From the NCBI RefSeq assembly GCF_030053775.1, contig NZ_CP125669.1:186001-250000 (forward strand): a DNA stretch of 64,000 nt, given 5' to 3'. Within the stretch, counting starts at the first letter, position 1. Each line of letters begins with the position of its first letter. This stretch comes from Acinetobacter corruptisaponis. Lineage in GTDB: Bacteria; Pseudomonadota; Gammaproteobacteria; Pseudomonadales; Moraxellaceae. The notes below the pieces were generated by a model that was not told the DNA's origin, made no database searches, and was given only the letters and a program-made list of their open reading frames with translations. Below are positions 1-64,000 of the stretch, piece by piece. The translations under genes and the position numbers were made by a program.

Positions 1-1
1 T

Positions 2-1507
2 ATGCCGATTATTCTGGGGCCAGATGGCCCAAGTTTAGGCGGTTTTGTCTGTCCTGCGGTGGTGATTCATTCTGAATTATGGAAACTCGGACAACTCAAG
101 GCAGGTGACAAGGTTCAGTTTATTCCTGTTAGTTATCAGCAGGCACAGCTACTGGAACAACGTTATCAGGCTGCATTGCAGAGTGAAAACACTATTCAGG
201 TTGATTTCTCGGTCAACATTCAAGCTGAACCCATCACCCTGAAAAATGCCGTATTGGCAATCTTGCAACAAGGTGCAGATAAACCAAGAGTGACTTATCG
301 TCCAGCAGGTAACCAATATCTGTTGGTGGAATATGGTGATCTGGTACTGGATTTAAACCTGCGTTTCCGTATTCATGCCTTGATGCAATGGGTCAAATCG
401 CAAAATATTCAGGGTATTATTGACCTGACACCAGGTATCCGTTCGCTCCAGATTCATTTTGATTCGACTGTTTTAGATCAACTGGATTTATTGCGTTTGT
501 TGCAGGTGGCAGAAACCGAACTGCCTGATATTGAAAATATGCAGGTGCCATCCCGAACTGTGTATTTACCCCTCGCTTGGGAAGATTCGCAAACCCAATT
601 GGCAACCGAAAAATACACCCAACTGGTACGACCTGATGCGCCGTGGTGTCCAGACAATATTGAATTTATTCGTCGTATCAATGGCTTGTCATCCAAGCAG
701 GCGGTTAAGGATATTGTTTATAGTACTTCTTATCTAGTGATGGGTTTGGGTGATGTCTATCTTGGAGCACCTGTTGCCACACCGTTAGACCCACGACATC
801 GTTTAGTCACGACCAAATATAACCCTGCACGGACATGGACACCTGAAAATGCTGTTGGTATCGGTGGTGCCTATATGTGTGTTTATGGTATGGAGGGACC
901 AGGGGGGTATCAGTTTGTCGGGCGGACGACCCAAGTATGGAGTCGTTATCGCCAAAACCCGAATTTTGAGCAGCATAAGCCGTGGTTACTTCGATTCTTT
1001 GACCAGATCAAGTTTTATGAAGTGTCTGAATCGGAATTGATGGTAATGCGTGAGGATTTCAAGGCAGGACGCTTACAACTTAGAATTGAAGAGGGTGTGC
1101 TCAATCTCAAGGAATACAATGCTTTTCTTCAGGAGAATCAGGACAGCATTCAGGCATTTAAACAGGTACAGCAAAGCAATTTTGAAGCAGAACGGCAAAG
1201 ATGGCATGAAGCAGGCTTGGCGGAGTACGTTTCTGAAGATCTGGATGTGATTGTTGATGATTCAGAAATTAACATACCGAATGGGGGCATGGTGGTGGAG
1301 TCGCACATGCCAGGTTCGGTCTGGAAAATTGAGTGTGCTGTGGGTGATGTCATTGAAGAGGGACAAACTTTGGCGGTGATTGAAGCCATGAAAATTGAAA
1401 TCCCAATTGTCGCACCAGCAAAAATGCAGGTCGATCAGATTCTGATTGATAAAGCGCAAACGGTTAAAACAGGACAGGTATTATTTACTTTAGCTCCGAT
1501 TGTATAA
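2..1507 (+). CDS. Urea/guanidine carboxylase, C-terminal part (partial)
   Basis: C-terminal 501 residues of a biotin-dependent carboxylase of the urea carboxylase family; the 5' part lies outside the window, so the first Met is only the edge. In order it shows the end of the KipA-like carboxyltransferase half (about 1-45), the KipI-like half (about 80-345, with GLGDVYLGAP, LDPRHR and GIGGAYMC), and a C-terminal biotinyl domain with the biotin-accepting lysine in EAMKIE (about 460). These enzymes carboxylate urea, or guanidine in many bacteria, for later hydrolysis to ammonia. The guanidine riboswitch about 4.6 kb downstream makes guanidine the better guess. Family confident, substrate inferred. 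Confidence 0.9.
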   Translation: MPIILGPDGPSLGGFVCPAVVIHSELWKLGQLKAGDKVQFIPVSYQQAQLLEQRYQAALQSENTIQVDFSVNIQAEPITLKNAVLAILQQGADKPRVTYRPAGNQYLLVEYGDLVLDLNLRFRIHALMQWVKSQNIQGIIDLTPGIRSLQIHFDSTVLDQLDLLRLLQVAETELPDIENMQVPSRTVYLPLAWEDSQTQLATEKYTQLVRPDAPWCPDNIEFIRRINGLSSKQAVKDIVYSTSYLVMGLGDVYLGAPVATPLDPRHRLVTTKYNPARTWTPENAVGIGGAYMCVYGMEGPGGYQFVGRTTQVWSRYRQNPNFEQHKPWLLRFFDQIKFYEVSESELMVMREDFKAGRLQLRIEEGVLNLKEYNAFLQENQDSIQAFKQVQQSNFEAERQRWHEAGLAEYVSEDLDVIVDDSEINIPNGGMVVESHMPGSVWKIECAVGDVIEEGQTLAVIEAMKIEIPIVAPAKMQVDQILIDKAQTVKTGQVLFTLAPIV

Positions 1508-2018
1508 GAAGTTAACATTGCCCCATAAACTTTGAATAATCGAAAGCTTTTTGTATAGGCAATGCCTTACTTTTGACTGGGCAAAAGTAACAAAACCCCT
1601 TTGTTTGGCTGATGGTACTTCCCTGATACCACAGCCAAACGGGCGGCATCCATGCCGCCTCCACGATAGTAGATAAAGTTAAAAGTCCTTTATCGATTTA
1701 ATTAGCGTGAGTTGAGTAAGAAATATGATACTCGGAAACGTCATCCGCAACTGTTCGAGACAGGATTTCATTAATAAAGTGCTGTTTCTGCGATTTATTA
1801 AACTAGCTGATGGTAGGCAACGAGTTTTGAGGTGAGCAGCGATAGCTGCGCAAGATGGTTGCCCTTGCGCAGCTTCGCTCCTCATCCCGAAAGAAAAGTA
1901 AGGCGAGCCTGAGCAAACCAAAGCGATTAAAGCTTTGGCGCAGCGCAAGACGTAGTGGCTGATTCAGAAATTTGGTGAGAACTCGGCAAGACTCCGTTTA
2001 GATAATTTAATAAAAAAT
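1508..2018. repeat. Gene-free region with three strong hairpins; probable dispersed repeat
   Basis: A 511-base gap with no convincing gene. It holds perfect hairpins at 1604-1639 (8-bp and 5-bp stems separated by one A), at 1642-1659 (8-bp stem GGCGGCAT/ATGCCGCC, 2-base loop) and at 1833-1884 (11-bp inner stem AGCTGCGCAAG, then further paired arms). An open frame on the minus strand crosses the region but has no ribosome site and follows the hairpin arms. The first hairpins could end transcription of the carboxylase. The structure resembles interspersed intergenic repeats; copy number cannot be judged here. Confidence 0.5.
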
Positions 2019-2033
2019 TGGCATAGATACTGC
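2019..2033 (+). promoter_or_regulatory. Sigma-54 promoter upstream of the regulator/binding-protein genes
   Basis: TGGCATAGATACTGC has the GG at -24 and GC at -12 exactly ten bases apart, as RpoN requires. It lies about 44 bases before the 39-codon gene at 2077. A second such site serves the convergent transporter operon, so both arms look nitrogen-regulated. Confidence 0.7.
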
Positions 2034-2076
2034 ATTAAATATTACGAATTAAAGAATGAGTAATACTGAGGTTGCC

Positions 2077-2196
2077 ATGAAAAAACATCCAGTCATGAAC
2101 CAGTACTTAAAAACGCTCCAGTTATTTTTAGTCAATCTGCTTACCGTAAGAGCAGGCTTATATATCAAGCAAACACCCAGCAATCTTAAGAAATAG
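2077..2196 (+). CDS. 39-residue microprotein or leader peptide
   Basis: Short frame ATG...TAG encoding 39 residues, beginning MKKHPVMNQY and ending TPSNLKK. A GAGG ribosome site lies 5-6 bases before the ATG, which follows the sigma-54 promoter by 44 bases. The stop is 10 bases before the NikR-like gene, so the two are probably cotranscribed. The peptide is basic, with a hydrophobic middle (LQLFLVNLL); it could be a small membrane-associated protein or a translated leader. I do not recognise a family. Confidence 0.5.
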   Translation: MKKHPVMNQYLKTLQLFLVNLLTVRAGLYIKQTPSNLKK

Positions 2197-2206
2197 TAGG
2201 TTGAGC

Positions 2207-2644
2207 ATGAACAGTAAACCCAAGCTTTCACGTATCAGCATCACTGTTCCTGAAAATACAGTAGAAGCTTTAGACCAGAAGATCGTAGAAGAACACTATG
2301 AAAGCCGTTCACAGGCGATTGTAGACATGATCAATCATCACTTAATTGATCAGCATAGCTCAGATAATTCAGTGATGGTCGGGACACTGACATTGTTATA
2401 CCAGCGTCGCACGGCAAATATCCGTCTACAGATTGGTGATCTGCAACATCAATATCTGGAACAGGTGATTAGCTCGCTGAGTGTACAGCTTGATGCGGAA
2501 AAGATTCTGGAAGTGATGTTATTGCAAGGCAAAAGCAATGATCTAAAACAGATCAGCCAGCAATTTATTGCACTGAAAGGTGTCATCAAGGGGCATCTGG
2601 AACTGATGGATGCTGTGATGCCACCGCTCCAGCAGAATGATTAG
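2207..2644 (+). CDS. NikR-like ribbon-helix-helix regulator lacking nickel ligands
   Basis: 145 residues: an N-terminal ribbon-helix-helix DNA-binding domain (about 7-48) and a C-terminal ACT-like NikR domain (about 55-135). Hand alignment to E. coli NikR keeps the first nickel ligand (His81, equal to H76) but puts Ser92, Gln94 and Ile100 at H87, H89 and C95. The high-affinity nickel site is therefore missing and the regulator probably senses something else. ATG 2207 is preferred over TTG 2201 because AGG lies 6 bases upstream. It sits between a sigma-54 promoter and a binding-protein gene in a carboxylase locus, so it probably controls this nitrogen-uptake system. Confidence 0.75.
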   Translation: MNSKPKLSRISITVPENTVEALDQKIVEEHYESRSQAIVDMINHHLIDQHSSDNSVMVGTLTLLYQRRTANIRLQIGDLQHQYLEQVISSLSVQLDAEKILEVMLLQGKSNDLKQISQQFIALKGVIKGHLELMDAVMPPLQQND

Positions 2645-2741
2645 GGAGAAATACACACAGCAAGATGAAATACGCAATTTTAACGTTCAGGTTCTAAATC
2701 ATCATCCATATCTGGATTGCATTCTATTCGGGGGTTCTGTA

Positions 2742-3773
2742 ATGAAACATGCAATGACATCCTTATCTCTTTCTGTTCTATTGAGTTTTGCTGTAGCGGG
2801 TTGCGATAATTCAGCCAAAGTACCGACGGCCAGCCAGAAAGAAGAATCAAAAAATACTGCGACAACCACACCCATCACGATCGGTTATAGTGACTGGCCT
2901 GGTTTTGTCGCTTGGCAAGTGGCGATTGAAAAAGGTTGGCTCAAAGAGGCAGGGCTTAATGTTGAATTTAAATGGTTTGACTATTCGGCTTCACTGAATG
3001 CCTTTGCTGCCAATCAGCTCGATGCGGTACTGACCACCAATGGCGACAACCTTGTCACAGCATCAGGTGGCACCAAGGGTATGATGATTATGGTCACCGA
3101 TTATTCCGCAGGTAATGACGTGATTATTGCCAAGCCAGGCATCAACTCAGTGACGGATTTAAAAGGTAAATCGGTGGCAACCGAAAAAGGTCTGGTGGAT
3201 CATTTGCTTCTTTCGACTGCTTTGACCGATGCCAACATTCCATTAACAGACATTAAACTGGTCAATTCTGTCACCAATGAATTACCACAGGTGTTTGCCA
3301 GCCCAGAAGTATCTGCAATCGCTGTGTGGCAACCTGTGGCAAATCAAGCCTTAAAAGCAGTTGCAGGCTCAAAAATTATCTATAGTTCCAAAGATAAGCC
3401 AGGTCTGATCTATGATGGTGTATCTGTGAATATGAGCCACTTATCCGCGCATAAAGAGGAATGGAAAAAGCTGATTCAGGTCTGGGATAAAACGGTCAAA
3501 TATATTAATGATCCTGCCACACATGCCGATGCGGTCAAGATCATGTCCAATCGGGTTGGGGTCGATCCTGCCCAGTATGAACAATTTGTGGGTGGCACTC
3601 ATTTACTTGATCTGGCGGGCAATAAAAAAGCCTTTGTAAAAAATGATAGTTTTGATTCGGTCTATGGGTCTTCTTATCATGTAAATCAGTTTAATGTAAA
3701 CAATGGCATCTATAAAACCGCCGTTGATGTGGATGGTCTGATTTATCCTGATTTGGTGAATGAATTGAAATAA
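2742..3773 (+). CDS. ABC transporter substrate-binding lipoprotein (SsuA/TauA/urea-type)
   Basis: 343 residues from ATG 2742, which has a GGGGG-rich ribosome site. A frame open from 2637 is rejected because the signal peptide begins at 2742. Residues 1-20 form a lipoprotein signal with lipobox AVAG and lipidation at Cys21. The mature part is an NMT1/SsuA-type solute-binding fold (ITIGYSDWPGF, DAVLTT, DLKGKSVATEKG). Relatives bind nitrate, sulfonates, taurine or, near urea carboxylases, a urea-like solute. The matching permease and ATPase are in the convergent operon. Ligand inferred to be guanidine or a related compound. Confidence 0.85.
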   Translation: MKHAMTSLSLSVLLSFAVAGCDNSAKVPTASQKEESKNTATTTPITIGYSDWPGFVAWQVAIEKGWLKEAGLNVEFKWFDYSASLNAFAANQLDAVLTTNGDNLVTASGGTKGMMIMVTDYSAGNDVIIAKPGINSVTDLKGKSVATEKGLVDHLLLSTALTDANIPLTDIKLVNSVTNELPQVFASPEVSAIAVWQPVANQALKAVAGSKIIYSSKDKPGLIYDGVSVNMSHLSAHKEEWKKLIQVWDKTVKYINDPATHADAVKIMSNRVGVDPAQYEQFVGGTHLLDLAGNKKAFVKNDSFDSVYGSSYHVNQFNVNNGIYKTAVDVDGLIYPDLVNELK

Positions 3774-3788
3774 TCAAAGGACTGATAT

Positions 3789-3818
3789 AAAAAATGCTTC
3801 AAGGATGAAGCATTTTTT
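3789..3818. terminator. Bidirectional terminator
   Basis: 12-bp stem AAAAAATGCTTC/GAAGCATTTTTT with a 6-base loop, A-tract on one side and T-tract on the other, between two convergent genes. Confidence 0.9.
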
Positions 3819-3840
3819 ATGCAAAAATTTATATAAAAAT

Positions 3841-4170
3841 TTAAAGATGAGTACTTTTTGAAAAGACATTGATCACGATAATGCCTGCAATCATCATACT
3901 TAAACCAATAAATGCCGCCAGATCCAGAGACTGCTTGAAGAAAAACCAGCCAATACTGGAAATAAGAATAATCCCAGCACCCGACCAGATTGCATAGGCA
4001 ATACCGACTGGAATAAATTTTAGGGTTAAGGATAAGAAATACAAGGAAATCGCATAGCCCACCGCTGTGATGAGTGAGGGCAGAGGAACGCTAAATCCAT
4101 TTGAGGCTTTGAGTGCAGAAGTGGCGATCACTTCCGCAATAATTGCAATCATCAAATATAAATAGGGCAA
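3841..4170 (-). CDS. SMR-family efflux transporter under guanidine-riboswitch control
   Basis: 109 residues with four transmembrane helices. The essential membrane Glu is at position 13 (IIAEVIATS). It has the SMR signature GIAYAIWSGAGI and LDL before helix 4, and is the usual length. By sequence it looks closer to EmrE/Qac-type pumps than to Gdx/SugE. As last gene of an operon led by a guanidine-II riboswitch it may export guanidinium or a related cation in exchange for protons. It is 11 bases downstream of the preceding gene. Family certain, substrate inferred. Confidence 0.9.
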   Translation of the reverse strand: MPYLYLMIAIIAEVIATSALKASNGFSVPLPSLITAVGYAISLYFLSLTLKFIPVGIAYAIWSGAGIILISSIGWFFFKQSLDLAAFIGLSMMIAGIIVINVFSKSTHL

Positions 4171-4181
4171 ATCAGGCTCCT

Positions 4182-5069
4182 TTATTCAACCACTTGAGCA
4201 TTTTTAAGCAAATGATCCTGTTCCTGCTGTAACCAGTGATGGCTTGCATCAGAGGTGTTGGATTCACGTACAAACTGGAACTCAGGCTGGTACAGGTCAA
4301 GCTGAAAATAACAGCGGTAATCTTCCCCATGAATCTGGCGAATTTGTGTAATAATGCCCTGATCATTCAATTCAAAATCATTCAATTTTATAGATTCACC
4401 GACATGCTGGCTTTGCGTACTATATTGAATTTTCTGACTATTTAATGCCACAGAAACTTCATAGCTTTCAATTTCTGCTTCATTTATGACATTTTGTGCC
4501 AGTGCCTGATCAAGTCTGAAAAAGTTTGAAAGTATGTCTTGAATCTGTGGCAGTCGGGATTGTGCATAGGCAATATGTTCTCCTGCCATAATCAATCCAC
4601 CATCCATTGCACACACTTCACCATTACCCAGATGTTGTACCTGATACAAGCGTAAACCGAGCAATGGCCCTGTATGCGACAATTGTCGCCAGTCTTCTAC
4701 ATAGGCATTGGAGGGTGAAAACTCCAATAGGCAATTACCTACCGCATGTAATGTGGCAGGTTCTGGCCACTGGATCCGTGGTTGGTAGCTTTGCTGAACC
4801 TCCCATGACAGCAATTGCTGTGCATGATCCCAAACCGTATCGCCAATCCAGCCTTGTCTTTCAGTGATGGGAGTAAAGCGTGCATCTGACAAGCGTAGAT
4901 CAAGCGTAAATGTTCGGGACTGAAACCAGTAAACAATGGTGTGTTCGTCGGTCAGTCCATTATAAAAACTGATACTTTTACGCCTAAAACTACCGAGTAA
5001 ATAATGGGGTAAACTGACTTGCTGTAGATCAGTGGGACTTAACTGCTGCAATAATTCATTTAAATCCAT
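4182..5069 (-). CDS. Unknown protein in guanidine-riboswitch operon
   Basis: 295 residues, no signal peptide or membrane segment. The start overlaps the oxygenase stop (TAATG), so the two are translationally coupled. The protein is rich in Trp, Tyr and Gln with alternating beta-like stretches (SISFYN, TIVYWFQSRTFTLDLRL) and two similar-sized halves, compatible with a two-barrel lipocalin-like fold. That is only an impression. No catalytic motif is recognisable. Its place between oxygenase and exporter suggests it handles the same guanidino compound or the product. Confidence 0.75.
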   Translation of the reverse strand: MDLNELLQQLSPTDLQQVSLPHYLLGSFRRKSISFYNGLTDEHTIVYWFQSRTFTLDLRLSDARFTPITERQGWIGDTVWDHAQQLLSWEVQQSYQPRIQWPEPATLHAVGNCLLEFSPSNAYVEDWRQLSHTGPLLGLRLYQVQHLGNGEVCAMDGGLIMAGEHIAYAQSRLPQIQDILSNFFRLDQALAQNVINEAEIESYEVSVALNSQKIQYSTQSQHVGESIKLNDFELNDQGIITQIRQIHGEDYRCYFQLDLYQPEFQFVRESNTSDASHHWLQQEQDHLLKNAQVVE

Positions 5070-6070
5070 TATTTTTCTCCAGTTTCAGTCAAACCAAAAG
5101 AAGAGAGTGGCATGGCATTATTCAGTTGAATTTCGTTACGTGCGATACGTTGTTTTAAATAGCTAAAAGTCTGTGCAGTCTGATTAAATAAATGTTCACC
5201 GCCTTTTAGCGGTTGATATTTTGGCACTTCATTAGGCATGACAGGCTGGATCAGATAATCATAGTCACAGGAGAAAAATAAGGGGAATGAATAACGTTCT
5301 TCCTTGACCCGTTTGACCCGATGTTTGGTGGCGATATAATGCCCATTGGATAAAATTTCCATCATGTCACCGATATTCAGGATCATGGTATTTTCAACCA
5401 GAGGAATATCCGTCCATTCACCTTGTTTGTTGAGTACCTGCAAGCCAGGTGCAGTCGGAAATAACAGGGTAAAACATTCATAATCGGTATGTGCGCCAAT
5501 GCCCATGGCATCTTCAGCATCAGGATTATAAGGATAATGAATCAGCCTGAGCTGACTGGGCGCATGTTGCAAATGTGCATCAAAAAATTGTTCTTCCAGC
5601 CCCAGAGCCAACGCAAAGGCATGAAAAAGTTGATGTCCGACATCCTTGATATGCTGATAATAGCTCAGGACATTTTGTTTAAATTCTGCATCATCGGGCC
5701 ACTGCGTTGGGCCGACCAAGGGGCGACGATTTTCGCTTGCCAGATAATCATAATTGACATCGTAGGTTTCTTTTAAATCGTAAGTATTGCTTTTAAAACG
5801 TTCCTCACCAATCGGCACATAGCCACTATGATTCTCAGACAGGCCAATATAGTTTTGCATTTTTTTTGCTTCATCCTGAGCGAAATAGCGTTGTGCAGTT
5901 TGCACCAGTTGCTGAAAGAGCGCAGGTTGTAACTGATCACCGCGAATATATAAAAAACCGACTTCACGGCAGGCCTGATCCAGTTCCTGTGCGACCTGTA
6001 ATCGTTCCTCAAGCTGTGGACTGGTCAATTTTGAAATATCGACCAAGGGTAAAACATAATCCTGTTTCAT
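5069..6070 (-). CDS. 2-oxoglutarate/Fe(II)-dependent oxygenase (IPNS-like)
   Basis: 333 residues of the isopenicillin N synthase-like dioxygenase family: N-terminal DIOX_N-type domain (about 7-125) and C-terminal double-stranded beta-helix. The iron triad is visible: His194 and Asp196 in GAHTDYE and His250 in TKHRVKR. The 2-oxoglutarate-binding Arg259-x-Ser261 is in ERYSFP. It is the first gene after the guanidine-II riboswitch, with the ATG 16 bases past the second hairpin. Relatives hydroxylate or cleave small molecules, some acting on arginine with release of guanidine. Oxidation of a substituted guanidine is inference. Confidence 0.88.
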   Translation of the reverse strand: MKQDYVLPLVDISKLTSPQLEERLQVAQELDQACREVGFLYIRGDQLQPALFQQLVQTAQRYFAQDEAKKMQNYIGLSENHSGYVPIGEERFKSNTYDLKETYDVNYDYLASENRRPLVGPTQWPDDAEFKQNVLSYYQHIKDVGHQLFHAFALALGLEEQFFDAHLQHAPSQLRLIHYPYNPDAEDAMGIGAHTDYECFTLLFPTAPGLQVLNKQGEWTDIPLVENTMILNIGDMMEILSNGHYIATKHRVKRVKEERYSFPLFFSCDYDYLIQPVMPNEVPKYQPLKGGEHLFNQTAQTFSYLKQRIARNEIQLNNAMPLSSFGLTETGEK

Positions 6071-6085
6071 GCGTCACACCATTTA

Positions 6086-6131
6086 GCTGGTCGTCCAGCA
6101 CATAAATAAAACGCTTTGGGTCGTCCCAAAG
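6086..6131 (-). ncRNA. Guanidine-II (mini-ykkC) riboswitch
   Basis: On the minus strand: a 7-bp hairpin CTTTGGG-ACGA-CCCAAAG (6114-6131), a 14-base linker, and a 5-bp hairpin GCTGG-ACGA-CCAGC (6086-6099). Two hairpins with identical ACGR loops and a short linker are the diagnostic architecture of this class, whose hairpins bind guanidinium as a pair. The oxygenase start follows after 15 bases, so control is probably by ribosome-site access. A TATAAC hexamer (6132-6137) just before the first hairpin could be a -10 box; otherwise the RNA is part of the longer operon transcript. Confidence 0.9.
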
Positions 6132-6145
6132 GTTATACAAAATCT

Positions 6146-7021
6146 TTATTCAGCATCGACCTGCGTCATACGGGGAATTTTTGGCAAATGGGTCAAGGCA
6201 GGATCAAGCTCATCTTCCTGAGCATGCACCAGTTGATCCACCTTGTTTCTCAGGCGTTGAAACTCAGGCGTATTCATCAGTTCCGTGCCGCGCGGACGGG
6301 GCAAATCCACTTCAATAATTTCCTTGATTTCGCCAGGATTGGCCTTGAGCGCCACAATACGATCAGCCAATAGAATCGCTTCATCCATGTCATGGGTGAC
6401 AAAAATAATGGTGATATCAATGTTTTGCCATAAATCCATCAAATGTCGCTGCATCTTCTGGCGGGTATGCGGGTCAAGCGCACCAAACGGTTCATCCATC
6501 AATAAAATCTTGGGTTCATTAACCAAGGCACGGGCAATTGCAACCCGTTGTTTCATCCCGCCTGACAGTTGGTGCGGATACTGGTTTTCGTATTTTTCCA
6601 GCCCAATGATATTGATCCATTCCCGAGCCATTTCTTCGGCACGAGTGGTACTGATGCCTTTCATCAATGGCCCAAACATGACATTTTGCTTGACCGTTTT
6701 CCACGGAAACAGGGTATAGCCCTGAAACACCATGCCACGTTCTGGGCTGGTGCCTGTGATGGCTTGACCATCCACGAGAATCTCACCACTATGATAAGGG
6801 TCTAAACCAGCCACCACACGGCTCAAGGTGGATTTACCACAACCTGACGGGCCAATCACACAGACAAACTCACGTTTATGAATTTTTAAATCCAGTTGAT
6901 TGAGAATGGTGCGTTGCTCTTTGCCATGATAAAAGACCTGTGTCAGTTTTTTTGCTTCCAGAATCACAGGACGAGCATAAATTTGTTCAAAATAAACATT
7001 CGCATCAAATTGAGTTTCCAT
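6146..7021 (-). CDS. ABC transporter ATP-binding protein (SsuB/TauB-type)
   Basis: 291 residues. Walker A GPSGCGKST (57-65), Q-loop Gln100, signature LSGGMKQ (152-158), Walker B ILLMDE (172-177) and switch His210. ATG 7021 is chosen because it overlaps the permease stop as TAATG and has GGAG just upstream; an ATG seven codons earlier lies inside the permease gene. With the permease and the lipoprotein at 2742 it forms a nitrate/sulfonate/urea-type importer. The riboswitch begins only 15 bases after its stop. Confidence 0.93.
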   Translation of the reverse strand: METQFDANVYFEQIYARPVILEAKKLTQVFYHGKEQRTILNQLDLKIHKREFVCVIGPSGCGKSTLSRVVAGLDPYHSGEILVDGQAITGTSPERGMVFQGYTLFPWKTVKQNVMFGPLMKGISTTRAEEMAREWINIIGLEKYENQYPHQLSGGMKQRVAIARALVNEPKILLMDEPFGALDPHTRQKMQRHLMDLWQNIDITIIFVTHDMDEAILLADRIVALKANPGEIKEIIEVDLPRPRGTELMNTPEFQRLRNKVDQLVHAQEDELDPALTHLPKIPRMTQVDAE

Positions 7022-7959
7022 TATTTTGCTCCTGCTTTCCATTTAAATAGACGTTCGCCTAATTTCATCAACATCACATCGGTGACCAAACCAATCACAC
7101 CAATAATTAAGATAGCGGCATAGACATTCTCAAAATTCTGGTAACGGGCTTGTTGAGTGATAAACCATGTAATCCCCGAAGTGGCCCCGATCAATTCTGA
7201 TACGATTAAATAAGTCCACGCCCAGCCCAATAACACGCGTAAATCACGGTAAATATCAGGCAGTGCCGCAGGAATCACCACATGGAACAGACTTTTGGCT
7301 TTATTGGTTCCCAGCGTATAACCCGCTTCAATCAAACCTCGATCCACCATGCGGGTGGTATTGGCAATAATCAGGATTTGCTGAAATAAAGTGCCGATCA
7401 CGATAATGGCAATTTTAGGTGCATCATTAATGCCCAAAATGGCAACTGCCAATGCGCCAAATGCAGGCGCAGGTAGATAACGGAAAAACTCGACAAAGGG
7501 TTCATTCAATCGGGAAATCGTGGCAGAAAACCCAGACAAAATACCTAGTGGAATACCAATCAATGAGGAAATAAAGAAAGCGATAAAGACAATCTTGATA
7601 CTATGCCACAGGCTTTGATGTAGCCACGGTGCATCAGGCTGTTGTGGTGGTGTGGTAAAGGAAGTAACCAGCGCTTTGGCTACCTCATGGGGCGCAGGCA
7701 GATAAATCGGATTGACCAAAATCCCATTAGGTGGTGTTTTGCCTGCATCGACTGCCTGCTGCGCTTCACGATAAAAGGCATTTTTTTCAATGCGTGTGCC
7801 GACCTGTAAATAAGACACACTGCCAGAATCGGTAATTTGTACCTGTGGATGCCAGATAAAGGGCAGGTAACTGACGCAACTCCAAATCAGGATGGGAATC
7901 AGGAAAGACCCCAAACTTAACAAAAGTTTTTTCTTTTTTGACAATACTGAATCATGCAT
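7021..7959 (-). CDS. ABC transporter permease (SsuC/TauC-type)
   Basis: 312 residues: an N-terminal membrane anchor (about 9-32), a periplasmic stretch of about 80 residues, then a BPD_transp_1 domain with about five helices and the EAA-like loop EAGYTLGTNKAKSLFHVVIP. First gene of the minus-strand operon, with a sigma-54 promoter 51 bases upstream. The start codon lies at the foot of a 6-bp hairpin (7958-7973, ATAGGT/ACCTAT) that also holds the only AGG near it, so initiation may be modulated. Solute inferred from context. Confidence 0.9.
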   Translation of the reverse strand: MHDSVLSKKKKLLLSLGSFLIPILIWSCVSYLPFIWHPQVQITDSGSVSYLQVGTRIEKNAFYREAQQAVDAGKTPPNGILVNPIYLPAPHEVAKALVTSFTTPPQQPDAPWLHQSLWHSIKIVFIAFFISSLIGIPLGILSGFSATISRLNEPFVEFFRYLPAPAFGALAVAILGINDAPKIAIIVIGTLFQQILIIANTTRMVDRGLIEAGYTLGTNKAKSLFHVVIPAALPDIYRDLRVLLGWAWTYLIVSELIGATSGITWFITQQARYQNFENVYAAILIIGVIGLVTDVMLMKLGERLFKWKAGAK

Positions 7960-8009
7960 AGGTTTGTACCTATCGAGTAATACGATTTCTTAAAAACGTA
8001 ATACTTTAA

Positions 8010-8024
8010 GCAATTTTGATGCCA
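8010..8024 (-). promoter_or_regulatory. Sigma-54 promoter of the ABC transporter/oxygenase operon
   Basis: On the minus strand TGGCATCAAAATTGC, with GG and GC exactly ten bases apart and a good TTGC element at -12. Predicted start near 7998, giving a leader of about 40 bases before the permease. It fits nitrogen-limitation control through an RpoN activator. Confidence 0.75.
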
Positions 8025-8386
8025 TTCCTGAGACTAGGACGAAGTGGATGATTTAAAGGATGGCTGATAAGAAAGCTTCATCAATTTATTGAGATTTAAT
8101 TATTTATCTATTTGATTTTTAATTAATTTAAAATTTAATCCGATAAGTGGAAAATTTTCATAGTGGAAACATCAACCTGATCATAAAGATATTTATATGA
8201 CAAGTTATGGAGCAGGGTAGCTCAATTCTTTATCAACAACCCATACATGCACAGAAAAAAAGCACGTATGCTCCACCTGCAAACTTGGATGATGCACTCG
8301 GTGCTTATTGTATCTGTATAAAAAGAAACACTATGGAGTTGATTGAATGCATTAAAATCAAATGCTATTAGAAATTTTAATCGTAA
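8025..8386. other. Intergenic region upstream of the sigma-54 promoter
   Basis: About 360 bases, AT-rich, without a supportable gene. It would hold the activator sites for the sigma-54 promoter. The one dyad I see, GCAC-TCG-GTGC at 8294-8304, has a 3-base rather than a 7-base spacer and is not a convincing NtrC box. Confidence 0.4.
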
Positions 8387-8408
8387 AAAAGCGCCCAAAG
8401 GCGCTTTT
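8387..8408 (-). terminator. Terminator of the glycine-zipper gene
   Basis: GCGCC/GGCGC stem with CAAA loop, flanked by AAAA and TTTT, nine bases beyond the stop at 8417. Confidence 0.85.
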
Positions 8409-8416
8409 CTAAAATA

Positions 8417-8845
8417 TCAGTGATGACGATGCTTTCTTTTTTTCTTGTATTTTTTAGACTGGTAATTGTCATAGTCGCGGTCCTGACCAACTTTACGACC
8501 CAAAGCTGAACCACCTGCGGCACCTGCAGCAGCACCAATATAACCGCCCGTTGTACCACCTACATTTTTACCAACAGTATAGCCGCCTACGCCACCTAAA
8601 CCGCCACCAATCGCGGCTTCCGTACGGGTATGTTTGCTACTTGCCGCAGCCGCCCCACCAGCACCGCCAAGTGCGGAACCAATCATGGCACCATTGTTGC
8701 CACCGATCTCTTTACCAATTGCAGTACCCACTACACTCCCTAGTGCAGACGTTGCAGCAACACGTGTAGCATTATCAGCATGGGCTGTGGTCACTAAAGT
8801 TGAGCTTGCTAAAATCGCACCCAATAACAAAATATTCGCTTTCAT
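8417..8845 (-). CDS. Exported glycine-zipper protein with basic tail
   Basis: 142 residues. A signal peptide (1-23, cleavage after AHA) is followed by a Gly/Ala-rich stretch of repeated GxxxG (about 36-120: GSVVGTAIG, GGGLGGVGG, GAAAGAAGG) that can form paired membrane helices. The last 20 residues are Lys/His-rich (KKYKKKRKHRHH). Glycine-zipper envelope proteins resemble OmpA-like or Rick_17kDa surface antigens; function unknown. Single gene with its own terminator. Confidence 0.8.
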   Translation of the reverse strand: MKANILLLGAILASSTLVTTAHADNATRVAATSALGSVVGTAIGKEIGGNNGAMIGSALGGAGGAAAASSKHTRTEAAIGGGLGGVGGYTVGKNVGGTTGGYIGAAAGAAGGSALGRKVGQDRDYDNYQSKKYKKKRKHRHH

Positions 8846-9080
8846 TTTGACTCCATGTTCCTAGTGATAGGACATCTTTTGTAATTGAGGCAAATGTAAC
8901 AAAGTTTGAGAAGAAAATTGTGGAGATGGCTTCTGAAATTATTACGATTTGGTGTCTGGATTGTAGCGTTTTGTATCGGTGAATAAATTTAAATGAGAAA
9001 TACTGATGATAAAACATAGTGATAGTAAATATCGTCACCGCATAAAGGACGCTCCCTGATTGAACTTCCTTAAGCTAAAT

Positions 9081-9545
9081 TTAATCTTGCTGTTCATCTC
9101 TTGATGAGTCCTCTATTTTTAACTGGCGAGGGTTCAATTCAGTTTGCAGGCGCAGATAATTTAAGTCACGGATATTCTTTTGCGTGGCAACTACACCGAA
9201 TAAACTCATCATAAAAGACATGATATAAAAGCCTTTTTCGCTCATCAGCATGTCAGCATTCCATAGGCTGATCAATAATAATACGATACACACCGCCATA
9301 GAGGCCCAGCACAGTCCATAATAAATGGCAGTCACAGGAATATCCTCCAGTTTATCACGTACTGTTTTCTGCAAAGATGCTGCCGAAAATAGTCCATATA
9401 GCAAGATAACAAAATAATAGCCTTTTTCGTGTAATGGTATATTGGCATTCCATAGCCCGATCATGAATCCGACTGCTCCAGCAAGTAAAGCAACCCAACT
9501 TGCCGCAATAAATGCGGAGGTTGGACGGTTAATAAAATTATTCAT
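9081..9545 (-). CDS. yiaA: YiaA/YiaB-type inner membrane protein
   Basis: 154 residues with two copies of the YiaAB unit, each a helix pair with the motif GLWNA or SLWNADMLMSEKG and an equivalent HEKGYYF segment. Four transmembrane helices. ATG 9545 has AGGA eight bases upstream; an ATG two codons earlier is too close to that site. Function of the family is unknown. The 240 bases upstream to prfA hold promoters at most. Confidence 0.8.
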   Translation of the reverse strand: MNNFINRPTSAFIAASWVALLAGAVGFMIGLWNANIPLHEKGYYFVILLYGLFSAASLQKTVRDKLEDIPVTAIYYGLCWASMAVCIVLLLISLWNADMLMSEKGFYIMSFMMSLFGVVATQKNIRDLNYLRLQTELNPRQLKIEDSSRDEQQD

Positions 9546-9791
9546 AAACATTATCCTGTTGTTTTATCTTTTTATTTGTCCCTAATTATTTATATCGGAG
9601 CATAAATCCGAGAACAAGTGTCCACAACCAAAACTGAACAATTTATGATGAAATGATGGCGAATGGGTAAGTTAGCCCGTTTCTCTATGTCTTTTAAGCA
9701 CCAGAATCTGTACACTATGCGCAATTTTTTAATGTTAATTGTGCGGTATATGTTGCATTCGCACAAACCTGAATTTTGAGATATTTCGCCC

Positions 9792-10880
9792 ATGAAAGCA
9801 TCACTCCGCTTAAGACTGGATCAACTTTGTGATCGTCATGAAGAGCTGACTGCATTACTCGCTGATGTAGAAGTGATTTCGGACAATAAACGTTTTCGTA
9901 AACTGTCCCGTGAACATAATGACTTAACTGAAATCACTGAGGTTTGGGGTAAATATCGTCAGGCTGAGGAAGATATTGAAACAGCCGAGATGATGAAATC
10001 TGATCCAGATTTCAAGGATATGGCAGAAGAAGAAATCAAGGCCAATAAAGAGCTTCTGGTGGAACTGGAAGATCAACTGAATGTGTTGATGATTCCAAAA
10101 GATCCAAATGATGCCAATGCGGCGTACCTGGAAATTCGTGCGGGAACAGGCGGTGACGAAGCTGCGATTTTCTCAGGTGATTTGTTCCGTATGTATAGCA
10201 AATATGCCGAGAATCAAGGCTGGCGTATCGAAGTGCTTTCAGAAAATGAAGGTGAGCATGGTGGTTATAAGGAAGTGATCTGCCGTGTCGATGGTGAGGG
10301 TGTCTATGGTCGCCTGAAATTTGAAAGTGGTGCACACCGTGTACAGCGTGTGCCTGCAACCGAATCACAAGGTCGTGTGCATACTTCGGCATGTACAGTT
10401 GCCATTCTGCCAGAAGTTGATGTCGATACCACAGTAGAAATCAATCCTGCTGATTTACGTATTGATACCTACCGTGCATCGGGTGCGGGTGGTCAGCACA
10501 TTAACAAAACTGATTCTGCGGTGCGTATTACCCACATTCCATCAGGTGTGGTGGTGGAGTGTCAGGAAGAACGTTCCCAGCATAAGAACAAAGCCAAAGC
10601 GATGGCGTTGTTAGTATCACGTTTAGAAAATGCAAAACGTGCGGCGGCTGATGCAGCAACCTCTGAAATGCGTCGTGATCTGGTAGGTTCGGGTGATCGT
10701 TCTGAGCGTATTCGTACTTATAACTATCCGCAAGGGCGGATGACCGATCACCGCATCAATTTAACCTTGTATAAATTGGATGCGATTATGGAAGGTGATT
10801 TAACTGAATTGCTCGACAGCCTGCATCGTGAATATCAGGCAGATCAGTTGGCAATGCTGGCACAGGAAAATGGCGGCTAA
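9792..10880 (+). CDS. prfA: Peptide chain release factor 1
   Basis: 362 residues, normal for RF1. The PAT tripeptide (188-190) reads UAA and UAG stops, and GGQ (233-235) triggers peptidyl-tRNA hydrolysis. The stop overlaps the start of prmC (TAATG), the classical pair in which PrmC methylates the GGQ glutamine. Confidence 0.97.
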
Positions 10881-11707
10881 TGAATATTGCTCAGGCTTTA
10901 GAGATGAAAGGCGAAATTGATAGCTATGAACGTCAGGAAGCTGCTTGGCTACTTGAGCATATTATAGGTGTCAGTGTTTTAGAGCTTAAATTTAGGCCTG
11001 AGCAGGAATTGACAGAAATTCAGCAGCAAACTTATTTGGATGGGCTGGCCCGAATTGAACAGGGTGAGCCTTTGGCCTATGTCACAGGCTCACAACCATT
11101 CTGGACGCTGGATTTAAAAGTCACCCATGACACTTTGGTGCCACGTCCTGATACTGAAATTCTGGTGGAAACGGTTTTAAATCTTCCGCTTGCTCAAGAT
11201 GCCACTATTGTTGATCTAGGCACGGGCACAGGCGCAATTGCATTGGCACTTGCCAGTGAACGTCCTAAATGGCAAGTCACGGCAACTGATATCTATGAAC
11301 CAACGCTGGATGTCGCCAAAGAAAATGCTTTAAAGCATGGATTATCTCAGGTCAAGTTTGCCTGTGGGGCTTGGTTTGAAGCTTTAGATCAAAAAAAGTT
11401 TGACCTGATTGTCTCCAATCCACCTTATATTGATCCTGATGATATCCACATGCAAAAGCTGAAATCTGAACCTGAACGGGCGTTGATTGCAGCCAATCAT
11501 GGTCTGGCGGATATTGAAACGATTATTAGTCAAGGCAAAGACTGGTTAAAGCTACATGGCTGGATTGTGCTTGAACATGGTTATGATCAAGGTCAGGCGG
11601 TGCGTGACATCTTTGAGCAGTACGGTTTTAACCAAATACAGACCATCAAGGATTATGGTAGTAATGATCGGGTTACGCTTGCACAGTTATTATTCTTAAT
11701 AGATTAA
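10880..11707 (+). CDS. prmC: Release-factor glutamine N5-methyltransferase
   Basis: 275 residues. N-terminal helical release-factor-binding domain (1-75), AdoMet-binding motif DLGTGTG (112-118) and the NPPY motif (180-183) that orients the glutamine amide. Translationally coupled to prfA, whose product it modifies. Confidence 0.97.
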   Translation: MNIAQALEMKGEIDSYERQEAAWLLEHIIGVSVLELKFRPEQELTEIQQQTYLDGLARIEQGEPLAYVTGSQPFWTLDLKVTHDTLVPRPDTEILVETVLNLPLAQDATIVDLGTGTGAIALALASERPKWQVTATDIYEPTLDVAKENALKHGLSQVKFACGAWFEALDQKKFDLIVSNPPYIDPDDIHMQKLKSEPERALIAANHGLADIETIISQGKDWLKLHGWIVLEHGYDQGQAVRDIFEQYGFNQIQTIKDYGSNDRVTLAQLLFLID

Positions 11708-11734
11708 AAATCTATTTAAGGATTTTCAACAGGA

Positions 11735-12841
11735 TTATAGGGAACCCATCACAGTTTTCTTGAGTGTCTTGGCACGATAAGCCCCTGGACTGACACCTGT
11801 CCATTTTTTAAAGGCGCGGTGAAAGGCACTTGGGTCATGAAAGCTGAGATCATCACTGATATTTTGAATGGAATCATTGGTTTTGCTTAAACGCTCAATG
11901 GCAATATCACAGCGAATATCATTTTTAAGTTGCTGGTAACTGACACCCTCCTGTTTTAGGCGGCGCTGAATGGTTGCGGTTGACATATTCAACTGCTGGG
12001 CAATATCTTTTAGCTCAGCCCAGTCAGACGGTGGTTGTAATAAAAGCTGACGACGAATTTGCAGGCTTAAGGAATTTTCATTCTTAAAACGGACGATCAG
12101 GTTATAAGGCGTATGCTTGAGAAAATCATTCAATGCCTGTTTATCTTTCTTAATTTTATGCTTGAGATAATGCGCATCAAACTCAATTGTGTTGAGTTCA
12201 GCATTAAACTGGATATTTTCACAAAAACGTACCCGATAATCCTGTATTTCTACAGGTTGATGGCATTTAAACGTCATTTTCTGAAAATGGATACGCTGGT
12301 CACTCAGCCAGCACATCAGGCTATGGACCAGCATTAAGAACGTGGCATAACTAAACATACGCTTTGGTTGTTCACGATCATGCAGGATTAAAAAAGCCTT
12401 TGAACCTTGTTGAACCAGTTCACCCTGAATATCATCTAAAACCAAAGCTAAAAATTTGAGGATTTCCTCAATCGCCTGTTGTAAGGTTTCAGCGTTGAAC
12501 GCCAGTTTTGCCAAGAGCTTATAACTGCCGCGGCGCATGGGATGAGTATCCATTCCCAGAAACTCATCATTCATGCTTTCTGCAAGCTCAACCCATAATT
12601 GTGCGCACTGGGCCACAGGAACGCGTGCTTTGGTTGAGGTCAACAGTTCTGCTGAAATTCCAGCCTTATTTGCAATATGGACAATATTTAAACCCCGACT
12701 TGCGGCAACACTCAACGCTTCACGAATCAAGGCATTTGAGATCGTGTCTTTGGTAGAGTTATGGTCTGGATTTTGATTCTGGATCATACGCAAATGAAGT
12801 AGGGAAGAATAAATAGGATGAATGCTCAAAAGTCGCATCAA
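11735..12841 (-). CDS. AraC-family regulator (arabinose-binding-type N-domain)
   Basis: 368 residues: N-terminal AraC_binding_2-like domain (about 40-220) as in OruR/ArgR-type regulators, and a C-terminal double HTH (about 265-355; LNMSTATIQRRLKQEGVSY and the second helix pair with DPSAFHRAFKKWTGVSPG). An alternative ATG 18 codons in (12787) is possible; neither start has a strong ribosome site. Divergent from the dehydrogenase at 12929 with 87 bases between, so it probably regulates it. Confidence 0.88.
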   Translation of the reverse strand: MMRLLSIHPIYSSLLHLRMIQNQNPDHNSTKDTISNALIREALSVAASRGLNIVHIANKAGISAELLTSTKARVPVAQCAQLWVELAESMNDEFLGMDTHPMRRGSYKLLAKLAFNAETLQQAIEEILKFLALVLDDIQGELVQQGSKAFLILHDREQPKRMFSYATFLMLVHSLMCWLSDQRIHFQKMTFKCHQPVEIQDYRVRFCENIQFNAELNTIEFDAHYLKHKIKKDKQALNDFLKHTPYNLIVRFKNENSLSLQIRRQLLLQPPSDWAELKDIAQQLNMSTATIQRRLKQEGVSYQQLKNDIRCDIAIERLSKTNDSIQNISDDLSFHDPSAFHRAFKKWTGVSPGAYRAKTLKKTVMGSL

Positions 12842-12928
12842 ATTTGCTACTTTTTGGAATTGTATCGGAAAAAGCTTGCCTTTACTCTCACTTATAAAAA
12901 TTTATCGTTCATTTAACAGGAAATTTAC

Positions 12929-13699
12929 ATGAAAATTCAAGGAAAACATTTTGTTATTACGGGTGGTGGCTCTGGTTTGGGAGCAGCAACCGCAGAATAT
13001 TTAGTTGAAAAAGGAGCATCCGTTACGCTGGTTGATATGAATGTTGAGGCAGGTGAACAACAGGCACAGGCATTGGGTGAAAAAGCTGAGTTTGTAAAGC
13101 TGGATGTGACTGATGAACAGGCAGCGGAACAATTCTTTAAAGATGTCGTTGCCAAGCATGGCAGTTTACATGGTTTGGTCAACTGTGCAGGCATCGGCCC
13201 ATCTGCAAAAGTCCTTGGTAAAGAAAGTGTGCATGATTTGGGAATGTTCTCTAAAACCTTGCAGATCAATGTAACTGGTACATTTAACATGCTACGTTTT
13301 GCTGCCGATGCCATGAGTAAAAATACCGTTGAGGCAGGCGATGAAGACCGTGGTGTGATTGTCAATACGGCCTCGGTTGCGGCTTTTGATGGTCAGATTG
13401 GTCAGGCTGCCTATTCAGCTTCAAAAGGTGCGGTGGTTGCCATGACTTTACCGATTGCCCGTGAATTGGCACGCCATGCAATCCGTATTATGGTCATCGC
13501 ACCAGGTATCATGGAAACACCGATGCTTAAAGGTCTACCACAAAATGTACAAGATGCATTAGGTCAAATGGTTCCGTATCCATCGCGTTTAGGTCGTCCT
13601 GAAGAATTTGCGCGCTTGGTTGCACATATTGCTGAAAACTCATATTTAAATGGTGAAGTAATTCGCTTAGACGGCTCGATTCGTATGGCTGCAAAATAA
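12929..13699 (+). CDS. SDR dehydrogenase, 3-hydroxyacyl-CoA dehydrogenase type II-like
   Basis: 256 residues. NAD-binding TGGGSGLG (11-18), Asp36 after beta-2 (NAD preference), NCAG, catalytic Ser149, Tyr162 and Lys166 (YSASK), and the substrate loop APGIMETPML. The long DAMSKN...EDRGVIVNTASVAA stretch matches HSD17B10-type acyl-CoA dehydrogenases. Ribosome site AGGAAAT precedes the ATG. Divergent from an AraC regulator; likely in fatty or branched acyl-CoA degradation. Confidence 0.85.
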   Translation: MKIQGKHFVITGGGSGLGAATAEYLVEKGASVTLVDMNVEAGEQQAQALGEKAEFVKLDVTDEQAAEQFFKDVVAKHGSLHGLVNCAGIGPSAKVLGKESVHDLGMFSKTLQINVTGTFNMLRFAADAMSKNTVEAGDEDRGVIVNTASVAAFDGQIGQAAYSASKGAVVAMTLPIARELARHAIRIMVIAPGIMETPMLKGLPQNVQDALGQMVPYPSRLGRPEEFARLVAHIAENSYLNGEVIRLDGSIRMAAK

Positions 13700-13717
13700 A
13701 AATATCTTTATATAAAT

Positions 13718-13744
13718 AAAAGCGATGATTGGTTCATCGCTTTT
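13718..13744 (+). terminator. Terminator after the SDR gene
   Basis: 11-bp stem AAAAGCGATGA/TCATCGCTTTT with a TTGGT loop. Confidence 0.9.
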
Positions 13745-13818
13745 ATGTTTTTAATAAGTAGTAAAATGTATCTTTGGTATATAGTTATTTGACCTGCTTT
13801 GGATTTGCTTATATTTTT

Positions 13819-13837
13819 GATAATGAAAATGATTATC
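13819..13837. promoter_or_regulatory. Fur box upstream of exported superoxide dismutase
   Basis: GATAATGAAAATGATTATC matches 17 of 19 positions of the Fur consensus and is itself a near-perfect palindrome. It ends 18 bases before the chosen start codon, so iron-replete Fur should block transcription. Confidence 0.85.
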
Positions 13838-13855
13838 AATTTATGGGATCTAATG

Positions 13856-14539
13856 ATGCGGATGTTAAATAAAAGCCTATTTTCATTGATGTTATGTGCA
13901 GGATTAAGTGTGCCTGCCTATGCGGAGTTTAAGCAAGCACCATTACCTTATAAAAGTGATGCACTAGAACCTGCGATTGATCAAAAAACGATGGAAATAC
14001 ATTACGCAAAGCATCACAAAGCTTATGTTGATAATTTAAATGCTCAGATTAAATCCTATCCAGAGCTTGATAAATTAAGTATTGAACAAGTCCAAGCACA
14101 AATTTCTAAATATAATTCAGCAGTACGAAACAATGGTGGTGGGCATTTTAACCATGCTTTCTTTTGGGAAAGTTTAGCACCGACCAATAAAACTGGTAAG
14201 GTTAGTGCAAAGCTACTAAAACAAATCAATCAAGATTTCGGCTCATTTGAAGCCTTCCAAGATAAATTCAATCAGGCTGCAACAGGTCGTTTTGGCTCGG
14301 GTTGGGCATGGTTAATCTTGAATGATGCAGGTCAATTAGAGATTGTTTCAACGCCAAATCAAGATAATCCTTTAATGGATATTGCGGAGAAGAAAGGACA
14401 GCCACTTTTAGGTTTGGATGTTTGGGAACATGCTTATTATCTTAAATATCAAAATCGCAGAGCAGACTACACCAAAGCTTTTTGGTCTCTTGTAAACTGG
14501 AATACTGTAAATCAGCGTTATGATGCTGCAATTAAATAG
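13856..14539 (+). CDS. Exported Fe/Mn-family superoxide dismutase, Mn-type
   Basis: 227 residues from ATG 13856 (GGGA 8 bases upstream). A longer frame from 13799 would run through the Fur box and is rejected. Residues 1-23 are a signal peptide (cleavage AYA|EF), so the enzyme is probably periplasmic. Metal ligands are visible in IHYAKHH, FNHAFFW and LDVWEHAYY. The outer-sphere Gln is in the C-terminal domain (STPNQDNPLM), and GSGWAWL with QNRRADY are SodA-like, pointing to manganese. A Fur box makes it iron-repressed, like sodA of enterics. Confidence 0.92.
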   Translation: MRMLNKSLFSLMLCAGLSVPAYAEFKQAPLPYKSDALEPAIDQKTMEIHYAKHHKAYVDNLNAQIKSYPELDKLSIEQVQAQISKYNSAVRNNGGGHFNHAFFWESLAPTNKTGKVSAKLLKQINQDFGSFEAFQDKFNQAATGRFGSGWAWLILNDAGQLEIVSTPNQDNPLMDIAEKKGQPLLGLDVWEHAYYLKYQNRRADYTKAFWSLVNWNTVNQRYDAAIK

Positions 14540-14594
14540 TCTTTAAATTATTCATGTGAGAAGCGCTGCTAAGTGCATCGCTTCTGTGTTTGAT

Positions 14595-15167
14595 TTACTC
14601 TGCTTTCACTTCTTCGCCAATTAAATAAAACGTACCACCAGCAATATAGTGTAGGCTTTTCAGGTTTTTATGCTCTTCCGAAAAATGCCAGTGACCATCG
14701 CGGAAAACACGCGTATCAGCCCAAGCAGCAATAACAGAGCCGATAAATAAATCATGGGTTTGCTGATTGTGTGCTTCTGGTATCAGCTTGCATATTAACC
14801 AACCAATACTTCCACTGACTAATGGTACAGAATAGTTTTCTTGATAAAAGACTTCAGTTTTACAGGTTTGTAATTTCTCAGGATCATCAAATTGACTGAT
14901 GTTTCCAAGCTGATGAACCATGTTGAGTTGTTCATAACACGGAACCTGTAATGCAAAATAGCCACTTTTCTCCACGAGTTCTCTCGTCTTCGTAGTTTTG
15001 TCTAAAACCACAGTAACTTTTGCTGGAGAAAATTCTAAAGCACATGCCCATGCTGCTGCCATAACATTGACTTCATCATTATGCTGAGCAGAAACAAGTA
15101 CAGTTGGACCATGATTAAGTAAGCGATAAGATTTAGATAACTCGACGGGTGCAATGTGTTGATTCAT
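14595..15167 (-). CDS. Flavin reductase-like protein
   Basis: 190 residues of the FMN-binding split-barrel flavin reductase family (DIM6/NTAB): TVLVSAQHNDEVNVMAAAW near the N-terminus, FSPAKVTVVLDKTTKTRELV, and ELVEKSGYFALQVP. Likely binds FMN and reduces it with NAD(P)H, or is a flavoprotein of unknown partner. Stands alone between convergent sodA-like and AraC genes. Confidence 0.85.
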   Translation of the reverse strand: MNQHIAPVELSKSYRLLNHGPTVLVSAQHNDEVNVMAAAWACALEFSPAKVTVVLDKTTKTRELVEKSGYFALQVPCYEQLNMVHQLGNISQFDDPEKLQTCKTEVFYQENYSVPLVSGSIGWLICKLIPEAHNQQTHDLFIGSVIAAWADTRVFRDGHWHFSEEHKNLKSLHYIAGGTFYLIGEEVKAE

Positions 15168-15225
15168 TACTTCATGTCCTAAAACAGCAATTCAAATGTA
15201 TCTATATTTGATTTTAAGTGAAGGC

Positions 15226-16272
15226 TTATTCAAGCGCCCAGCGTTTAACTGCGCGATTAAAACTTGAAGTTGAAGCATAACCTAACTGTTTTGCGATTTG
15301 ATCTTTTGAGGCGAAGGGACTTAACATCAATTTTTGTGCCTTTGTTTTGCGTACATCATCGTATAAGCTCTGAAAACTTACAGATTTTTCTTGAAGCATT
15401 CGTTGTAAAGTTCTTTTGGTAAGGTTTAATTTTTGAGCAACTTGATCAATTCCAAGTAAGCCCTCGATTGGATCATCGATTAGCTGTTTAACCCGATATA
15501 AAATATCCTGTGTGGCAACTAATTCATCGAGTTCTTTTTGACAAAGTTGTTTAAACTTTTCTGAAGTTAAAGGGTCCGAAAGACTTAACGGTGTGTATAG
15601 TTGCTCATTAGGTATAACTATTGCTGTCATTTTTTGTTCATATAAAACTTCACTAAATAATGAAGACAATAAATTTTCATATTTTGAAAAATAACCTGGC
15701 TTTTTACATTGTAAATAAAGCGTAGGTGCAAAATCAGGAATATATGATTTAAATACATTTACAAAACCTTGCACAAAAAATGAGATGCAAAATTCGTAAT
15801 ATACTAAGTCACTATTATTTTTCAAATCTAATACTGATTTTTCATAAGTTATATAATATGTGGCTGAATTGTCATCTATAATTAAATCAGGAATAACAAA
15901 AGTACAAATCATATTTATATATTTGTTGATGGTCTGAATAGCATCATGTAAGTTTTTAGAAATTATAAATGTAAATCCTAACAATCCATGTGAGCTAATT
16001 TTAAGATGCGAACCAGCATAGAAACCAATACCTTCTTCTTTAGTAAGTTCTATTAATCGTGAAATTAGTTTTTTAAATGACCTTAATGTTATTTGATAAT
16101 CCAAACTACTAAGCTGATCTTTGTCTATACCGGTCCCCCAAAAAATTTCTGTGGGCGTAAAATTCCAATCCGCAGCGACTTCAGCTAATAGGTGTGCATA
16201 CAAACCACTTATAAGGTGCTGATTATTTGCATAATCTCTTTTCATAACCTTACTTAAATCTACTACATACAC
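15226..16272 (-). CDS. AraC-family regulator next to the lipase operon
   Basis: 348 residues: N-terminal AraC_binding_2-like part (about 25-215) and C-terminal double HTH (about 255-345; LNLTKRTLQRMLQEKSVSF, then KDQIAKQLGYASTSSFNRAVKRW). Clearly more AT-rich than prfA/prmC, like the lipase genes. Divergent from the lipase with 212 bases between; a plausible activator of it, from position only. Confidence 0.87.
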   Translation of the reverse strand: MYVVDLSKVMKRDYANNQHLISGLYAHLLAEVAADWNFTPTEIFWGTGIDKDQLSSLDYQITLRSFKKLISRLIELTKEEGIGFYAGSHLKISSHGLLGFTFIISKNLHDAIQTINKYINMICTFVIPDLIIDDNSATYYITYEKSVLDLKNNSDLVYYEFCISFFVQGFVNVFKSYIPDFAPTLYLQCKKPGYFSKYENLLSSLFSEVLYEQKMTAIVIPNEQLYTPLSLSDPLTSEKFKQLCQKELDELVATQDILYRVKQLIDDPIEGLLGIDQVAQKLNLTKRTLQRMLQEKSVSFQSLYDDVRKTKAQKLMLSPFASKDQIAKQLGYASTSSFNRAVKRWALE

Positions 16273-16484
16273 GATTTTATATTATACCTTTTTTAAAATT
16301 AACGCTTATCATTTTTCCCTAACCAGTATAAAAAAATGTCGTCTGAAGTTGTTTGTTTGGCATCCATTGTTCAGCTAGTGAAATGCTATATTTTAATTTT
16401 GATTTTATAATACATAACGCACTCACTCTATATGTAGAGAGTTAAATAATCTTATTCTAATACGAAAAAGCAAGGAGCTAAACC

Positions 16485-17501
16485 ATGGGGAAACAGTATT
16501 TTAGTTTGCTGATATTAATAGCAGGCTTGGTATCAAGTAGTTTTTGTACTTTACAAGCAAGTTTAATAAATTATCCAACAAATATCGCTTCATGGAAAAA
16601 TTGTGATGTAAATTCATGTGAGTTTGGAGGAAGTACAAATGTCACTTCCAATTACGCAAAAACGAAGTATCCGATTTTATTAGCACATGGTATGGGAGGA
16701 TTCTCAGCTATTGGTCCGCTTCAGTATTGGAATGGAATTACTGAAGATTTAGTCGCAAATGGAGCTAATGTTTTTGTAGCGCAACAGGCTTCATTAAATA
16801 CATCAGAAATTAGAGGTGAGCAACTGTTAGTACAAGCTAAACTTGTATTAGCTATAACAGGTGCACAAAAAATTAACCTTATTGGTCATAGCCATGGATC
16901 TCAGTCAATAAGATATGTAGCTGGTATTATACCTAATCGAATTGCGTCAGTTACTGCAGTTGGTGGTCCAACAATGGGGACAGATATTGCCGATGCTGTA
17001 ATCGATTTTACAGAATCTCCGACAGGTACTGTCCTATCTCCTGTTATGGCAACTGCATTTAATTCATTATTTAGTATTGTTGGGATAACATCAGGTAATT
17101 ATTATGAACAAGACTTTCTGGAAGGTTTTAAATCTATTACATCCGAGGGTGCTGCTAAATTTAATAAAAAATTTCCTGCAGGTGTACCAACAACAGCATG
17201 TGGTAATGGTGCAGAGTTAGTTAATGGTATCAGGTATTTTTCATGGAGTGGAACTAGCGTTTTAACAAACGTGCTTGATCCATTTGATTATGCATTAGTT
17301 GCTACTTCTAAAATAATTGATGGTGAAAGTGATGGTTTAATTCCTCGTTGCTCTAGTCATTTGGGTACAGTAATTCGTGATAACTATGGGTTTAATCATC
17401 TAGATGAAATTAATCAAGTTTTAGGTTTAGTTGGATTTTTACAGAACCCAGTAACACCGTATCGAGTTCAAGCAAATCGTTTAAAAAATAAAGGTCTTTA
17501 A
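16485..17501 (+). CDS. lipA: Secreted triacylglycerol lipase
   Basis: 338 residues, family I bacterial lipase. Signal peptide about 1-25. LLAHGMGGF forms the oxyanion region; triad Ser136 (GHSHG, 134-138), Asp283 (GESDGLI) and His305 (FNHLDE). Cys239 and Cys289 correspond to the disulfide of Pseudomonas LipA. Two more cysteines, Cys40 and Cys45, are unusual. GGAG ribosome site. Followed by its foldase gene, so folding in the periplasm and type II export are expected. Confidence 0.93.
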   Translation: MGKQYFSLLILIAGLVSSSFCTLQASLINYPTNIASWKNCDVNSCEFGGSTNVTSNYAKTKYPILLAHGMGGFSAIGPLQYWNGITEDLVANGANVFVAQQASLNTSEIRGEQLLVQAKLVLAITGAQKINLIGHSHGSQSIRYVAGIIPNRIASVTAVGGPTMGTDIADAVIDFTESPTGTVLSPVMATAFNSLFSIVGITSGNYYEQDFLEGFKSITSEGAAKFNKKFPAGVPTTACGNGAELVNGIRYFSWSGTSVLTNVLDPFDYALVATSKIIDGESDGLIPRCSSHLGTVIRDNYGFNHLDEINQVLGLVGFLQNPVTPYRVQANRLKNKGL

Positions 17502-17563
17502 ATTTAAGGGGGGAATGATCATTCATTCCTCCACATTTTTAATAATGTTTAGCAAGAGCATGG

Positions 17564-18598
17564 ATGATGATTGGTAAACGTATAAATTCAAAACTATTAA
17601 TCTTTTCTTTAATTAGCATTTTGTTGATCGTTCTAGGTTTGATTTATTGGTTTTTTAAACCCGAAGCAGGATTAGCACAATATAGAAATAGTGACAGTCA
17701 ATCACAAAACGTCACACAAAATTATGCATTAGCAATGAGTGACTCAAAGAATACGACACTTCCTACATTAGCACCTTCCTTAAAAGGAACGGAGATAGAC
17801 TGTCCTATACAAGTAGATGCTAATGGAAACTTGGTATTAACAGTAGGTATCCGTAGTTGTTTTGACTATTTTTTTTCAAGTTTAGGGGAGAAAACAGAAA
17901 CAGAACTGATTGCAGATATACGACAATATTTGTCTGCGACGTTACCAGCTCCAGCAGCGAAATATGCAGCATATTTATTAGAGCAATATGTTGGATACAT
18001 GCATACTTTACAAAATGCAAAACCTAGCGGAAATTTCAAAACGACTGATGTTGAAGAATTAGAAAAGATCATTAACCAAATGCATAAAATTCAACAGCAA
18101 TTTTTTAATGCTAAAGAGATAGAAGCTTTGTTTGGTCATGAACGTAATTTAAATAAATTTAATATCGAGCAATTACGAATTCATGCAAATAAAAACTTAT
18201 CTACTCAACAAAAGGCAATGGAGCTTGCTAAGTTAATCGGCCAACTTCCACCAACTTTAGCTGACGGAGTTAGAGTGTCTATGCAGTTTTCAGAATTGCA
18301 ACAACTCACTCAAGAAATCAAAGACAAGGGTGGTTCTCCGCAAGAATTACGTAGTATGAGAGAAAGCTTATTGGGGCCAGAAGCTGCAGATCGTTTGGAA
18401 AAAGTTGATCAGGAGGAAGCTGTTTGGCAAAGTCAGGTAAATAATTATTTAATAAAACGTGATCAGATTCTAAAAAGCGAAATGACAGACTTAAATAAAC
18501 AACAAGCGATTAATCAGTTACGTACAAGTTCGTTTCAAAATAAAGAAGAATTACTTCGTGCTCAATCCTATGAAATTATGCATGATCAGAAAAGATAG
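17564..18598 (+). CDS. lipB: Lipase-specific foldase (lipase chaperone)
   Basis: 344 residues. N-terminal membrane anchor (about 11-31), a Ser/Gln/Thr-rich variable linker (35-70), then the helical chaperone domain with the Lif signature RSCFDYFFSSLGE (97-109). The C-terminal half is a long helical, Gln/Glu-rich arm that wraps the lipase. Lies 62 bases after lipA. The second ATG (17567) is an equal start. Confidence 0.93.
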   Translation: MMIGKRINSKLLIFSLISILLIVLGLIYWFFKPEAGLAQYRNSDSQSQNVTQNYALAMSDSKNTTLPTLAPSLKGTEIDCPIQVDANGNLVLTVGIRSCFDYFFSSLGEKTETELIADIRQYLSATLPAPAAKYAAYLLEQYVGYMHTLQNAKPSGNFKTTDVEELEKIINQMHKIQQQFFNAKEIEALFGHERNLNKFNIEQLRIHANKNLSTQQKAMELAKLIGQLPPTLADGVRVSMQFSELQQLTQEIKDKGGSPQELRSMRESLLGPEAADRLEKVDQEEAVWQSQVNNYLIKRDQILKSEMTDLNKQQAINQLRTSSFQNKEELLRAQSYEIMHDQKR

Positions 18599-18670
18599 GA
18601 TGAGTCGGGTAAATGAAAAGACTAGGTTTTCGTACAGCAATTACATAAGTTGATAGAGAAGGATCTCCGA

Positions 18671-19447
18671 ATGTGGAATAGAGCAGAAGCAGGAACAGGC
18701 AAACCATTGGTTTTGTTACATGGGATTGGTATGTCTCATAAAGCATGGAGTCCCCTAATTCAGCAATTAAGTAAATCTAGACGAGTCATTGCATTTGATG
18801 TAGCTGGTTTTGGCGATAGTCCAAGTCTTGGTGCATCGGTTCAACCTACAATTCATAATTTAGTTAGTGCTTTAGAACGTGAGTTGAAAACTATAGGTAT
18901 ACATGAACCTGTAGATATTGTTGGAAATTCAATGGGGGGATGGATGGCACTAGAAGCTGCACGTGTTGGATTGGCAAGTTCCGTTGTCGCAATTTCACCC
19001 GCAGGTTTGTGGGATGAATCCCCAGCACATGTAAAGATGGTGTTTTTTAGTTTAAGAAATGCGATTAAATTCATGCCTAATATATCAAGACAGATGATGG
19101 GATTTGCACTGTTTCGAGAGTTGCTTTTAGCTATCCCGATAGGAACTGGAGGTCGAAACATTTCTAGAAAAGATGCTTTGAACTCGATTGATGATTTTTC
19201 CAAAGCCACAGATTTCGATAGAATATTCGCAAATGTCGGACGTTTTATCGGGGGCAAAGATATTCAAGTTCCTTTAACTATTGCCTTTGGTACAAAAGAT
19301 TGGCTTTTGAGAAAGAAGGACTGTCAAAATAAATCTGAGCTGCCAGACCATGTGAATTGGCTAGAACCTAGAGATTGGGGACATGTCCCAATGTGGAAAG
19401 ATCCACAAGGCGTAGCTGATTTGATTCTTAAGAATATAAGTGCTTAG
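18671..19447 (+). CDS. Alpha/beta-hydrolase
   Basis: 258 residues. Oxyanion motif LLHGIG (15-20), nucleophile Ser87 in GNSMGG, acid probably in FGTKDWLL, His in WGHVPMW near the C-terminus. ATG 18671 is preferred over TTG 18650 because AGAAGGA lies 7 bases upstream. No signal peptide, so cytoplasmic. Lies 72 bases after the foldase and may belong to the lipase operon, handling released esters. Confidence 0.87.
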   Translation: MWNRAEAGTGKPLVLLHGIGMSHKAWSPLIQQLSKSRRVIAFDVAGFGDSPSLGASVQPTIHNLVSALERELKTIGIHEPVDIVGNSMGGWMALEAARVGLASSVVAISPAGLWDESPAHVKMVFFSLRNAIKFMPNISRQMMGFALFRELLLAIPIGTGGRNISRKDALNSIDDFSKATDFDRIFANVGRFIGGKDIQVPLTIAFGTKDWLLRKKDCQNKSELPDHVNWLEPRDWGHVPMWKDPQGVADLILKNISA

Positions 19448-19484
19448 ACTAACCAAATTAATGGGCGGCATCTTTATTCAAAGT

Positions 19485-19572
19485 GTCATAAGCTATCTAT
19501 GCGTTAGTGAACATTTCACGGTGGTACTGATCGATGCTCATTGATTTCTAAGCTACCTATGCGGTAGTAAAC
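19485..19572 (-). CRISPR. Orphan two-repeat type I-F CRISPR array
   Basis: Read on the minus strand: a 28-base repeat (19572-19545) beginning GTTTACTACCGCATAGGTAG and ending CTTAGAAA, a 32-base spacer (19544-19513), and a degenerate 28-base repeat (19512-19485) beginning GTTCACTAACGCATAGATAG and ending CTTATGAC. Repeat length, spacer length, CTACC/GGTAG hairpin and GAAA ending are those of type I-F. The decayed last repeat and the AT-rich leader-like sequence above 19573 fix the direction. No cas gene lies in the window. Confidence 0.8.
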
Positions 19573-19815
19573 AATAAAATATAGCCAAAACTTTAAAATA
19601 AAACATAGAATTATTTCTAAAAAATTAGAATAACCAAAGTTTTACTCTCAATTGATAAGCAATTGATTTTATTAAGCTGTTAAAGAGTGCCTACATTATT
19701 GGGTTAAAACCTAGAGATAGTCAAAGCTAAAATGCATGCATGAAAAAAATTATCTTCCATTAGTACATTCATATACTTAAAATCTAAAGTCTTTAGAGCT
19801 AGCAAGAGAATCAGT
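19573..19815. other. AT-rich region, CRISPR leader and moeB upstream
   Basis: About 240 bases, strongly AT-rich, no gene. The part nearest 19573 would be the leader of the minus-strand CRISPR array; the part nearest 19815 carries the moeB promoter and an AAGAGAA ribosome site. Confidence 0.4.
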
Positions 19816-20589
19816 GTGTCAATTCATCCAGAAAACGAATTTGAATTAACTAATGATGAAATGCATCTTTATAGTCGTCAAATCTTACTTGATGGTTGGG
19901 ATATTGAAGCTCAAGAAAAATTAAAATTAGCAAATGTACTGATTATTGGAGCTGGTGGAATCGGCTGTACCAGTGCAGAATTGCTGGCACGGGCAGGTGT
20001 GGGTAAAATTACCATTGTTGATGCAGATGCCATAGAAATCAGTAACCTACAAAGGCAAATTGCATTTACTTCAAATGATTTAGGTCACTATAAGGCAGAG
20101 GTCTTAGCCAAACATCTTCAAAATATAAATCCTCATATACAGGTGAACTATCAAAATAGTCGTTTTGATGAAACGAATGCTGATGAATTGGTACAGCATC
20201 AAGATGTGGTTTTAGATGGTTGTGATAATTTTACAACGCGTTATTTGGTCAATGCTGTGTGCAAAAAACATCAAGTTCCCTTGATTAGTGCTTCGGCTAT
20301 TGGCTTTGAGGGGCAACTATTTATGGTTGAGTCAGATTCGGCATGTTATGAGTGCCTGTTCCCAAAAGAGCAACATGCCAATGAAAATCTACGCTGTGCA
20401 GACTCTGGTGTTTTGGCAACCACACCTGCGACAATTGCAGCATTACAGGCCCATCACGCATTACTGTTTTTAGGGCTTGGTTTAACGCCACTCAGGCAAA
20501 AATTGTTACTTTGGAATGGTTTAAACCTTTCACAACGTATTCTACAGTTTGAAAAAGATGTAAATTGTCCGATTTGTCAGGCAACTTGA
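19816..20589 (+). CDS. moeB: MoeB/ThiF-family adenylyltransferase
   Basis: 257 residues with a GTG start. Adenylation fold with nucleotide-binding GAGGIG (45-50), Asp in TIVDADAIEISNLQRQ, Arg finger region NLQRQ, and two CxxC pairs for structural zinc (CYEC and CPIC near the end). MoeB adenylates the C-terminus of the MoaD sulfur carrier; ThiF and HesA relatives do the same for ThiS. No MoaD or ThiS gene is adjacent, so the partner is inferred. Confidence 0.88.
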   Translation: MSIHPENEFELTNDEMHLYSRQILLDGWDIEAQEKLKLANVLIIGAGGIGCTSAELLARAGVGKITIVDADAIEISNLQRQIAFTSNDLGHYKAEVLAKHLQNINPHIQVNYQNSRFDETNADELVQHQDVVLDGCDNFTTRYLVNAVCKKHQVPLISASAIGFEGQLFMVESDSACYECLFPKEQHANENLRCADSGVLATTPATIAALQAHHALLFLGLGLTPLRQKLLLWNGLNLSQRILQFEKDVNCPICQAT

Positions 20590-20646
20590 TCAGTAAATTA
20601 AGCAAAATTTGCTAAACTAACGCCATCTATGAGGCAATGAAAGATT

Positions 20647-21945
20647 ATGAAAAGAAATATTTTATTTGATGGACTGCGTTCCATTGGGCGTATAGGTGAA
20701 ACCGTGATTGTTGCGGCACAGGCAGGTGTCAAATATGCAACAGAAAAACCAAGCAATGCTAAATTGATGCGTGAAACCTTTGAATCATTGGGTTCAACTT
20801 ACATTAAGCTGGGACAATTTATTGCCAGTACCCCATCTTTATTTCCTCGTGAATACGTTGAGGAATTTCAAGGCTGCCTAGACCAGACTCCAACCTTGCC
20901 TTTCAGCTATATTCAGGGCGTATTGAATGAGGAGTTTGAGGGCAGGAACCTCAATGAAATTTTTAGTTTTATTGATGAAAAGCCGCTTGCTTCAGCATCA
21001 ATCGCGCAGGTGCATGCCGCAAAACTGGTTACAGGCGAAGATGTGGTGCTCAAAGTGCAAAAGCCTGGTGTGGAAACCATTCTATATACCGACTTAAATG
21101 TGGTGCATTGGGCAACCAAATTGCTTGAGCGTGCTGTACCTAAAATCAAGTTTGCGTCACTTTCTGAGATCGTTGATGAGATTAAAACCCGTATGGTACG
21201 GGAAGTGGACTTTATTGAAGAAGCACAAAATCTGGATGACTTCATTCAATATCTGAATGTTTCGGGTAATCAGGCTGCCACAGCGCCAAAGGTTTATCAT
21301 CAGTTTTCGACCCGCCGTGTGTTAACCATGCAACGTCTTTATGGTGTGTCATTAACCGACTTTGATGTGGTAAAAAAATATGCTAAAGACCCGACCCAAG
21401 TGCTGATTACCGCAATGAATACATGGTTTGGAAGTCTAATGTTGTGCAAGAGCTTCCATGCCGATTTACATGCTGGAAATCTGATGTTGCTTGAAGATGG
21501 CCGCATTGGTTTTATTGACTTCGGTATTGTGGGTCAGCTAAAGCCAGAAGTGTGGGGTGCATGTATGGCATTTATGGATGCGCTACAACATACCAACTAT
21601 ACGGCAATGGCTGAAAACATGCTGAAAATGGGCATGACTCACCAGAAAATTGACACGCAGGTGCTTGCCGATGACCTTGAACGCCTGTTTAGTGGTGTGC
21701 TCTTGGCAGACCCGCAGGAAATTCTAAGCTCTAATCCAGCAGACCTGAATGACATCATGATGGATATGATTGGCGTGGGTGAGCGTCACGGTATCAAGTT
21801 CCCGCGTGACTTTGCCTTGTTATTCAAGCAAATGTTATATTTTGATCGTTTCATGCGTGTTCTCGCACCATATACCGATATTTATGCTGACCAGCGTTTG
21901 AAAATGGTTCACAATATTGAACCCGCTTCATTGTTAAAGCATTAA
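20647..21945 (+). CDS. ABC1/AarF (UbiB-like) atypical kinase
   Basis: 432 residues. KxGQ motif in IKLGQFIASTPSLFP (about 58-72), Ala-rich nucleotide loop ASASIAQVHAAK, the EVDFIEEAQN motif, catalytic HADLHAGN and metal-binding IDFGIVG. Shorter than UbiB (about 540) and lacking its C-terminal membrane helices, so a soluble family member. ABC1 ATPases act in coenzyme Q or lipid homeostasis. Precedes folB by 28 bases. Confidence 0.88.
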   Translation: MKRNILFDGLRSIGRIGETVIVAAQAGVKYATEKPSNAKLMRETFESLGSTYIKLGQFIASTPSLFPREYVEEFQGCLDQTPTLPFSYIQGVLNEEFEGRNLNEIFSFIDEKPLASASIAQVHAAKLVTGEDVVLKVQKPGVETILYTDLNVVHWATKLLERAVPKIKFASLSEIVDEIKTRMVREVDFIEEAQNLDDFIQYLNVSGNQAATAPKVYHQFSTRRVLTMQRLYGVSLTDFDVVKKYAKDPTQVLITAMNTWFGSLMLCKSFHADLHAGNLMLLEDGRIGFIDFGIVGQLKPEVWGACMAFMDALQHTNYTAMAENMLKMGMTHQKIDTQVLADDLERLFSGVLLADPQEILSSNPADLNDIMMDMIGVGERHGIKFPRDFALLFKQMLYFDRFMRVLAPYTDIYADQRLKMVHNIEPASLLKH

Positions 21946-21973
21946 TCTTATTTATCGGTTTATTAAGGTCATT

Positions 21974-22354
21974 ATGGATGCCATTATTATTGAGGGACTA
22001 AAGGTCGATACCGTAATCGGTTGTTTCAACTGGGAACGTCAGATCATCCAACCTTTAATGCTGGATTTAACCATTCATAATGACCTGACTCAGGCTGCAT
22101 GTTCAGATGAGTTGGACGATACACTCAACTACGCCCAAATCTGTGAGCTTGCGGCACAAGTGATTCAGCAAGCCAAACCCAAACTGATTGAGCACGCTGC
22201 CCAATTAGTATTGAACTGTCTATTTTCTACATTTCCATCAATTGAATCGATTAGCATTACCATTCGTAAACCCGCCATTATTGCCCAAGCCAATGCAGTA
22301 GGAATTCGCCTTGAACGCAACAGAAACGATTTTTGCGCTCGCACTGGCGAGTAA
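21974..22354 (+). CDS. folB: Dihydroneopterin aldolase
   Basis: 126 residues. Family features: IIEGLKVDTVIGCFNWER at the N-terminus, DDTLNYAQI with the pterin-contacting Tyr, and IRKPAII with the catalytic Lys. Converts dihydroneopterin to the hydroxymethyl pterin used by FolK. Its 3' end overlaps folK by 44 bases. Confidence 0.93.
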   Translation: MDAIIIEGLKVDTVIGCFNWERQIIQPLMLDLTIHNDLTQAACSDELDDTLNYAQICELAAQVIQQAKPKLIEHAAQLVLNCLFSTFPSIESISITIRKPAIIAQANAVGIRLERNRNDFCARTGE

Positions 22355-22745
22355 TGTTCAGCAGCAGCAAAATTTCACCTTTGCCTATGCTCAACTTGCA
22401 GAACTGGGGCATGTGGAGTTTTCCCCGATTTACCAGATTCCATGTCGGGACGGAATTGGAGCAGATTACTGGAATTCAGCCTGCCTATTACGAAGCACTT
22501 TATCGGTTGATGACATTATCGAGACTTTAAAATTATTAGAGACACAGTCGGGACGTGTTCGTCCATCGCATTATATTAGTCTGGATATTGATGTGATTGC
22601 ATGGGGCACAAACTTAACGGATATGCAATTCAATCCAAAAAAGTTACCATTGGCTCTGGATGTCAAAATTCCACTCTATGATTTATGGCAGCAAGCTGAT
22701 TTAATTTATGATCAGCAGATTCATTATCCTGTCATTACAATGTAA
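22311..22745 (+). CDS. folK: HPPK-like pterin pyrophosphokinase, divergent
   Basis: 144 residues from a TTG start overlapping folB, with AGGA eight bases before it. ALALASN stands where ALGSN is usual; SPIYQIP, FWNSAC-like YWNSAC and the metal-binding D92-x-D94 (SLDIDVIAWG) are present. The canonical PRTLDLD is replaced by HYISLDID, so an active-site Arg is missing, and the protein is about 15 residues short. Position after folB supports FolK; activity could be reduced or provided by another copy. Confidence 0.75.
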   Translation: MNATETIFALALASNVQQQQNFTFAYAQLAELGHVEFSPIYQIPCRDGIGADYWNSACLLRSTLSVDDIIETLKLLETQSGRVRPSHYISLDIDVIAWGTNLTDMQFNPKKLPLALDVKIPLYDLWQQADLIYDQQIHYPVITM

Positions 22746-22786
22746 TGTTTTGCTGTAAATAAACTGATAATAATAGGAATAGTTGT

Positions 22787-23338
22787 ATGAAAATTATTTT
22801 ACCACTTTCTATTTTGACGGTTTTGCTTTCTGGCTGTGCCGCCATGAGCGTTGAACAATGTAAAACTGCAAACTGGTTAAATGTCGGCGAAAAAGATGGT
22901 GCGGCTGGGCGGGAATCACGTTTGGACCAGTATTATTCCTCTTGCCAAAAAGCCAATATTATTCCAAATCAAAGCCTGTATGAAAAAGGCTATCAGAAAG
23001 GTTTAAGCTATTATTGCCGACCTGAAACTATTTTCAATGAGGCATTGGAGGGACGTGGTGATTTTCGGGTTTGTCCTTTGGAAAAGCGTGAGTCCTTGCG
23101 AAGTTATTATCAGGTTGCCAATGATTATTATCAGGCGAATTCAGAATTTAACCGTTCGCAAAGTGATTTAAATTACTATCTCAAAGAGTTAGAGCGTAAA
23201 GACTTATCTGTTAAAGATCGGGATGACTACAAAAAACGTCTCTATGATTTACGCTTAAACAGTAGTGGTGTGCAATCCCGTTATCAGGATGCGGTTAGGA
23301 ATCTGGAACGGTTTAAGGCAGAGCATGGATTGAAATAA
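22787..23338 (+). CDS. DUF2799 lipoprotein
   Basis: 183 residues. Lipoprotein signal with lipobox LLSG and Cys17. The DUF2799 pattern follows: NWLNVGEKDGAAGR, CQKANI, YEKGYQKGL and YCRPETIF. The C-terminal third is a charged helix (about 110-180). Unknown role, outer-membrane lipoprotein expected. Confidence 0.85.
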   Translation: MKIILPLSILTVLLSGCAAMSVEQCKTANWLNVGEKDGAAGRESRLDQYYSSCQKANIIPNQSLYEKGYQKGLSYYCRPETIFNEALEGRGDFRVCPLEKRESLRSYYQVANDYYQANSEFNRSQSDLNYYLKELERKDLSVKDRDDYKKRLYDLRLNSSGVQSRYQDAVRNLERFKAEHGLK

Positions 23339-23428
23339 GTAAATCATTGTTTGAAAATATGTAGAAAAAAGACTTTTATGTTATGTTTGAAATGTAATTC
23401 AGCTAAATCTATTTAGAGGAGAGCGTGT

Positions 23429-23668
23429 ATGTATGCTGTTCGCCAAACTTATGAACATGCACAAGAATCTATTCCTGTCCCTAAATCCATGCGTCATCAA
23501 CGTATTGAAGTGATTTTTATGGTGCTGGATGAGGTAGAAATCTTAGATGAAAATCAAAAAGTAGTGGTTAAACGTAGTCCACCGAAACATCTCATCGGGT
23601 TGGGTGAAACGATGGGTGATCTTACCCAGCCTTTGGTCGATGAGCAGGCTTGGACATGCCTAAAATAA
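23429..23668 (+). CDS. Antitoxin of a VapBC-type pair
   Basis: 79 residues, short and charged, with a prevent-host-death or DUF2281-like build (ESIPVPKSMRHQRIEVIFMVLDE). GAGGAGAG ribosome site. The end overlaps the PIN-toxin gene by 13 bases, the usual antitoxin-first layout. Assigned mainly from position and size. Confidence 0.75.
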   Translation: MYAVRQTYEHAQESIPVPKSMRHQRIEVIFMVLDEVEILDENQKVVVKRSPPKHLIGLGETMGDLTQPLVDEQAWTCLK

Positions 23669-24060
23669 TCTTATTAGATACACATATATGGTATTGGTGG
23701 ATTCAGCAGGACACAGCACGGTATCCTATGCAGTGGAATGAATGGATTGCTCAGGCAGATGAAATTTATGTTTCTCCTGTATCATGTGTAGAGATTGCAA
23801 TGGCAGTAAAGAAAGGACGTATTCAAATTCCCATTTTATCAATGGAATGGATTGAATCTGCTTTGGAGCCTGCTGGGATTAAACTTGCGCCATTGACTGC
23901 TAAAATTGCTGATCAATCAGTACAATTAACGAATATTCATCAAGATCCGTTTGATCGTATTATCATTGCGACAGCAATTGCTTCGCAAATGACTTTATTG
24001 AGTGTGGATAGTAATTTTAAGTTTTATCCTGAATTAGAAAGTTTGTTGATTAAAGCATAG
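23656..24060 (+). CDS. PIN-domain toxin (VapC-like ribonuclease)
   Basis: 134 residues from ATG 23656; an upstream TTG two codons earlier is less likely. Acidic catalytic residues: Asp8 (LLDTHIWYWW), Glu46 (SCVEIA), Asp97/Asp100 (HQDPFDRIIIATA) and Asp118 (SVDSN). Full-length, so probably active when not bound by the antitoxin. Confidence 0.9.
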   Translation: MPKIILLDTHIWYWWIQQDTARYPMQWNEWIAQADEIYVSPVSCVEIAMAVKKGRIQIPILSMEWIESALEPAGIKLAPLTAKIADQSVQLTNIHQDPFDRIIIATAIASQMTLLSVDSNFKFYPELESLLIKA

Positions 24061-24064
24061 AGAG

Positions 24065-24100
24065 GTGCTGACCTTTAACTAACCGATAGTCAGTCAGCAC
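24065..24100. terminator. Hairpin between convergent vapC-like gene and coq7
   Basis: GTGCTGAC/GTCAGCAC arms around a 20-base loop, 5 bases after the toxin stop; T-rich sequence follows (GTTATTTT). Possible shared terminator, weak on the coq7 side. Confidence 0.45.
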
Positions 24101-24111
24101 GTTATTTTGAT

Positions 24112-24747
24112 TTAAAGATAATAACTGGTTTTTGTCATCAATTTTGAAATTGCGGTCATGGTGATTTTGACTGGTGCGGGTAAGTCCACACCGCCAGCCT
24201 GTAAGGCGGTATCACGATGATGCAGCTCATCTTCATTCATTTGCTCTAATATTTTGCGTGAACGTTCATCATGTTCAGGCAGTTGTTGCAAATGTTCCTG
24301 TAAATGCTGGCTGACTTGACGTTCCGTTTCAGCGACAAAGCCGAGACTATATTTGTCTCCAGCAATACCTGCAATGGCACCCATACCATAGGAGAGACCA
24401 TACCAGATTGGATTGAGTACGCTGGTGTGGCTGTCTAGTTCTTTCAAACGATCTTCACACCATGCCAAATGATCCTGCTCTTCAATTGCCGCTTGCTGCA
24501 TTTCTTCGCGAACATGAGGAAGCTTTGCTGTCAGTGCCTGACCATGATAAAGCGCCTGAGCACAAACCTCACCACTATGATTGACACGCATCAAACCAGC
24601 CACATGACGGGCATCACTGACACATAACTGTGATGGTTCATCGGCAGCAGGGTTTGTACGTTGGGAACTTGTCGCACCTGGAACCAAACTACGCAGTGCC
24701 TGGTCAAATGAGTTGATCAGTTTATCGAGACCCGTGTAATGACGCAT
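24112..24747 (-). CDS. coq7: Demethoxyubiquinone hydroxylase Coq7
   Basis: 211 residues. Ferritin-like diiron protein with the first ligand group in MRVNHSGEVCAQALY, EEQDHLAWCE, and the second in VAETERQVSQHL and NEDELHHRD. Last hydroxylation in ubiquinone biosynthesis, at the membrane face. Starts 3 bases after the stop of the MFS gene, so one operon. Confidence 0.93.
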   Translation of the reverse strand: MRHYTGLDKLINSFDQALRSLVPGATSSQRTNPAADEPSQLCVSDARHVAGLMRVNHSGEVCAQALYHGQALTAKLPHVREEMQQAAIEEQDHLAWCEDRLKELDSHTSVLNPIWYGLSYGMGAIAGIAGDKYSLGFVAETERQVSQHLQEHLQQLPEHDERSRKILEQMNEDELHHRDTALQAGGVDLPAPVKITMTAISKLMTKTSYYL

Positions 24748-24750
24748 AGA

Positions 24751-26073
24751 TTAATCCTCTAAAGTATTCGACGTATCTGCCAGTAAGAGTTTAAGTCGTT
24801 TTAATAACCAGAATGAGAAAATCGCACTTAAAATGGCGGTGATGATAAACAAGATTTTAATATCAATTTTTAAAATGCTTAAGATTAAAATTGAGAAAAT
24901 TGCAGAGGACACCATGAATACCGCATTTAAAATATTATTCGCTGCCACCACACGGGCACGGTGTGAACGTGGTGAATAGGCTTGCATCATGGCATAAAGT
25001 GGGACGATATAAAAACCCCCACTAATTCCCAGTAAGGTTACGGCAAGCATGACATGGTAATACACCATACCACCTGTAAACATATCTTTTAATGAAAGCA
25101 GTTCGCCTGTGCGTTCAGGCACAAAAGCAAGGCTTGCAGCCAGATAAAGCGCAAATAGGGTTAGGCCAATCGCACCATAAGGCACCATTTTAATATTAAT
25201 TTCACGCCCACCAATCTTTCGGCATAGCAAGGAACCTACACCGATGCCGACGGAGAAAAAGGTAAGTAATAAGCTAACCACATTTTCAGACGCGTGTAGG
25301 TTTTGTTGGGTGAGTTGGGGAATCTGGGTGAGATAAGTCGCCCCATAAAACCAGTACCATGAATTGCCAAGCAGAATCATAAAAATCACAGGGATGCCTT
25401 TGACATATTTCAAGGTTTGGAAGCTGGTACGAAAAAAGTTCCAGTCAATTTTAAGGTTAGGCTCGGCCACTTTTTGCGGTAGAATGAAACGGCTGGATAA
25501 ATAGCCTAAGCAGGCAATGGTTACCACTGTGATGCTAATCCACAGCAAATTACCTTCAGATGAGGCAATCACCGCACCGCCCAAAATCATACCCACCAAA
25601 ATGGCGATTGATGTACCCGACTGGAACAACGCATTTCCCGACATCAATTCCTGTGGTTTAAGGATTTCAGGCAGAATGGCATACTTGATTGGCCCAAAAC
25701 AGGTGGAATGTGTTCCCATCAGGAATAAGGCGAATAACAGTAGCCATAAATTACCCAGTAAGAAACCTGCGCTCCCAATCAGCATAATCACAATCTCAAG
25801 AATCTTGATAAAGCGGATCAGTTGGGAACGCTCGTATTTATCGGCAATCTGTCCTGCGGTGGCGGAGAAAAAAAAGTAGGGCAATATAAACAGTAAAGCG
25901 GCTAAATTGTTGAGTGTGCTGATGGGTGCAGACTGTTGTTGAATCCAGCCATAGGTAATCACCAAGAGGAGCGCCTGCTTATAAACATTGTCGTTGAGCG
26001 CACCAAAAAATTGAGTGAAAAACATCGGTGCAAACCGACGAGATGTCATTAAGCGGTCATCTTGTTTCATCAT
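24751..26073 (-). CDS. MFS transporter, lysophospholipid transporter LplT-like
   Basis: 440 residues, 12 membrane helices. N-terminal MTSRRFAPMFFTQFFGALNDNVYKQALL is the signature of LplT and of the transporter half of LplT-Aas fusions, which flip lysophospholipids inward. No acyltransferase domain follows. Cotranscribed with coq7. The first two Met codons are equal candidates. Substrate from family only. Confidence 0.83.
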   Translation of the reverse strand: MMKQDDRLMTSRRFAPMFFTQFFGALNDNVYKQALLLVITYGWIQQQSAPISTLNNLAALLFILPYFFFSATAGQIADKYERSQLIRFIKILEIVIMLIGSAGFLLGNLWLLLFALFLMGTHSTCFGPIKYAILPEILKPQELMSGNALFQSGTSIAILVGMILGGAVIASSEGNLLWISITVVTIACLGYLSSRFILPQKVAEPNLKIDWNFFRTSFQTLKYVKGIPVIFMILLGNSWYWFYGATYLTQIPQLTQQNLHASENVVSLLLTFFSVGIGVGSLLCRKIGGREINIKMVPYGAIGLTLFALYLAASLAFVPERTGELLSLKDMFTGGMVYYHVMLAVTLLGISGGFYIVPLYAMMQAYSPRSHRARVVAANNILNAVFMVSSAIFSILILSILKIDIKILFIITAILSAIFSFWLLKRLKLLLADTSNTLED

Positions 26074-26237
26074 GTGTTCACTTCATTGTGTTTTATAAAA
26101 AAAATGTGAGGAACTGTAAAAATGCGCTGAAATGCATGTATGATATTTTTCAATGTTTGATTGGATGAAAATCAAAGATTTGAATAAATTTTTATCCACA
26201 AAAAACGACACATTAAAAAATAAGTTTAGAGTTCTAC

Positions 26238-28961
26238 ATGCCATCTCAAGCAAAGTTTAAACCGTCTGCACTGAGTCATTCTATGCATTTAATTTTTAAA
26301 ATGCAGGGCTTTCCTAAACTTATTTGTGGTGGTTTTCTGATTAGTTCTTGTATATCAGTTGCTTATGCTCAGGAACAAATCACGGAGCTGGCTAAAAATG
26401 AAACAATAGAGCTTCAAGCAACTCAGCTTGAGGCAAAAACAGTTGCTGAAAACACACCACCTCAGCCACAACTGGACAGTGAACTTCAGACCGTTTCGGC
26501 ACCAGAACAAGACAGTTTGGCTGCGTTAAAACAGCAGGAACAGGCCGCAAACCAGATTGAAGAATTAAAACCGATCCAACTGGAAGACAATCTGGAAGAT
26601 TTGCCCAACATGACGGTTGATCAGGGCATGGCAGATGAAATTTTCCGTGTAGCTGAAGAGGCAAAAAACGAAGCCCAGAATTCCCGTGACAATGCGGCAA
26701 AAACGCCTGATGTGCTGGTCAATGATGTTTCACAAACTGAACTCACGGAAGTCACCAAGGCGCCTGTCAACATTGACAAACTGATGCAGGACATCCAGAC
26801 CGACAGTAAAATTGTGGTTGAGGCCAATGAAGCAGGACGAACCCTGCCTGAGTTCCAGACTCAGCCTGACCCATCACAGGAAAAAGTCGGATTTTTTAGA
26901 AAGATATGGAATCGCTTCCATCCTGAAAACCTGCTTAATGCCGAAAAAACCCCACGTATCACTGCTGATGTGACGGGTGCACCTCCTGTACTTGCCACCA
27001 ATATCAAGGCCAAACTATCCAGCTTTACTCAAGAGGCCTTTGAAGACTTCAATGTGGCTTTACCCCAGTTAAGGGCCCTGACCAATCAGGCTGCACAGGC
27101 GGTTGGTTATTATAATGCGGTATATAAGTTTGAACGGCTGAGTGACAGCAGGGTCAGGGTGATTGTCACACCAAATGAGCCTATCCTGATTAAAGAGCAA
27201 AATATTGAATTTTCGGGAGCGGGTGAAAGATTACCTCAACTGCAAGTGATTCGTTTGATTCCAGAACAGGATGAGGGCGATATCTTTAATCATGGCAAGT
27301 ACGAAGAAACCAAAACAAAAATTGTCAGTGCAGCCAATGATAACGGTTTCTTTGATGCCTACTGGCGTTTGCATGATGTCAAGATTACGCAGCCTGATAA
27401 AACAGCAGAGATCAACCTGAAGTATGAGACGGGTGAGCGTTATAAGCTGAAAAAAGTCGAATACCGTATGAGTGACCCAAGCAAGCCACTGCCGCTGACC
27501 CAAAAAGTGCTTGATAGTTTGGCTCCGTGGAAAGAGGGTGATGACTATGCATTCTGGCGTGTCAATGCCTTGGCAAATAACCTGACCAATACCCGTTATT
27601 TCAATTACACCCTTGTTGACACCATCAAGCCAGACCCAATTCAACCTCCTTTGGAATTGGCTCCTGACTTACAGGCATTGGTGGACCAGCAGAAAATTCA
27701 GCAGTCGCAATTGATGAATAGCCAGCAAAAGGCTGATCTGGCACGCCAGAAAATTACCTCTGCACAGGAAGTCACACAAAATGTGGTCGATGAGACCGTA
27801 TTCTCTGGTGGAGAGTCTGCACAGGCTTATTCACTTGCCCGCGCAGCACCGCTTTCACATGACCATGACGATGAAGATGAAGAACGCCAGAAGCTTGAAG
27901 AGCAAACCCGAATCGAGAAAAAAATTCCAATCGTGGTGACACTGAATGCCGATAAACTCAATAGTCTGGAAACGGGTGTTGGTTATGGTACTGATACAGG
28001 TGCACGTATTCGTAGCCAGTATCGTCGTGCCATTGTCAATAAATACGGACATTCTTTTGATGCCAACATTGAGTTGTCGCAGATTCGTCAGTCTATTGAT
28101 GGACGCTACAGTATTCCCTACAAACATCCACTCAATGACTATTTTAACCTTGTGGGTGGTTATGAACGTGAAGAGCGTGATGATATTGGTCCAGGTGTGA
28201 ACCTGCTGGTGGAGTCAGCGGTCATGGGGGGCGAACGGGTGATTAAAAATCCGTTGGGTGATTGGCAACATACCTTTGGCTTACGTTATCGTCTGGATCG
28301 CTTAACCAAAAAAGGCGATATTGATGTTGATGAACTTCCTGACGCGTTTAAGGTTTCAGGAATCGATTCCGAACAGGAATCCTTGCTGCTCGGTTATGAA
28401 GCGTCAAAAACCAATGCCAATTCACGTTTAAACCCAACCAAAGGCTTTAAACAGATTTACAAGGTTGAGCTGGGTACAGAATCATTATTGTCAGATGCCA
28501 ACATGGCCATCCTGACGGGAGGCTGGCGTTTTATCTATTCAATGGGTGAAAATGACAACCACCAGTTTGTGGGGCGTGGCGACACCAGTTATATCTTTAC
28601 CGATAACTTTAACAAGGTTCCCTATAATTTACGTTTCTTCACGGGTGGGGATCAGTCCTTACGCGGTTTTGACTACAAGAGTCTATCACCAGAAGAGGGT
28701 GGTTATAAAATTGGTGGACAGGCTCTGGCGGTGGGATCGCTTGAGTATAACTATCAATTTAAAGATGGCTGGCGTGCAGCGATATTTTCTGATTTTGGTA
28801 ATGCCTATGATAAACAGTTTAGCAATCCAACCGAGTACAGTATTGGCGTGGGCATACGCTGGAGATCACCGATTGGGCCGATTCGCCTAGATGTTGCTTC
28901 AGGTATCTCGAATGACAACAACCCAATCCGACTCCATTTCTTTATTGGTCCACAGCTTTAA
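26238..28961 (+). CDS. tamA: Outer-membrane assembly factor TamA
   Basis: 907 residues, much longer than E. coli TamA (577). Signal peptide in the first 44 residues, cleavage near AYAQ. A 220-residue Gln/Glu-rich, low-complexity extension precedes the POTRA repeats (about 250-470), and a charged stretch SHDHDDEDEERQ (about 537) the barrel (560-907, ending FFIGPQL). TamA inserts outer-membrane proteins and lipids together with TamB, the next gene 46 bases on. Confidence 0.9.
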   Translation: MPSQAKFKPSALSHSMHLIFKMQGFPKLICGGFLISSCISVAYAQEQITELAKNETIELQATQLEAKTVAENTPPQPQLDSELQTVSAPEQDSLAALKQQEQAANQIEELKPIQLEDNLEDLPNMTVDQGMADEIFRVAEEAKNEAQNSRDNAAKTPDVLVNDVSQTELTEVTKAPVNIDKLMQDIQTDSKIVVEANEAGRTLPEFQTQPDPSQEKVGFFRKIWNRFHPENLLNAEKTPRITADVTGAPPVLATNIKAKLSSFTQEAFEDFNVALPQLRALTNQAAQAVGYYNAVYKFERLSDSRVRVIVTPNEPILIKEQNIEFSGAGERLPQLQVIRLIPEQDEGDIFNHGKYEETKTKIVSAANDNGFFDAYWRLHDVKITQPDKTAEINLKYETGERYKLKKVEYRMSDPSKPLPLTQKVLDSLAPWKEGDDYAFWRVNALANNLTNTRYFNYTLVDTIKPDPIQPPLELAPDLQALVDQQKIQQSQLMNSQQKADLARQKITSAQEVTQNVVDETVFSGGESAQAYSLARAAPLSHDHDDEDEERQKLEEQTRIEKKIPIVVTLNADKLNSLETGVGYGTDTGARIRSQYRRAIVNKYGHSFDANIELSQIRQSIDGRYSIPYKHPLNDYFNLVGGYEREERDDIGPGVNLLVESAVMGGERVIKNPLGDWQHTFGLRYRLDRLTKKGDIDVDELPDAFKVSGIDSEQESLLLGYEASKTNANSRLNPTKGFKQIYKVELGTESLLSDANMAILTGGWRFIYSMGENDNHQFVGRGDTSYIFTDNFNKVPYNLRFFTGGDQSLRGFDYKSLSPEEGGYKIGGQALAVGSLEYNYQFKDGWRAAIFSDFGNAYDKQFSNPTEYSIGVGIRWRSPIGPIRLDVASGISNDNNPIRLHFFIGPQL

Positions 28962-29007
28962 TAACTTTTAAAAAAACCTTTAAAAGGTCAAACAATTCAG
29001 GTTGATT

Positions 29008-32000
29008 ATGACGGAAGCACAACAGCAGTTACCTCCAACAAGACCAAGACAGCAACGGCGCATTCTTCGAAGCATTGCGCTGATTGTGCTGATCATTCTT
29101 TTATTGCTGGTCAGCTCGTTACTGGTGATGATGTCCACGGACAAGGGAAGCCGTTTCTTACTGGATCGTGTGCTGCAAAGCCAGAAAGTCATTAAATATG
29201 AATATGAAAGTGGAAACCTGCTTTCAGGGATTATCCTGAAAAATGTGTTGCTGCAAGTTAAGGCTGTGGATGTGTCGCTGGATCGGGCCGATGTGTCTTT
29301 AGGCTGGCGTGCCCTGTTAAACAAGGAACTGCATTTAAGCCACGCCGATGTGCGTAACTTAAGGATTGTGAATAAAAAACCACCATCAGGTAAACCATTT
29401 TCCTTTGATGCGATTAAACTGCCATTTGTATTAAGGGTGGATGAGGCGACTGTAGACCATCTCCAGATCAAGACTGCCACTTCCCAGGTTGATTTTAATG
29501 ATATTTATTTAAAGGATGCCTTATGGTCGGGAACAAAGCTTAAGTTTGAAGACTCCCGCATGGATATGGGCTATCTGGCGCTCCAGCATGCAACAGGTGA
29601 AATGGATTTTATCGGTAAATACCCATTGAATCTCAAAACTGACCTGATTATTCCCTCATTAAAAAGTCTGGATATCCAGATTATCAAGGTTGCTGCCAAA
29701 GGAACGCTTGATACCCTAAAGGCAGGAATTGCAACCCGTACCCCTGATCTACTCACAGGTTGGGTTGTGGTTCATCCTGTACGTGACCATGTACCAATGA
29801 ACGGTGAATTGTTCTTTAAAAATTATCATTTACCCTTGTTAAAAGAACAGAAATTATTTGCAAAAGATGGCGTGGCGCGGTTTAACGGTGACATTCAAAA
29901 GTTACTTCTGACACTGGATACCGACCTGAAAGGTGAGCAGATTCCTGAGGGAAAATATAATGCCCTGATGGATACTGACCTGAAAAACCAGCTCAATATC
30001 AATGATTTTAATGGTCAGTTGATGGGTGGTACGGTTGGTCTTAAAGGTATGGTGAATTGGCATAATCATGTGTCATGGGATATTAAGGGGCGTTTGGAAA
30101 AATTAAACCCGAAAGATAAAACTGTTCCGCAAGTGGCTCAGGATTTCTTGCCGCCCAATCTGGACGCAAACCTAAGTTCATCAGGTTCAATGGAAAAAGG
30201 GCTGTCCTTAAAAGCCAACCTTGACTTCGATAGATATGAAAGCTGGGCTATCAAGCTAAATCAGGCTGAGGCAAAAGATCACAAAGCTCAACCAATGTTG
30301 TTAAATGTTGCATGGCAAGGAATTGATCGGGCTGTACCCTATATTGGCTGGTTGAGTAGTGCCGAAGGGCATACCGATGTTACGCTGAAAGAGGGACAAC
30401 AGGATATCTATGTGTCAACCAAGGTACGTCCGCATGAGAAAACACTGTTACCAACAGGACAGTATGATGCACGCTTTGACGTAAAAGGTGACCTTTTAGA
30501 TGTGGAACGTTTCCATTATCAGGCTGAGAAAGGTAGCCTAACGGGTCAGGCCAAGGTGAAATTGCCAAATGAAAAGCAGCAGCTTGCATGGCAGGCACAG
30601 CTACAGGCAGAAAACTTTAATCCGCAGACTGTGGTTGCAACAGCACCCGTTAATCTACTTAATGGTCAGATTAAAGCGACTGGTTTTGCCAAACCCAACC
30701 AGCAGGTCATTCAACTTGACCAGATTGATCTCAAGGGACAACTGGCTCAGGCAGGTAAAACTGAAACGGTTGCCTTAAAAGGGAAAAGTACAGCGGCACT
30801 TATCTTCCATGATCAAAAAGCGGGTGGCGGCTTTAAAAGTTTTGCCGTGAATTATGATGGTTCACTCAATGCCTTAAATCAGGGAAATGGCTTATTAAAA
30901 ATCAATATTGCGGGTACACCTGAATACATCAAGATCAATGAGCTAAAACATGATGGTGTGGCGGGTAAAGTCTATGCTACTGGTGCAGTCAATCTTAAGG
31001 ATAAATTGGGCTGGGATCTGGATGCCTCACTGGTACGTTTTAAACCCCAATATTTCGTTTCCAGTGTTAAGGGTGAAGTGTCTGGTCATGTAAAAACACA
31101 GGGTGTCTGGTCTGAGCAGCTAAAACGTATTGATATCCGTCAACTGAATGCCGCTGGTTTTATTAATAACAAGCCAATCAGGGGACGCGGTAACCTCACG
31201 CTATTGCTGGATTCCAACCAGAAAGGCTTTTTACCGCAGCAGTTTGAAGCGAATGATTTATATTTTTCCTATGCACAAAATCAGTTACAGGCAACGGGTA
31301 ATGCACAAAGCCTGAAAATCAAGCTCAATGCGCCTGCACTATATGAATTATATCCAGGCCTGCAAGGTCGTGCCTATGGCAGCTTGAATGTGCAGTCCCA
31401 GCCACGTTTAAAGGCAACCGCAAATATTGTCGTGGATAATTTCGCATTCAAGGATGTGGCAAGCGTTAAATCACTGCGTATTCAGGGTGAATTACCAACT
31501 TCAGAAACGACCCCAACGTTATTGGCCGCAAAAATTGATCATTTACGCAGTGGCAATCGTGAAATCGAGAATGCAACGGTCAATCTGGCTGGAACACGTA
31601 AGGCGCATGTCTTAAAGGTTGAAAGCAAAAATCGACAATCGAATTTCTATGTGCAGCTTGCAGGTGGCTTTAACTCAAACAACGATTGGCTAGGGCAACT
31701 GCAAAAAGGAAACTTTGCTTCGCAACGTATTAATCTTGTGCAAAATCAAAATGCGGCGATTGTGTATTCAACCCGATTATCTGAACTATATGTTGGGCAG
31801 CATTGCTGGCAGAGTGCACACAGCCAGTTATGTCTGGATCAGCCTGCACGTATTAGTCAGGCCAAGGGTAATGTGTCTGTCATCACCAAAAATATCGACT
31901 TAAATGACTTTACCGCTTTTATGCCAGAAGGATTGGCGGTTACGGGTCAGTTGAATGGTTATGCCAAGGCGTCATGGGTTCAGGGTAGCCGTCCAAAAAT

Positions 32001-33510
32001 TGATGCCAGCCTGGTGACACGCAAGGGTGAGATTGGCTTGGCCGCGGATGATCCGCAGGACCCAGCCACCACCATGACTTATGATGAATTAAGCCTGATT
32101 GCCAAAAGTGTCAGCGACGGGTTGTTGTTCCGTGTAGACATGAAAACCCCAGATATTGGAACGGGTTATGCGAATGTGATTGTCAATCCATTTCAGGACA
32201 ATATGCCAATGCGTGGCGAAGTGGCGTTTGATGATGTTCAATTAAAAGTCTTTAAACCATTTATCAAGGATGTCCGTTCAATGGCGGGCACGCTTGCACT
32301 TGCTGGCAAAGTGAATGGGACTTTAACTCAACCTCAATTCACAGGTGAAATGCGTCTGAAAAATGGTGCCATCAGCATGATTTCATTGCCTGTCAATCTC
32401 ACCAATATCCAGTTGTATTCCTCAATCCGTCAGGATTCAGCCAGTATTGATGGTGCATTTAACAGTGGGCAAGGTGTGGGCCGCTTAAAGGGTAGCTTTG
32501 ACTGGAAAGAAGAACCTCATCTGGCATTGACCTTAAAAGGTGATAACCTGTTGATTCGTCAGGCACCGATGATTACGGCAATTGTCCAGCCTGATTTAAG
32601 CCTTGATGTTTATCCATTTGATCAGCGCTTAAGCTTGAAAGGGTCAATTGATGTTCCTCGCGCGCGTATTTCAATGCCAGAAACCACGGCAACCGTGATT
32701 AACGTTTCGCCTGATGTGCGTGTTGTGCAGCAAGGACAGGATTTGTTGGCGACCTTAAAGTCAGCAAAACCGTGGGACATTCGTGCTGATATGACTTTGA
32801 CATTAGGCAACCAGGTTATTTTCCAGGGTTTTGAAAGTAATATTCCACTCGTTGGACGTTTGCATCTATCCCAGCGTGGTCTCGAAACCGCAATGCGTGC
32901 CAATGGTGCGATTGGGGTGAGCCAGAAAGTGAAAATTGAGGCCTATGGTCAAAGTCTGGACTTGAACCGAGCCATTGCCCGTTTTAATGGACCATTGGCC
33001 AACCCAACACTGGATATTGATGCCAATAAACCTGTGCAAGGCAGTATGGTTGGGGTTCGGGTAACGGGTACGGCAACTGTGCCGAATGTTCAGGTCTATA
33101 ATGATGCTGGCTTGTCAGAGCAAGAGGCACTCAATGCTTTGCTTACGGGACGTATCAATGAAGGTAGCAGTGGTTTAAGCAATACTGAGGGCTTTAAGTC
33201 AGACGTAAACAATACCATTGCAGCCGCTGGTATCAGTATGGGCTTGGGGGGGACACGGGCTTTAACCAACCAGATTGGTCGAACCTTTGGTCTGAGTGGT
33301 CTGGCATTGGATGCACAGGGTACGGGAGATGACACCCAGGTTAGCCTGACAGGATATATCACACCAGATTTATTTATCCGCTACGGTATAGGTGTGTTTA
33401 CTCCTGTGAATAAACTCACCTTACGTTATCAAATGAACCGCCGTTTATATCTGGAAGCGAGCCAGTCTTTGGAACGCGCGATAGATATTTTCTATAACTG
33501 GCGTTTTTAG
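29008..33510 (+). CDS. tamB: Translocation and assembly module protein TamB
   Basis: 1500 residues. An N-terminal inner-membrane anchor (about 22-45) precedes a long beta-helical AsmA-like body rich in repeated strands. The C-terminal TamB/DUF490 domain (about 1150-1500) holds VGVRVTGTATVPNVQVYNDA and LGGTRALTNQIGRTFGLSG and ends YNWRF. ATG 29008 has CAGG seven bases upstream and is preferred to TTG 29002. Forms an inter-membrane bridge with TamA for protein and phospholipid transfer. Confidence 0.93.
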   Translation: MTEAQQQLPPTRPRQQRRILRSIALIVLIILLLLVSSLLVMMSTDKGSRFLLDRVLQSQKVIKYEYESGNLLSGIILKNVLLQVKAVDVSLDRADVSLGWRALLNKELHLSHADVRNLRIVNKKPPSGKPFSFDAIKLPFVLRVDEATVDHLQIKTATSQVDFNDIYLKDALWSGTKLKFEDSRMDMGYLALQHATGEMDFIGKYPLNLKTDLIIPSLKSLDIQIIKVAAKGTLDTLKAGIATRTPDLLTGWVVVHPVRDHVPMNGELFFKNYHLPLLKEQKLFAKDGVARFNGDIQKLLLTLDTDLKGEQIPEGKYNALMDTDLKNQLNINDFNGQLMGGTVGLKGMVNWHNHVSWDIKGRLEKLNPKDKTVPQVAQDFLPPNLDANLSSSGSMEKGLSLKANLDFDRYESWAIKLNQAEAKDHKAQPMLLNVAWQGIDRAVPYIGWLSSAEGHTDVTLKEGQQDIYVSTKVRPHEKTLLPTGQYDARFDVKGDLLDVERFHYQAEKGSLTGQAKVKLPNEKQQLAWQAQLQAENFNPQTVVATAPVNLLNGQIKATGFAKPNQQVIQLDQIDLKGQLAQAGKTETVALKGKSTAALIFHDQKAGGGFKSFAVNYDGSLNALNQGNGLLKINIAGTPEYIKINELKHDGVAGKVYATGAVNLKDKLGWDLDASLVRFKPQYFVSSVKGEVSGHVKTQGVWSEQLKRIDIRQLNAAGFINNKPIRGRGNLTLLLDSNQKGFLPQQFEANDLYFSYAQNQLQATGNAQSLKIKLNAPALYELYPGLQGRAYGSLNVQSQPRLKATANIVVDNFAFKDVASVKSLRIQGELPTSETTPTLLAAKIDHLRSGNREIENATVNLAGTRKAHVLKVESKNRQSNFYVQLAGGFNSNNDWLGQLQKGNFASQRINLVQNQNAAIVYSTRLSELYVGQHCWQSAHSQLCLDQPARISQAKGNVSVITKNIDLNDFTAFMPEGLAVTGQLNGYAKASWVQGSRPKIDASLVTRKGEIGLAADDPQDPATTMTYDELSLIAKSVSDGLLFRVDMKTPDIGTGYANVIVNPFQDNMPMRGEVAFDDVQLKVFKPFIKDVRSMAGTLALAGKVNGTLTQPQFTGEMRLKNGAISMISLPVNLTNIQLYSSIRQDSASIDGAFNSGQGVGRLKGSFDWKEEPHLALTLKGDNLLIRQAPMITAIVQPDLSLDVYPFDQRLSLKGSIDVPRARISMPETTATVINVSPDVRVVQQGQDLLATLKSAKPWDIRADMTLTLGNQVIFQGFESNIPLVGRLHLSQRGLETAMRANGAIGVSQKVKIEAYGQSLDLNRAIARFNGPLANPTLDIDANKPVQGSMVGVRVTGTATVPNVQVYNDAGLSEQEALNALLTGRINEGSSGLSNTEGFKSDVNNTIAAAGISMGLGGTRALTNQIGRTFGLSGLALDAQGTGDDTQVSLTGYITPDLFIRYGIGVFTPVNKLTLRYQMNRRLYLEASQSLERAIDIFYNWRF

Positions 33511-33521
33511 TATGTAAAAAT

Positions 33522-33555
33522 AAAAACCTGTTTTACAATGATAAAACAGGTTTTT
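33522..33555 (+). terminator. Terminator after tamB
   Basis: Stem AAAAACCTGTTTTA/TAAAACAGGTTTTT with a 6-base loop and T-tract. Confidence 0.92.
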
Positions 33556-33646
33556 TTAATGACATTTATTTTAAATAAGGAAATATGCTAAAATTAAAAT
33601 AAGTTATTGAAAATAAAATATTTATGATATTTTTGGGAGGAAAAGG

Positions 33647-34168
33647 ATGAAATCTGTCACTTTTAGTCAGCTTTTGGCAATCATCAGCCTTGGGGTGCTG
33701 GGCTGTACATTTCAAGCAAATGCTAAAGAATACTATAAGTGGGTGGACGCACGTGGTGTAACAACATATTCAGCAACACCACCTCCAACTCAGAAACAGG
33801 AGCCTCAACTCGACCCTGCAAAGAGAAATCCCAATACCGCTACAACCCAGACAGCAACTCATCCAACAACACCTCCGCCAGTAGTAAACAAAGAAGCAAA
33901 AACAACTGTAGCGGTGACTAGTGCAAATGCGGTTAAGACCACCACCGCTTCTACAACAAATTCAGCTAAGCCAGCTGCTGGTGCGGCCACTTCCAGTCCA
34001 TCTACAGCGGCGGCTGTAGAAGCCCTGATCCCTGTAAAAAACTGTAATGGTGTCAGATGCTGGGATTCAAAAGGCAGGCATTATAATCTGGTGGCAGGTA
34101 ATACCTATCTTTCTGCAACAGGTAGTAAATGCCAAAAGAATGGCAATAATATGCAGTGCAGCAAATGA
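33647..34168 (+). CDS. DUF4124 protein with Thr/Pro-rich linker
   Basis: 173 residues. A signal peptide (cleavage ANA|KE; a VLGC sequence could also act as a weak lipobox) precedes the DUF4124 motif YYKWVDARGVTTYSATPP (29-46), then an about 90-residue Thr/Ala/Pro-rich linker and a small C-terminal unit with four Cys (CNGVRCW, KCQK, MQCSK). Envelope protein of unknown role. GGGAGGAAAAGG ribosome site. Confidence 0.85.
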   Translation: MKSVTFSQLLAIISLGVLGCTFQANAKEYYKWVDARGVTTYSATPPPTQKQEPQLDPAKRNPNTATTQTATHPTTPPPVVNKEAKTTVAVTSANAVKTTTASTTNSAKPAAGAATSSPSTAAAVEALIPVKNCNGVRCWDSKGRHYNLVAGNTYLSATGSKCQKNGNNMQCSK

Positions 34169-34264
34169 TTTGTATGTTTTTATTGCGGACAGGGCGGTTT
34201 TAAATACTTCCTTTTGCAAAATAAACCAGTTTCAGTATGATGTGTGCATCAAATTAGTCGCAGT

Positions 34265-34630
34265 ATGATGATGAATAAAGTTTTGTTGATTGCAATAGGT
34301 TTGGTTTTGGTCGGTTGTAGTAAAAAAGAGCCACTTACGCCTGAACAACAATGGCATGGCTATTGTGTAAGTGTCGGGAATGCCGCGCGTTCGATTACAC
34401 TGGATCGTCAAAATGGAATTGAGCAAAAACAGGCAATAGAACATGCGGGTAAAATTGAGGATGAAACCACGCGTAAGTTTATTTTCGGTATTATTGAAAA
34501 AGTCTACGCAATCCCAGCCGAAGAACTTAAGGCTGATCCAGATGCATTACGTGAAAAACTGAAGCAACAATTTACTGAACAATGTTTGGCAACACCACAT
34601 GAAAAGCTGCCGAACTATAAACTATTTTAA
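34265..34630 (+). CDS. Small lipoprotein, unknown
   Basis: 121 residues. Three Met codons in a row (34265, 34268, 34271); no clear ribosome site decides among them. Lipobox LVGC with Cys18. The mature part is a charged helical bundle-like sequence (TPEQQWHGYCVSVGNAAR, KIEDETTRKFIFGIIEKVY). Family not recognised. A strong terminator follows. Confidence 0.75.
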   Translation: MMMNKVLLIAIGLVLVGCSKKEPLTPEQQWHGYCVSVGNAARSITLDRQNGIEQKQAIEHAGKIEDETTRKFIFGIIEKVYAIPAEELKADPDALREKLKQQFTEQCLATPHEKLPNYKLF

Positions 34631-34641
34631 TCTATTAACCG

Positions 34642-34667
34642 AAAAGACAACACTGTTGTCTTTTTTT
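34642..34667 (+). terminator. Terminator after lipoprotein gene
   Basis: 10-bp stem AAAAGACAAC/GTTGTCTTTT with an ACT loop and T-tract. Confidence 0.9.
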
Positions 34668-34888
34668 GTGGAACTAAATGATTGTTTTACTGGATTTTGG
34701 CTTTATACCAAAGCGGTATTTCAAACTGATGGGCATTTCGCTATAAAATAATGGTCATCACGTAGAAATACGGTTGTTGCATTAACTTTTAACTCGAAGT
34801 CTAGTAAAATTTTGCTGTCCATATTGCTTGTAAAGCTTACAGAAAGCTGGAACTTACAGGTAATTTTTTAAAAAAGAGGAATAACACC

Positions 34889-37528
34889 GTGCTAGAAGCT
34901 TACCGCCAACACGTTGCAGAACGTGCCGCACTCGGAGTCCCACCGAAGCCACTTGATGATGCTCAAACTGCTGAACTTGTCGCATTATTAAAAAATCCAC
35001 CAGCAGGTGAAGAAGCATATTTGGTTGATTTGCTTGAAAACCGTGTTCCAGCAGGTGTTGACCAAGCTGCTTATGTAAAAGCGGCTTTCCTCGCTGCAGT
35101 CGCAAAAGGCGAAGCAACTTCTCCACTTGTAACCAAAGAGCGTGCTGTTTACCTACTTGGTACAATGCTTGGTGGTTATAACGTAGCACCACTTGTTGAA
35201 CTTCTTGACAATGCTGAATTAGCTAGCCTAGCTGCTGAAGCATTGAAAAAGACACTTCTTGTATTCGATGCATTCCATGATGTTGCTGACAAGGCAAAAG
35301 CGGGCAATCCCAATGCAAAAGCAGTTTTACAATCTTGGGCTGATGCTGAATGGTTCACAAGCCGTCCAGACGTTCCAGAAGAAATCAAGATCACTGTATT
35401 TAAAGTAACTGGCGAAACCAACACGGATGACTTGTCACCTGCACAAGACGCTTGGAGCCGCCCAGATATTCCATTGCACGCAACTGCAATGTTGAAAAAC
35501 GAGCGTGATGGTATCAACCCTGAAAAACCAGGTGAAGTTGGTCCTACCACTCAAATCAACGAATTGATCGCAAAAGGCAATCAGGTTGCTTATGTGGGTG
35601 ATGTTGTTGGTACAGGTTCAAGCCGTAAATCAGCGACTAACTCAGTGCTTTGGTTCTTCGGTGACGAAATTCCACACATTCCAAACAAAAAAGATGGCGG
35701 TGTGTGCTTAGGTTCTAAAATCGCTCCAATCTTCTTTAACACAATGGAAGATGCAGGCGCATTACCAGTTGAAATCGATGTTGCTGAAATGAACATGGGC
35801 GATGAAGTTGTTCTTAAAATCGACCATGCTGCTGCAAAAGTAACGGCGTTCAAAAATGGCGCTCAAATCGCTGAATCAGAACTTAAAACGCCTGTACTTT
35901 TAGACGAAGTACGTGCTGGTGGTCGTATCAACCTGATCATTGGTCGTGGCTTGACTGCTAAAGCACGTGAAGAATTAGGTCTTCCTGCTTCTGACTTGTT
36001 CCGTCAACCAAAACAACCTGCTGACACTGGTAAAGGCTTTACTCAAGCTCAGAAGATGGTCGGTCGTGCATGTGGCCTTGCTGAAGGTCAAGGTATCCGT
36101 CCAGGTACTTACTGTGAACCTAAGATGACCACTGTTGGTTCTCAGGATACTACTGGTCCTATGACTCGTGATGAGTTAAAAGACTTGGCATGCTTAGGCT
36201 TCTCTGCTGACCTTGTGATGCAGTCTTTCTGCCACACTGCTGCGTATCCAAAACCAGTTGACGTAACAACTCACCATACATTACCTGACTTCATCATGAA
36301 CCGTGGTGGTGTATCTTTACGTCCAGGTGACGGTATTATCCACTCTTGGTTAAACCGTATGTTACTTCCAGATACTGTTGGTACTGGTGGTGACTCACAT
36401 ACTCGTTTCCCAATCGGTATTTCATTCCCAGCAGGTTCTGGTCTTGTTGCATTCGCAGCAGCGACTGGTGTTATGCCACTGGATATGCCTGAATCTGTAC
36501 TTGTTAAGTTCAAGGGTAAAATGCAGCCTGGTATCACTTTACGTGACCTTGTACATGCGATTCCTTACTATGCGATTAAAGAGGGTGACTTGACTGTAGA
36601 GAAGAAAGGTAAGAAAAACATCTTCTCTGGTCGTATCCTTGAGATTGATTTATCAGAAATGGAAAATGACTTGACGGTTGAGCAAGCATTCGAACTTTCT
36701 GACGCATCTGCTGAACGTTCTGCTGCGGGCTGTTCAATCACGCTTTCTGAAGAGAAAGTAGCTGAATACCTACGTTCTAACATCACTATGTTGAAGTGGA
36801 TGATTGCTGAAGGTTATGGCGATGCGCGTACAATGGCGCGCCGTGCTGAAAACATGCAGAAGTGGTTGGATAACCCAAGCCTGTTAAAAGCTGACCCAGA
36901 TGCTGAATATACCAAAGTATACGAAATCGATCTTGCCGACATCAAAGAACCAATTCTTTGCTGCCCGAACGATCCAGATGACGCGAAACTTCTTTCTGAC
37001 GTTCAAGGCGACAAAATTGATGAAGTGTTCATCGGTTCTTGTATGACCAACATTGGTCACTTCCGTGCTGCTGGTCAGTTGCTTGACAAAGTTCCTGGTG
37101 GTTCATTGTCTACTCGTTTATGGTTGGCTCCACCAACACGTATGGATGAGCACCAGTTGATGGAAGAAGGCTTGTACAACATCTATGGCCGTGCTGGTGC
37201 GCGTACTGAGATGCCAGGCTGTTCATTGTGTATGGGTAACCAGGCACGTGTAGCACCGAACACGACTTGTGTATCGACTTCTACACGTAACTTCCCGAAC
37301 CGTTTAGGTCAAGGTGCAAATGTTTATCTGGCGTCTGCTGAGCTTGCATCTGTAGCTGCGGTACTTGGTAAATTACCAAGCCCAGAAGAATATCAACAGT
37401 ACGCGTCGCAAATTGACAGCGCTTCTGCTGACATTTACAAATACTTGAACTTCGACAAGATGAGCGAATATACAAAAGAAGCTGATCAAGTTGATACCAA
37501 GAAAATCCAAGCGGCTCAGTTGACCTAA
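34889..37528 (+). CDS. acnB: Aconitate hydratase B
   Basis: 879 residues with a GTG start and GAGGA eight bases upstream. HEAT-like N-domain (1-155), swivelling domain with GSSRKSATNS (about 240-250), then the catalytic part. Iron-sulfur cysteines are in CLGFSADLVMQSFCH-type context and in PGCSLCMGNQ (about 770). Interconverts citrate and isocitrate in the citric acid cycle; the apo form of AcnB binds mRNA in enterics. Monocistronic: 220 bases after the previous terminator, with its own terminator. Confidence 0.96.
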   Translation: MLEAYRQHVAERAALGVPPKPLDDAQTAELVALLKNPPAGEEAYLVDLLENRVPAGVDQAAYVKAAFLAAVAKGEATSPLVTKERAVYLLGTMLGGYNVAPLVELLDNAELASLAAEALKKTLLVFDAFHDVADKAKAGNPNAKAVLQSWADAEWFTSRPDVPEEIKITVFKVTGETNTDDLSPAQDAWSRPDIPLHATAMLKNERDGINPEKPGEVGPTTQINELIAKGNQVAYVGDVVGTGSSRKSATNSVLWFFGDEIPHIPNKKDGGVCLGSKIAPIFFNTMEDAGALPVEIDVAEMNMGDEVVLKIDHAAAKVTAFKNGAQIAESELKTPVLLDEVRAGGRINLIIGRGLTAKAREELGLPASDLFRQPKQPADTGKGFTQAQKMVGRACGLAEGQGIRPGTYCEPKMTTVGSQDTTGPMTRDELKDLACLGFSADLVMQSFCHTAAYPKPVDVTTHHTLPDFIMNRGGVSLRPGDGIIHSWLNRMLLPDTVGTGGDSHTRFPIGISFPAGSGLVAFAAATGVMPLDMPESVLVKFKGKMQPGITLRDLVHAIPYYAIKEGDLTVEKKGKKNIFSGRILEIDLSEMENDLTVEQAFELSDASAERSAAGCSITLSEEKVAEYLRSNITMLKWMIAEGYGDARTMARRAENMQKWLDNPSLLKADPDAEYTKVYEIDLADIKEPILCCPNDPDDAKLLSDVQGDKIDEVFIGSCMTNIGHFRAAGQLLDKVPGGSLSTRLWLAPPTRMDEHQLMEEGLYNIYGRAGARTEMPGCSLCMGNQARVAPNTTCVSTSTRNFPNRLGQGANVYLASAELASVAAVLGKLPSPEEYQQYASQIDSASADIYKYLNFDKMSEYTKEADQVDTKKIQAAQLT

Positions 37529-37543
37529 TCGATTGTTTTTGCT

Positions 37544-37577
37544 AAAAATAAGGGCTGAGTAATCAGCCCTTATTTTT
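37544..37577 (+). terminator. Terminator after acnB
   Basis: 15-bp stem AAAAATAAGGGCTGA/TCAGCCCTTATTTTT with a GTAA loop. Confidence 0.93.
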
Positions 37578-37590
37578 TGGAAAATTATAA

Positions 37591-38960
37591 ATGTCGTTAG
37601 GTATTTGGGAAAACATAAATTTTAATTTAAATAATTTTAAATGCATTTTTAAAGGATTTTTAAGAGCAGATGAAGGAGACTTTCTATTATTTAGAGATGA
37701 AGAGGGAAGACTAAAATTAAAAGTTGAAGGTGTTATTTCCGATGATTTAGAATTGAACAGAAAATCTGGTTATATTGATAAAAATGAGTCTCTTATCATA
37801 TTTGAACATAACTTTTTAAAACAAAAAATATTAATGTATGCTTTACCAATACAACAAACTCACTCTTTAGTGGGTGATAACCCTAAATATACTGATATAT
37901 TTATTGTTGATGAAATTGTTTTTGAAGATAGTCATGAGCAAATAGGTGCTGAATATTTAATTGAATTTGTTGATAATTTTAAAATTAATCATATATTTCC
38001 TCATCTAATGAAGTGGAGTGAAAATCATGAAAGAATTTTTGAAATATATGGGACGGATTGTCAGCTAATACAAAAAATAGTAAATTTAGAGAACTCTAAT
38101 AGGAATAGTATTGGATTTAGATTTGAAGGAAGTGAAGTTTATATAATTAAGATTAAAGATGGAGATAAAGGAATAATACTATACAAAAAGGATTTGGAGT
38201 TAGATAAAAGGGAGAAAATAAGGGGAATTATTTCTTATATATTGGGTTGTCCGTTAGTTTTTTATGGGTATACTTTTGTAAATAAATATATGACACCGTC
38301 TTATAGTTATTTAAGAAATATTCATGATAATGAGAGAGGACAATTGGCTATCAATGTTCAAGTACCTACACCCCTTAGTTTAAGTGCTTTAAATATTATA
38401 GAAGTTGATATTTTTGAAAATTTGATGCAAGAACTCTATGTTAAATATGAAGAATATGATCTAGGTAATATATTTTTTACATATTGGGTAGCAGTAAATT
38501 CTAATTCAATTACTGCCGCTGTTCACTATGGAGCACTTATTGAAAAGCTACAAGCTACATATATGAAAATTCATGAAGTTAGTTATAGTAAAATTTTAGA
38601 TAAAGCAATTTTTAAAAAAATGCTGGAGCGATTACAACAACAACTGGAAGAGTTTGAGATAACCCCTGAGCAAAAGAAAATTTTTTTAGATAAAATAGGG
38701 AATTTGAATACTTATTCTCAAAAAAATAAGATGGATTTTTTTTGTAATGACATCTCATTGTCTTTATCTGATATTGAAAAAAAGCTTGGCAACAACGAAA
38801 TGATGCTGCTCACGGAAATGATATAACTGATGTTAATCAAGCTTGGAAAAATACACTAATATTAAGAGAGTTGATTAATAAGTTTTTATTAAAGTTAGTT
38901 ACAACTAATAAATATTATTTGTCATATTTAGATGGAAAACCAGAAATTAAAGCTTTATAA
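37591..38960 (+). pseudogene. ApeA-like HEPN defence gene, needs a -1 frameshift
   Basis: Frame 0 encodes 411 residues (stop at 38826). From 38784 the -1 frame continues another 58 codons to TAA 38958-38960, without stops, and carries R403-N-D-A-A-H408, the RX4H motif of HEPN ribonucleases. The switch lies at A_AAA_AAG (38778-38784), in the right phase for -1 slippage, giving 456 residues. Long N-terminal beta-rich part plus C-terminal helical HEPN fits ApeA abortive-infection proteins. Very AT-rich, unlike acnB, suggesting transfer. Either programmed frameshifting or a lost A; frame evidence strong, family moderate. Confidence 0.55.
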
Positions 38961-38995
38961 AACACTGTTAATGATTTAAAAGTTGATTCAAGTAA

Positions 38996-39217
38996 ATGGC
39001 GAAACAATCCCGCTTCTTATGTATTGGTGGATTTCTTAACGGTTCAGCTGTGAAAGATCAAGGTGACAGTTTTATCTGTGTTGAAAATGGCAAACAAGTA
39101 AGCTACCACAAAAAGGAAATTTTCCATCAAGACTCGTGGCATCAAGATTACTATGTATGCGAAACGACAACAGAGCAACAAGCACGAAACTGGGTTTATG
39201 ATATCAGGACAGATTAG
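38996..39217 (+). CDS. Small hypothetical protein
   Basis: 73 residues (LCIGGFLNGSAV near the N-terminus, YYVCETTTEQQARNWVYDIR at the end). 35 bases after the frameshifted HEPN gene; weak ribosome site. The pattern 'iGG..nG..v' plus a C-terminal 'yVc...t..qar.w' recalls small phage-type proteins, but I do not assign it. A terminator lies 52 bases after the stop. Confidence 0.55.
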   Translation: MAKQSRFLCIGGFLNGSAVKDQGDSFICVENGKQVSYHKKEIFHQDSWHQDYYVCETTTEQQARNWVYDIRTD

Positions 39218-39268
39218 TTAAGCTAATATGATTTTGTTTGGTGTGCGGGCTTTTCAAATACGTATACG

Positions 39269-39296
39269 AAAAAAGCCCTTTGAAAAGGGCTTTTTT
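39269..39296. terminator. Bidirectional terminator
   Basis: 12-bp stem AAAAAAGCCCTT/AAGGGCTTTTTT with TGAA loop. It serves the plus-strand gene ending at 39217 and the minus-strand ORF ending at 39310. Confidence 0.9.
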
Positions 39297-39309
39297 CAAC
39301 TTACCAATC

Positions 39310-39381
39310 CTACCAATAACCCAGCATTTTCCACCAAAGTCCGCCAATCACCACAAAGATGATGATATTGACGACACTCAT
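39310..39381 (-). CDS. Candidate 23-residue membrane microprotein
   Basis: Minus-strand ORF: Met-Ser, a hydrophobic run VVNIIIFVVIGGL, then WWKMLGYW and stop. One membrane helix. AAAGAGAA lies eight bases before the ATG, and a strong terminator lies 13 bases after the stop, as expected of a real short gene. Divergent from the K+ channel. No family known to me. Confidence 0.45.
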   Translation of the reverse strand: MSVVNIIIFVVIGGLWWKMLGYW

Positions 39382-39497
39382 GACAAAGTTCTCTTTCCAC
39401 CATGCACTAAGAATGGTTTAGTAGGATACAAATCACTTATCAAATGCCTGAGCAACATGATACATTTTAGCTTGATTTATATAACGATAAATATGGT

Positions 39498-40481
39498 ATG
39501 GCTCAATTTTCATGGCAACTGCTAAGACGGTTTGTTTATAACAATCTGCATGATGATGACTATAAAAGCAAGGTGAGTACCTGTGTAAACTATGTACTGA
39601 TTTCCCTAATCATTGCCAATGTTGCAGCGGTGCTACTGGAGTCAGTGAATGACTTGTATAAGCTATATCAGCCTTATTTCGATATTTTTGAAAATCTCTC
39701 AATCCTTATTTTTAGTGGTGAATATTTATTAAGGCTATGGAGCATCGTTGAGAAAAATCCACAGGAACCAGCATGGAAGCAGCGGTTTCGCTGGATGAAA
39801 AGTGGCGGGGCGATTATTGACCTAATGGCGATTTTACCTGCCTATCTCAATTTCTTTGTCCATCTTGATTTACGTTTCCTACGGGTATTACGACTATTCC
39901 GATTACTCAAACTAACCCGTTATTTTGTGTCATTGCAGATACTTTTACGTGTTATCCAGCGAGAAAAAGGTTCATTTCAGGCGGTTATTTTCATTTTGGT
40001 CATTATGATTGTGATGACGGCATCCGCAATTTACGTGGTGGAAAATAAAGCCCAGCCTGAAGCATTTAGCTCAATTCCAAAAGCGATGTGGTGGGCGGTT
40101 GTTACATTGACAACAGTAGGCTATGGTGATGTAACACCTGTAACCAATTTGGGTCGTATCCTGGGTGCATTCATTACAATTCTGGGTGTCGGTATTGCAG
40201 CTTTGCCCGCAGGTATTTTAGCTTCAGGCCTTGCCAATGAATTAAACCAGCGCAATCAAAGACTGGAACAGGAGTTTCGTGAAGCCTTGCAAGCCAAAGG
40301 GCTGGACTTGTTGCATGACCAAATTGAAATTGAACGAATTCGGAAAAAAGTGGGTTTACCAAAAGAGCAGACCCATGAAATTATCATCCAACTGGTCAAG
40401 GAGAAGTTACTTGAAGATCAGGAACAGGAAAAAAAGAAGTATCATTACTGTCCACATTGTGGTGAAAAATTATCCGAATAA
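39498..40481 (+). CDS. Voltage-gated potassium channel
   Basis: 327 residues, six-helix Kv type. Arg-rich S4 sensor (126-141, LRFLRVLRLFRLLKL), pore filter TVGYGD (206-211), S6 with a GILASG segment. After S6 comes a charged helical tail, ending in a Cys318-x-x-Cys321 pair (CPHCG) that looks like half a zinc ribbon, so four chains might share a metal site. Weak ribosome site. Conducts K+ across the inner membrane. Confidence 0.9.
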   Translation: MAQFSWQLLRRFVYNNLHDDDYKSKVSTCVNYVLISLIIANVAAVLLESVNDLYKLYQPYFDIFENLSILIFSGEYLLRLWSIVEKNPQEPAWKQRFRWMKSGGAIIDLMAILPAYLNFFVHLDLRFLRVLRLFRLLKLTRYFVSLQILLRVIQREKGSFQAVIFILVIMIVMTASAIYVVENKAQPEAFSSIPKAMWWAVVTLTTVGYGDVTPVTNLGRILGAFITILGVGIAALPAGILASGLANELNQRNQRLEQEFREALQAKGLDLLHDQIEIERIRKKVGLPKEQTHEIIIQLVKEKLLEDQEQEKKKYHYCPHCGEKLSE

Positions 40482-40582
40482 ACCTCAAGTTTATTGTCAG
40501 ATTCAATGAAAAACAGAGTTGAAGATCAATTTTAAGAATCGAGTCATGTTAAGACAAAATAATAAAAATTAGAGGAGTGGAT

Positions 40583-41194
40583 ATGAGTCAAAAACTGATG
40601 TTGTGTTGTGCAGCATTTATTCTTATGGTGATTTTAATCATTTCAGGTATTCATCCATTTGACCGTGGTACATGGGTGATGGAGGTTTTACCTGTCTTAA
40701 TTGTCGTTCCGTTATTGATTTACACCTATAAAACATTTCCGCTCACCAATCTCTTGTATAGCTTAATTTTTTTGCATGCCATTGTTTTAATTGTAGGCGG
40801 TGCCTATACCTATGCACGTGTGCCTTTTGGTTTTGAAATAGGTGAATGGTTGGGAATGGATCGCAATCCTTATGACAAAATTGGACATTTTATGCAGGGC
40901 TTTGTTCCCGCAATTGCCGCCCGTGAAATCCTGCTTAGAAACCAGATTTTGACCCAAGGAAAAATGCTCACTTTTATTGTGATCTGTATTGTGTTGGCGA
41001 TTAGTGCAAGCTATGAGCTGATTGAATGGGCTGCTGCTTTAGTAATGGGACAAGGTGCTGAAGAGTTTTTAGGAACTCAGGGATATGAATGGGATACCCA
41101 GTCCGATATGTTCTTTGCCTTAATTGGAGCAATGGCTGCCTTGTTATTGTTGTCCAAATGGCATGACCGACAAATTGCAAAGCTGATAAATTAA
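40583..41194 (+). CDS. YjdF-like inner membrane protein (DUF2238)
   Basis: 203 residues, about six membrane helices. DUF2238 motifs HFMQGFVPAIAAREIL, SYELIEWAAAL and the TQGYEWDTQSDM loop. ATG 40583 has GAGGAG six bases upstream; a GTG two codons earlier is less likely. Function of the family unknown. Confidence 0.87.
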   Translation: MSQKLMLCCAAFILMVILIISGIHPFDRGTWVMEVLPVLIVVPLLIYTYKTFPLTNLLYSLIFLHAIVLIVGGAYTYARVPFGFEIGEWLGMDRNPYDKIGHFMQGFVPAIAAREILLRNQILTQGKMLTFIVICIVLAISASYELIEWAAALVMGQGAEEFLGTQGYEWDTQSDMFFALIGAMAALLLLSKWHDRQIAKLIN

Positions 41195-41219
41195 TCTAAA
41201 TCAACTCATGAATCTGCCA

Positions 41220-42440
41220 TTAAGAAACGACAGATTCTTTTTGCTGTGAGTATTTTGCATACGCCAGTGCAATGAGCAGAATTGCCAATCCACCTAGGCT
41301 TAAAACAAAGCCTACCCAAATCGGTGCCAACCAGCCCATATTGTGACTGAGTACCCATCCACCCAAAAATGCCCCAAGCGCATTGGCAAGGTTAAATGCG
41401 GAATGGTTGAGCGAGGCTGCCAAAGTTTGTGCATCACCTGCAATATCCATTAGATGGGTTTGTAATGCGCCACCTAGTCCAATTACGGTAAAGCCAATCA
41501 GGAATAAAGCGGCAATCGCTGTATAGAGGTTTGTCATCATAAAACTGGCTGCAACAAAAGCGAGTGCAGAACTGATCAAAATACCAATAATGGTTTTAAA
41601 TAAGTTCTTGTCTGCCAACCAGCCCGCAACTAAACCACCGATCACCATACCTGTTCCCCAGATTGCCAGGGCAATTGGAACCACACGAATATCTGCATGG
41701 GTATATTCAGTCAAAATTGGCGACACATAACTATATACCGAGAACATCCCGCCAAAACCAATTGCACCAACAGCCAGTGTTAACCACATATTGATATTTT
41801 TTAAGCCTGCTAATTCAGCCTTGATACTGGCAGATTTTTGTAGAGGCATATTCGGTACAAACAGGCTTACCCCAATCAGAGTAATGAATGCAATCGCCGC
41901 AGAAAATTCAAAACCTGCTTTCCAGCCGAACTGCTGGCCTAACCATGTAGCGATTGGGACTCCAATAACATTGGCAATGGTTAAGCCCATCATCACTTGT
42001 GCAATTGCGGTTGCGCGGCGTTGTTTGCCTGCTAGTTCGGCTGCAACCAATGCAGCAACGCCAAAGTAAGCACCATGTGGAAAACCTGCAATAAAGCGGG
42101 AAATCAGCATGGCTTCTGGCGTAGTGGCAAAGGCGGTCGCCGCATTTGCCAGACCATAAAAAAGCATTAACCCCAACAACAGGGTTTTACGTGGAATCTT
42201 TGCCCCTAAAATGGCAATAATTGGTGCACCCACCATCACGCCTAACGCATAGGCACTAATAAAATATCCTGCATGTGGAACACTTACATTTAAATCTGTC
42301 GCAATTTCCTGAATCAACCCCATTGCAACAAATTCAGTTGTACCAATACAGAAGCTGCCAATTGCCAATGAAAAAATGACAAAGAATAAGGAATATTTCT
42401 GTGGTTGAGGGGATGGTGTGATGGGGCTTGGCACAGACAT
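41220..42440 (-). CDS. MFS transporter (AraJ/drug-efflux type)
   Basis: 406 residues, 12 helices. GTTEFVAMGLIQEIA in helix 1 and RFIAGFPHGAYFGVAA in helix 4 are typical of the AraJ/YdhP/PbuE group of sugar, purine or drug exporters. Divergent from the DUF4198 gene at 42677. Substrate unknown. Confidence 0.88.
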   Translation of the reverse strand: MSVPSPITPSPQPQKYSLFFVIFSLAIGSFCIGTTEFVAMGLIQEIATDLNVSVPHAGYFISAYALGVMVGAPIIAILGAKIPRKTLLLGLMLFYGLANAATAFATTPEAMLISRFIAGFPHGAYFGVAALVAAELAGKQRRATAIAQVMMGLTIANVIGVPIATWLGQQFGWKAGFEFSAAIAFITLIGVSLFVPNMPLQKSASIKAELAGLKNINMWLTLAVGAIGFGGMFSVYSYVSPILTEYTHADIRVVPIALAIWGTGMVIGGLVAGWLADKNLFKTIIGILISSALAFVAASFMMTNLYTAIAALFLIGFTVIGLGGALQTHLMDIAGDAQTLAASLNHSAFNLANALGAFLGGWVLSHNMGWLAPIWVGFVLSLGGLAILLIALAYAKYSQQKESVVS

Positions 42441-42565
42441 AACAACTCTGGAATAAAGATACCAGTCTATTATATTCGAGTCGCTTTTATAAAAATGAAA
42501 GATAACGTAATTTTTATATCTATAGATATCTGTAAATGGTGATCTTATACAGAAAAATTCTATAT

Positions 42566-42584
42566 TATAATGATAATTATTTTC
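42566..42584. promoter_or_regulatory. Fur box upstream of DUF4198 gene
   Basis: TATAATGATAATTATTTTC matches 16 of 19 Fur-consensus positions. It lies 93 bases before GTG 42677 in the region shared with the divergent MFS gene. Confidence 0.75.
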
Positions 42585-42676
42585 ATTTGTGTATAATCAG
42601 GCTTATAAAACTTGAGGCTAAACAATTCAGATTGGTTAATGCCTGTATTGAGCAAAATCAAAGGTGGGGGAAACTC

Positions 42677-43468
42677 GTGAAAAGATTATTGATAGCATCA
42701 TTTGTATTGGTTTCAGGCTATAGTTTAGCACATGAACCTTATGTTGCTCCTATTGCCTATAAAACTGAGCAAACTCAGGTGACTGTGGTCTCTGGCTATG
42801 CGGAAGAGGCATTGAACAGTGAATATGCATTAAAAAATGCCAAGTTTGAAATTACTGCGCCAGACCAGAAAAAAACAACAATTGAAGCAGCATCCACATT
42901 AAGCTCCGCCACAGTATTTGACTTAAAACTACCAGAAGCGGGCACTTATAATATTCAAACCAAAGCATCTTACCCATTGAAATATGTACAAGATCAAAAG
43001 GAATGGAAGTTGTTCTTTGATATGGCAGCAGATAAGGCCCCAGCAAAAAGTGAACGTGACTACGTCATTCCAGCCGATTTAAAAGGTAAAAAGTTCACTC
43101 CTGTTGAAATTACCCGTGAATGGACCTTATTGACCTATGTGACAAAAGATAAGAGTTCACCCGTTCAGGTAAATTCTGCGCCGATTCAGGTTCAGTTTTC
43201 GATTCATCCAAACGAGTTAAAAGCCAATCAGGCTGTGAAAGTTAAGATATCTAAGGCCAACCAGACTTTGGCAAATGCCAGTGTGGTCATTCGTGCCAAG
43301 GGTGCAACGGATGAGCAGGCCAAAAGCTTAAAAACGGATGCAAATGGAAATGCGGAACTCGTTTTCCCAGCATCAGGTGAATATCTTGTTGAGGTGAGTG
43401 AAATTGTGGATGGCAAACAGAAGCCAGAAAATCAGTTCTATAGCATTATTAGTTTATTTGTAAACTAA
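42677..43468 (+). CDS. Periplasmic DUF4198 protein, Fur-controlled
   Basis: 263 residues from GTG 42677 (GGTGGGGGAAA just before). A longer frame from 42536 would cross the Fur box and lacks a signal peptide. Signal peptide VKRLLIASFVLVSGYSLA, mature start HEPYVAP. DUF4198 is a beta-sandwich family related to NikM/CbiK-type cobalt/nickel uptake proteins. Fur box argues for iron or other metal homeostasis in the periplasm. Confidence 0.82.
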   Translation: MKRLLIASFVLVSGYSLAHEPYVAPIAYKTEQTQVTVVSGYAEEALNSEYALKNAKFEITAPDQKKTTIEAASTLSSATVFDLKLPEAGTYNIQTKASYPLKYVQDQKEWKLFFDMAADKAPAKSERDYVIPADLKGKKFTPVEITREWTLLTYVTKDKSSPVQVNSAPIQVQFSIHPNELKANQAVKVKISKANQTLANASVVIRAKGATDEQAKSLKTDANGNAELVFPASGEYLVEVSEIVDGKQKPENQFYSIISLFVN

Positions 43469-43601
43469 TAATGCTGAGAGTTGATCCAAGCTGGATTGAC
43501 TCTCCCATACAAAATGATAGGGGAAATGACTATTAGGGTCGATATTTAAACTATCTGTAGGATTTGCATTTATGGTAGGCTTAAGAAAAAAGGATAAGCC
43601 T

Positions 43602-43763
43602 ATGGATGCAATCGTCACAAAAGATTTTTTAGCGATCACAGGATACACCCAAGCCATTTTAGAAATGGATGAATGGATCAGAGATAAACCTTATTTTTAT
43701 CTGGTTAAAGACCATTATTTGGTGGATGAGGCAATTCGTGTCGAGTACATTATCATCCAGTAA
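43602..43763 (+). CDS. Small hypothetical protein
   Basis: 53 residues from ATG 43602 with AAGGA seven bases upstream; a longer version from 43572 lacks that site. Acidic and aromatic (MDEWIRDKPYFYLVKDHYLVDEAIRVEY is split by no stop). No family recognised; small but well-placed start. Confidence 0.5.
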   Translation: MDAIVTKDFLAITGYTQAILEMDEWIRDKPYFYLVKDHYLVDEAIRVEYIIIQ

Positions 43764-43796
43764 GAAAATGGAGCTATACTGAGTGCAAAGTAATTC

Positions 43797-44024
43797 TCAA
43801 TCAAATGTCGTTACTTGTACATACACTGGTAAAATATACGCTATCTCCCCCAATAAAGCCTTGCAGCCTATATCTTTAATTAGTGGCATAAGCCCTGCAA
43901 TATCATGATATTGTTCAGGCATCAGGCGAAACTTAATCAAATTAACAAGACTATCGACCAAAGCCAGTATTTTGGTGGTCATCCTGGCTCTGGACTTACC
44001 TATAACCTGTCTGTTAATCCCCAT
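43797..44024 (-). pseudogene. IS5-family transposase remnant
   Basis: 75-residue open stretch. GKSRARMTTKILALVDSL followed by NLIKFRLMPEQYHDIAGLMPLI matches the 'GRSRGG.TTKIHALVD..GNP..F.LTPGQ.HD' core of IS5-type DDE transposases. Both the N-terminal and the catalytic C-terminal parts are missing and the last 15 residues no longer resemble the family. No terminal inverted repeats seen. The remnant occupies the 439-base gap between 43763 and 44203. Confidence 0.75.
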
Positions 44025-44202
44025 TCTTTAAACAAAACAGAATGTTAGATTAAGCCATTTTCTTTTGCCATATATATGATGTATATATCTTAAAAAAGCC
44101 AAATTGATGGAATAGACAGTTTGGTTTTATGTCATAAAATGGTCACAATCGCATAGCATAGTGCATACGGTTTCATAAGTTATTTATATCGAGAAGAGTC
44201 TA

Positions 44203-44880
44203 ATGTCTTTAAGAGTTGGTGTTGCTGCTTTTGGGTTATTGTTAAGTACTTCAGTTTTTTCGGCAGTTACCATCACTGCACCTGAGGAAATTGTGATTCT
44301 TGCGGTGAATGGTCAGGAAGTCAATAATGGCTTGATTCCGTCCAGCAAAAATAACTATCAGATTGATCCAGGTAATTTGACACTGAATGTACGTTACCGT
44401 GAGTATTTTGAACATTTAAATGGCGAACATGACATTGTTAAATCAGGTGTTGTCACCATTCAGGCATCTGATTTACAGGACAACCAGTCTTATACTTTGG
44501 GGCTGGTAAATGCGCCTAAAAACTTTGATGCCGCAAAAAAATATGCTGAACAGCCTACTGTAGCCATCTATGATCAAAATAAGAAGTTAATCGTTCAACA
44601 AACAGGCGCAAACAATGAAGCGCAGCCTTGGTTTTCAGGTAATAGCTTATTAGGGCGTACTCTGGATTTGACACAGAAGAATAAGAACAATGTGGTGAAT
44701 CAACCCGCGCCTGTATATGCTGCAACCACAACCTCTGCAACTGTAGCAGCACCCATAGCCATAACGACAACAACTGGAACAGCCAAAACCACAGACCAGC
44801 AGTTGGCTGAGTTATGGCAGAAAGCGTCCAAAGCTGAACGTCAAAAGTTTATGGCATGGTTAGCAGGTCAAACTAACTGA
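44203..44880 (+). CDS. DUF2057 (YccT-like) exported protein
   Basis: 225 residues. Signal peptide about 1-20 (VFSA|VT). Family core: ITAPEEIVILAVNGQEV, GNLTLNVRYREYFEH and YTLGLVNAPKNFDAA. An Ala/Thr-rich linker (about 168-200) precedes the C-terminal DQQLAELWQKA...FMAWL motif. YccT relatives inhibit curli; role here unknown. GAGAAGAG ribosome site; terminator follows. Confidence 0.85.
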   Translation: MSLRVGVAAFGLLLSTSVFSAVTITAPEEIVILAVNGQEVNNGLIPSSKNNYQIDPGNLTLNVRYREYFEHLNGEHDIVKSGVVTIQASDLQDNQSYTLGLVNAPKNFDAAKKYAEQPTVAIYDQNKKLIVQQTGANNEAQPWFSGNSLLGRTLDLTQKNKNNVVNQPAPVYAATTTSATVAAPIAITTTTGTAKTTDQQLAELWQKASKAERQKFMAWLAGQTN

Positions 44881-44902
44881 TTCAGTCATTGATTTGATAA
44901 AG

Positions 44903-44925
44903 ACCGATGTTATCATCGGTTTTTT
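44903..44925 (+). terminator. Terminator after DUF2057 gene
   Basis: ACCGATG/CATCGGT stem with TTAT loop and T-tract. Confidence 0.85.
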
Positions 44926-44944
44926 ATTCACTTTATGAAATAGA

Positions 44945-45475
44945 ATGTCTTTAAATATTAGAAAAGTAGAAAATGATGATCTGGAACAGCTTGTTGAATT
45001 AATCAATGCTGCTTACCGAACACAGTCGGGACGAAGCTGGACAACTGAACAGGCATTTGTGGCAGGTGATCGAATCAATAAAACCCAGTTAATCAACCAA
45101 CTTGGTCAAATCAATTTTGAATTATTTATTGGTGAAGCGCAATCAAAGCAACTGGTTGCCTGTATCGGACTGAGTTATCAACAAGATAGTGTTGAAATCG
45201 GTACGTTTGCCATTGATCCCTCTATCCAAAATTCAGGTTTTGGCAAAGAGATACTTGCCTATGCTGAACAGTTTGTTATGCAAAACCATCCATCAATTAC
45301 GCATTTCCTCATGTATGTACTGGATGTGAGAACTGAACTGATGGCTTATTATCAACGTCGGGGCTACCAGCTTACAGGAAAAACAGAGGCTTATCCTGTT
45401 GCGGCCAATGTAGGGCAGCCTTTAGTGCCTATTCAACTGGTTGAAATGAGGAAAGACATTTTAAGACAGCAATAA
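44945..45475 (+). CDS. GNAT-family N-acetyltransferase
   Basis: 176 residues. Acetyl-CoA-binding V-like loop with IQNSGFGKEILAYAEQF after EIGTFAIDPS; C-terminal YYQRRGYQLTGKTE is typical of the fold. Substrate unknown. Stands 65 bases after the previous gene, behind its terminator. Confidence 0.87.
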   Translation: MSLNIRKVENDDLEQLVELINAAYRTQSGRSWTTEQAFVAGDRINKTQLINQLGQINFELFIGEAQSKQLVACIGLSYQQDSVEIGTFAIDPSIQNSGFGKEILAYAEQFVMQNHPSITHFLMYVLDVRTELMAYYQRRGYQLTGKTEAYPVAANVGQPLVPIQLVEMRKDILRQQ

Positions 45476-45522
45476 AAATTGCCACAACTTAAATCAGTCA
45501 TGGCATTTTCGTTCAAACTAAA

Positions 45523-47178
45523 TTAAGCCTGATTTTCAGTCATTGAGACTGTTTCAACAGATTTTTGTATTGACCAGATTGAACCAATCGGTGCGGTTTG
45601 AGCACGATCATTGGCTTGTTGATAGAAACGCAGAAATACTAGAGCAAGACCAATCGCAATAATATCAATCCAGATCAGGTGACCTGTTGAATACCAAAGT
45701 CCTTGAATCGGAAAGATATAAGCGACAATTGATGTGAATGGAATTAATAACAGTACAATCGCAATCGCAAGGAAGAACTGTGGTAATGCACGGGCTGCAC
45801 CAATGACAAAGCTATAAGTTAAACTTGAGATAAACACCAGATAATAACTATACATGAATACATGGTTATGACTTTGTAATTGTGGTGTAATGACATATCC
45901 CCAGCGTCCTACCAGCATACTGCTAAACACGGCCAACATACAGCCTAAACATGCACCAATGGTTAAGTTTGCAATAAACATCACATCTTTACGTTGTTGC
46001 GGTGGTGGTAAATTTGGATTCTTCTGTTTACGCAAACGCGTCTCGATCCAAAGAATGTTACCTGAATAGAACAAATAAGCACCACCCAATCCAAAAAATA
46101 CATAAATCCAGCGAATAGAGTCACCCCCATAATTACCAAAATGCAAGGCAAACATGGAACGGATCAATGAAGATACATTACTTTCTTCTGTCGACAATGT
46201 CTCTGTTGAATAAGGTTTGGCTTGGTAGGGGTTAAAGCTCATGTAATCAAAATTATCGCCCCGCATCATACGGTCAGGATGATACAACGCCACAAAAGCC
46301 GAGGCTCGTTCAGGATTGTCCAGATTACCGAAACGAATGGCATCAATACGATATTCAGGTGCTGCCTTTTGAACCTTGGCAAAAATCTGTTCTACATTCA
46401 GCTCGGGCCGAGGTTCAGCAATTTGTGTAGGTGCAGGACGTTCAAAAATCGGTTTTTGAATCACTTTAGCCAGTGTACCGTATAAAATATCGTGGAATGC
46501 AAATACCACCACAGTCACACTGATAATGATATGAAATGGCAAGCTGGTAATTCCAATCACATTATGCGTATCCAGCCAGAAACGCTTTTTATTTTTCCCT
46601 TTGCGGACAGCAAAATAATCACTTACTAGTGTTGGCAGCAACACAACCAGGCCTGACATGATTGCAAGAAAATACAGGACTGCAACGACACCCATTACCA
46701 TTACACCCGCAGTATGATGACCAATCATGCCAGGGATGCCTGCTGTTTCATGCAGTTGCTCAATTAGCCAACCAAGTTTGGAGACATTCTGTTCTTTCGC
46801 AATGAGTTGACCATTCTGATCCAGCGTTGCCATCATACTGGTCTGGGCAATATCGAGATGATGGTCATCTTCCTCTCCCTCATGTGCAGCTTCCCAGTAG
46901 ATCGGCGAATTATGTGCTTCTGGTGAGTTAAAGCTAAGCGTAAAGGCTTTTTGCGTTTCAGGATATTTTGCCTGTGCCTGTGTGACCAACTGGTTATATT
47001 GATTGAGTTGAATTGGCGCCAGTTTTTGTAGGGGTGGTGATGCCCATTGACTTAAATGATGCTGAAACATGCTGAGGCCACCTGCAAAAAAGCAGATGAA
47101 CAACAAGATGCCTGCACTGATTCCAACCCATGTATGTAGGTTTTTGCCATGTTTGATGATATCTGCGCGAACTTTCAT
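45523..47178 (-). CDS. PepSY-associated transmembrane protein (iron uptake)
   Basis: 551 residues. Membrane helix at the N-terminus (about 18-40), a large periplasmic part with a His/Asp/Glu stretch (HEGEEDDHHLD), GMIGHHTAGVMVMG, and several further helices. Belongs to the PepSY_TM/PiuB-like proteins found with TonB siderophore receptors, proposed to reduce or release iron in the periplasm. Terminal gene of a three-gene unit divergent from the receptor; a Fur box lies upstream. Confidence 0.85.
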   Translation of the reverse strand: MKVRADIIKHGKNLHTWVGISAGILLFICFFAGGLSMFQHHLSQWASPPLQKLAPIQLNQYNQLVTQAQAKYPETQKAFTLSFNSPEAHNSPIYWEAAHEGEEDDHHLDIAQTSMMATLDQNGQLIAKEQNVSKLGWLIEQLHETAGIPGMIGHHTAGVMVMGVVAVLYFLAIMSGLVVLLPTLVSDYFAVRKGKNKKRFWLDTHNVIGITSLPFHIIISVTVVVFAFHDILYGTLAKVIQKPIFERPAPTQIAEPRPELNVEQIFAKVQKAAPEYRIDAIRFGNLDNPERASAFVALYHPDRMMRGDNFDYMSFNPYQAKPYSTETLSTEESNVSSLIRSMFALHFGNYGGDSIRWIYVFFGLGGAYLFYSGNILWIETRLRKQKNPNLPPPQQRKDVMFIANLTIGACLGCMLAVFSSMLVGRWGYVITPQLQSHNHVFMYSYYLVFISSLTYSFVIGAARALPQFFLAIAIVLLLIPFTSIVAYIFPIQGLWYSTGHLIWIDIIAIGLALVFLRFYQQANDRAQTAPIGSIWSIQKSVETVSMTENQA

Positions 47179-47179
47179 T

Positions 47180-47467
47180 TTAACCTCTTAAGCAGAACAG
47201 CAGTGCATAAGCAATGATATTGGCAATGCTAAAGATCACCAGACTTTGCCAACCTTTGGGAATAAAATAGGCAATAAAGAATACGAATAACCAAACCCAT
47301 GGAATGCTCCACATGGCAAGCTGGCCTGGCAGGGAACGTTCCACATGAGGCAGTGTCAGTAAAAATACCAGTGCGCCAATTGCAACGGCAAAACTTAATC
47401 CTAGAAATAAACCCACCAGTGTTTTTGTCCACCAGTCTGGTTGAATTTTTTGTTTTGAGATATTCAT
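47180..47467 (-). CDS. DUF3649-like membrane protein
   Basis: 95 residues, three membrane helices (LSFAVAIGALVFLLTL, MWSIPWVWLFVFFIAYF, LVIFSIANIIAYALL). Typical companion of PepSY proteins in iron-uptake loci. Overlaps the preceding gene by 4 bases (ATGA) and lies 1 base before the PepSY gene. Confidence 0.75.
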   Translation of the reverse strand: MNISKQKIQPDWWTKTLVGLFLGLSFAVAIGALVFLLTLPHVERSLPGQLAMWSIPWVWLFVFFIAYFIPKGWQSLVIFSIANIIAYALLFCLRG

Positions 47468-47727
47468 TGGGTGTTGCTCCTTTTGAATAAATTCAGGAAA
47501 GGAATAAATGACCAGACCAGTGTCATCACAGCAAGCCAGATCAGGACAGCGACTAATTTTGGAATGGAAAAGAATAAAATCAGCAGACCTGCAACCAACC
47601 CAGTTGCACCCAAATAAGTGAACGTTTTAGAAAGGCTGGATTTGAGTAAAATTTGATTGGGATGGCAGAGATAAAGGCTAATACAGCCCAGTAGGGTAAG
47701 TAGGATCCCCAATAGTTTAAAAAGCAT
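47464..47727 (-). CDS. DUF3325-like membrane protein
   Basis: 87 residues from ATG 47727, which has GGGG six bases upstream; an ATG six codons earlier lacks a ribosome site. Three membrane helices. First gene of the DUF3325-DUF3649-PepSY unit. A Fur box starts 17 bases upstream. Confidence 0.75.
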   Translation of the reverse strand: MLFKLLGILLTLLGCISLYLCHPNQILLKSSLSKTFTYLGATGLVAGLLILFFSIPKLVAVLIWLAVMTLVWSFIPFLNLFKRSNTQ

Positions 47728-47743
47728 AATTGCCCCAAATAGC

Positions 47744-47762
47744 ATTAATGATAATAATTATT
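47744..47762. promoter_or_regulatory. Fur box of the DUF3325 operon
   Basis: ATTAATGATAATAATTATT matches 15 of 19 positions and reads as overlapping half-sites. Positioned to control the minus-strand unit. Confidence 0.7.
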
Positions 47763-47860
47763 GTTTATATTAGTAAAAAATAAAAGCATTAAATATCTAG
47801 GCAAGATTGTATTTATTTGGACTATCAATCAAATAAGGATATTTAATGGAGAATTTGTTC

Positions 47861-47879
47861 GATAATGATAATAATATTG
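47861..47879. promoter_or_regulatory. Fur box of the siderophore receptor gene
   Basis: GATAATGATAATAATATTG, 15 of 19 positions, with the first 12 exact. It is 58 bases before the receptor start. Confidence 0.75.
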
Positions 47880-47936
47880 ATAAATATTCTCATTTGTGTA
47901 AAATGTAAGTAATTGTTAACTTACTGAGGGGTAAAG

Positions 47937-50198
47937 ATGAAACACCATAATTTATATACAGCCATGATGCTTGTTATGGTTGGGGGAACATCTGGAACAA
48001 TTCACGCAGCGGAATCAGCAGAAAACACAACATTACCGACCATCCATCTTAAAGCCGAGCAAGAAGCGACTGGTTATACCATTCAAAAATCAAAATCAGC
48101 TACAAAACTGGATTTATTTCTTAAAGAAACGCCTCAGACTGTTAGTGTAATTACTGAACAGCAAATAAAAGATCAAAATCTAACAAGTGTATCTGGAGTT
48201 CTTGATCAGATTCCTGGGGTTTATCGTCAAAGTTATGGTGCCACATCAGCATGGGGAACAGGCGGTGAATACACGTCTTATTATTCTCGCGGCTCAAAAA
48301 TCTTAAACTTTCAAATAGATGGTTTATTGTCGAGTCCTGCTATAGAAGGGCGTAACAACAATGCTCTTAGTAATATTGATACCGCCGTTTTTGAGAATGT
48401 GACTGTGGTCAAAGGGGCCACTGGACTATTAAATGGAAGTGGTTTACCAAGTGCCAGTGTGAATTTTAATCGTAAACATGCCACAGCAAATGCACGGTCG
48501 TCTGCCAAAGTAAGTTTTGGTTCGTGGAATACGTGGCGTAGTGAGATTGATGCCTCTCAGTCTTTAAATAACACAGGCTCTATTCGTGGACGTGTTGTTG
48601 CAGCCCATCAACAAGGTGACAGCTGGCAGAAATGGGGAGATTCTCAATCAACTATTTTATATGGTGTGGTAGATGCTGATCTGACAGATAAAACAACCGT
48701 AAGTGTTGGTACTTCTGTTAGCCGTAATGAAAGTGATGGGCAAAGCATTCATGCTTATGCAAATTTTGATGCCAAGAACATTCTGTCTTCAATGGGGCGT
48801 AAGGATAATGCTTCACCTCGTTGGGCATATACCCATACAGACAATATCAGTGCCTTTGCCCAACTCAAGCATGAGTTTGAAAATCATTGGCTATTTAATG
48901 CGAACTATAATTTTTCCACCACAGATACAGAAAGTATTTATGGAGTAATTGGGTCAAATACATCTGGCGTATATGAAGTTAAAGAGGGTAAGCGGGTTCA
49001 GGTGATTGGGCCAGATGGTAAGCCTTTATATTACACAAACTATGAAAATAACACTTCAACCGTTACAGCAGGTTATCAACACACCAAACCTGTAGAACAT
49101 TCTGTTGAGTTGGGATTAACAGGCCCATATCAATTATTGGGCCGAGAACATGAACTCATGGTAGGTGCCAATTTTCAGGATGTGGATCAAAATGACCCAT
49201 ATTACAACCGTGTGATGGGCGCACCTGGAGTAATTAATATAAAAACATGGAATGGAAATGTTGCTCAACCAAATGGATTATATACACCTGTAAAAACTGG
49301 AAACTCAATTCTACAATTTAGACAGTATGGTGGATATTTGGCAACTCGCTTAAATCTTTTAGATAACTTGAAAATGATTGTTGGTGGTCGTGTTTCGAAC
49401 TTTGACTATTATTCAGAATCAGGTAATCAGAAAAATGGGACTACAATTAAGGTTGATCATCAGTTCGCACCTTATGCTGGGCTGGTTTTTGATTTAAGTC
49501 CTAAATGGGCTGTCTATGGTAGCTATACCAGTATTTTTTCACCACAAGCAAACAAAGACTATCAAATGAAATTGCTTGATCCAAAAGAAGGTGATAGCTA
49601 TGAAGTTGGGGTAAAGGGTGAACTATTTGATGGTCGTGTAAATACCAGTTTGGCACTATTCCAGTCTGCTTTAGATAATATTGCAGTTGAAGCTGGAAAA
49701 TATGTAACGAATGAAGAGGTGCCAGGTGCTATTGCAGGGAATAGCTACTATCGCTCTGCTCAAGGGGCAAAGACCAAAGGTTTTGATATCGCAGTTTCTG
49801 GAGAAATCTTGCCTAATTTAAATCTTAATGGTGGATATACTTATTCAGAGACGAAAGAGAAAGGTGAGCGCATTAATACTGATATTCCAAAAGATCAGTT
49901 CAAATTATTTGCCACTTATAAACTTACAGGTGCACTGGAAAAGTTAACCGTTGGCACTGGCCTGACATGGCAGAACAAGATTTATAGCAGCTATGATATG
50001 GATGGCTTTGCTCGTGACACCAATGGTCAGAAGGCTTTTACATTGGTCGATGCAATGGCCAAGTATGAATTGAACCCTGACATAACGATTGGCCTAAACC
50101 TAAGCAATATTACGGATAAGACATATCGTCTAAATACCTCAAATCAAACTTTCGGCGCACCACGTAGTGTGACAGGTTCTGTTTCATTCAAGTTCTAA
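47937..50198 (+). CDS. TonB-dependent siderophore receptor (FhuE-like)
   Basis: 753 residues. Signal peptide about 1-24 (IHAAES), plug domain (about 50-190; ETPQTVSVITEQQIKDQN, FENVTVVKGATGLLNGSG), then a 22-strand-type barrel ending in the C-terminal Phe of SVSFKF. The plug wording is closest to FhuE-type ferric-coprogen or rhodotorulate receptors; the ligand is not certain. GAGGGG ribosome site and Fur box upstream. Confidence 0.9.
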   Translation: MKHHNLYTAMMLVMVGGTSGTIHAAESAENTTLPTIHLKAEQEATGYTIQKSKSATKLDLFLKETPQTVSVITEQQIKDQNLTSVSGVLDQIPGVYRQSYGATSAWGTGGEYTSYYSRGSKILNFQIDGLLSSPAIEGRNNNALSNIDTAVFENVTVVKGATGLLNGSGLPSASVNFNRKHATANARSSAKVSFGSWNTWRSEIDASQSLNNTGSIRGRVVAAHQQGDSWQKWGDSQSTILYGVVDADLTDKTTVSVGTSVSRNESDGQSIHAYANFDAKNILSSMGRKDNASPRWAYTHTDNISAFAQLKHEFENHWLFNANYNFSTTDTESIYGVIGSNTSGVYEVKEGKRVQVIGPDGKPLYYTNYENNTSTVTAGYQHTKPVEHSVELGLTGPYQLLGREHELMVGANFQDVDQNDPYYNRVMGAPGVINIKTWNGNVAQPNGLYTPVKTGNSILQFRQYGGYLATRLNLLDNLKMIVGGRVSNFDYYSESGNQKNGTTIKVDHQFAPYAGLVFDLSPKWAVYGSYTSIFSPQANKDYQMKLLDPKEGDSYEVGVKGELFDGRVNTSLALFQSALDNIAVEAGKYVTNEEVPGAIAGNSYYRSAQGAKTKGFDIAVSGEILPNLNLNGGYTYSETKEKGERINTDIPKDQFKLFATYKLTGALEKLTVGTGLTWQNKIYSSYDMDGFARDTNGQKAFTLVDAMAKYELNPDITIGLNLSNITDKTYRLNTSNQTFGAPRSVTGSVSFKF

Positions 50199-50220
50199 TT
50201 CTTTGGTAGTCTAAGTAATG

Positions 50221-50254
50221 AAAAAAGAGGAAGCAAATCTGCTTCCTCTTTTTT
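50221..50254. terminator. Bidirectional terminator
   Basis: 14-bp stem AAAAAAGAGGAAGC/GCTTCCTCTTTTTT, 6-base loop, between the receptor and the convergent cyd operon. Confidence 0.93.
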
Positions 50255-50271
50255 ATTTGATAGTTTGGAAA

Positions 50272-50568
50272 TCAATTACCAATCCAAATAAAGTAACCTA
50301 AAATCATCAAAGGCCAGGCAATAAAAGGGCTAAATAACCATTTCCATAACCAGAATCTTGGTATAAATCCCACGCCATGAATAAAGCCACCAGAAATTCC
50401 AATCATAACCAACATCAGTTGGCTATGGTTATAATGTCCGTTGGCATCCAGCATCAATGCAGGATGTACCAGTAAAATGGCAGCAAGGGGCAATGCCAAC
50501 AAAAACGAAACGGTCATTGCAAGCACTTGTGCCTTACTATTCTTCGGTGTTGTCATTGCTTGAGCCAT
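50272..50568 (-). CDS. ybgE: Cyd-operon membrane protein YbgE
   Basis: 98 residues, three membrane helices with SFLLALPLAAILLVHP, GGFIHGVGFIPR and WPLMILGYF. The size and place after cydX match YbgE of the cytochrome bd operon. Function unknown. Confidence 0.8.
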   Translation of the reverse strand: MAQAMTTPKNSKAQVLAMTVSFLLALPLAAILLVHPALMLDANGHYNHSQLMLVMIGISGGFIHGVGFIPRFWLWKWLFSPFIAWPLMILGYFIWIGN

Positions 50569-50571
50569 TAC

Positions 50572-50673
50572 TTATTCCTCATCTAAATCTTGATGGTGTT
50601 CAATGTAGAGTGCACTCAGCACACCCGCAAAACATGCCATCAAAATGCCTAGAATCCATGCAAAATACCACAT
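50572..50673 (-). CDS. cydX: Cytochrome bd small subunit CydX
   Basis: 33 residues: MWYFAWILG at the start, a single helix to about residue 24, and a short acidic tail (HHQDLDEE). GAGGAG eight bases upstream. Between cydB and ybgE, the usual place. CydX stabilises the CydAB haem site; too short for most gene callers. Confidence 0.9.
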   Translation of the reverse strand: MWYFAWILGILMACFAGVLSALYIEHHQDLDEE

Positions 50674-50687
50674 TTCACATCTCCTCA

Positions 50688-51833
50688 TTAGTACAAACTA
50701 TGTGAGTTTTCTTCAATTTGTTTGTTGGTGATGACACCCCACATTTTGTAGTAAGACCAAGAGGTATAGATCAAAATGAGAGGAACAAAAATACATGCGG
50801 CAACGGTCATAACCCCTAGTGTTTTATGGCTGGATACCGCATCCCACATGGTCAGGCTTGAAGCTGGATTGATGCTTGATGGCAATAAGAATGGGAACAA
50901 TGCAAAACCAGCGGTTAGGATTGCGCCCACAATCATCAGGCTTGTACCTGTAAAGCTTGCGGCAGCTTTTTGCTTGCCCGCGCTGATAATCACCAGCAAT
51001 GCACCAAGAATCGCTGCAATCGGTGCGGCCATCGTGATTGGATAAGTACCATAGTTATTCATCCAGCCATGATTGGTATTGGTCACTACATCTTTTGCCA
51101 GTGGATTTAGTGCGGCATTGGTATTAACCGCAGTAGCGTAGGCATAACCCTCGATACTTCCAAAGTATAACCATGCACCCGCTGCAAGGAAGCAGACCAG
51201 AAACACGATTGCCATGATCTGCGTTGCCTTGGCGGAACGGTTATGTAAGGCACCATCCGTGCGTAACATTAACCATGCACCGCCGTGAGCGCATAACATT
51301 GATAAACTTACGATACCACAGACAAGCGCAAATGGATTCAATAAGGCAAAGAAGCTACCTGTATATTGTGAACGCAACGTATCATCCAGACTGAATGGAA
51401 CACCTAGGAATAAGTTACCAAACGCGACACCAAACACCAATGCTGGAACTGCACCACCAATACATAGACCCCAGTCCCAAGAGTTACGCCATTGGGTATT
51501 TTCCAGCTTGGAACGATAGTCAAATCCGACAGGTCGCAGGAACAGGGCAAATAGGACCAATAGTAATGCCCAGTACATGCCTGAGAATGCGACGGCATAA
51601 ACCATTGGCCAGGCGGCGAACAGGGCACCGCCCGCAGTAATGAACCATACCTGATTGCCATCCCAGTGCGGCGCAATGGTGTTGATGGCGGCACGGCGTT
51701 CCGAGTCGGTCTTGCCTACGAATGGCATCAGTGCCATTGAGCCCATGTCGAAACCATCTGTGAGGGCAAAGCCAATCAGTAAAACACCAACCAGTACCCA
51801 CCAGATAATTTTGAGAAGTTCATATTCGATCAT
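50688..51833 (-). CDS. cydB: Cytochrome bd ubiquinol oxidase subunit II
   Basis: 381 residues, eight helices. [19 protein letters not shown] start, [23 protein letters not shown] and [12 protein letters not shown] are family signatures. Pairs with CydA in quinol oxidation; start overlaps the cydA stop by 4 bases. Confidence 0.96.
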
Positions 51834-53410
51834 GATTGAGCCTCCCCAGTTTTTGCAGCCAGTTTCTCAAAGTGATATTTACCAGTATGTAAAGAACTTG
51901 GACCTAAACGAGCAAATTTGATCATTAAGTACATCTCAATGATAAGAAGTACGGTATAGAACGCTGCAAGTGCGATGATTGAACCCCACACATCACCCGT
52001 GCTTACGCTTGAAGCAGATAAATGTGTTGGCAGGATTTCACCGATTGACCAAGGTTGACGACCACCCTCAGCCACATACCAACCTGTTTGGGCCGCAATC
52101 CATGGGAGTGGGAGAGCAAACAAGGCATATTTAAGTAACCAGGGCTTGTTTTCTGCGTTGCGTTTTGCCACAGCCCAAGTTGCCAAAAGGAACAGCAATA
52201 GCATGAGGAAGCCAGAGGCAACCATGGCACGGAAAGAGAAGAACAATGCCGCTACATTAGGAATGGTGTCCTTTGTTGCTGCCTGAATGTGTTCTTCAGT
52301 TGCATCGACCACATTTGGAGAATATTTTTTCAATAAAAGGCCATAACCCAAGTCTTTCTGGTTTTTCTCAAATGAAGCAAGCAAGTCAGGAGATCGGTCT
52401 CCAGCACGAAGTTTTTCCAGCTCACTGTATGCAACCATACCATTACGGATACGGATTTCGTGTTCCTTCATCAAGTCATGGATACCAGTGACCTGTTTAT
52501 CGGTAGAACGTGTGGCAATCAGTCCCATTACAAAAGGAATCTTGATTGCATAGTCGGTACGCATTTCTTTCTGGTTGGGAATACCAAACAGGGTAAATGC
52601 AGCTGGCGCAGGTTCTGTATGCCATTCAGCTTCAATTGCAGCAAGTTTGGTTTTTTGAACATCACCTAGCTCATAGCCCGATTCATCACCCAGTAAGATG
52701 ACGCATAGGGTTGAGGCTAAACCGAAAATTGCGGCGATTGCGAAAGAGCGGCGTGCAAATGGTAAATCACGTTTCTTTAACAGGTAATAACTTGAGATCG
52801 CAAGTACAAAGATTGAACCTGTGACATAACCCGCAGAAACTGTGTGTACGAATTTAACCTGGGCAACAGGGTTGAAGATCAACGCGCCGAAGTCCACCAG
52901 TTCCATACGCATGGTTTCATAGTTAAATGCAGCACCAACGGGGTTCTGCATCCAGCCGTTGGCAATCAAAATCCACAGGGCAGACATATTGGAGCCAATT
53001 GCAACCAGCCACGTTACCCCTAAATGCTGCACTTTTGAGAGGCGATCCCAACCAAAGAAGAACAGGCCAATAAAGGTGGATTCAAGGAAGAAAGCCATCA
53101 GGCCTTCAATTGCGAGTGGCGCACCGAAGATGTCACCAACATAATGCGAGTAATACGCCCAGTTGGTACCAAACTGGAATTCCATGGTTAAGCCAGTGGT
53201 CACACCAAGGGCAAAGTTAATTCCGAAGAGTTTTCCCCAGAACTTGGTCATGTCTTTATAAATTTCTTTACCTGAAATCACATACGTGGTTTCCATAATG
53301 GCAAGAATAAACGCCAGACCTAGAGTGAGAGGAACGAAAAGAAAGTGATACATTGCGGTCATTGCGAATTGGAACCGCGAAAGATCGACCACGCTTTCAG
53401 AAATCATCAA
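51830..53410 (-). CDS. cydA: Cytochrome bd ubiquinol oxidase subunit I
   Basis: 526 residues, nine helices. Axial His22 in [13 protein letters not shown] (equal to His19 of E. coli), [12 protein letters not shown], and a long periplasmic Q-loop (about 240-375) as in the E. coli-type enzyme. High-affinity O2 reduction with three haems. Starts 4 bases inside the preceding small gene. Confidence 0.96.
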
Positions 53411-53598
53411 CGTGTCTCCTGATTGTTGGGCAGGTCACCAGCAATACGCTCGGCAACTTGATTGTTAAAATCTTTTGGAATGGTTGGGGCATCGAACCAG
53501 ATATGTTTAATCAGCATAAGAATTGCAACTTTAATAATTAGAATAATTGCTATTTCCCAGATTAATCTTCGGTTTGGGTCTTGAGAACTTGTCTTCAT
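53407..53598 (-). CDS. cydP: Putative cytochrome oxidase small subunit CydP
   Basis: 63 residues, one membrane helix ([22 protein letters not shown]) with the conserved 'I..iK....ik..wF' spacing, then a short soluble tail. First gene of the cyd operon, overlapping cydA by 4 bases. Assignment by place and pattern. Confidence 0.75.
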
Positions 53599-54171
53599 TG
53601 AGCCAGCCTCATATTTTTAAAGATGTTACACATTATTAATTAAAATTCATTAAAAATAAACCTTTTGTATACTTTAAATAAATGTATATTGTTATGTTAT
53701 ATAAAACAATAACTTAAAATTTAATTTTGGTTTTTAATAAATTGTTTTCTGAAATTTTTATTTTATGAATTAATCCGATTAAAATAGTCATGTTTGTGAA
53801 TTTAAATCCGATTAAAAAGATAGGGTTAATAATGAATTAAATAAAAATAAAACCAAGTAAAATGGTATGAATATAAAAACCATAATATTAACAAATGCTT
53901 GTGATTTTATTTACATAAAGAAATATTAACTACAATGAAATATCCATAAAACCTAGTGTATTAGTAGAGTTTTTGTTGAAAATGTAATGCATTTCTCTTT
54001 TATGTTTTGGTGTAAACTTGGATCAGGAATATGAGAAAAATGAAAGACTAAAGTTTTAAAATTTCAGCTATTTTTTTTGTAACAATTTGTAATATTGGCG
54101 ATTAAATCCTTTTGATCTCATTGAGACTGTGAGGAAATCAACTTTTTATATGATTTAAGACAAGTCTAAGC
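53599..54171. other. AT-rich upstream region of the cyd operon
   Basis: 573 bases without a gene. It must hold the cyd promoter and perhaps a divergent spacer. AATCCGATTAAAA occurs twice, at 53772-53784 and 53805-53817, 33 bases (three helical turns) apart, which may be a protein-binding pair. I see no clear FNR or ArcA site. Confidence 0.45.
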
Positions 54172-54795
54172 TCAGTCTGGTGTGAATAACTTGTTGGAAA
54201 TTGATATTTTTTTTGCCAGATAGTATGAGTTGGATTTTTGGCTAATGAGCAACACCTGGGATTGCAATTCCAGTTCACCATATTCAGGCTCAACCTGAAC
54301 ATAGTACAGTTGACCAAACTCATCACGTACACGTGCCTGGGCAGAGAATCCTGGTCGTGCGTTACCTGTGGAAATGGTTGCCAGACGCCCAACCAAATTG
54401 GTATGAGTATGCGTGACTTTAGGTTTAATCACCTGATCCAGACAGTGAATCATAAACACGGTAAAGAAAATATCGATGATCAATGCTGGGATAAAAAGGT
54501 AATAGGGTGAAATAAAGTAATGCTGCAAGGCAAAGAATGACAATTCCAGAAAATAGCCAGCAAAACTGAAATTGATGAGTAAAAAAACAAAGATGAGATA
54601 CTTGGAAAATTTAACATCAAGTAGCGGTGAATGAAGTAACCATTCGGGTGTTAGCTTTTTAACCAGATGACTTGGGCGCAACCCAATAAAGATACCGATG
54701 GTTTCTGCAATGCTGAGCAAGACCAGTGCCACCACACTCATGTGAAATGGCATCAGGTAATAATTGAGAAAAAACTCAGTCATTGCAGAATTCAT
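54172..54795 (-). CDS. YqiJ-like membrane protein with OB-fold
   Basis: 207 residues. Three membrane helices in the first 120 residues, then a soluble OB-fold part (GRLATISTGNARPG, DEFGQLYYVQVEP, VLLISQKSNSYYLAKK). Matches YqiJ, which usually precedes a flotillin (YqiK); none is here. Cotranscribed with the Rieske and kinase genes. Confidence 0.8.
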   Translation of the reverse strand: MNSAMTEFFLNYYLMPFHMSVVALVLLSIAETIGIFIGLRPSHLVKKLTPEWLLHSPLLDVKFSKYLIFVFLLINFSFAGYFLELSFFALQHYFISPYYLFIPALIIDIFFTVFMIHCLDQVIKPKVTHTHTNLVGRLATISTGNARPGFSAQARVRDEFGQLYYVQVEPEYGELELQSQVLLISQKSNSYYLAKKISISNKLFTPD

Positions 54796-54805
54796 GATTT
54801 AGGCA

Positions 54806-55126
54806 CTAATCAATATAAATACCACCATCGGAGTGGACTTCCAAATTTACTTTTTCAAGGAAGTCACCTAAGCATGGACCTGAAATACATTCGCCTGTTT
54901 CTACAGAGAACAAGGCACCATGTGTAGAACATTGAATATATTCACCGTCCTGGTCCAGAAATTGATTCTCCAGATATTCAAGCTCAGTTTGCAAATGCGG
55001 ACAAAGATTATTGTAGGCATAAAATTGTCCGTCACGCTGGGTGATGAAGATAGTCTTTCCTTTCATGGTGTCATATGCACGTGCTTCACGTTCAGGGACT
55101 TCCTCAGTCATGCAAATCTTTTCCAT
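54806..55126 (-). CDS. Rieske-type 2Fe-2S protein
   Basis: 106 residues from ATG 55126. The cluster ligands are CPH (Cys42, His44) and CSTH (Cys66, His69). Small soluble ferredoxin of the NirD/naphthalene-dioxygenase-ferredoxin class. ATG 55126 overlaps nothing and follows the kinase stop by one base; an upstream in-frame start would lie inside the kinase gene. Electron donor to an unknown partner. Confidence 0.85.
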   Translation of the reverse strand: MEKICMTEEVPEREARAYDTMKGKTIFITQRDGQFYAYNNLCPHLQTELEYLENQFLDQDGEYIQCSTHGALFSVETGECISGPCLGDFLEKVNLEVHSDGGIYID

Positions 55127-55127
55127 G

Positions 55128-56141
55128 TTATGCACATTCCTGTTGTGTGGATTTGAATTGTTCAAATAGCTTGGCGTAGTTTTCGACAGCTAAACGTGGG
55201 CCGAATTGAGCAACAACCTCACTGGAAATTAAAATGGCAAGCTGGGCAGCCGATTCCAGACCGAGGCCTGCATTGATGGCATATAAAAATGCACCCGCAA
55301 AGGCATCACCCGCACCATTGGTATCCACAGCATCAACATGCCGTCCAGCCACATGGAACTGTTGGGCTGGATCAATAATCACCGCACCATTGGCGCCCTG
55401 TGTGATTACGATATGCTGATTGTTTAATTTTAATGCTGCAATGGCATCATCAAGATTCTCTGTATTGGTAAACATCAATGCTTCCTGTTCATTACAGAAC
55501 AGTAAGTCAACGCCATCATCCAGTAATTCTTCCAAACCTTGACGGGCATATTGCACCATTGCTGGATCGGAAAGAGATAGGGCGATTTTCACCCCATGCG
55601 CTTTTGCAAGTTCACGGGTCTGTTTGACTGCAATACGCGCCGTATCACTGGTTGATAAGTAACCCTCGATATATAGCCATTTTGCTGTTTTTAATGGTTC
55701 AAAGTCGATTTGCTCAGCAGACAATTCAGCGGTAATCCCTAGATAGGTATGCATGGTACGTTCTGAATCAGGGCTGATCAGTACCATACAGGTTCCTGTT
55801 ACGCCTTCGCTGATTGATCGGGTTGTGGTGTGGATACCCGCATCATTTAAACCATTCAGATAAATTGAACCAAGTTCGTCGTTACCGACACGGCATCCAT
55901 AAAAAGCGGTTCCACCCAATGCGCTGAATGCAACGGTGGTATTTGCTGCTGAACCACCACTGGCTTGACCTTTATAAGTTTGTGTATCCTGTAGTTGCTG
56001 GTATAAAGCGGCCTGGGTGTCGCCATCAGTCAACTGCATTGTGCCTTTTTGCAAAGCCTGCTGTGTTAAAAACTCATAAGAAACTTTAAATTCCTGGTCA
56101 ATGAGTGCATTTCCAATTGCAAAAAGATCAACAGTTGCCAT
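55128..56141 (-). CDS. PfkB-family kinase, adenosine kinase-like
   Basis: 337 residues from MATVDL at 56141; two earlier Met codons (56147, 56165) are possible. PfkB signatures GGSAANTTVAFSALGG (62-77) and DTNGAGDAFAGAF (273-285) with the catalytic Asp279. Overall closest to adenosine/sugar kinases; the substrate is not fixed by the motifs. Confidence 0.85.
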   Translation of the reverse strand: MATVDLFAIGNALIDQEFKVSYEFLTQQALQKGTMQLTDGDTQAALYQQLQDTQTYKGQASGGSAANTTVAFSALGGTAFYGCRVGNDELGSIYLNGLNDAGIHTTTRSISEGVTGTCMVLISPDSERTMHTYLGITAELSAEQIDFEPLKTAKWLYIEGYLSTSDTARIAVKQTRELAKAHGVKIALSLSDPAMVQYARQGLEELLDDGVDLLFCNEQEALMFTNTENLDDAIAALKLNNQHIVITQGANGAVIIDPAQQFHVAGRHVDAVDTNGAGDAFAGAFLYAINAGLGLESAAQLAILISSEVVAQFGPRLAVENYAKLFEQFKSTQQECA

Positions 56142-56256
56142 GTTTGTCATCACAGTAAAAATCAAAAGCTAAAGTTTACACCAATGCTCAGGATTACAGT
56201 AGTTTGTTGAAAAAAATTCAAGTGATGTAGGGTTAATTCAAAGATTAAAGGGGTGA

Positions 56257-56709
56257 ATGATGATGTTGGACAGCTTTAAAATTGAACGAGTTTTGGAATT
56301 ACCCCCACAACTTGATGTACTGATTAAATATTCACAAAGTGAGAATTTCCGCTTCCTAAATAAACTAAAGCAGGATTTTCAAGCAGGTGAAAATTGCTTT
56401 GATCAGCATGGAGAGGCTTTATTTGCTGTCTATACCCCGAAAGATCAATTGATTGCTGTAGCTGGACTAAACCAAGATCCTTTTCACCATTCAGGGCAAG
56501 TCGGGCGTTTACGGCGTTTTTATATTCATCCTGATTATCGTCGACAAGGTGTTGGAGCTTACTTGCTCCAATATATTGAACAGTATGCACAGACTTATTT
56601 CCATGAACTGCATTTATTTACTGACACTGCAAATGCAGCCAGTTTTTATCAGAAAATGGGCTATGAACCCGTAGATTTACCAAACACTAATTTTAGGAAG
56701 ATTTTTTGA
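56257..56709 (+). CDS. GNAT-family N-acetyltransferase
   Basis: 150 residues. Acetyl-CoA loop RRFYIHPDYRRQGVGAYLLQY and C-terminal FYQKMGYEPVDLPNTNF. AAAGGGGTGA ribosome site. Substrate unknown; probably monocistronic. Confidence 0.87.
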   Translation: MMMLDSFKIERVLELPPQLDVLIKYSQSENFRFLNKLKQDFQAGENCFDQHGEALFAVYTPKDQLIAVAGLNQDPFHHSGQVGRLRRFYIHPDYRRQGVGAYLLQYIEQYAQTYFHELHLFTDTANAASFYQKMGYEPVDLPNTNFRKIF

Positions 56710-56838
56710 ACGGGTATGGATCACCACTCGCTGAATTTTTCTACAAAAACATACCAATTTACATGGATATCCGTGCATATTCTTCGGTAGACTCTCTATA
56801 ATCAATAGCGTTAATTAAATAGATAAATTGGAGATCAC

Positions 56839-59766
56839 ATGACTGTCGATGTTTCTGAAAGCATTACTCAAACAATTCACCCTGCGTTTCAGCTATTACG
56901 TCAACACCATGTAGAAGCACTTGATATTCACGTTTCAGAATATAAACATAAAGTGACGGGTGCGGTTCACTATCATCTCGCGACCAACAATGATGAAAAT
57001 GTGTTTCTGGTGGCGTTTAGAACGCAACCGATGGATTCAAAGGGAACCGCACATATTTTAGAGCATACCGCTTTATGTGGTTCTGAGAAGTTTCCAGTCC
57101 GCGATCCATTCTTTTTAATGATCCGCCGCTCATTGAATACCTTTATGAATGCCTTTACCGCGGCAGACTGGACCGCATATCCATTTGCAACGCAGAATAA
57201 GAAAGATTTTCAAAACCTGTTGTCGGTTTATTTAGATGCTGCCTTTGCCGCAAACCTGAATCCTCTGGACTTTGCCCAGGAGGGAATCCGTATTGAGCTA
57301 GAGAATGATCAGGCGGTTTATAAAGGTGTGGTGTTTAATGAAATGAAAGGGGCAATGAGTTCTCCTACAGACCAGCTTTATCATCAATTGGCCTATCATC
57401 TATTCCCTGAAACCACCTATCACTACAACTCTGGCGGTGATCCAAAAGACATTCCAGATTTGAGTTATGAACAGTTAGTTGAGTTCTACAAAACCCATTA
57501 CCATCCAAGTAATGCGGTATTTATGACCTTTGGTAATCAAAGTGCATATGATCTGCAAGAACAGTTTGAAAAACTGGCCTTGCATAAATTCTCCAAAGGA
57601 ACAACTTTATATTCTACACCTGAGAAGCGTTTAACCGCACCCATTGAGGTGACTGAATCCTACGCAGTGGATAGTGAAGACCTGAAAGATAAGACCTATC
57701 ATGTGATGTCATGGTTATTGCCTGAAACCAGCGATATTAAGCTGCGTTTAGGTATGCGTCTGGTTGAGGGGATTTTACTGGAAAATTCAGCTTCACCATT
57801 GCGTCATTATCTGGAAACCTGTGGCTATGCACAGTCCACAGGGCCATTAATGGGGGTGGATGACAGCAATTTTGAAATGACATTTTATTGTGGCATACAA
57901 GGTTCAAATGCAGAATATGCTGAAAACTTTAAGAGTGGCGTATTAAACATTCTACAGGAAGTTGCATCCAAGCCTGTTGATACTGATTTGGTCGATGCAA
58001 TTCTGCATCAGATTGAATTGCATCAACGTGAAATCAATGGTGATGGCACACCGTATGGCTTAAGCCTGATCCTGAATGGTTTAGGCAGTGCGATTCACCA
58101 TAATGACCCGATTCATGTCTGGGATGTGGATTCTGCGATTGAACAGGTTAAGGAAGAATTAAAAGACCCAATGTGGTTATCCAAACTGATTCAAACGCAT
58201 CTGCTGGATAATCCACACCGTGTACAAATGACTTTGGTTCCTGATGCAACTAAATCGGTGAAAGAGCAACAGGCTGAACAGGCTCGTTTGGCTGAGATTA
58301 CGGCAAACCTGACTGAAGCCCAGAAAATCGCGATTCAGGAAAAAACTGAGGCACTAAAAAAACGTCAGGATACACCTGATGATCTTGAGCTATTGCCAAA
58401 AGTGGGACTGGAAGATGTTCCTGCTGATTTACATATTGTGCAAGGTCAGTTGCGTGAGATTATCTGTAATGGTCTGGATACACCATTAAATCTTTATCAT
58501 GCAGGCACCAACGGTATTTATTACCAACAAGTGTTGATTCAGATTCCTGACGAAATTGTGCAGTCACCGTATTTCAACTTACTTTCGATTTTAATGGGAG
58601 AAGTCGGTGCGGGTGAATACGACTACCTTGAATTGCAGCAACTCCAGACCGCAGTCAGTGGTGGACTAGGTATGGGTGCATCTCTACGCAGCAAGGTGGA
58701 TAATAGGGATCGGATCAGTGCATGGCTGACCCTCACCACCAAGTCATTAACGCAGAAGCTTGATGCCATTCAGTTATTAAAATTGGCATTTGAACAGCTT
58801 CGCTTTGATGAGAAAGACCGTATCATCGAACTATTGCAGCAACGGAAAACCCGTTGGCAATCACGTTTGTCTGGTTCAGGGCATAGCTATGCGATGCAGA
58901 CTGCCTCACGTCAAATGAGTGCACTTGCTCGCCGTGACTATCACAATACAGGTTTGGGTGCGCTTAACTGGCTGAGTGATTTAGTCACTAAGATTGATCA
59001 GGACGAAGATACCTATAATGTATTAATTGCTGAATTACAGGCAATTCATCGTAAGCTATTGCAGGCTCCTAAACAGTTCCTATTGGTGTGTGAAGAGCAT
59101 CAATCTGACCGTTTAGTGGAAGAAGTACAAAATGTCTGGGACAAGTTGCAAGTCAATAGAGAACCTGTCACTTTAACTCAAGTTGAACAAGTCAATACAA
59201 AAAATGATGAAGCATGGCTGATCCAGGCCAATGTGCAGTTCTGTGCTTCTGCCTATCAGGCGGTTGATGTTGCCCATGCTGATGCTGCACCGTTAATGGT
59301 ATTGGCTGCCTACCTGCGTAATGGCTTTTTGCATAGTGCCATCCGTGAAAAAGGTGGAGCGTATGGTGGGGGAGCCAGTTATGATGGCAATGCCTGCTCA
59401 TTCCGTTTTTATAGCTACCGTGATCCACGATTGGCGGAAACATTTAATGATTTTGAAGCCAGTGTGCAATGGTTGCTGAATACCGAACAGCAGTCGCATC
59501 AACTTGAAGAGGCGATTTTAGGTCTGGTTGCAGGTATGGATAAGCCTGGTTCACCTGCTGGTGAGGCAATTACAGCGTGTTATGCCCGTACACCGAAATT
59601 CCGTAAAATGCTACGTGAACGCCTGTTAAAGGTGACTCTGGATGATTTAAACCGTGTGGCAAAACAGTATTTGTTGCAACAGAAACCTGTGAAAGCAGTG
59701 GTTGCGCCATTTGCAAAACGTGAAGAACTACAGCAACTCGGATTTAGTATCCAACAGGTCAATTAA
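56839..59766 (+). CDS. M16C metalloprotease (presequence protease-like)
   Basis: 975 residues with the inverse zinc motif His72-ILE-His76 followed by ALCGSEKFPVRDPF, then two homologous halves and PreP-type segments (GEVGAGEYDYLELQQLQ, REKGGAYGGGASYDG). Degrades short peptides, in the cytoplasm or periplasm; no signal peptide. GGAG ribosome site. Confidence 0.9.
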   Translation: MTVDVSESITQTIHPAFQLLRQHHVEALDIHVSEYKHKVTGAVHYHLATNNDENVFLVAFRTQPMDSKGTAHILEHTALCGSEKFPVRDPFFLMIRRSLNTFMNAFTAADWTAYPFATQNKKDFQNLLSVYLDAAFAANLNPLDFAQEGIRIELENDQAVYKGVVFNEMKGAMSSPTDQLYHQLAYHLFPETTYHYNSGGDPKDIPDLSYEQLVEFYKTHYHPSNAVFMTFGNQSAYDLQEQFEKLALHKFSKGTTLYSTPEKRLTAPIEVTESYAVDSEDLKDKTYHVMSWLLPETSDIKLRLGMRLVEGILLENSASPLRHYLETCGYAQSTGPLMGVDDSNFEMTFYCGIQGSNAEYAENFKSGVLNILQEVASKPVDTDLVDAILHQIELHQREINGDGTPYGLSLILNGLGSAIHHNDPIHVWDVDSAIEQVKEELKDPMWLSKLIQTHLLDNPHRVQMTLVPDATKSVKEQQAEQARLAEITANLTEAQKIAIQEKTEALKKRQDTPDDLELLPKVGLEDVPADLHIVQGQLREIICNGLDTPLNLYHAGTNGIYYQQVLIQIPDEIVQSPYFNLLSILMGEVGAGEYDYLELQQLQTAVSGGLGMGASLRSKVDNRDRISAWLTLTTKSLTQKLDAIQLLKLAFEQLRFDEKDRIIELLQQRKTRWQSRLSGSGHSYAMQTASRQMSALARRDYHNTGLGALNWLSDLVTKIDQDEDTYNVLIAELQAIHRKLLQAPKQFLLVCEEHQSDRLVEEVQNVWDKLQVNREPVTLTQVEQVNTKNDEAWLIQANVQFCASAYQAVDVAHADAAPLMVLAAYLRNGFLHSAIREKGGAYGGGASYDGNACSFRFYSYRDPRLAETFNDFEASVQWLLNTEQQSHQLEEAILGLVAGMDKPGSPAGEAITACYARTPKFRKMLRERLLKVTLDDLNRVAKQYLLQQKPVKAVVAPFAKREELQQLGFSIQQVN

Positions 59767-59786
59767 AATAAGAATCGGAGAAAATT

Positions 59787-60956
59787 ATGGCGTTCAAATC
59801 TTTTGATCGGGGTCATTTGGAGTTTAGTGTGGTGGCTATACTAGGCTCTCTAACCACATCATTTACCCATGCGCAGACAACGGCGCCAGCCAGTCCCGCA
59901 ACAGTTGAAGCCTGTGTGGCATTGGCTTCAAATGCTGAACGTCTGGCTTGTTATGATGGGCTTTTTAAGGCACCGACCATTATTCAGCCGCAGGCTCAGG
60001 TGGCTGAACCTGTGATTGCTGCCACATCTGTATCGGTTTCTGAAACCAATGAAAAAGCCAAGCCTGAATCTTTAAAGGATAAGGTGGTTCAAAAAGTCAG
60101 TGACCTACATTTGTTGGGTGCTGCGCCTAAGTTTGATCCGAATGTTTCCTTGTTGGATCGCCGTTGGGAGCTGTCAGAAGAAAGTAAGTTAGGCGTATGG
60201 AATATTCGTGCCTATCAACCTGTTTATTTACTGCCAGTGTTCTGGACCAGTGACAAGAATGAATTTCCAAGCAGTCCAAACCCACAAAATACCGTCAATG
60301 AGAAACAGGAATTAACCTCTAGTGAGGCAAAGTTCCAGATTTCCTTTAAGACCAAGGCGTGGGAAAACATTCTGGGTAATAATGGCGATTTATGGGTAGG
60401 TTATACTCAGTCTTCGCGTTGGCAGGTTTACAACTCTGAGGAATCACGTCCATTTCGTGAGACAAATTATGAACCTGAAGCAAGTTTAATGTTTAGAACC
60501 AATTATGAAATTTTAGGGCTAAACGCACGTTTGCTAGGTGTCACTTTAAACCATCAATCCAATGGACGTTCTGATCCATTGTCGCGTAGTTGGAATCGGA
60601 TGATTTTTAATCTGGGTTTTGAAAAAGACAACTTTGCTTTGATGCTTCGCCCTTGGTATCGCATTGAGGAAGAAGCAAAGGATGATAATAACCCTGATAT
60701 TAAGGATTATATTGGTCGTGGTGATTTAACCGCATTTTATCGCAAGGGAGAAAATGACTTTTCTCTTATGCTGCGTCATTCCCTTAAAGGTGGTGATAAA
60801 TCACATGGCGCGGTGCAGTTTGACTGGGCATTTCCAATCAAGGGCAAACTGCGTGGTCATTTACAACTCTTTGATGGATATGGTGAAAGCCTGATTGACT
60901 ATAACCACCGTGCAACCTATGCAGGTTTGGGTGTGTCGTTAATGAACTGGTATTAA
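59787..60956 (+). CDS. pldA: Outer-membrane phospholipase A (OMPLA)
   Basis: 389 residues. Signal peptide about 1-29, a short Cys-containing pre-domain (Cys43...Cys55, RLACYDGLF) not found in E. coli PldA, then a 12-strand barrel. Catalytic His256, Ser258 and Asn270 in NHQSNG and SRSWNR. Hydrolyses phospholipids in the outer leaflet when asymmetry fails. The stop abuts the next ATG. Confidence 0.93.
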   Translation: MAFKSFDRGHLEFSVVAILGSLTTSFTHAQTTAPASPATVEACVALASNAERLACYDGLFKAPTIIQPQAQVAEPVIAATSVSVSETNEKAKPESLKDKVVQKVSDLHLLGAAPKFDPNVSLLDRRWELSEESKLGVWNIRAYQPVYLLPVFWTSDKNEFPSSPNPQNTVNEKQELTSSEAKFQISFKTKAWENILGNNGDLWVGYTQSSRWQVYNSEESRPFRETNYEPEASLMFRTNYEILGLNARLLGVTLNHQSNGRSDPLSRSWNRMIFNLGFEKDNFALMLRPWYRIEEEAKDDNNPDIKDYIGRGDLTAFYRKGENDFSLMLRHSLKGGDKSHGAVQFDWAFPIKGKLRGHLQLFDGYGESLIDYNHRATYAGLGVSLMNWY

Positions 60957-61481
60957 ATGACTTTAAATATTCCAGAAACATTATTGCAGCTTGAGGCAAA
61001 TTGTGGGGTGTTTGCGGTCTGGCTGATTATAAAGCAATATCAAACCCATATTGATATTGCTGACCTTATTCAATTATGCCGCCATGATCAGGAAGAGGGA
61101 ACATTTACCATTGCCTTGGCTGTGGCCTTGAAAAAATTGGGATTTGAAGTGTCGCTGTATACTGATCCTGACCCAAATATTGATGAGAAAGAACAGCAAA
61201 GTTATGTTGATGCACAACGCCTAAAGATTCCTATTCGGGCTGCCTTGACTTATGCAGAGATTCAACAGGCATTTGAAGCGGGTAAATTTGTGATTGTATT
61301 TTATGATAGCTTGCAGGGTGTTGGGAATCAGTCCTTGATCTATTCAGTTTATGAACAGGAAATCAGTTTTTGTGATCATTTTGAAGTCATGTCTAAAACT
61401 GAATTTGAACGACAGCGTCAAGCTGATGGAATTTGTCGGCAAGTCATTGTGGTTGAGCAGGGAAATATATCAGCTTTCTAG
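60957..61481 (+). CDS. C39-like cysteine peptidase family protein
   Basis: 174 residues. Gln11 and Cys16 in LQLEANCGVFAVW resemble the oxyanion Gln and nucleophile Cys of peptidase C39-like folds, with a possible FCDHFEVM His near 140. No signal peptide. Starts right at the pldA stop, so translation is coupled. Role unknown; proteolysis of a peptide partner is a guess. Confidence 0.65.
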   Translation: MTLNIPETLLQLEANCGVFAVWLIIKQYQTHIDIADLIQLCRHDQEEGTFTIALAVALKKLGFEVSLYTDPDPNIDEKEQQSYVDAQRLKIPIRAALTYAEIQQAFEAGKFVIVFYDSLQGVGNQSLIYSVYEQEISFCDHFEVMSKTEFERQRQADGICRQVIVVEQGNISAF

Positions 61482-61503
61482 CTAGCCTCAATTTTTGGAC
61501 GAT

Positions 61504-62841
61504 TTACCCAATCTGAATGTTGGCAATGGCATGTTTTAAACGACTTTTCTTTGGCGTTGCAATTAAGTAGGCAAGGGTGAGTGGACCCAAACGGCCTGTA
61601 TACATCAGTAAACTGAGAACAAATAAACTGCCATCATGCAGTTCACCTGTTGCGCCACGCGATAGGCCTACCGTACAGGCGGCGGAAACCACCTCAAACA
61701 TCAGGTCAAGCGCATCCAGTTTAGGTTCTAGAAGCAACAGGATGAAGCAACCTGTAAATACTAGCATCCCTGTAATCGCGGTGACCGCGAGAGCTTTATA
61801 GGTGGTTTCCTGTGACACGGAATGGTTGAAAATACGGATTTCTTCATTGCGTCTTAAAAATGAAATCACACATAACACCAGAATAACGAAAGTGCCTACT
61901 TTAATGCCGCCTGCCGTACTCAGGGAACCACCACCAATAAACATGAGCAACATGGTCAGTAAGGCGGTACTATGTTCCATCGCACCTGTATCAATGGTAT
62001 TGAAACCAGAAGAGCGGGGAACTGTGGCCTGAAACCAGGCATTCATGGCTTGTTCACCCAGACTCATAGAACCTAAAGTCAGTGGGTTATTGGATTCTAA
62101 TAGCCATATTAAAACAAAAGCCACCAGATTCAGGATGGCGATTGTACTGAGAATCAGTTTGCTGTTCGGTGTGAGTTTGCTCCAGCGTTTATTCTGCTTG
62201 ATGTCAATTAAAACCAGAAAGCCAATCCCACCCAAGGTATATAGTAAACTGATGGTGAGACAAATGAGGTAATGGCTCTGGAAGCTCATTAAATTATTGT
62301 CAAATAATGAGAACCCCGCGTTGTTAAACGCAGAAACACTGTAAAAAACTGCATAATATAGTCCACGTGCAAAGCCGTAGATGGGCGTGAATGAGGCAGT
62401 TAATATAATGACACCGATCAGTTCAAAAAATAGGGTATAAATCACCACACCTTTGGCGACAAAAGTCACTTTGGAGAGGCTGGTTTGTCCTAAACTGTCC
62501 TGTGCCATCATTTGCTGTTTCAGACCAAGTTTTGGGGCAAGGCTTAATGCCGCCAAAATTGCAAAGGTCATAAAACCCAAACCACCAGACTGGATCAGTA
62601 ACAAGATAATAAACTGCCCAAAATGGTTGAACGATTCACTCAAGTTCACCACAGATAAACCTGTAATCGTTACCGCAGAAGTTGCGGTAAACAAGGCATC
62701 CATCCAACTGACATTACCATTATTGGCAAAAGGTAGTTTTAGTAATATTGTCCCGATCAGAATAAAACTAAGAAAACCAATTGCCAACAATGAGGGTGGG
62801 CTCAGGTTGAATATCTTTTGTGAATTTATTTTTATTGTCAT
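61504..62841 (-). CDS. ktrB: KtrB/TrkH-type K+ transporter subunit
   Basis: 445 residues, four M1-P-M2 repeats with Gly filter residues in SAVTITGLSVVNL, SAFNNAGFSLF, VPRSSGFNTID and SAACTVGLSRGATG. Pore subunit; conducts K+ (often with Na+) when gated by KtrA, whose gene ends one base upstream. Confidence 0.9.
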   Translation of the reverse strand: MTIKINSQKIFNLSPPSLLAIGFLSFILIGTILLKLPFANNGNVSWMDALFTATSAVTITGLSVVNLSESFNHFGQFIILLLIQSGGLGFMTFAILAALSLAPKLGLKQQMMAQDSLGQTSLSKVTFVAKGVVIYTLFFELIGVIILTASFTPIYGFARGLYYAVFYSVSAFNNAGFSLFDNNLMSFQSHYLICLTISLLYTLGGIGFLVLIDIKQNKRWSKLTPNSKLILSTIAILNLVAFVLIWLLESNNPLTLGSMSLGEQAMNAWFQATVPRSSGFNTIDTGAMEHSTALLTMLLMFIGGGSLSTAGGIKVGTFVILVLCVISFLRRNEEIRIFNHSVSQETTYKALAVTAITGMLVFTGCFILLLLEPKLDALDLMFEVVSAACTVGLSRGATGELHDGSLFVLSLLMYTGRLGPLTLAYLIATPKKSRLKHAIANIQIG

Positions 62842-63492
62842 TTATAGGAAACATCCTGAGAGTTTTTTAAGATGATGCAGTGAACCCTCTAAAATCAGGA
62901 TGTCACCTGCCTGTAAAGTGAAATTGCTATCAGTTTCATAAATCACCTGTTGGTTCCGTTTCAATAACAATAATTTAATATGTGGTTCCTGTTGCAGAAT
63001 GCCTGACAGGTTTACATTGTTGAGTTTATCCTGTACAGGCACCTTGACAATATAATGTTCGTCGCCTAAATCCATATAACGGCTGACCATAGGGTAATTT
63101 AATGCCTGTGCAACCCGAACCCCCATATCTTCTTCAGGATGAATAATTTTACTGACATGCAAATGCGACAAAATGGTGTGATGTGCCTTGGTCTTGGCCT
63201 TGACCAGAATTTTTTCCACACCCAAATTTTTTAAGTTTAAAACGCATAAAATACTGGCTTCAATATCTTCACCAATCGCGACCACCACAGCATCGCAATT
63301 TTGAATATTCAGCTCATCCAAGACATGTTCATCGGTTGCATCCGCAATAACGGCATGGGTGATCTGATCCGATATATTTTCAACATTGCGCTTAATGGTA
63401 TCAATGCCAATGACATCATGTTTTAGTCGGGTAAGTTCCAGTGCCACAGTTGCACCGAAACTTCCTAAACCAATCACTGCAAACTGTGCCAT
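62842..63492 (-). CDS. ktrA: KtrA/TrkA-type K+ transporter gating subunit
   Basis: 216 residues. RCK_N Rossmann fold with AVIGLGSFGATVALEL and D35-type acidic residue (DVIGID), then an RCK_C domain (about 135-216). Binds ATP/ADP or NAD(H) and gates KtrB. Overlap-free join with ktrB (stop and start one base apart). Confidence 0.9.
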   Translation of the reverse strand: MAQFAVIGLGSFGATVALELTRLKHDVIGIDTIKRNVENISDQITHAVIADATDEHVLDELNIQNCDAVVVAIGEDIEASILCVLNLKNLGVEKILVKAKTKAHHTILSHLHVSKIIHPEEDMGVRVAQALNYPMVSRYMDLGDEHYIVKVPVQDKLNNVNLSGILQQEPHIKLLLLKRNQQVIYETDSNFTLQAGDILILEGSLHHLKKLSGCFL

Positions 63493-63629
63493 ATCTGTCC
63501 TTAACTAAATGATAAAAATATCTTTTTATTTATTCTAAGTGTTCTAAATTGAATGATATGTAAGATTTTGTGAGTTAAGATGAGTGGATGAGATTATGAA
63601 ATAAATTTGTATTATTCAGATTGATCGTT

Positions 63630-63715
63630 GTAGGGGCGAACTGCGTTCGCCCAAAAGGATAACAAGTGTAAAATTGATTTATATTTTACATAAGGCGAAC
63701 ACAGTTCGCCTCTAC
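63630..63715. repeat. 86-bp foldback repeat
   Basis: 22-base arms at 63630-63651 and 63694-63715 are inverted with two mismatches; each arm is itself a palindrome (GGCGAAC/GTTCGCC). An inner inverted pair TGTAAAAT/ATTTTACA (63667-63674, 63683-63690) sits inside. Located between ktrA and the end of ilvA. Resembles a short non-coding foldback or REP-type element. Confidence 0.7.
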
Positions 63716-63719
63716 GTAT

Positions 63720-64000
63720 TTATTTTAAGAAACGCTGATAACCAATATTGTTGCTGATTTCTGCATATGGATAGGTAATTTTTTCTAGTGTTTCAATCAG
63801 GCCATCAGGATTCTGTTTGGCATCAGTCGCCTGTAGTCCCACCAATACACGACCTTCAGCGGCACCGTGGTTACGATAGTGGAACAGGGTGATGTTATGT
63901 GTTGGACCTAAACGTTCAAGGAAAGTCAGCAAGGCACCAGGACGCTCTGGAAACTCAACACGGAATAAGCGTTCATTTTCAAGGTTGGCATGACCACCAA
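63720..64000 (-). CDS. ilvA: Threonine deaminase, C-terminal end (partial)
   Basis: The last 93 codons of the minus-strand gene; the 5' part lies beyond the window. Shows the ACT-like regulatory domain with GGHANLENE, FPERPGALLTFLERLG, ITLFHYRNHGAAEGRVLVGLQ and GYQRFLK, as in biosynthetic IlvA. Catalytic domain not seen, so gene identity rests on this domain. Confidence 0.85.
   Translation of the reverse strand, partial: GGHANLENERLFRVEFPERPGALLTFLERLGPTHNITLFHYRNHGAAEGRVLVGLQATDAKQNPDGLIETLEKITYPYAEISNNIGYQRFLK

Follow-up and report, generated by a model that had tools for sequence, protein, structure and literature searches.

Why would a guanidine-sensing RNA precede an oxygenase and a protein that belongs to no named family? 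The question is raised by a minus-strand gene string in the window, by which we mean the whole 64 kb stretch analysed. An earlier note proposed that the two proteins act on guanidine or a substituted guanidine, and knew of no described pathway of this kind. Such a pathway is described by Sinn et al. (October 2025; PMC12508155) for the salt-loving bacterium Vreelandella boliviensis, in which MgdH and MgdL demethylate methylguanidine in two steps. With a probability of about 0.8, the genes in the window are read here as a module for demethylation of methylguanidine, joined to a guanidine-carboxylase cluster for nitrogen assimilation. We infer its substrate, reaction, ligand response, switching mode and physiological role from sequence homology, conserved residues, covariation in the RNA, the order of the genes and their co-occurrence.

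The leader of the oxygenase gene

The leader at 6086..6132 (-) is identified by motif and covariation as a Guanidine-II (mini-ykkC) riboswitch and is predicted to bind guanidinium. Direct reading of the minus strand gave two GG-ACGA-CC hairpins, P1 (6114-6131) and P2 (6086-6099), joined by a 14-nt linker. Both ACGA hairpins lie where the earlier note had seen them. Their nearness to the oxygenase gene also holds, with the ATG at 6070 separated from P2 by 15 bases rather than the 16 claimed. Two stem-loops with ACGR tetraloops and G-C closing pairs, the structural feature of RF01068, are present; Guanidine-II RNAs are described in these terms in PMC5486947. The RF01068 model aligned with 6086-6132(-) from end to end (model positions 1-48 of 48) at 30.4 bits, which is under the curated Rfam cut-off of 32 bits, a threshold of the model and not a structural feature. 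Because of this score, the riboswitch is absent from an Rfam listing at the gathering threshold. The Rfam genome scan matched 12 mgdH leaders, every one below 32 bits, and with its strict filter overlooked 9 of 21.

A score below the curated cut-off would also suit a chance pair of hairpins in a leader that is no riboswitch. Against this, the window contains a single copy of the double motif GGACGRCC-N15-40-GGACGRCC, and none of 100 shuffles has it. The earlier note had proposed a comparative search for ACGA-hairpin leaders before homologues, and two GGACGRCC hairpins precede mgdH in all 22 loci compared. Eighteen of these 22 leaders entered the covariation analysis. Among the 17 distinct ones, 96.1% of cells were paired, a value reached by 0 of 500 shuffles, and in four pairs both partners had changed, a count reached by 15 of 500. 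The leader is also missing together with mgdH at an Acinetobacter baumannii locus. The chance explanation is rejected, with a negligible probability, and the Guanidine-II assignment of the earlier note is upheld by the RF01068 alignment, the double motif and the covariation.

Regarding the mode of switching, a likely Shine-Dalgarno sequence of the oxygenase gene, GGTG at 6077..6080 (-), is predicted to pair with the linker between P1 and P2 when no ligand is bound. The pairing probability is 0.83 in the window leader, a value that 6 of 200 shuffled linkers also reach, and it is at least 0.5 in only 11 of 18 leaders folded as single sequences. The RNAalifold consensus contains no pairing beyond P1 and P2, so the linker–Shine-Dalgarno helix is a feature of the single-sequence folds. 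Termination may also control the leader: P1 followed by CGTTTTATTT forms one terminator-like site, with an average of 2.7 in shuffles.

The ABC transporter ATPase gene upstream of the riboswitch (6146..7042, minus strand; best NCBIfam match of nitrate type, below cut-off) ends at 6146, 14 bases ahead of P1. The order ATPase gene, riboswitch, mgdH is common to 22 of 22 loci, and a scan for consensus promoters found no promoter-like site on the minus strand in 6132-7019, although a promoter of a different type may exist. For these reasons the riboswitch probably lies inside a transcript, behind the ABC genes. It precedes the oxygenase gene, as the earlier note had it; it is probably not the head of the operon in the sense of a transcript start.

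An MgdH-like oxygenase and a divergent MgdL

The gene at 5069..6070 (-) encodes a putative methylguanidine hydroxylase, as judged from domains (DIOX_N and 2OG-FeII_Oxy), homology, tree position and residues. H194, D196, H250, R259 and S261, the set that the earlier note had assigned to this Fe(II)/2-oxoglutarate oxygenase, are all found at those positions and are kept in 16 aligned rows. The protein is 51% identical to V. boliviensis MgdH (172 of 334 columns). In a tree with six other 2-oxoglutarate oxygenases as comparators, drawn without ethylene-forming enzyme (EFE) and plant sequences, a clade with support of 100/99 unites the 22 window-type sequences, MgdHs of the V. boliviensis type and two further members, L069 (G041) and L076 (G240). 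These two are 53% and 56% identical to V. boliviensis MgdH and have no adjoining lyase homologue or guanidine riboswitch. An identity of about 50% to MgdH cannot by itself fix the substrate, because L069 and L076 are equally close to MgdH in loci of another composition.

The second gene, at 4182..5069 (-), follows without a gap. Base 5069 belongs both to the stop codon of the oxygenase gene and to the ATG of this one (TAATG), in agreement with the translational coupling noted earlier. Its product has 295 residues compared with 250 in MgdL, and no match to it was found in Pfam, NCBIfam or a sequence search of the PDB. Direct BLASTP against V. boliviensis MgdL was not significant (E 0.056), and the lyase may therefore have drifted in substrate. 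The profile of the window family gave a weak score of 5.5 bits with the single MgdL sequence. In profile-profile comparison it reached a probability of 81.5% with the three closest MgdL rows and 96.9% (E 1.5e-10) with seven rows. An intermediate sequence, L055, matches both families. The window protein shares 16 of the 24 residues that never vary in the MgdL alignment, including D49 and R51, which correspond to its D57 and R59; this pair is kept in 20 of 20 rows (20 of the 22 loci entered). According to PMC12508155, variants of MgdL at D49 and R51 released guanidine at the same level as no enzyme. With regard to the beta-barrel fold of MgdL, single-sequence AF2 models had mean pLDDT values of 33.9 (window protein) and 35.5 (V. 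boliviensis MgdL), too low for a fold comparison. By the profile match, the link through L055 and the catalytic pair, the protein is a divergent MgdL, with putative N-(hydroxymethyl)guanidine lyase activity.

Among 96 related genomes, an MgdL homologue is found in 21, the window genome included, and MgdH at 65% identity or more is found in the same 21. At the empty site in A. baumannii, riboswitch, mgdH, mgdL and SMR gene are missing together. Oxygenase, lyase and riboswitch are present or absent as one set.

Homologues of the lyase were also found in other guanidine-riboswitch operons, in other genomes of the class, beside a membrane fatty-acid-desaturase-like enzyme and a metallo-beta-lactamase-fold protein. 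A tentative extension, doubtful at present, is that MgdL-type proteins are general N-(hydroxyalkyl)guanidine lyases serving more than one unrelated hydroxylase under guanidine riboswitches, and that in one related genome (L069/G041) the place of the lyase may be taken by a zinc alcohol dehydrogenase together with a beta-propeller-like protein. If true, alkylguanidine catabolism would be far wider than the one published pathway.

Neighbouring genes and the proposed pathway

By domain matches, an SMR exporter gene of the Qac/EmrE subtype with a TTG start lies at 3841..4170 (-). The earlier note was right to place an SMR gene in the operon; this gene lies outside the interval 4182-6131 that the note gave. 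In NCBIfam, the protein scored 135 bits with Qac-pB8 and 58 with SugE, which places it outside the SugE/Gdx subtype of guanidinium exporters. A SugE-type gene elsewhere in the same genome, by contrast, has its own Guanidine-II riboswitch at C1:3052456. Of the 22 loci, 19 have an SMR gene behind mgdL; none was found in the other three, in one of which the sequence of the gap was read.

On the far side of the ATPase gene, domain matches and locus comparison identify an ABC transporter permease gene at 7021..7959 (-). A convergent gene at 2637..3773 (+) encodes an NMT1-like ABC substrate-binding protein (best NCBIfam match, below cut-off, a putative urea ABC transporter binding protein); its true start may be later. 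Domain matches place a NikR-like regulator at 2201..2644 (+). A lone CRISPR-like repeat occurs at 19545-19572, with no array within 1.8 kb.

The 3' part of a guanidine-type carboxylase gene (gca), assigned by its domains and its D residue, lies at 2..1507 (+). Its 5' part lies to the left of the window, as do cgdA/B-like genes and a Guanidine-I riboswitch, which stands before the carboxylase operon. The substrate switch of such carboxylases is, we assume, the variable residue of I[D/N]FTGD. The neighbouring carboxylase reads IDFTG, like V. boliviensis Gca, and the second carboxylase of the genome reads INFTGD; the guanidine-type D was present in 18 of the 18 loci, out of 22, in which the site was visible. 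In PMC12186494, the residue that decides the substrate is D in place of N in a guanidine carboxylase.

In the proposed mechanism, guanidine, or methylguanidine as another ligand of Guanidine-II RNAs, would close the kissing loops of P1 and P2 and free the ribosome-binding site of mgdH. With O2 and 2-oxoglutarate, MgdH would convert methylguanidine to N-(hydroxymethyl)guanidine. The divergent MgdL is then predicted to cleave this hemiaminal to guanidine and formaldehyde, with D57 and R59 as acid-base catalysts. The released guanidine would be carboxylated by the neighbouring carboxylase and yield ammonia, while formaldehyde would pass to a glutathione-dependent dehydrogenase whose gene lies in another part of the genome. 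The bacterium would thus gain the nitrogen of methylguanidine. From the suggestion of dealkylation or ring opening in the earlier note, dealkylation is supported, because of the homology to MgdH and MgdL, their joint presence in 21 of the 96 genomes and the adjoining guanidine carboxylase genes.

The pair might instead dealkylate another or larger N-alkylguanidine, such as ethyl- or dimethylguanidine, with the lyase fitted to another hydroxyalkyl intermediate. A lyase beyond the reach of BLAST beside an oxygenase that keeps 51% identity, its greater length and the presence of the MgdL family beside a quite different oxidative enzyme would agree with this; retention of 16 of the 24 invariant residues, the catalytic pair among them, makes it unlikely. 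Production or detoxification of guanidine by an oxygenase acting on arginine or homoarginine, in the style of EFE or plant homoarginine-6-hydroxylases, is less probable still. The best solved relative of the oxygenase is 9ovh (E 2.9e-47), named an ethylene/succinate-forming enzyme, and such enzymes release guanidine, according to PMC12508155. Nevertheless, the identity to a proven MgdH and the mgdL-like partner in each of 21 genomes led to rejection of an EFE-type arginine hydroxylase. In addition, the same source reports that, of the compounds tried, only methyl- and N,N-dimethylguanidine led V. boliviensis MgdH to take up O2.

The SMR gene, by its frequency after mgdL, lends something to a role in detoxification, in which methylguanidine is cleaved and the pump removes the remainder, rather than in nitrogen supply. 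This role is of low probability, given the Qac/EmrE-like subtype, the three loci in which the gene was not found and the importer and guanidine carboxylase genes that flank the module. A plain efflux operon was rejected on the same subtype and the same three loci. Demethylation of methylguanidine for nitrogen is the reading that we retain.

Comparison with known systems

Literature searches retrieved no paper joining riboswitch, methylguanidine and Acinetobacter, and none on an mgdH operon among those on guanidine riboswitches and Acinetobacter, judged by title and the start of the abstract. For the names mgdH and mgdL, only PMC12508155 was on topic among the matches listed. What appears new is the probable occurrence of the pathway in Acinetobacter, a lyase this divergent, a riboswitch placed immediately ahead of mgdH and the lyase homologues in desaturase-type operons. 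The pathway of V. boliviensis and other halophilic bacteria would extend to Acinetobacter, and would account for both a riboswitch-linked oxygenase and a partner protein of no named family. The divergent lyase would broaden the MgdL family, which then reaches further guanidine-riboswitch gene strings with unassigned oxidative enzymes.

Like other members of RF01068, the leader has two G-C-closed ACGR hairpins, a short linker and a start codon nearby. It differs in the A/T-rich outer pairs of P1, in its score under the cut-off and in its position inside an ABC-mgdH gene string. A Guanidine-II RNA directly before mgdH agrees with the binding of methylguanidine by this class. The SMR gene shares its family and an upstream guanidine riboswitch with the Gdx (SugE) exporters under Guanidine-II control, whereas its best matches are Qac/EmrE models. 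With ethylene-forming enzyme and plant homoarginine-6-hydroxylases, the oxygenase shares the 2-oxoglutarate oxygenase superfamily and putative guanidino substrates; unlike them, it has a lyase-gene partner and is far closer to MgdH.

The closest system is that of V. boliviensis. Both have a 2-oxoglutarate oxygenase gene followed by a lyase gene with the catalytic D/R pair, a guanidine carboxylase cluster, an ABC importer, a Guanidine-I riboswitch and a Guanidine-II riboswitch that is internal, probably so in the window. In V. boliviensis, Guanidine-II stands before gca, and the same operon carries mgdH and mgdL between gca and atzF. In the window, by contrast, mgdH has Guanidine-II directly before it and belongs to a convergent unit of its own, downstream of the genes for the ABC permease and ATPase; the lyase is missed by direct BLAST, and an SMR gene follows.

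Guanidine-II leader and mode of control

Two minus-strand hairpins with ACGA loops had been described in the earlier note ahead of an Fe(II)/2-oxoglutarate oxygenase, and both are present as read from the sequence: P1 at 6114-6131(-) and P2 at 6086-6099(-). The Guanidine-II model of Rfam (RF01068) matches 6086-6132(-) along its entire length, scoring 30.4 bits against a curated cut-off of 32, and this leader of the mgdH-like gene is absent from the Rfam matches at the gathering threshold. The double GGACGRCC motif occurs once in the 64-kb window and in 0/100 shuffles. The proposed comparison of leaders upstream of homologues found two GGACGRCC motifs before mgdH at all 22 loci compared (21 genomes plus a plasmid of Acinetobacter sp. 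NCu2D-2), with 8-29 bases from the ATPase stop codon to the point 3 bases upstream of the first motif. The alignment took in 18 of the 22 leaders and omitted L029, L030, L040 and L041 as copies or near-copies. Paired cells made up 96.1%, four pairs changed on both sides and 13 cells carried double changes; 0/500 shuffles equalled three of five covariation measures, and 15/500 and 77/500 the other two. A strict-filter scan of 96 genomes, 21 of them with the module, picked up RF01068 at the mgdH leader of 12 of these. Since every such match scores below 32 bits, the Rfam cut-off misses this group of leaders. A second Guanidine-II riboswitch of the window's genome (C1:3052456, 37.2 bits) precedes an SMR gene scoring best to SugE.

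Translation control is the likely mode of this riboswitch, and it is the mode proposed for the class in PMC12508155 and PMC5486947. For the window leader, folding predicts a helix between the P1-P2 linker and the GGUG ribosome-binding site (P 0.83; 6/200 shuffled linkers as high). The riboswitch would then be an ON switch, with the paired linker as its OFF state. Such pairing is predicted in 11 of 18 leaders and is hence not general. Counting against translation control, P1 plus CGTTTTATTT scored as terminator-like in a consensus scan (one site versus a shuffle average of 2.7), and termination control may operate in the mgdH leader. A consensus scan, of a type that proves little, gave no promoter-like sites on the minus strand from the riboswitch to 7019, in line with a riboswitch internal to the transcript.

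Oxygenase and divergent lyase

The oxygenase (5069-6070(-)) recognized in the earlier note contains both 2OG domains together with H194/D196/H250/R259/S261. It is 51% identical to the methylguanidine hydroxylase MgdH of Vreelandella boliviensis, whose locus (L001) was located through a primer published in PMC12508155. In a 36-row tree, with long branches flagged and EFE and plant sequences left out, the 22 window-type oxygenases form one clade (support 100/99), and the NCu2D-2 plasmid protein nests inside the clade of same-genus genomes. A larger, MgdH-containing clade (100/99) adds L001, L056, L057, L069 and L076; six other 2OG oxygenases fall outside it, as do L055, L078 and L079. The MgdH-like proteins of L069 and L076 (53% and 56% identical to V. 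boliviensis MgdH) have no adjacent lyase homologue or guanidine riboswitch. Because of these two loci, and of an oxygenase-lyase pair at L055 without a riboswitch, sequence identity by itself does not reveal the substrate, and the remaining evidence comes from the guanidine context.

The protein that follows (4182-5069(-)) had been called unknown and translationally coupled; its ATG does overlap the oxygenase stop codon (TAATG). BLASTP gave no significant match between it and V. boliviensis MgdL, the N-(hydroxymethyl)guanidine lyase (E 0.056). An alignment of 20 window-type proteins, from 20 of the 22 loci, nevertheless matched an alignment of seven MgdL-type proteins with a profile-profile probability of 96.9% (E 1.5e-10, 200 columns), and of 81.5% (E 1.1e-5, 94 columns) when only the three closest MgdL-type proteins were used. 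The L055 protein serves as an intermediate, matching the window-type alignment with 97.4% probability (E 1.4e-11) and MgdL at E 9e-10. Of 24 residues invariant among the MgdL-type proteins, 16 are identical in the window lyase, seven differ and one is unaligned. Those kept include D57/R59 (D49/R51 of MgdL), W48, E116, Y123, E125 and W127. Guanidine release by MgdL D49 and R51 variants equalled that without enzyme, according to PMC12508155. By sequence comparison the window lyase is thus homologous to MgdL with the catalytic pair retained, and it may well have kept the MgdL substrate.

The L055 pair (L055:5760-10731, genome G458) is the second of its genome, the first copy being 84% identical to V. 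boliviensis MgdH. It adjoins PhyH-type oxygenase and ABC transporter genes and bridges both lyase families; neither a guanidine riboswitch nor a carboxylase was found in the 16 kb around it.

Distribution of the module

A lyase homologue is present in 21 of 96 related genomes, the window's own included, and those very genomes, and no others, carry the oxygenase at >=65% identity (search at E <= 1e-30); the remaining matches were 27-45% identical, the 45% one in G041. Permease, ATPase, oxygenase and lyase genes follow one another in this order at 22/22 loci, and a substrate-binding protein gene is present at 21/22, the exception, L035, lying at a contig end. The SMR gene that the earlier note placed after the lyase is present (3841-4170(-)) and follows it in 19/22 loci; it was not found in L028, L029 and L030, and the gap downstream of the L028 lyase holds no SMR-like reading frame. 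At an Acinetobacter baumannii locus (L090; a record labelled plasmid yet 3.66 Mb long, unannotated at the site), the substrate-binding protein and ATPase genes end 51 bases apart. The GGACGRCC motif, oxygenase, lyase and SMR gene are all absent from that stretch, and their joint absence marks the block as a module.

Against the Qac-pB8 model the window SMR protein reaches 135 bits, compared with 58 for SugE, the reverse of the one behind the genome's other Guanidine-II (118 to SugE versus 60 to the best Qac-named model). Gdx proteins accept guanidiniums that carry a single, hydrophobic substituent (PMC9574504); this range says nothing about the subtype of the window SMR.

The closest named record, the NCu2D-2 plasmid (L023), has the same gene string. 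This plasmid is 310 kb long, was typed as mobilizable and carries the module at L023:12001-16096, with an SMR gene labelled predicted qacG (43% identity). An allophanate hydrolase gene sits between the NikR-like regulator and substrate-binding protein genes in L023, L069 and L090; in the window (2201-3773) the regulator and binding-protein genes are direct neighbours, the hydrolase gene having a different place in the genome. After the MgdH-like gene of L069 (L069:6398-9786, genome G041), the place of the lyase is taken by a zinc alcohol dehydrogenase and by a protein of 299 aa with weak similarity to beta-propellers. Its neighbours match those of the module (NikR-like, allophanate hydrolase, binding protein, ATPase, permease, SMR), and its allophanate hydrolase shares 73% identity with the L023 enzyme. 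The stretch covered at L069 includes no carboxylase, and a search for guanidine riboswitches near its MgdH-like gene gave none. Elsewhere in the window, a single CRISPR-DR4 type repeat (19545-19572(-), 41.7 bits) has no CRISPR array within 1.8 kb.

Guanidine metabolism and known systems

The window corresponds to G000:C1:186001-250000. Beyond its left edge are a Guanidine-I riboswitch (83.8 bits, at L044:16347-16446), two cgdA/B-like genes and a carboxylase. The D/N rule of carboxylases is taken here to pertain to the IDFTG position. The neighbouring carboxylase has D there, as in the V. boliviensis guanidine carboxylase, and the genome's second carboxylase (L089) has N; such a D/N substrate rule is given in PMC12186494. 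D is present in 18/18 loci showing the site, the sequences of L035, L038, L039 and L040 not reaching it. About 83 kb past the window end (L089:5283-12440, equal to G000:C1:333282-340439), formaldehyde dehydrogenase, allophanate hydrolase and N-type carboxylase genes stand side by side. The glutathione-dependent formaldehyde dehydrogenase (C1:333288-334391) scores 737 bits. The allophanate hydrolase between it and the carboxylase (C1:334992-336818) is 57% identical to the annotated one of L023; the TAA within the match is the normal stop of this gene, whose frame of 608 aa finishes at 336818, with the match extending 15 bases further. With carboxylase, allophanate hydrolase and formaldehyde dehydrogenase genes found, the steps from methylguanidine to ammonia and the oxidation of formaldehyde appear to be encoded.

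MgdL homologues also occur at L060 (G335) and L061 (G202), in strings behind Guanidine-I with a fatty-acid-desaturase-like membrane protein and a metallo-beta-lactamase-fold protein. The desaturase-like protein is found in 10/369 genomes of the class, with strings at L061:6796-14642, L060:4354-7160, L092, L093, L095 and L099. Counts around it are lower bounds, flanks being <=1.5 kb for the nine loci other than L061. At least six of the ten have Guanidine-I or Guanidine-II at the Rfam cut-off nearby (L061, L092, L093, L094, which is the L060 locus, L095, L099), a binding-protein gene intervening in L061 and L092; none was found within these flanks in L096, L097, L098 and L100. The metallo-beta-lactamase gene adjoins the desaturase-like gene in at least four (L093, L094, L096, L097) and lies five genes further in L061, whose string also holds creatininase-family and isochorismatase-family genes. 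An MgdL homologue is in the string in at least two (L061, L094) and on another contig in G307. These strings are a candidate second route for alkylguanidines. Two of the papers listed for a guanidine riboswitch together with a desaturase name no desaturase but the arginine desaturase NapI, and among the matches listed in a further literature search (15 of 35) a fatty acid desaturase is counted only in an old metagenome survey (PMC2211319).

The earlier suggestion that the oxygenase and its partner act on guanidine or a substituted guanidine is well supported by these comparisons, and the pathway, which had been thought undescribed, is of a kind already known. The operon would belong to the MgdH/MgdL system of methylguanidine demethylation. 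Compared with that of V. boliviensis, its lyase has diverged and its genes stand in another order.
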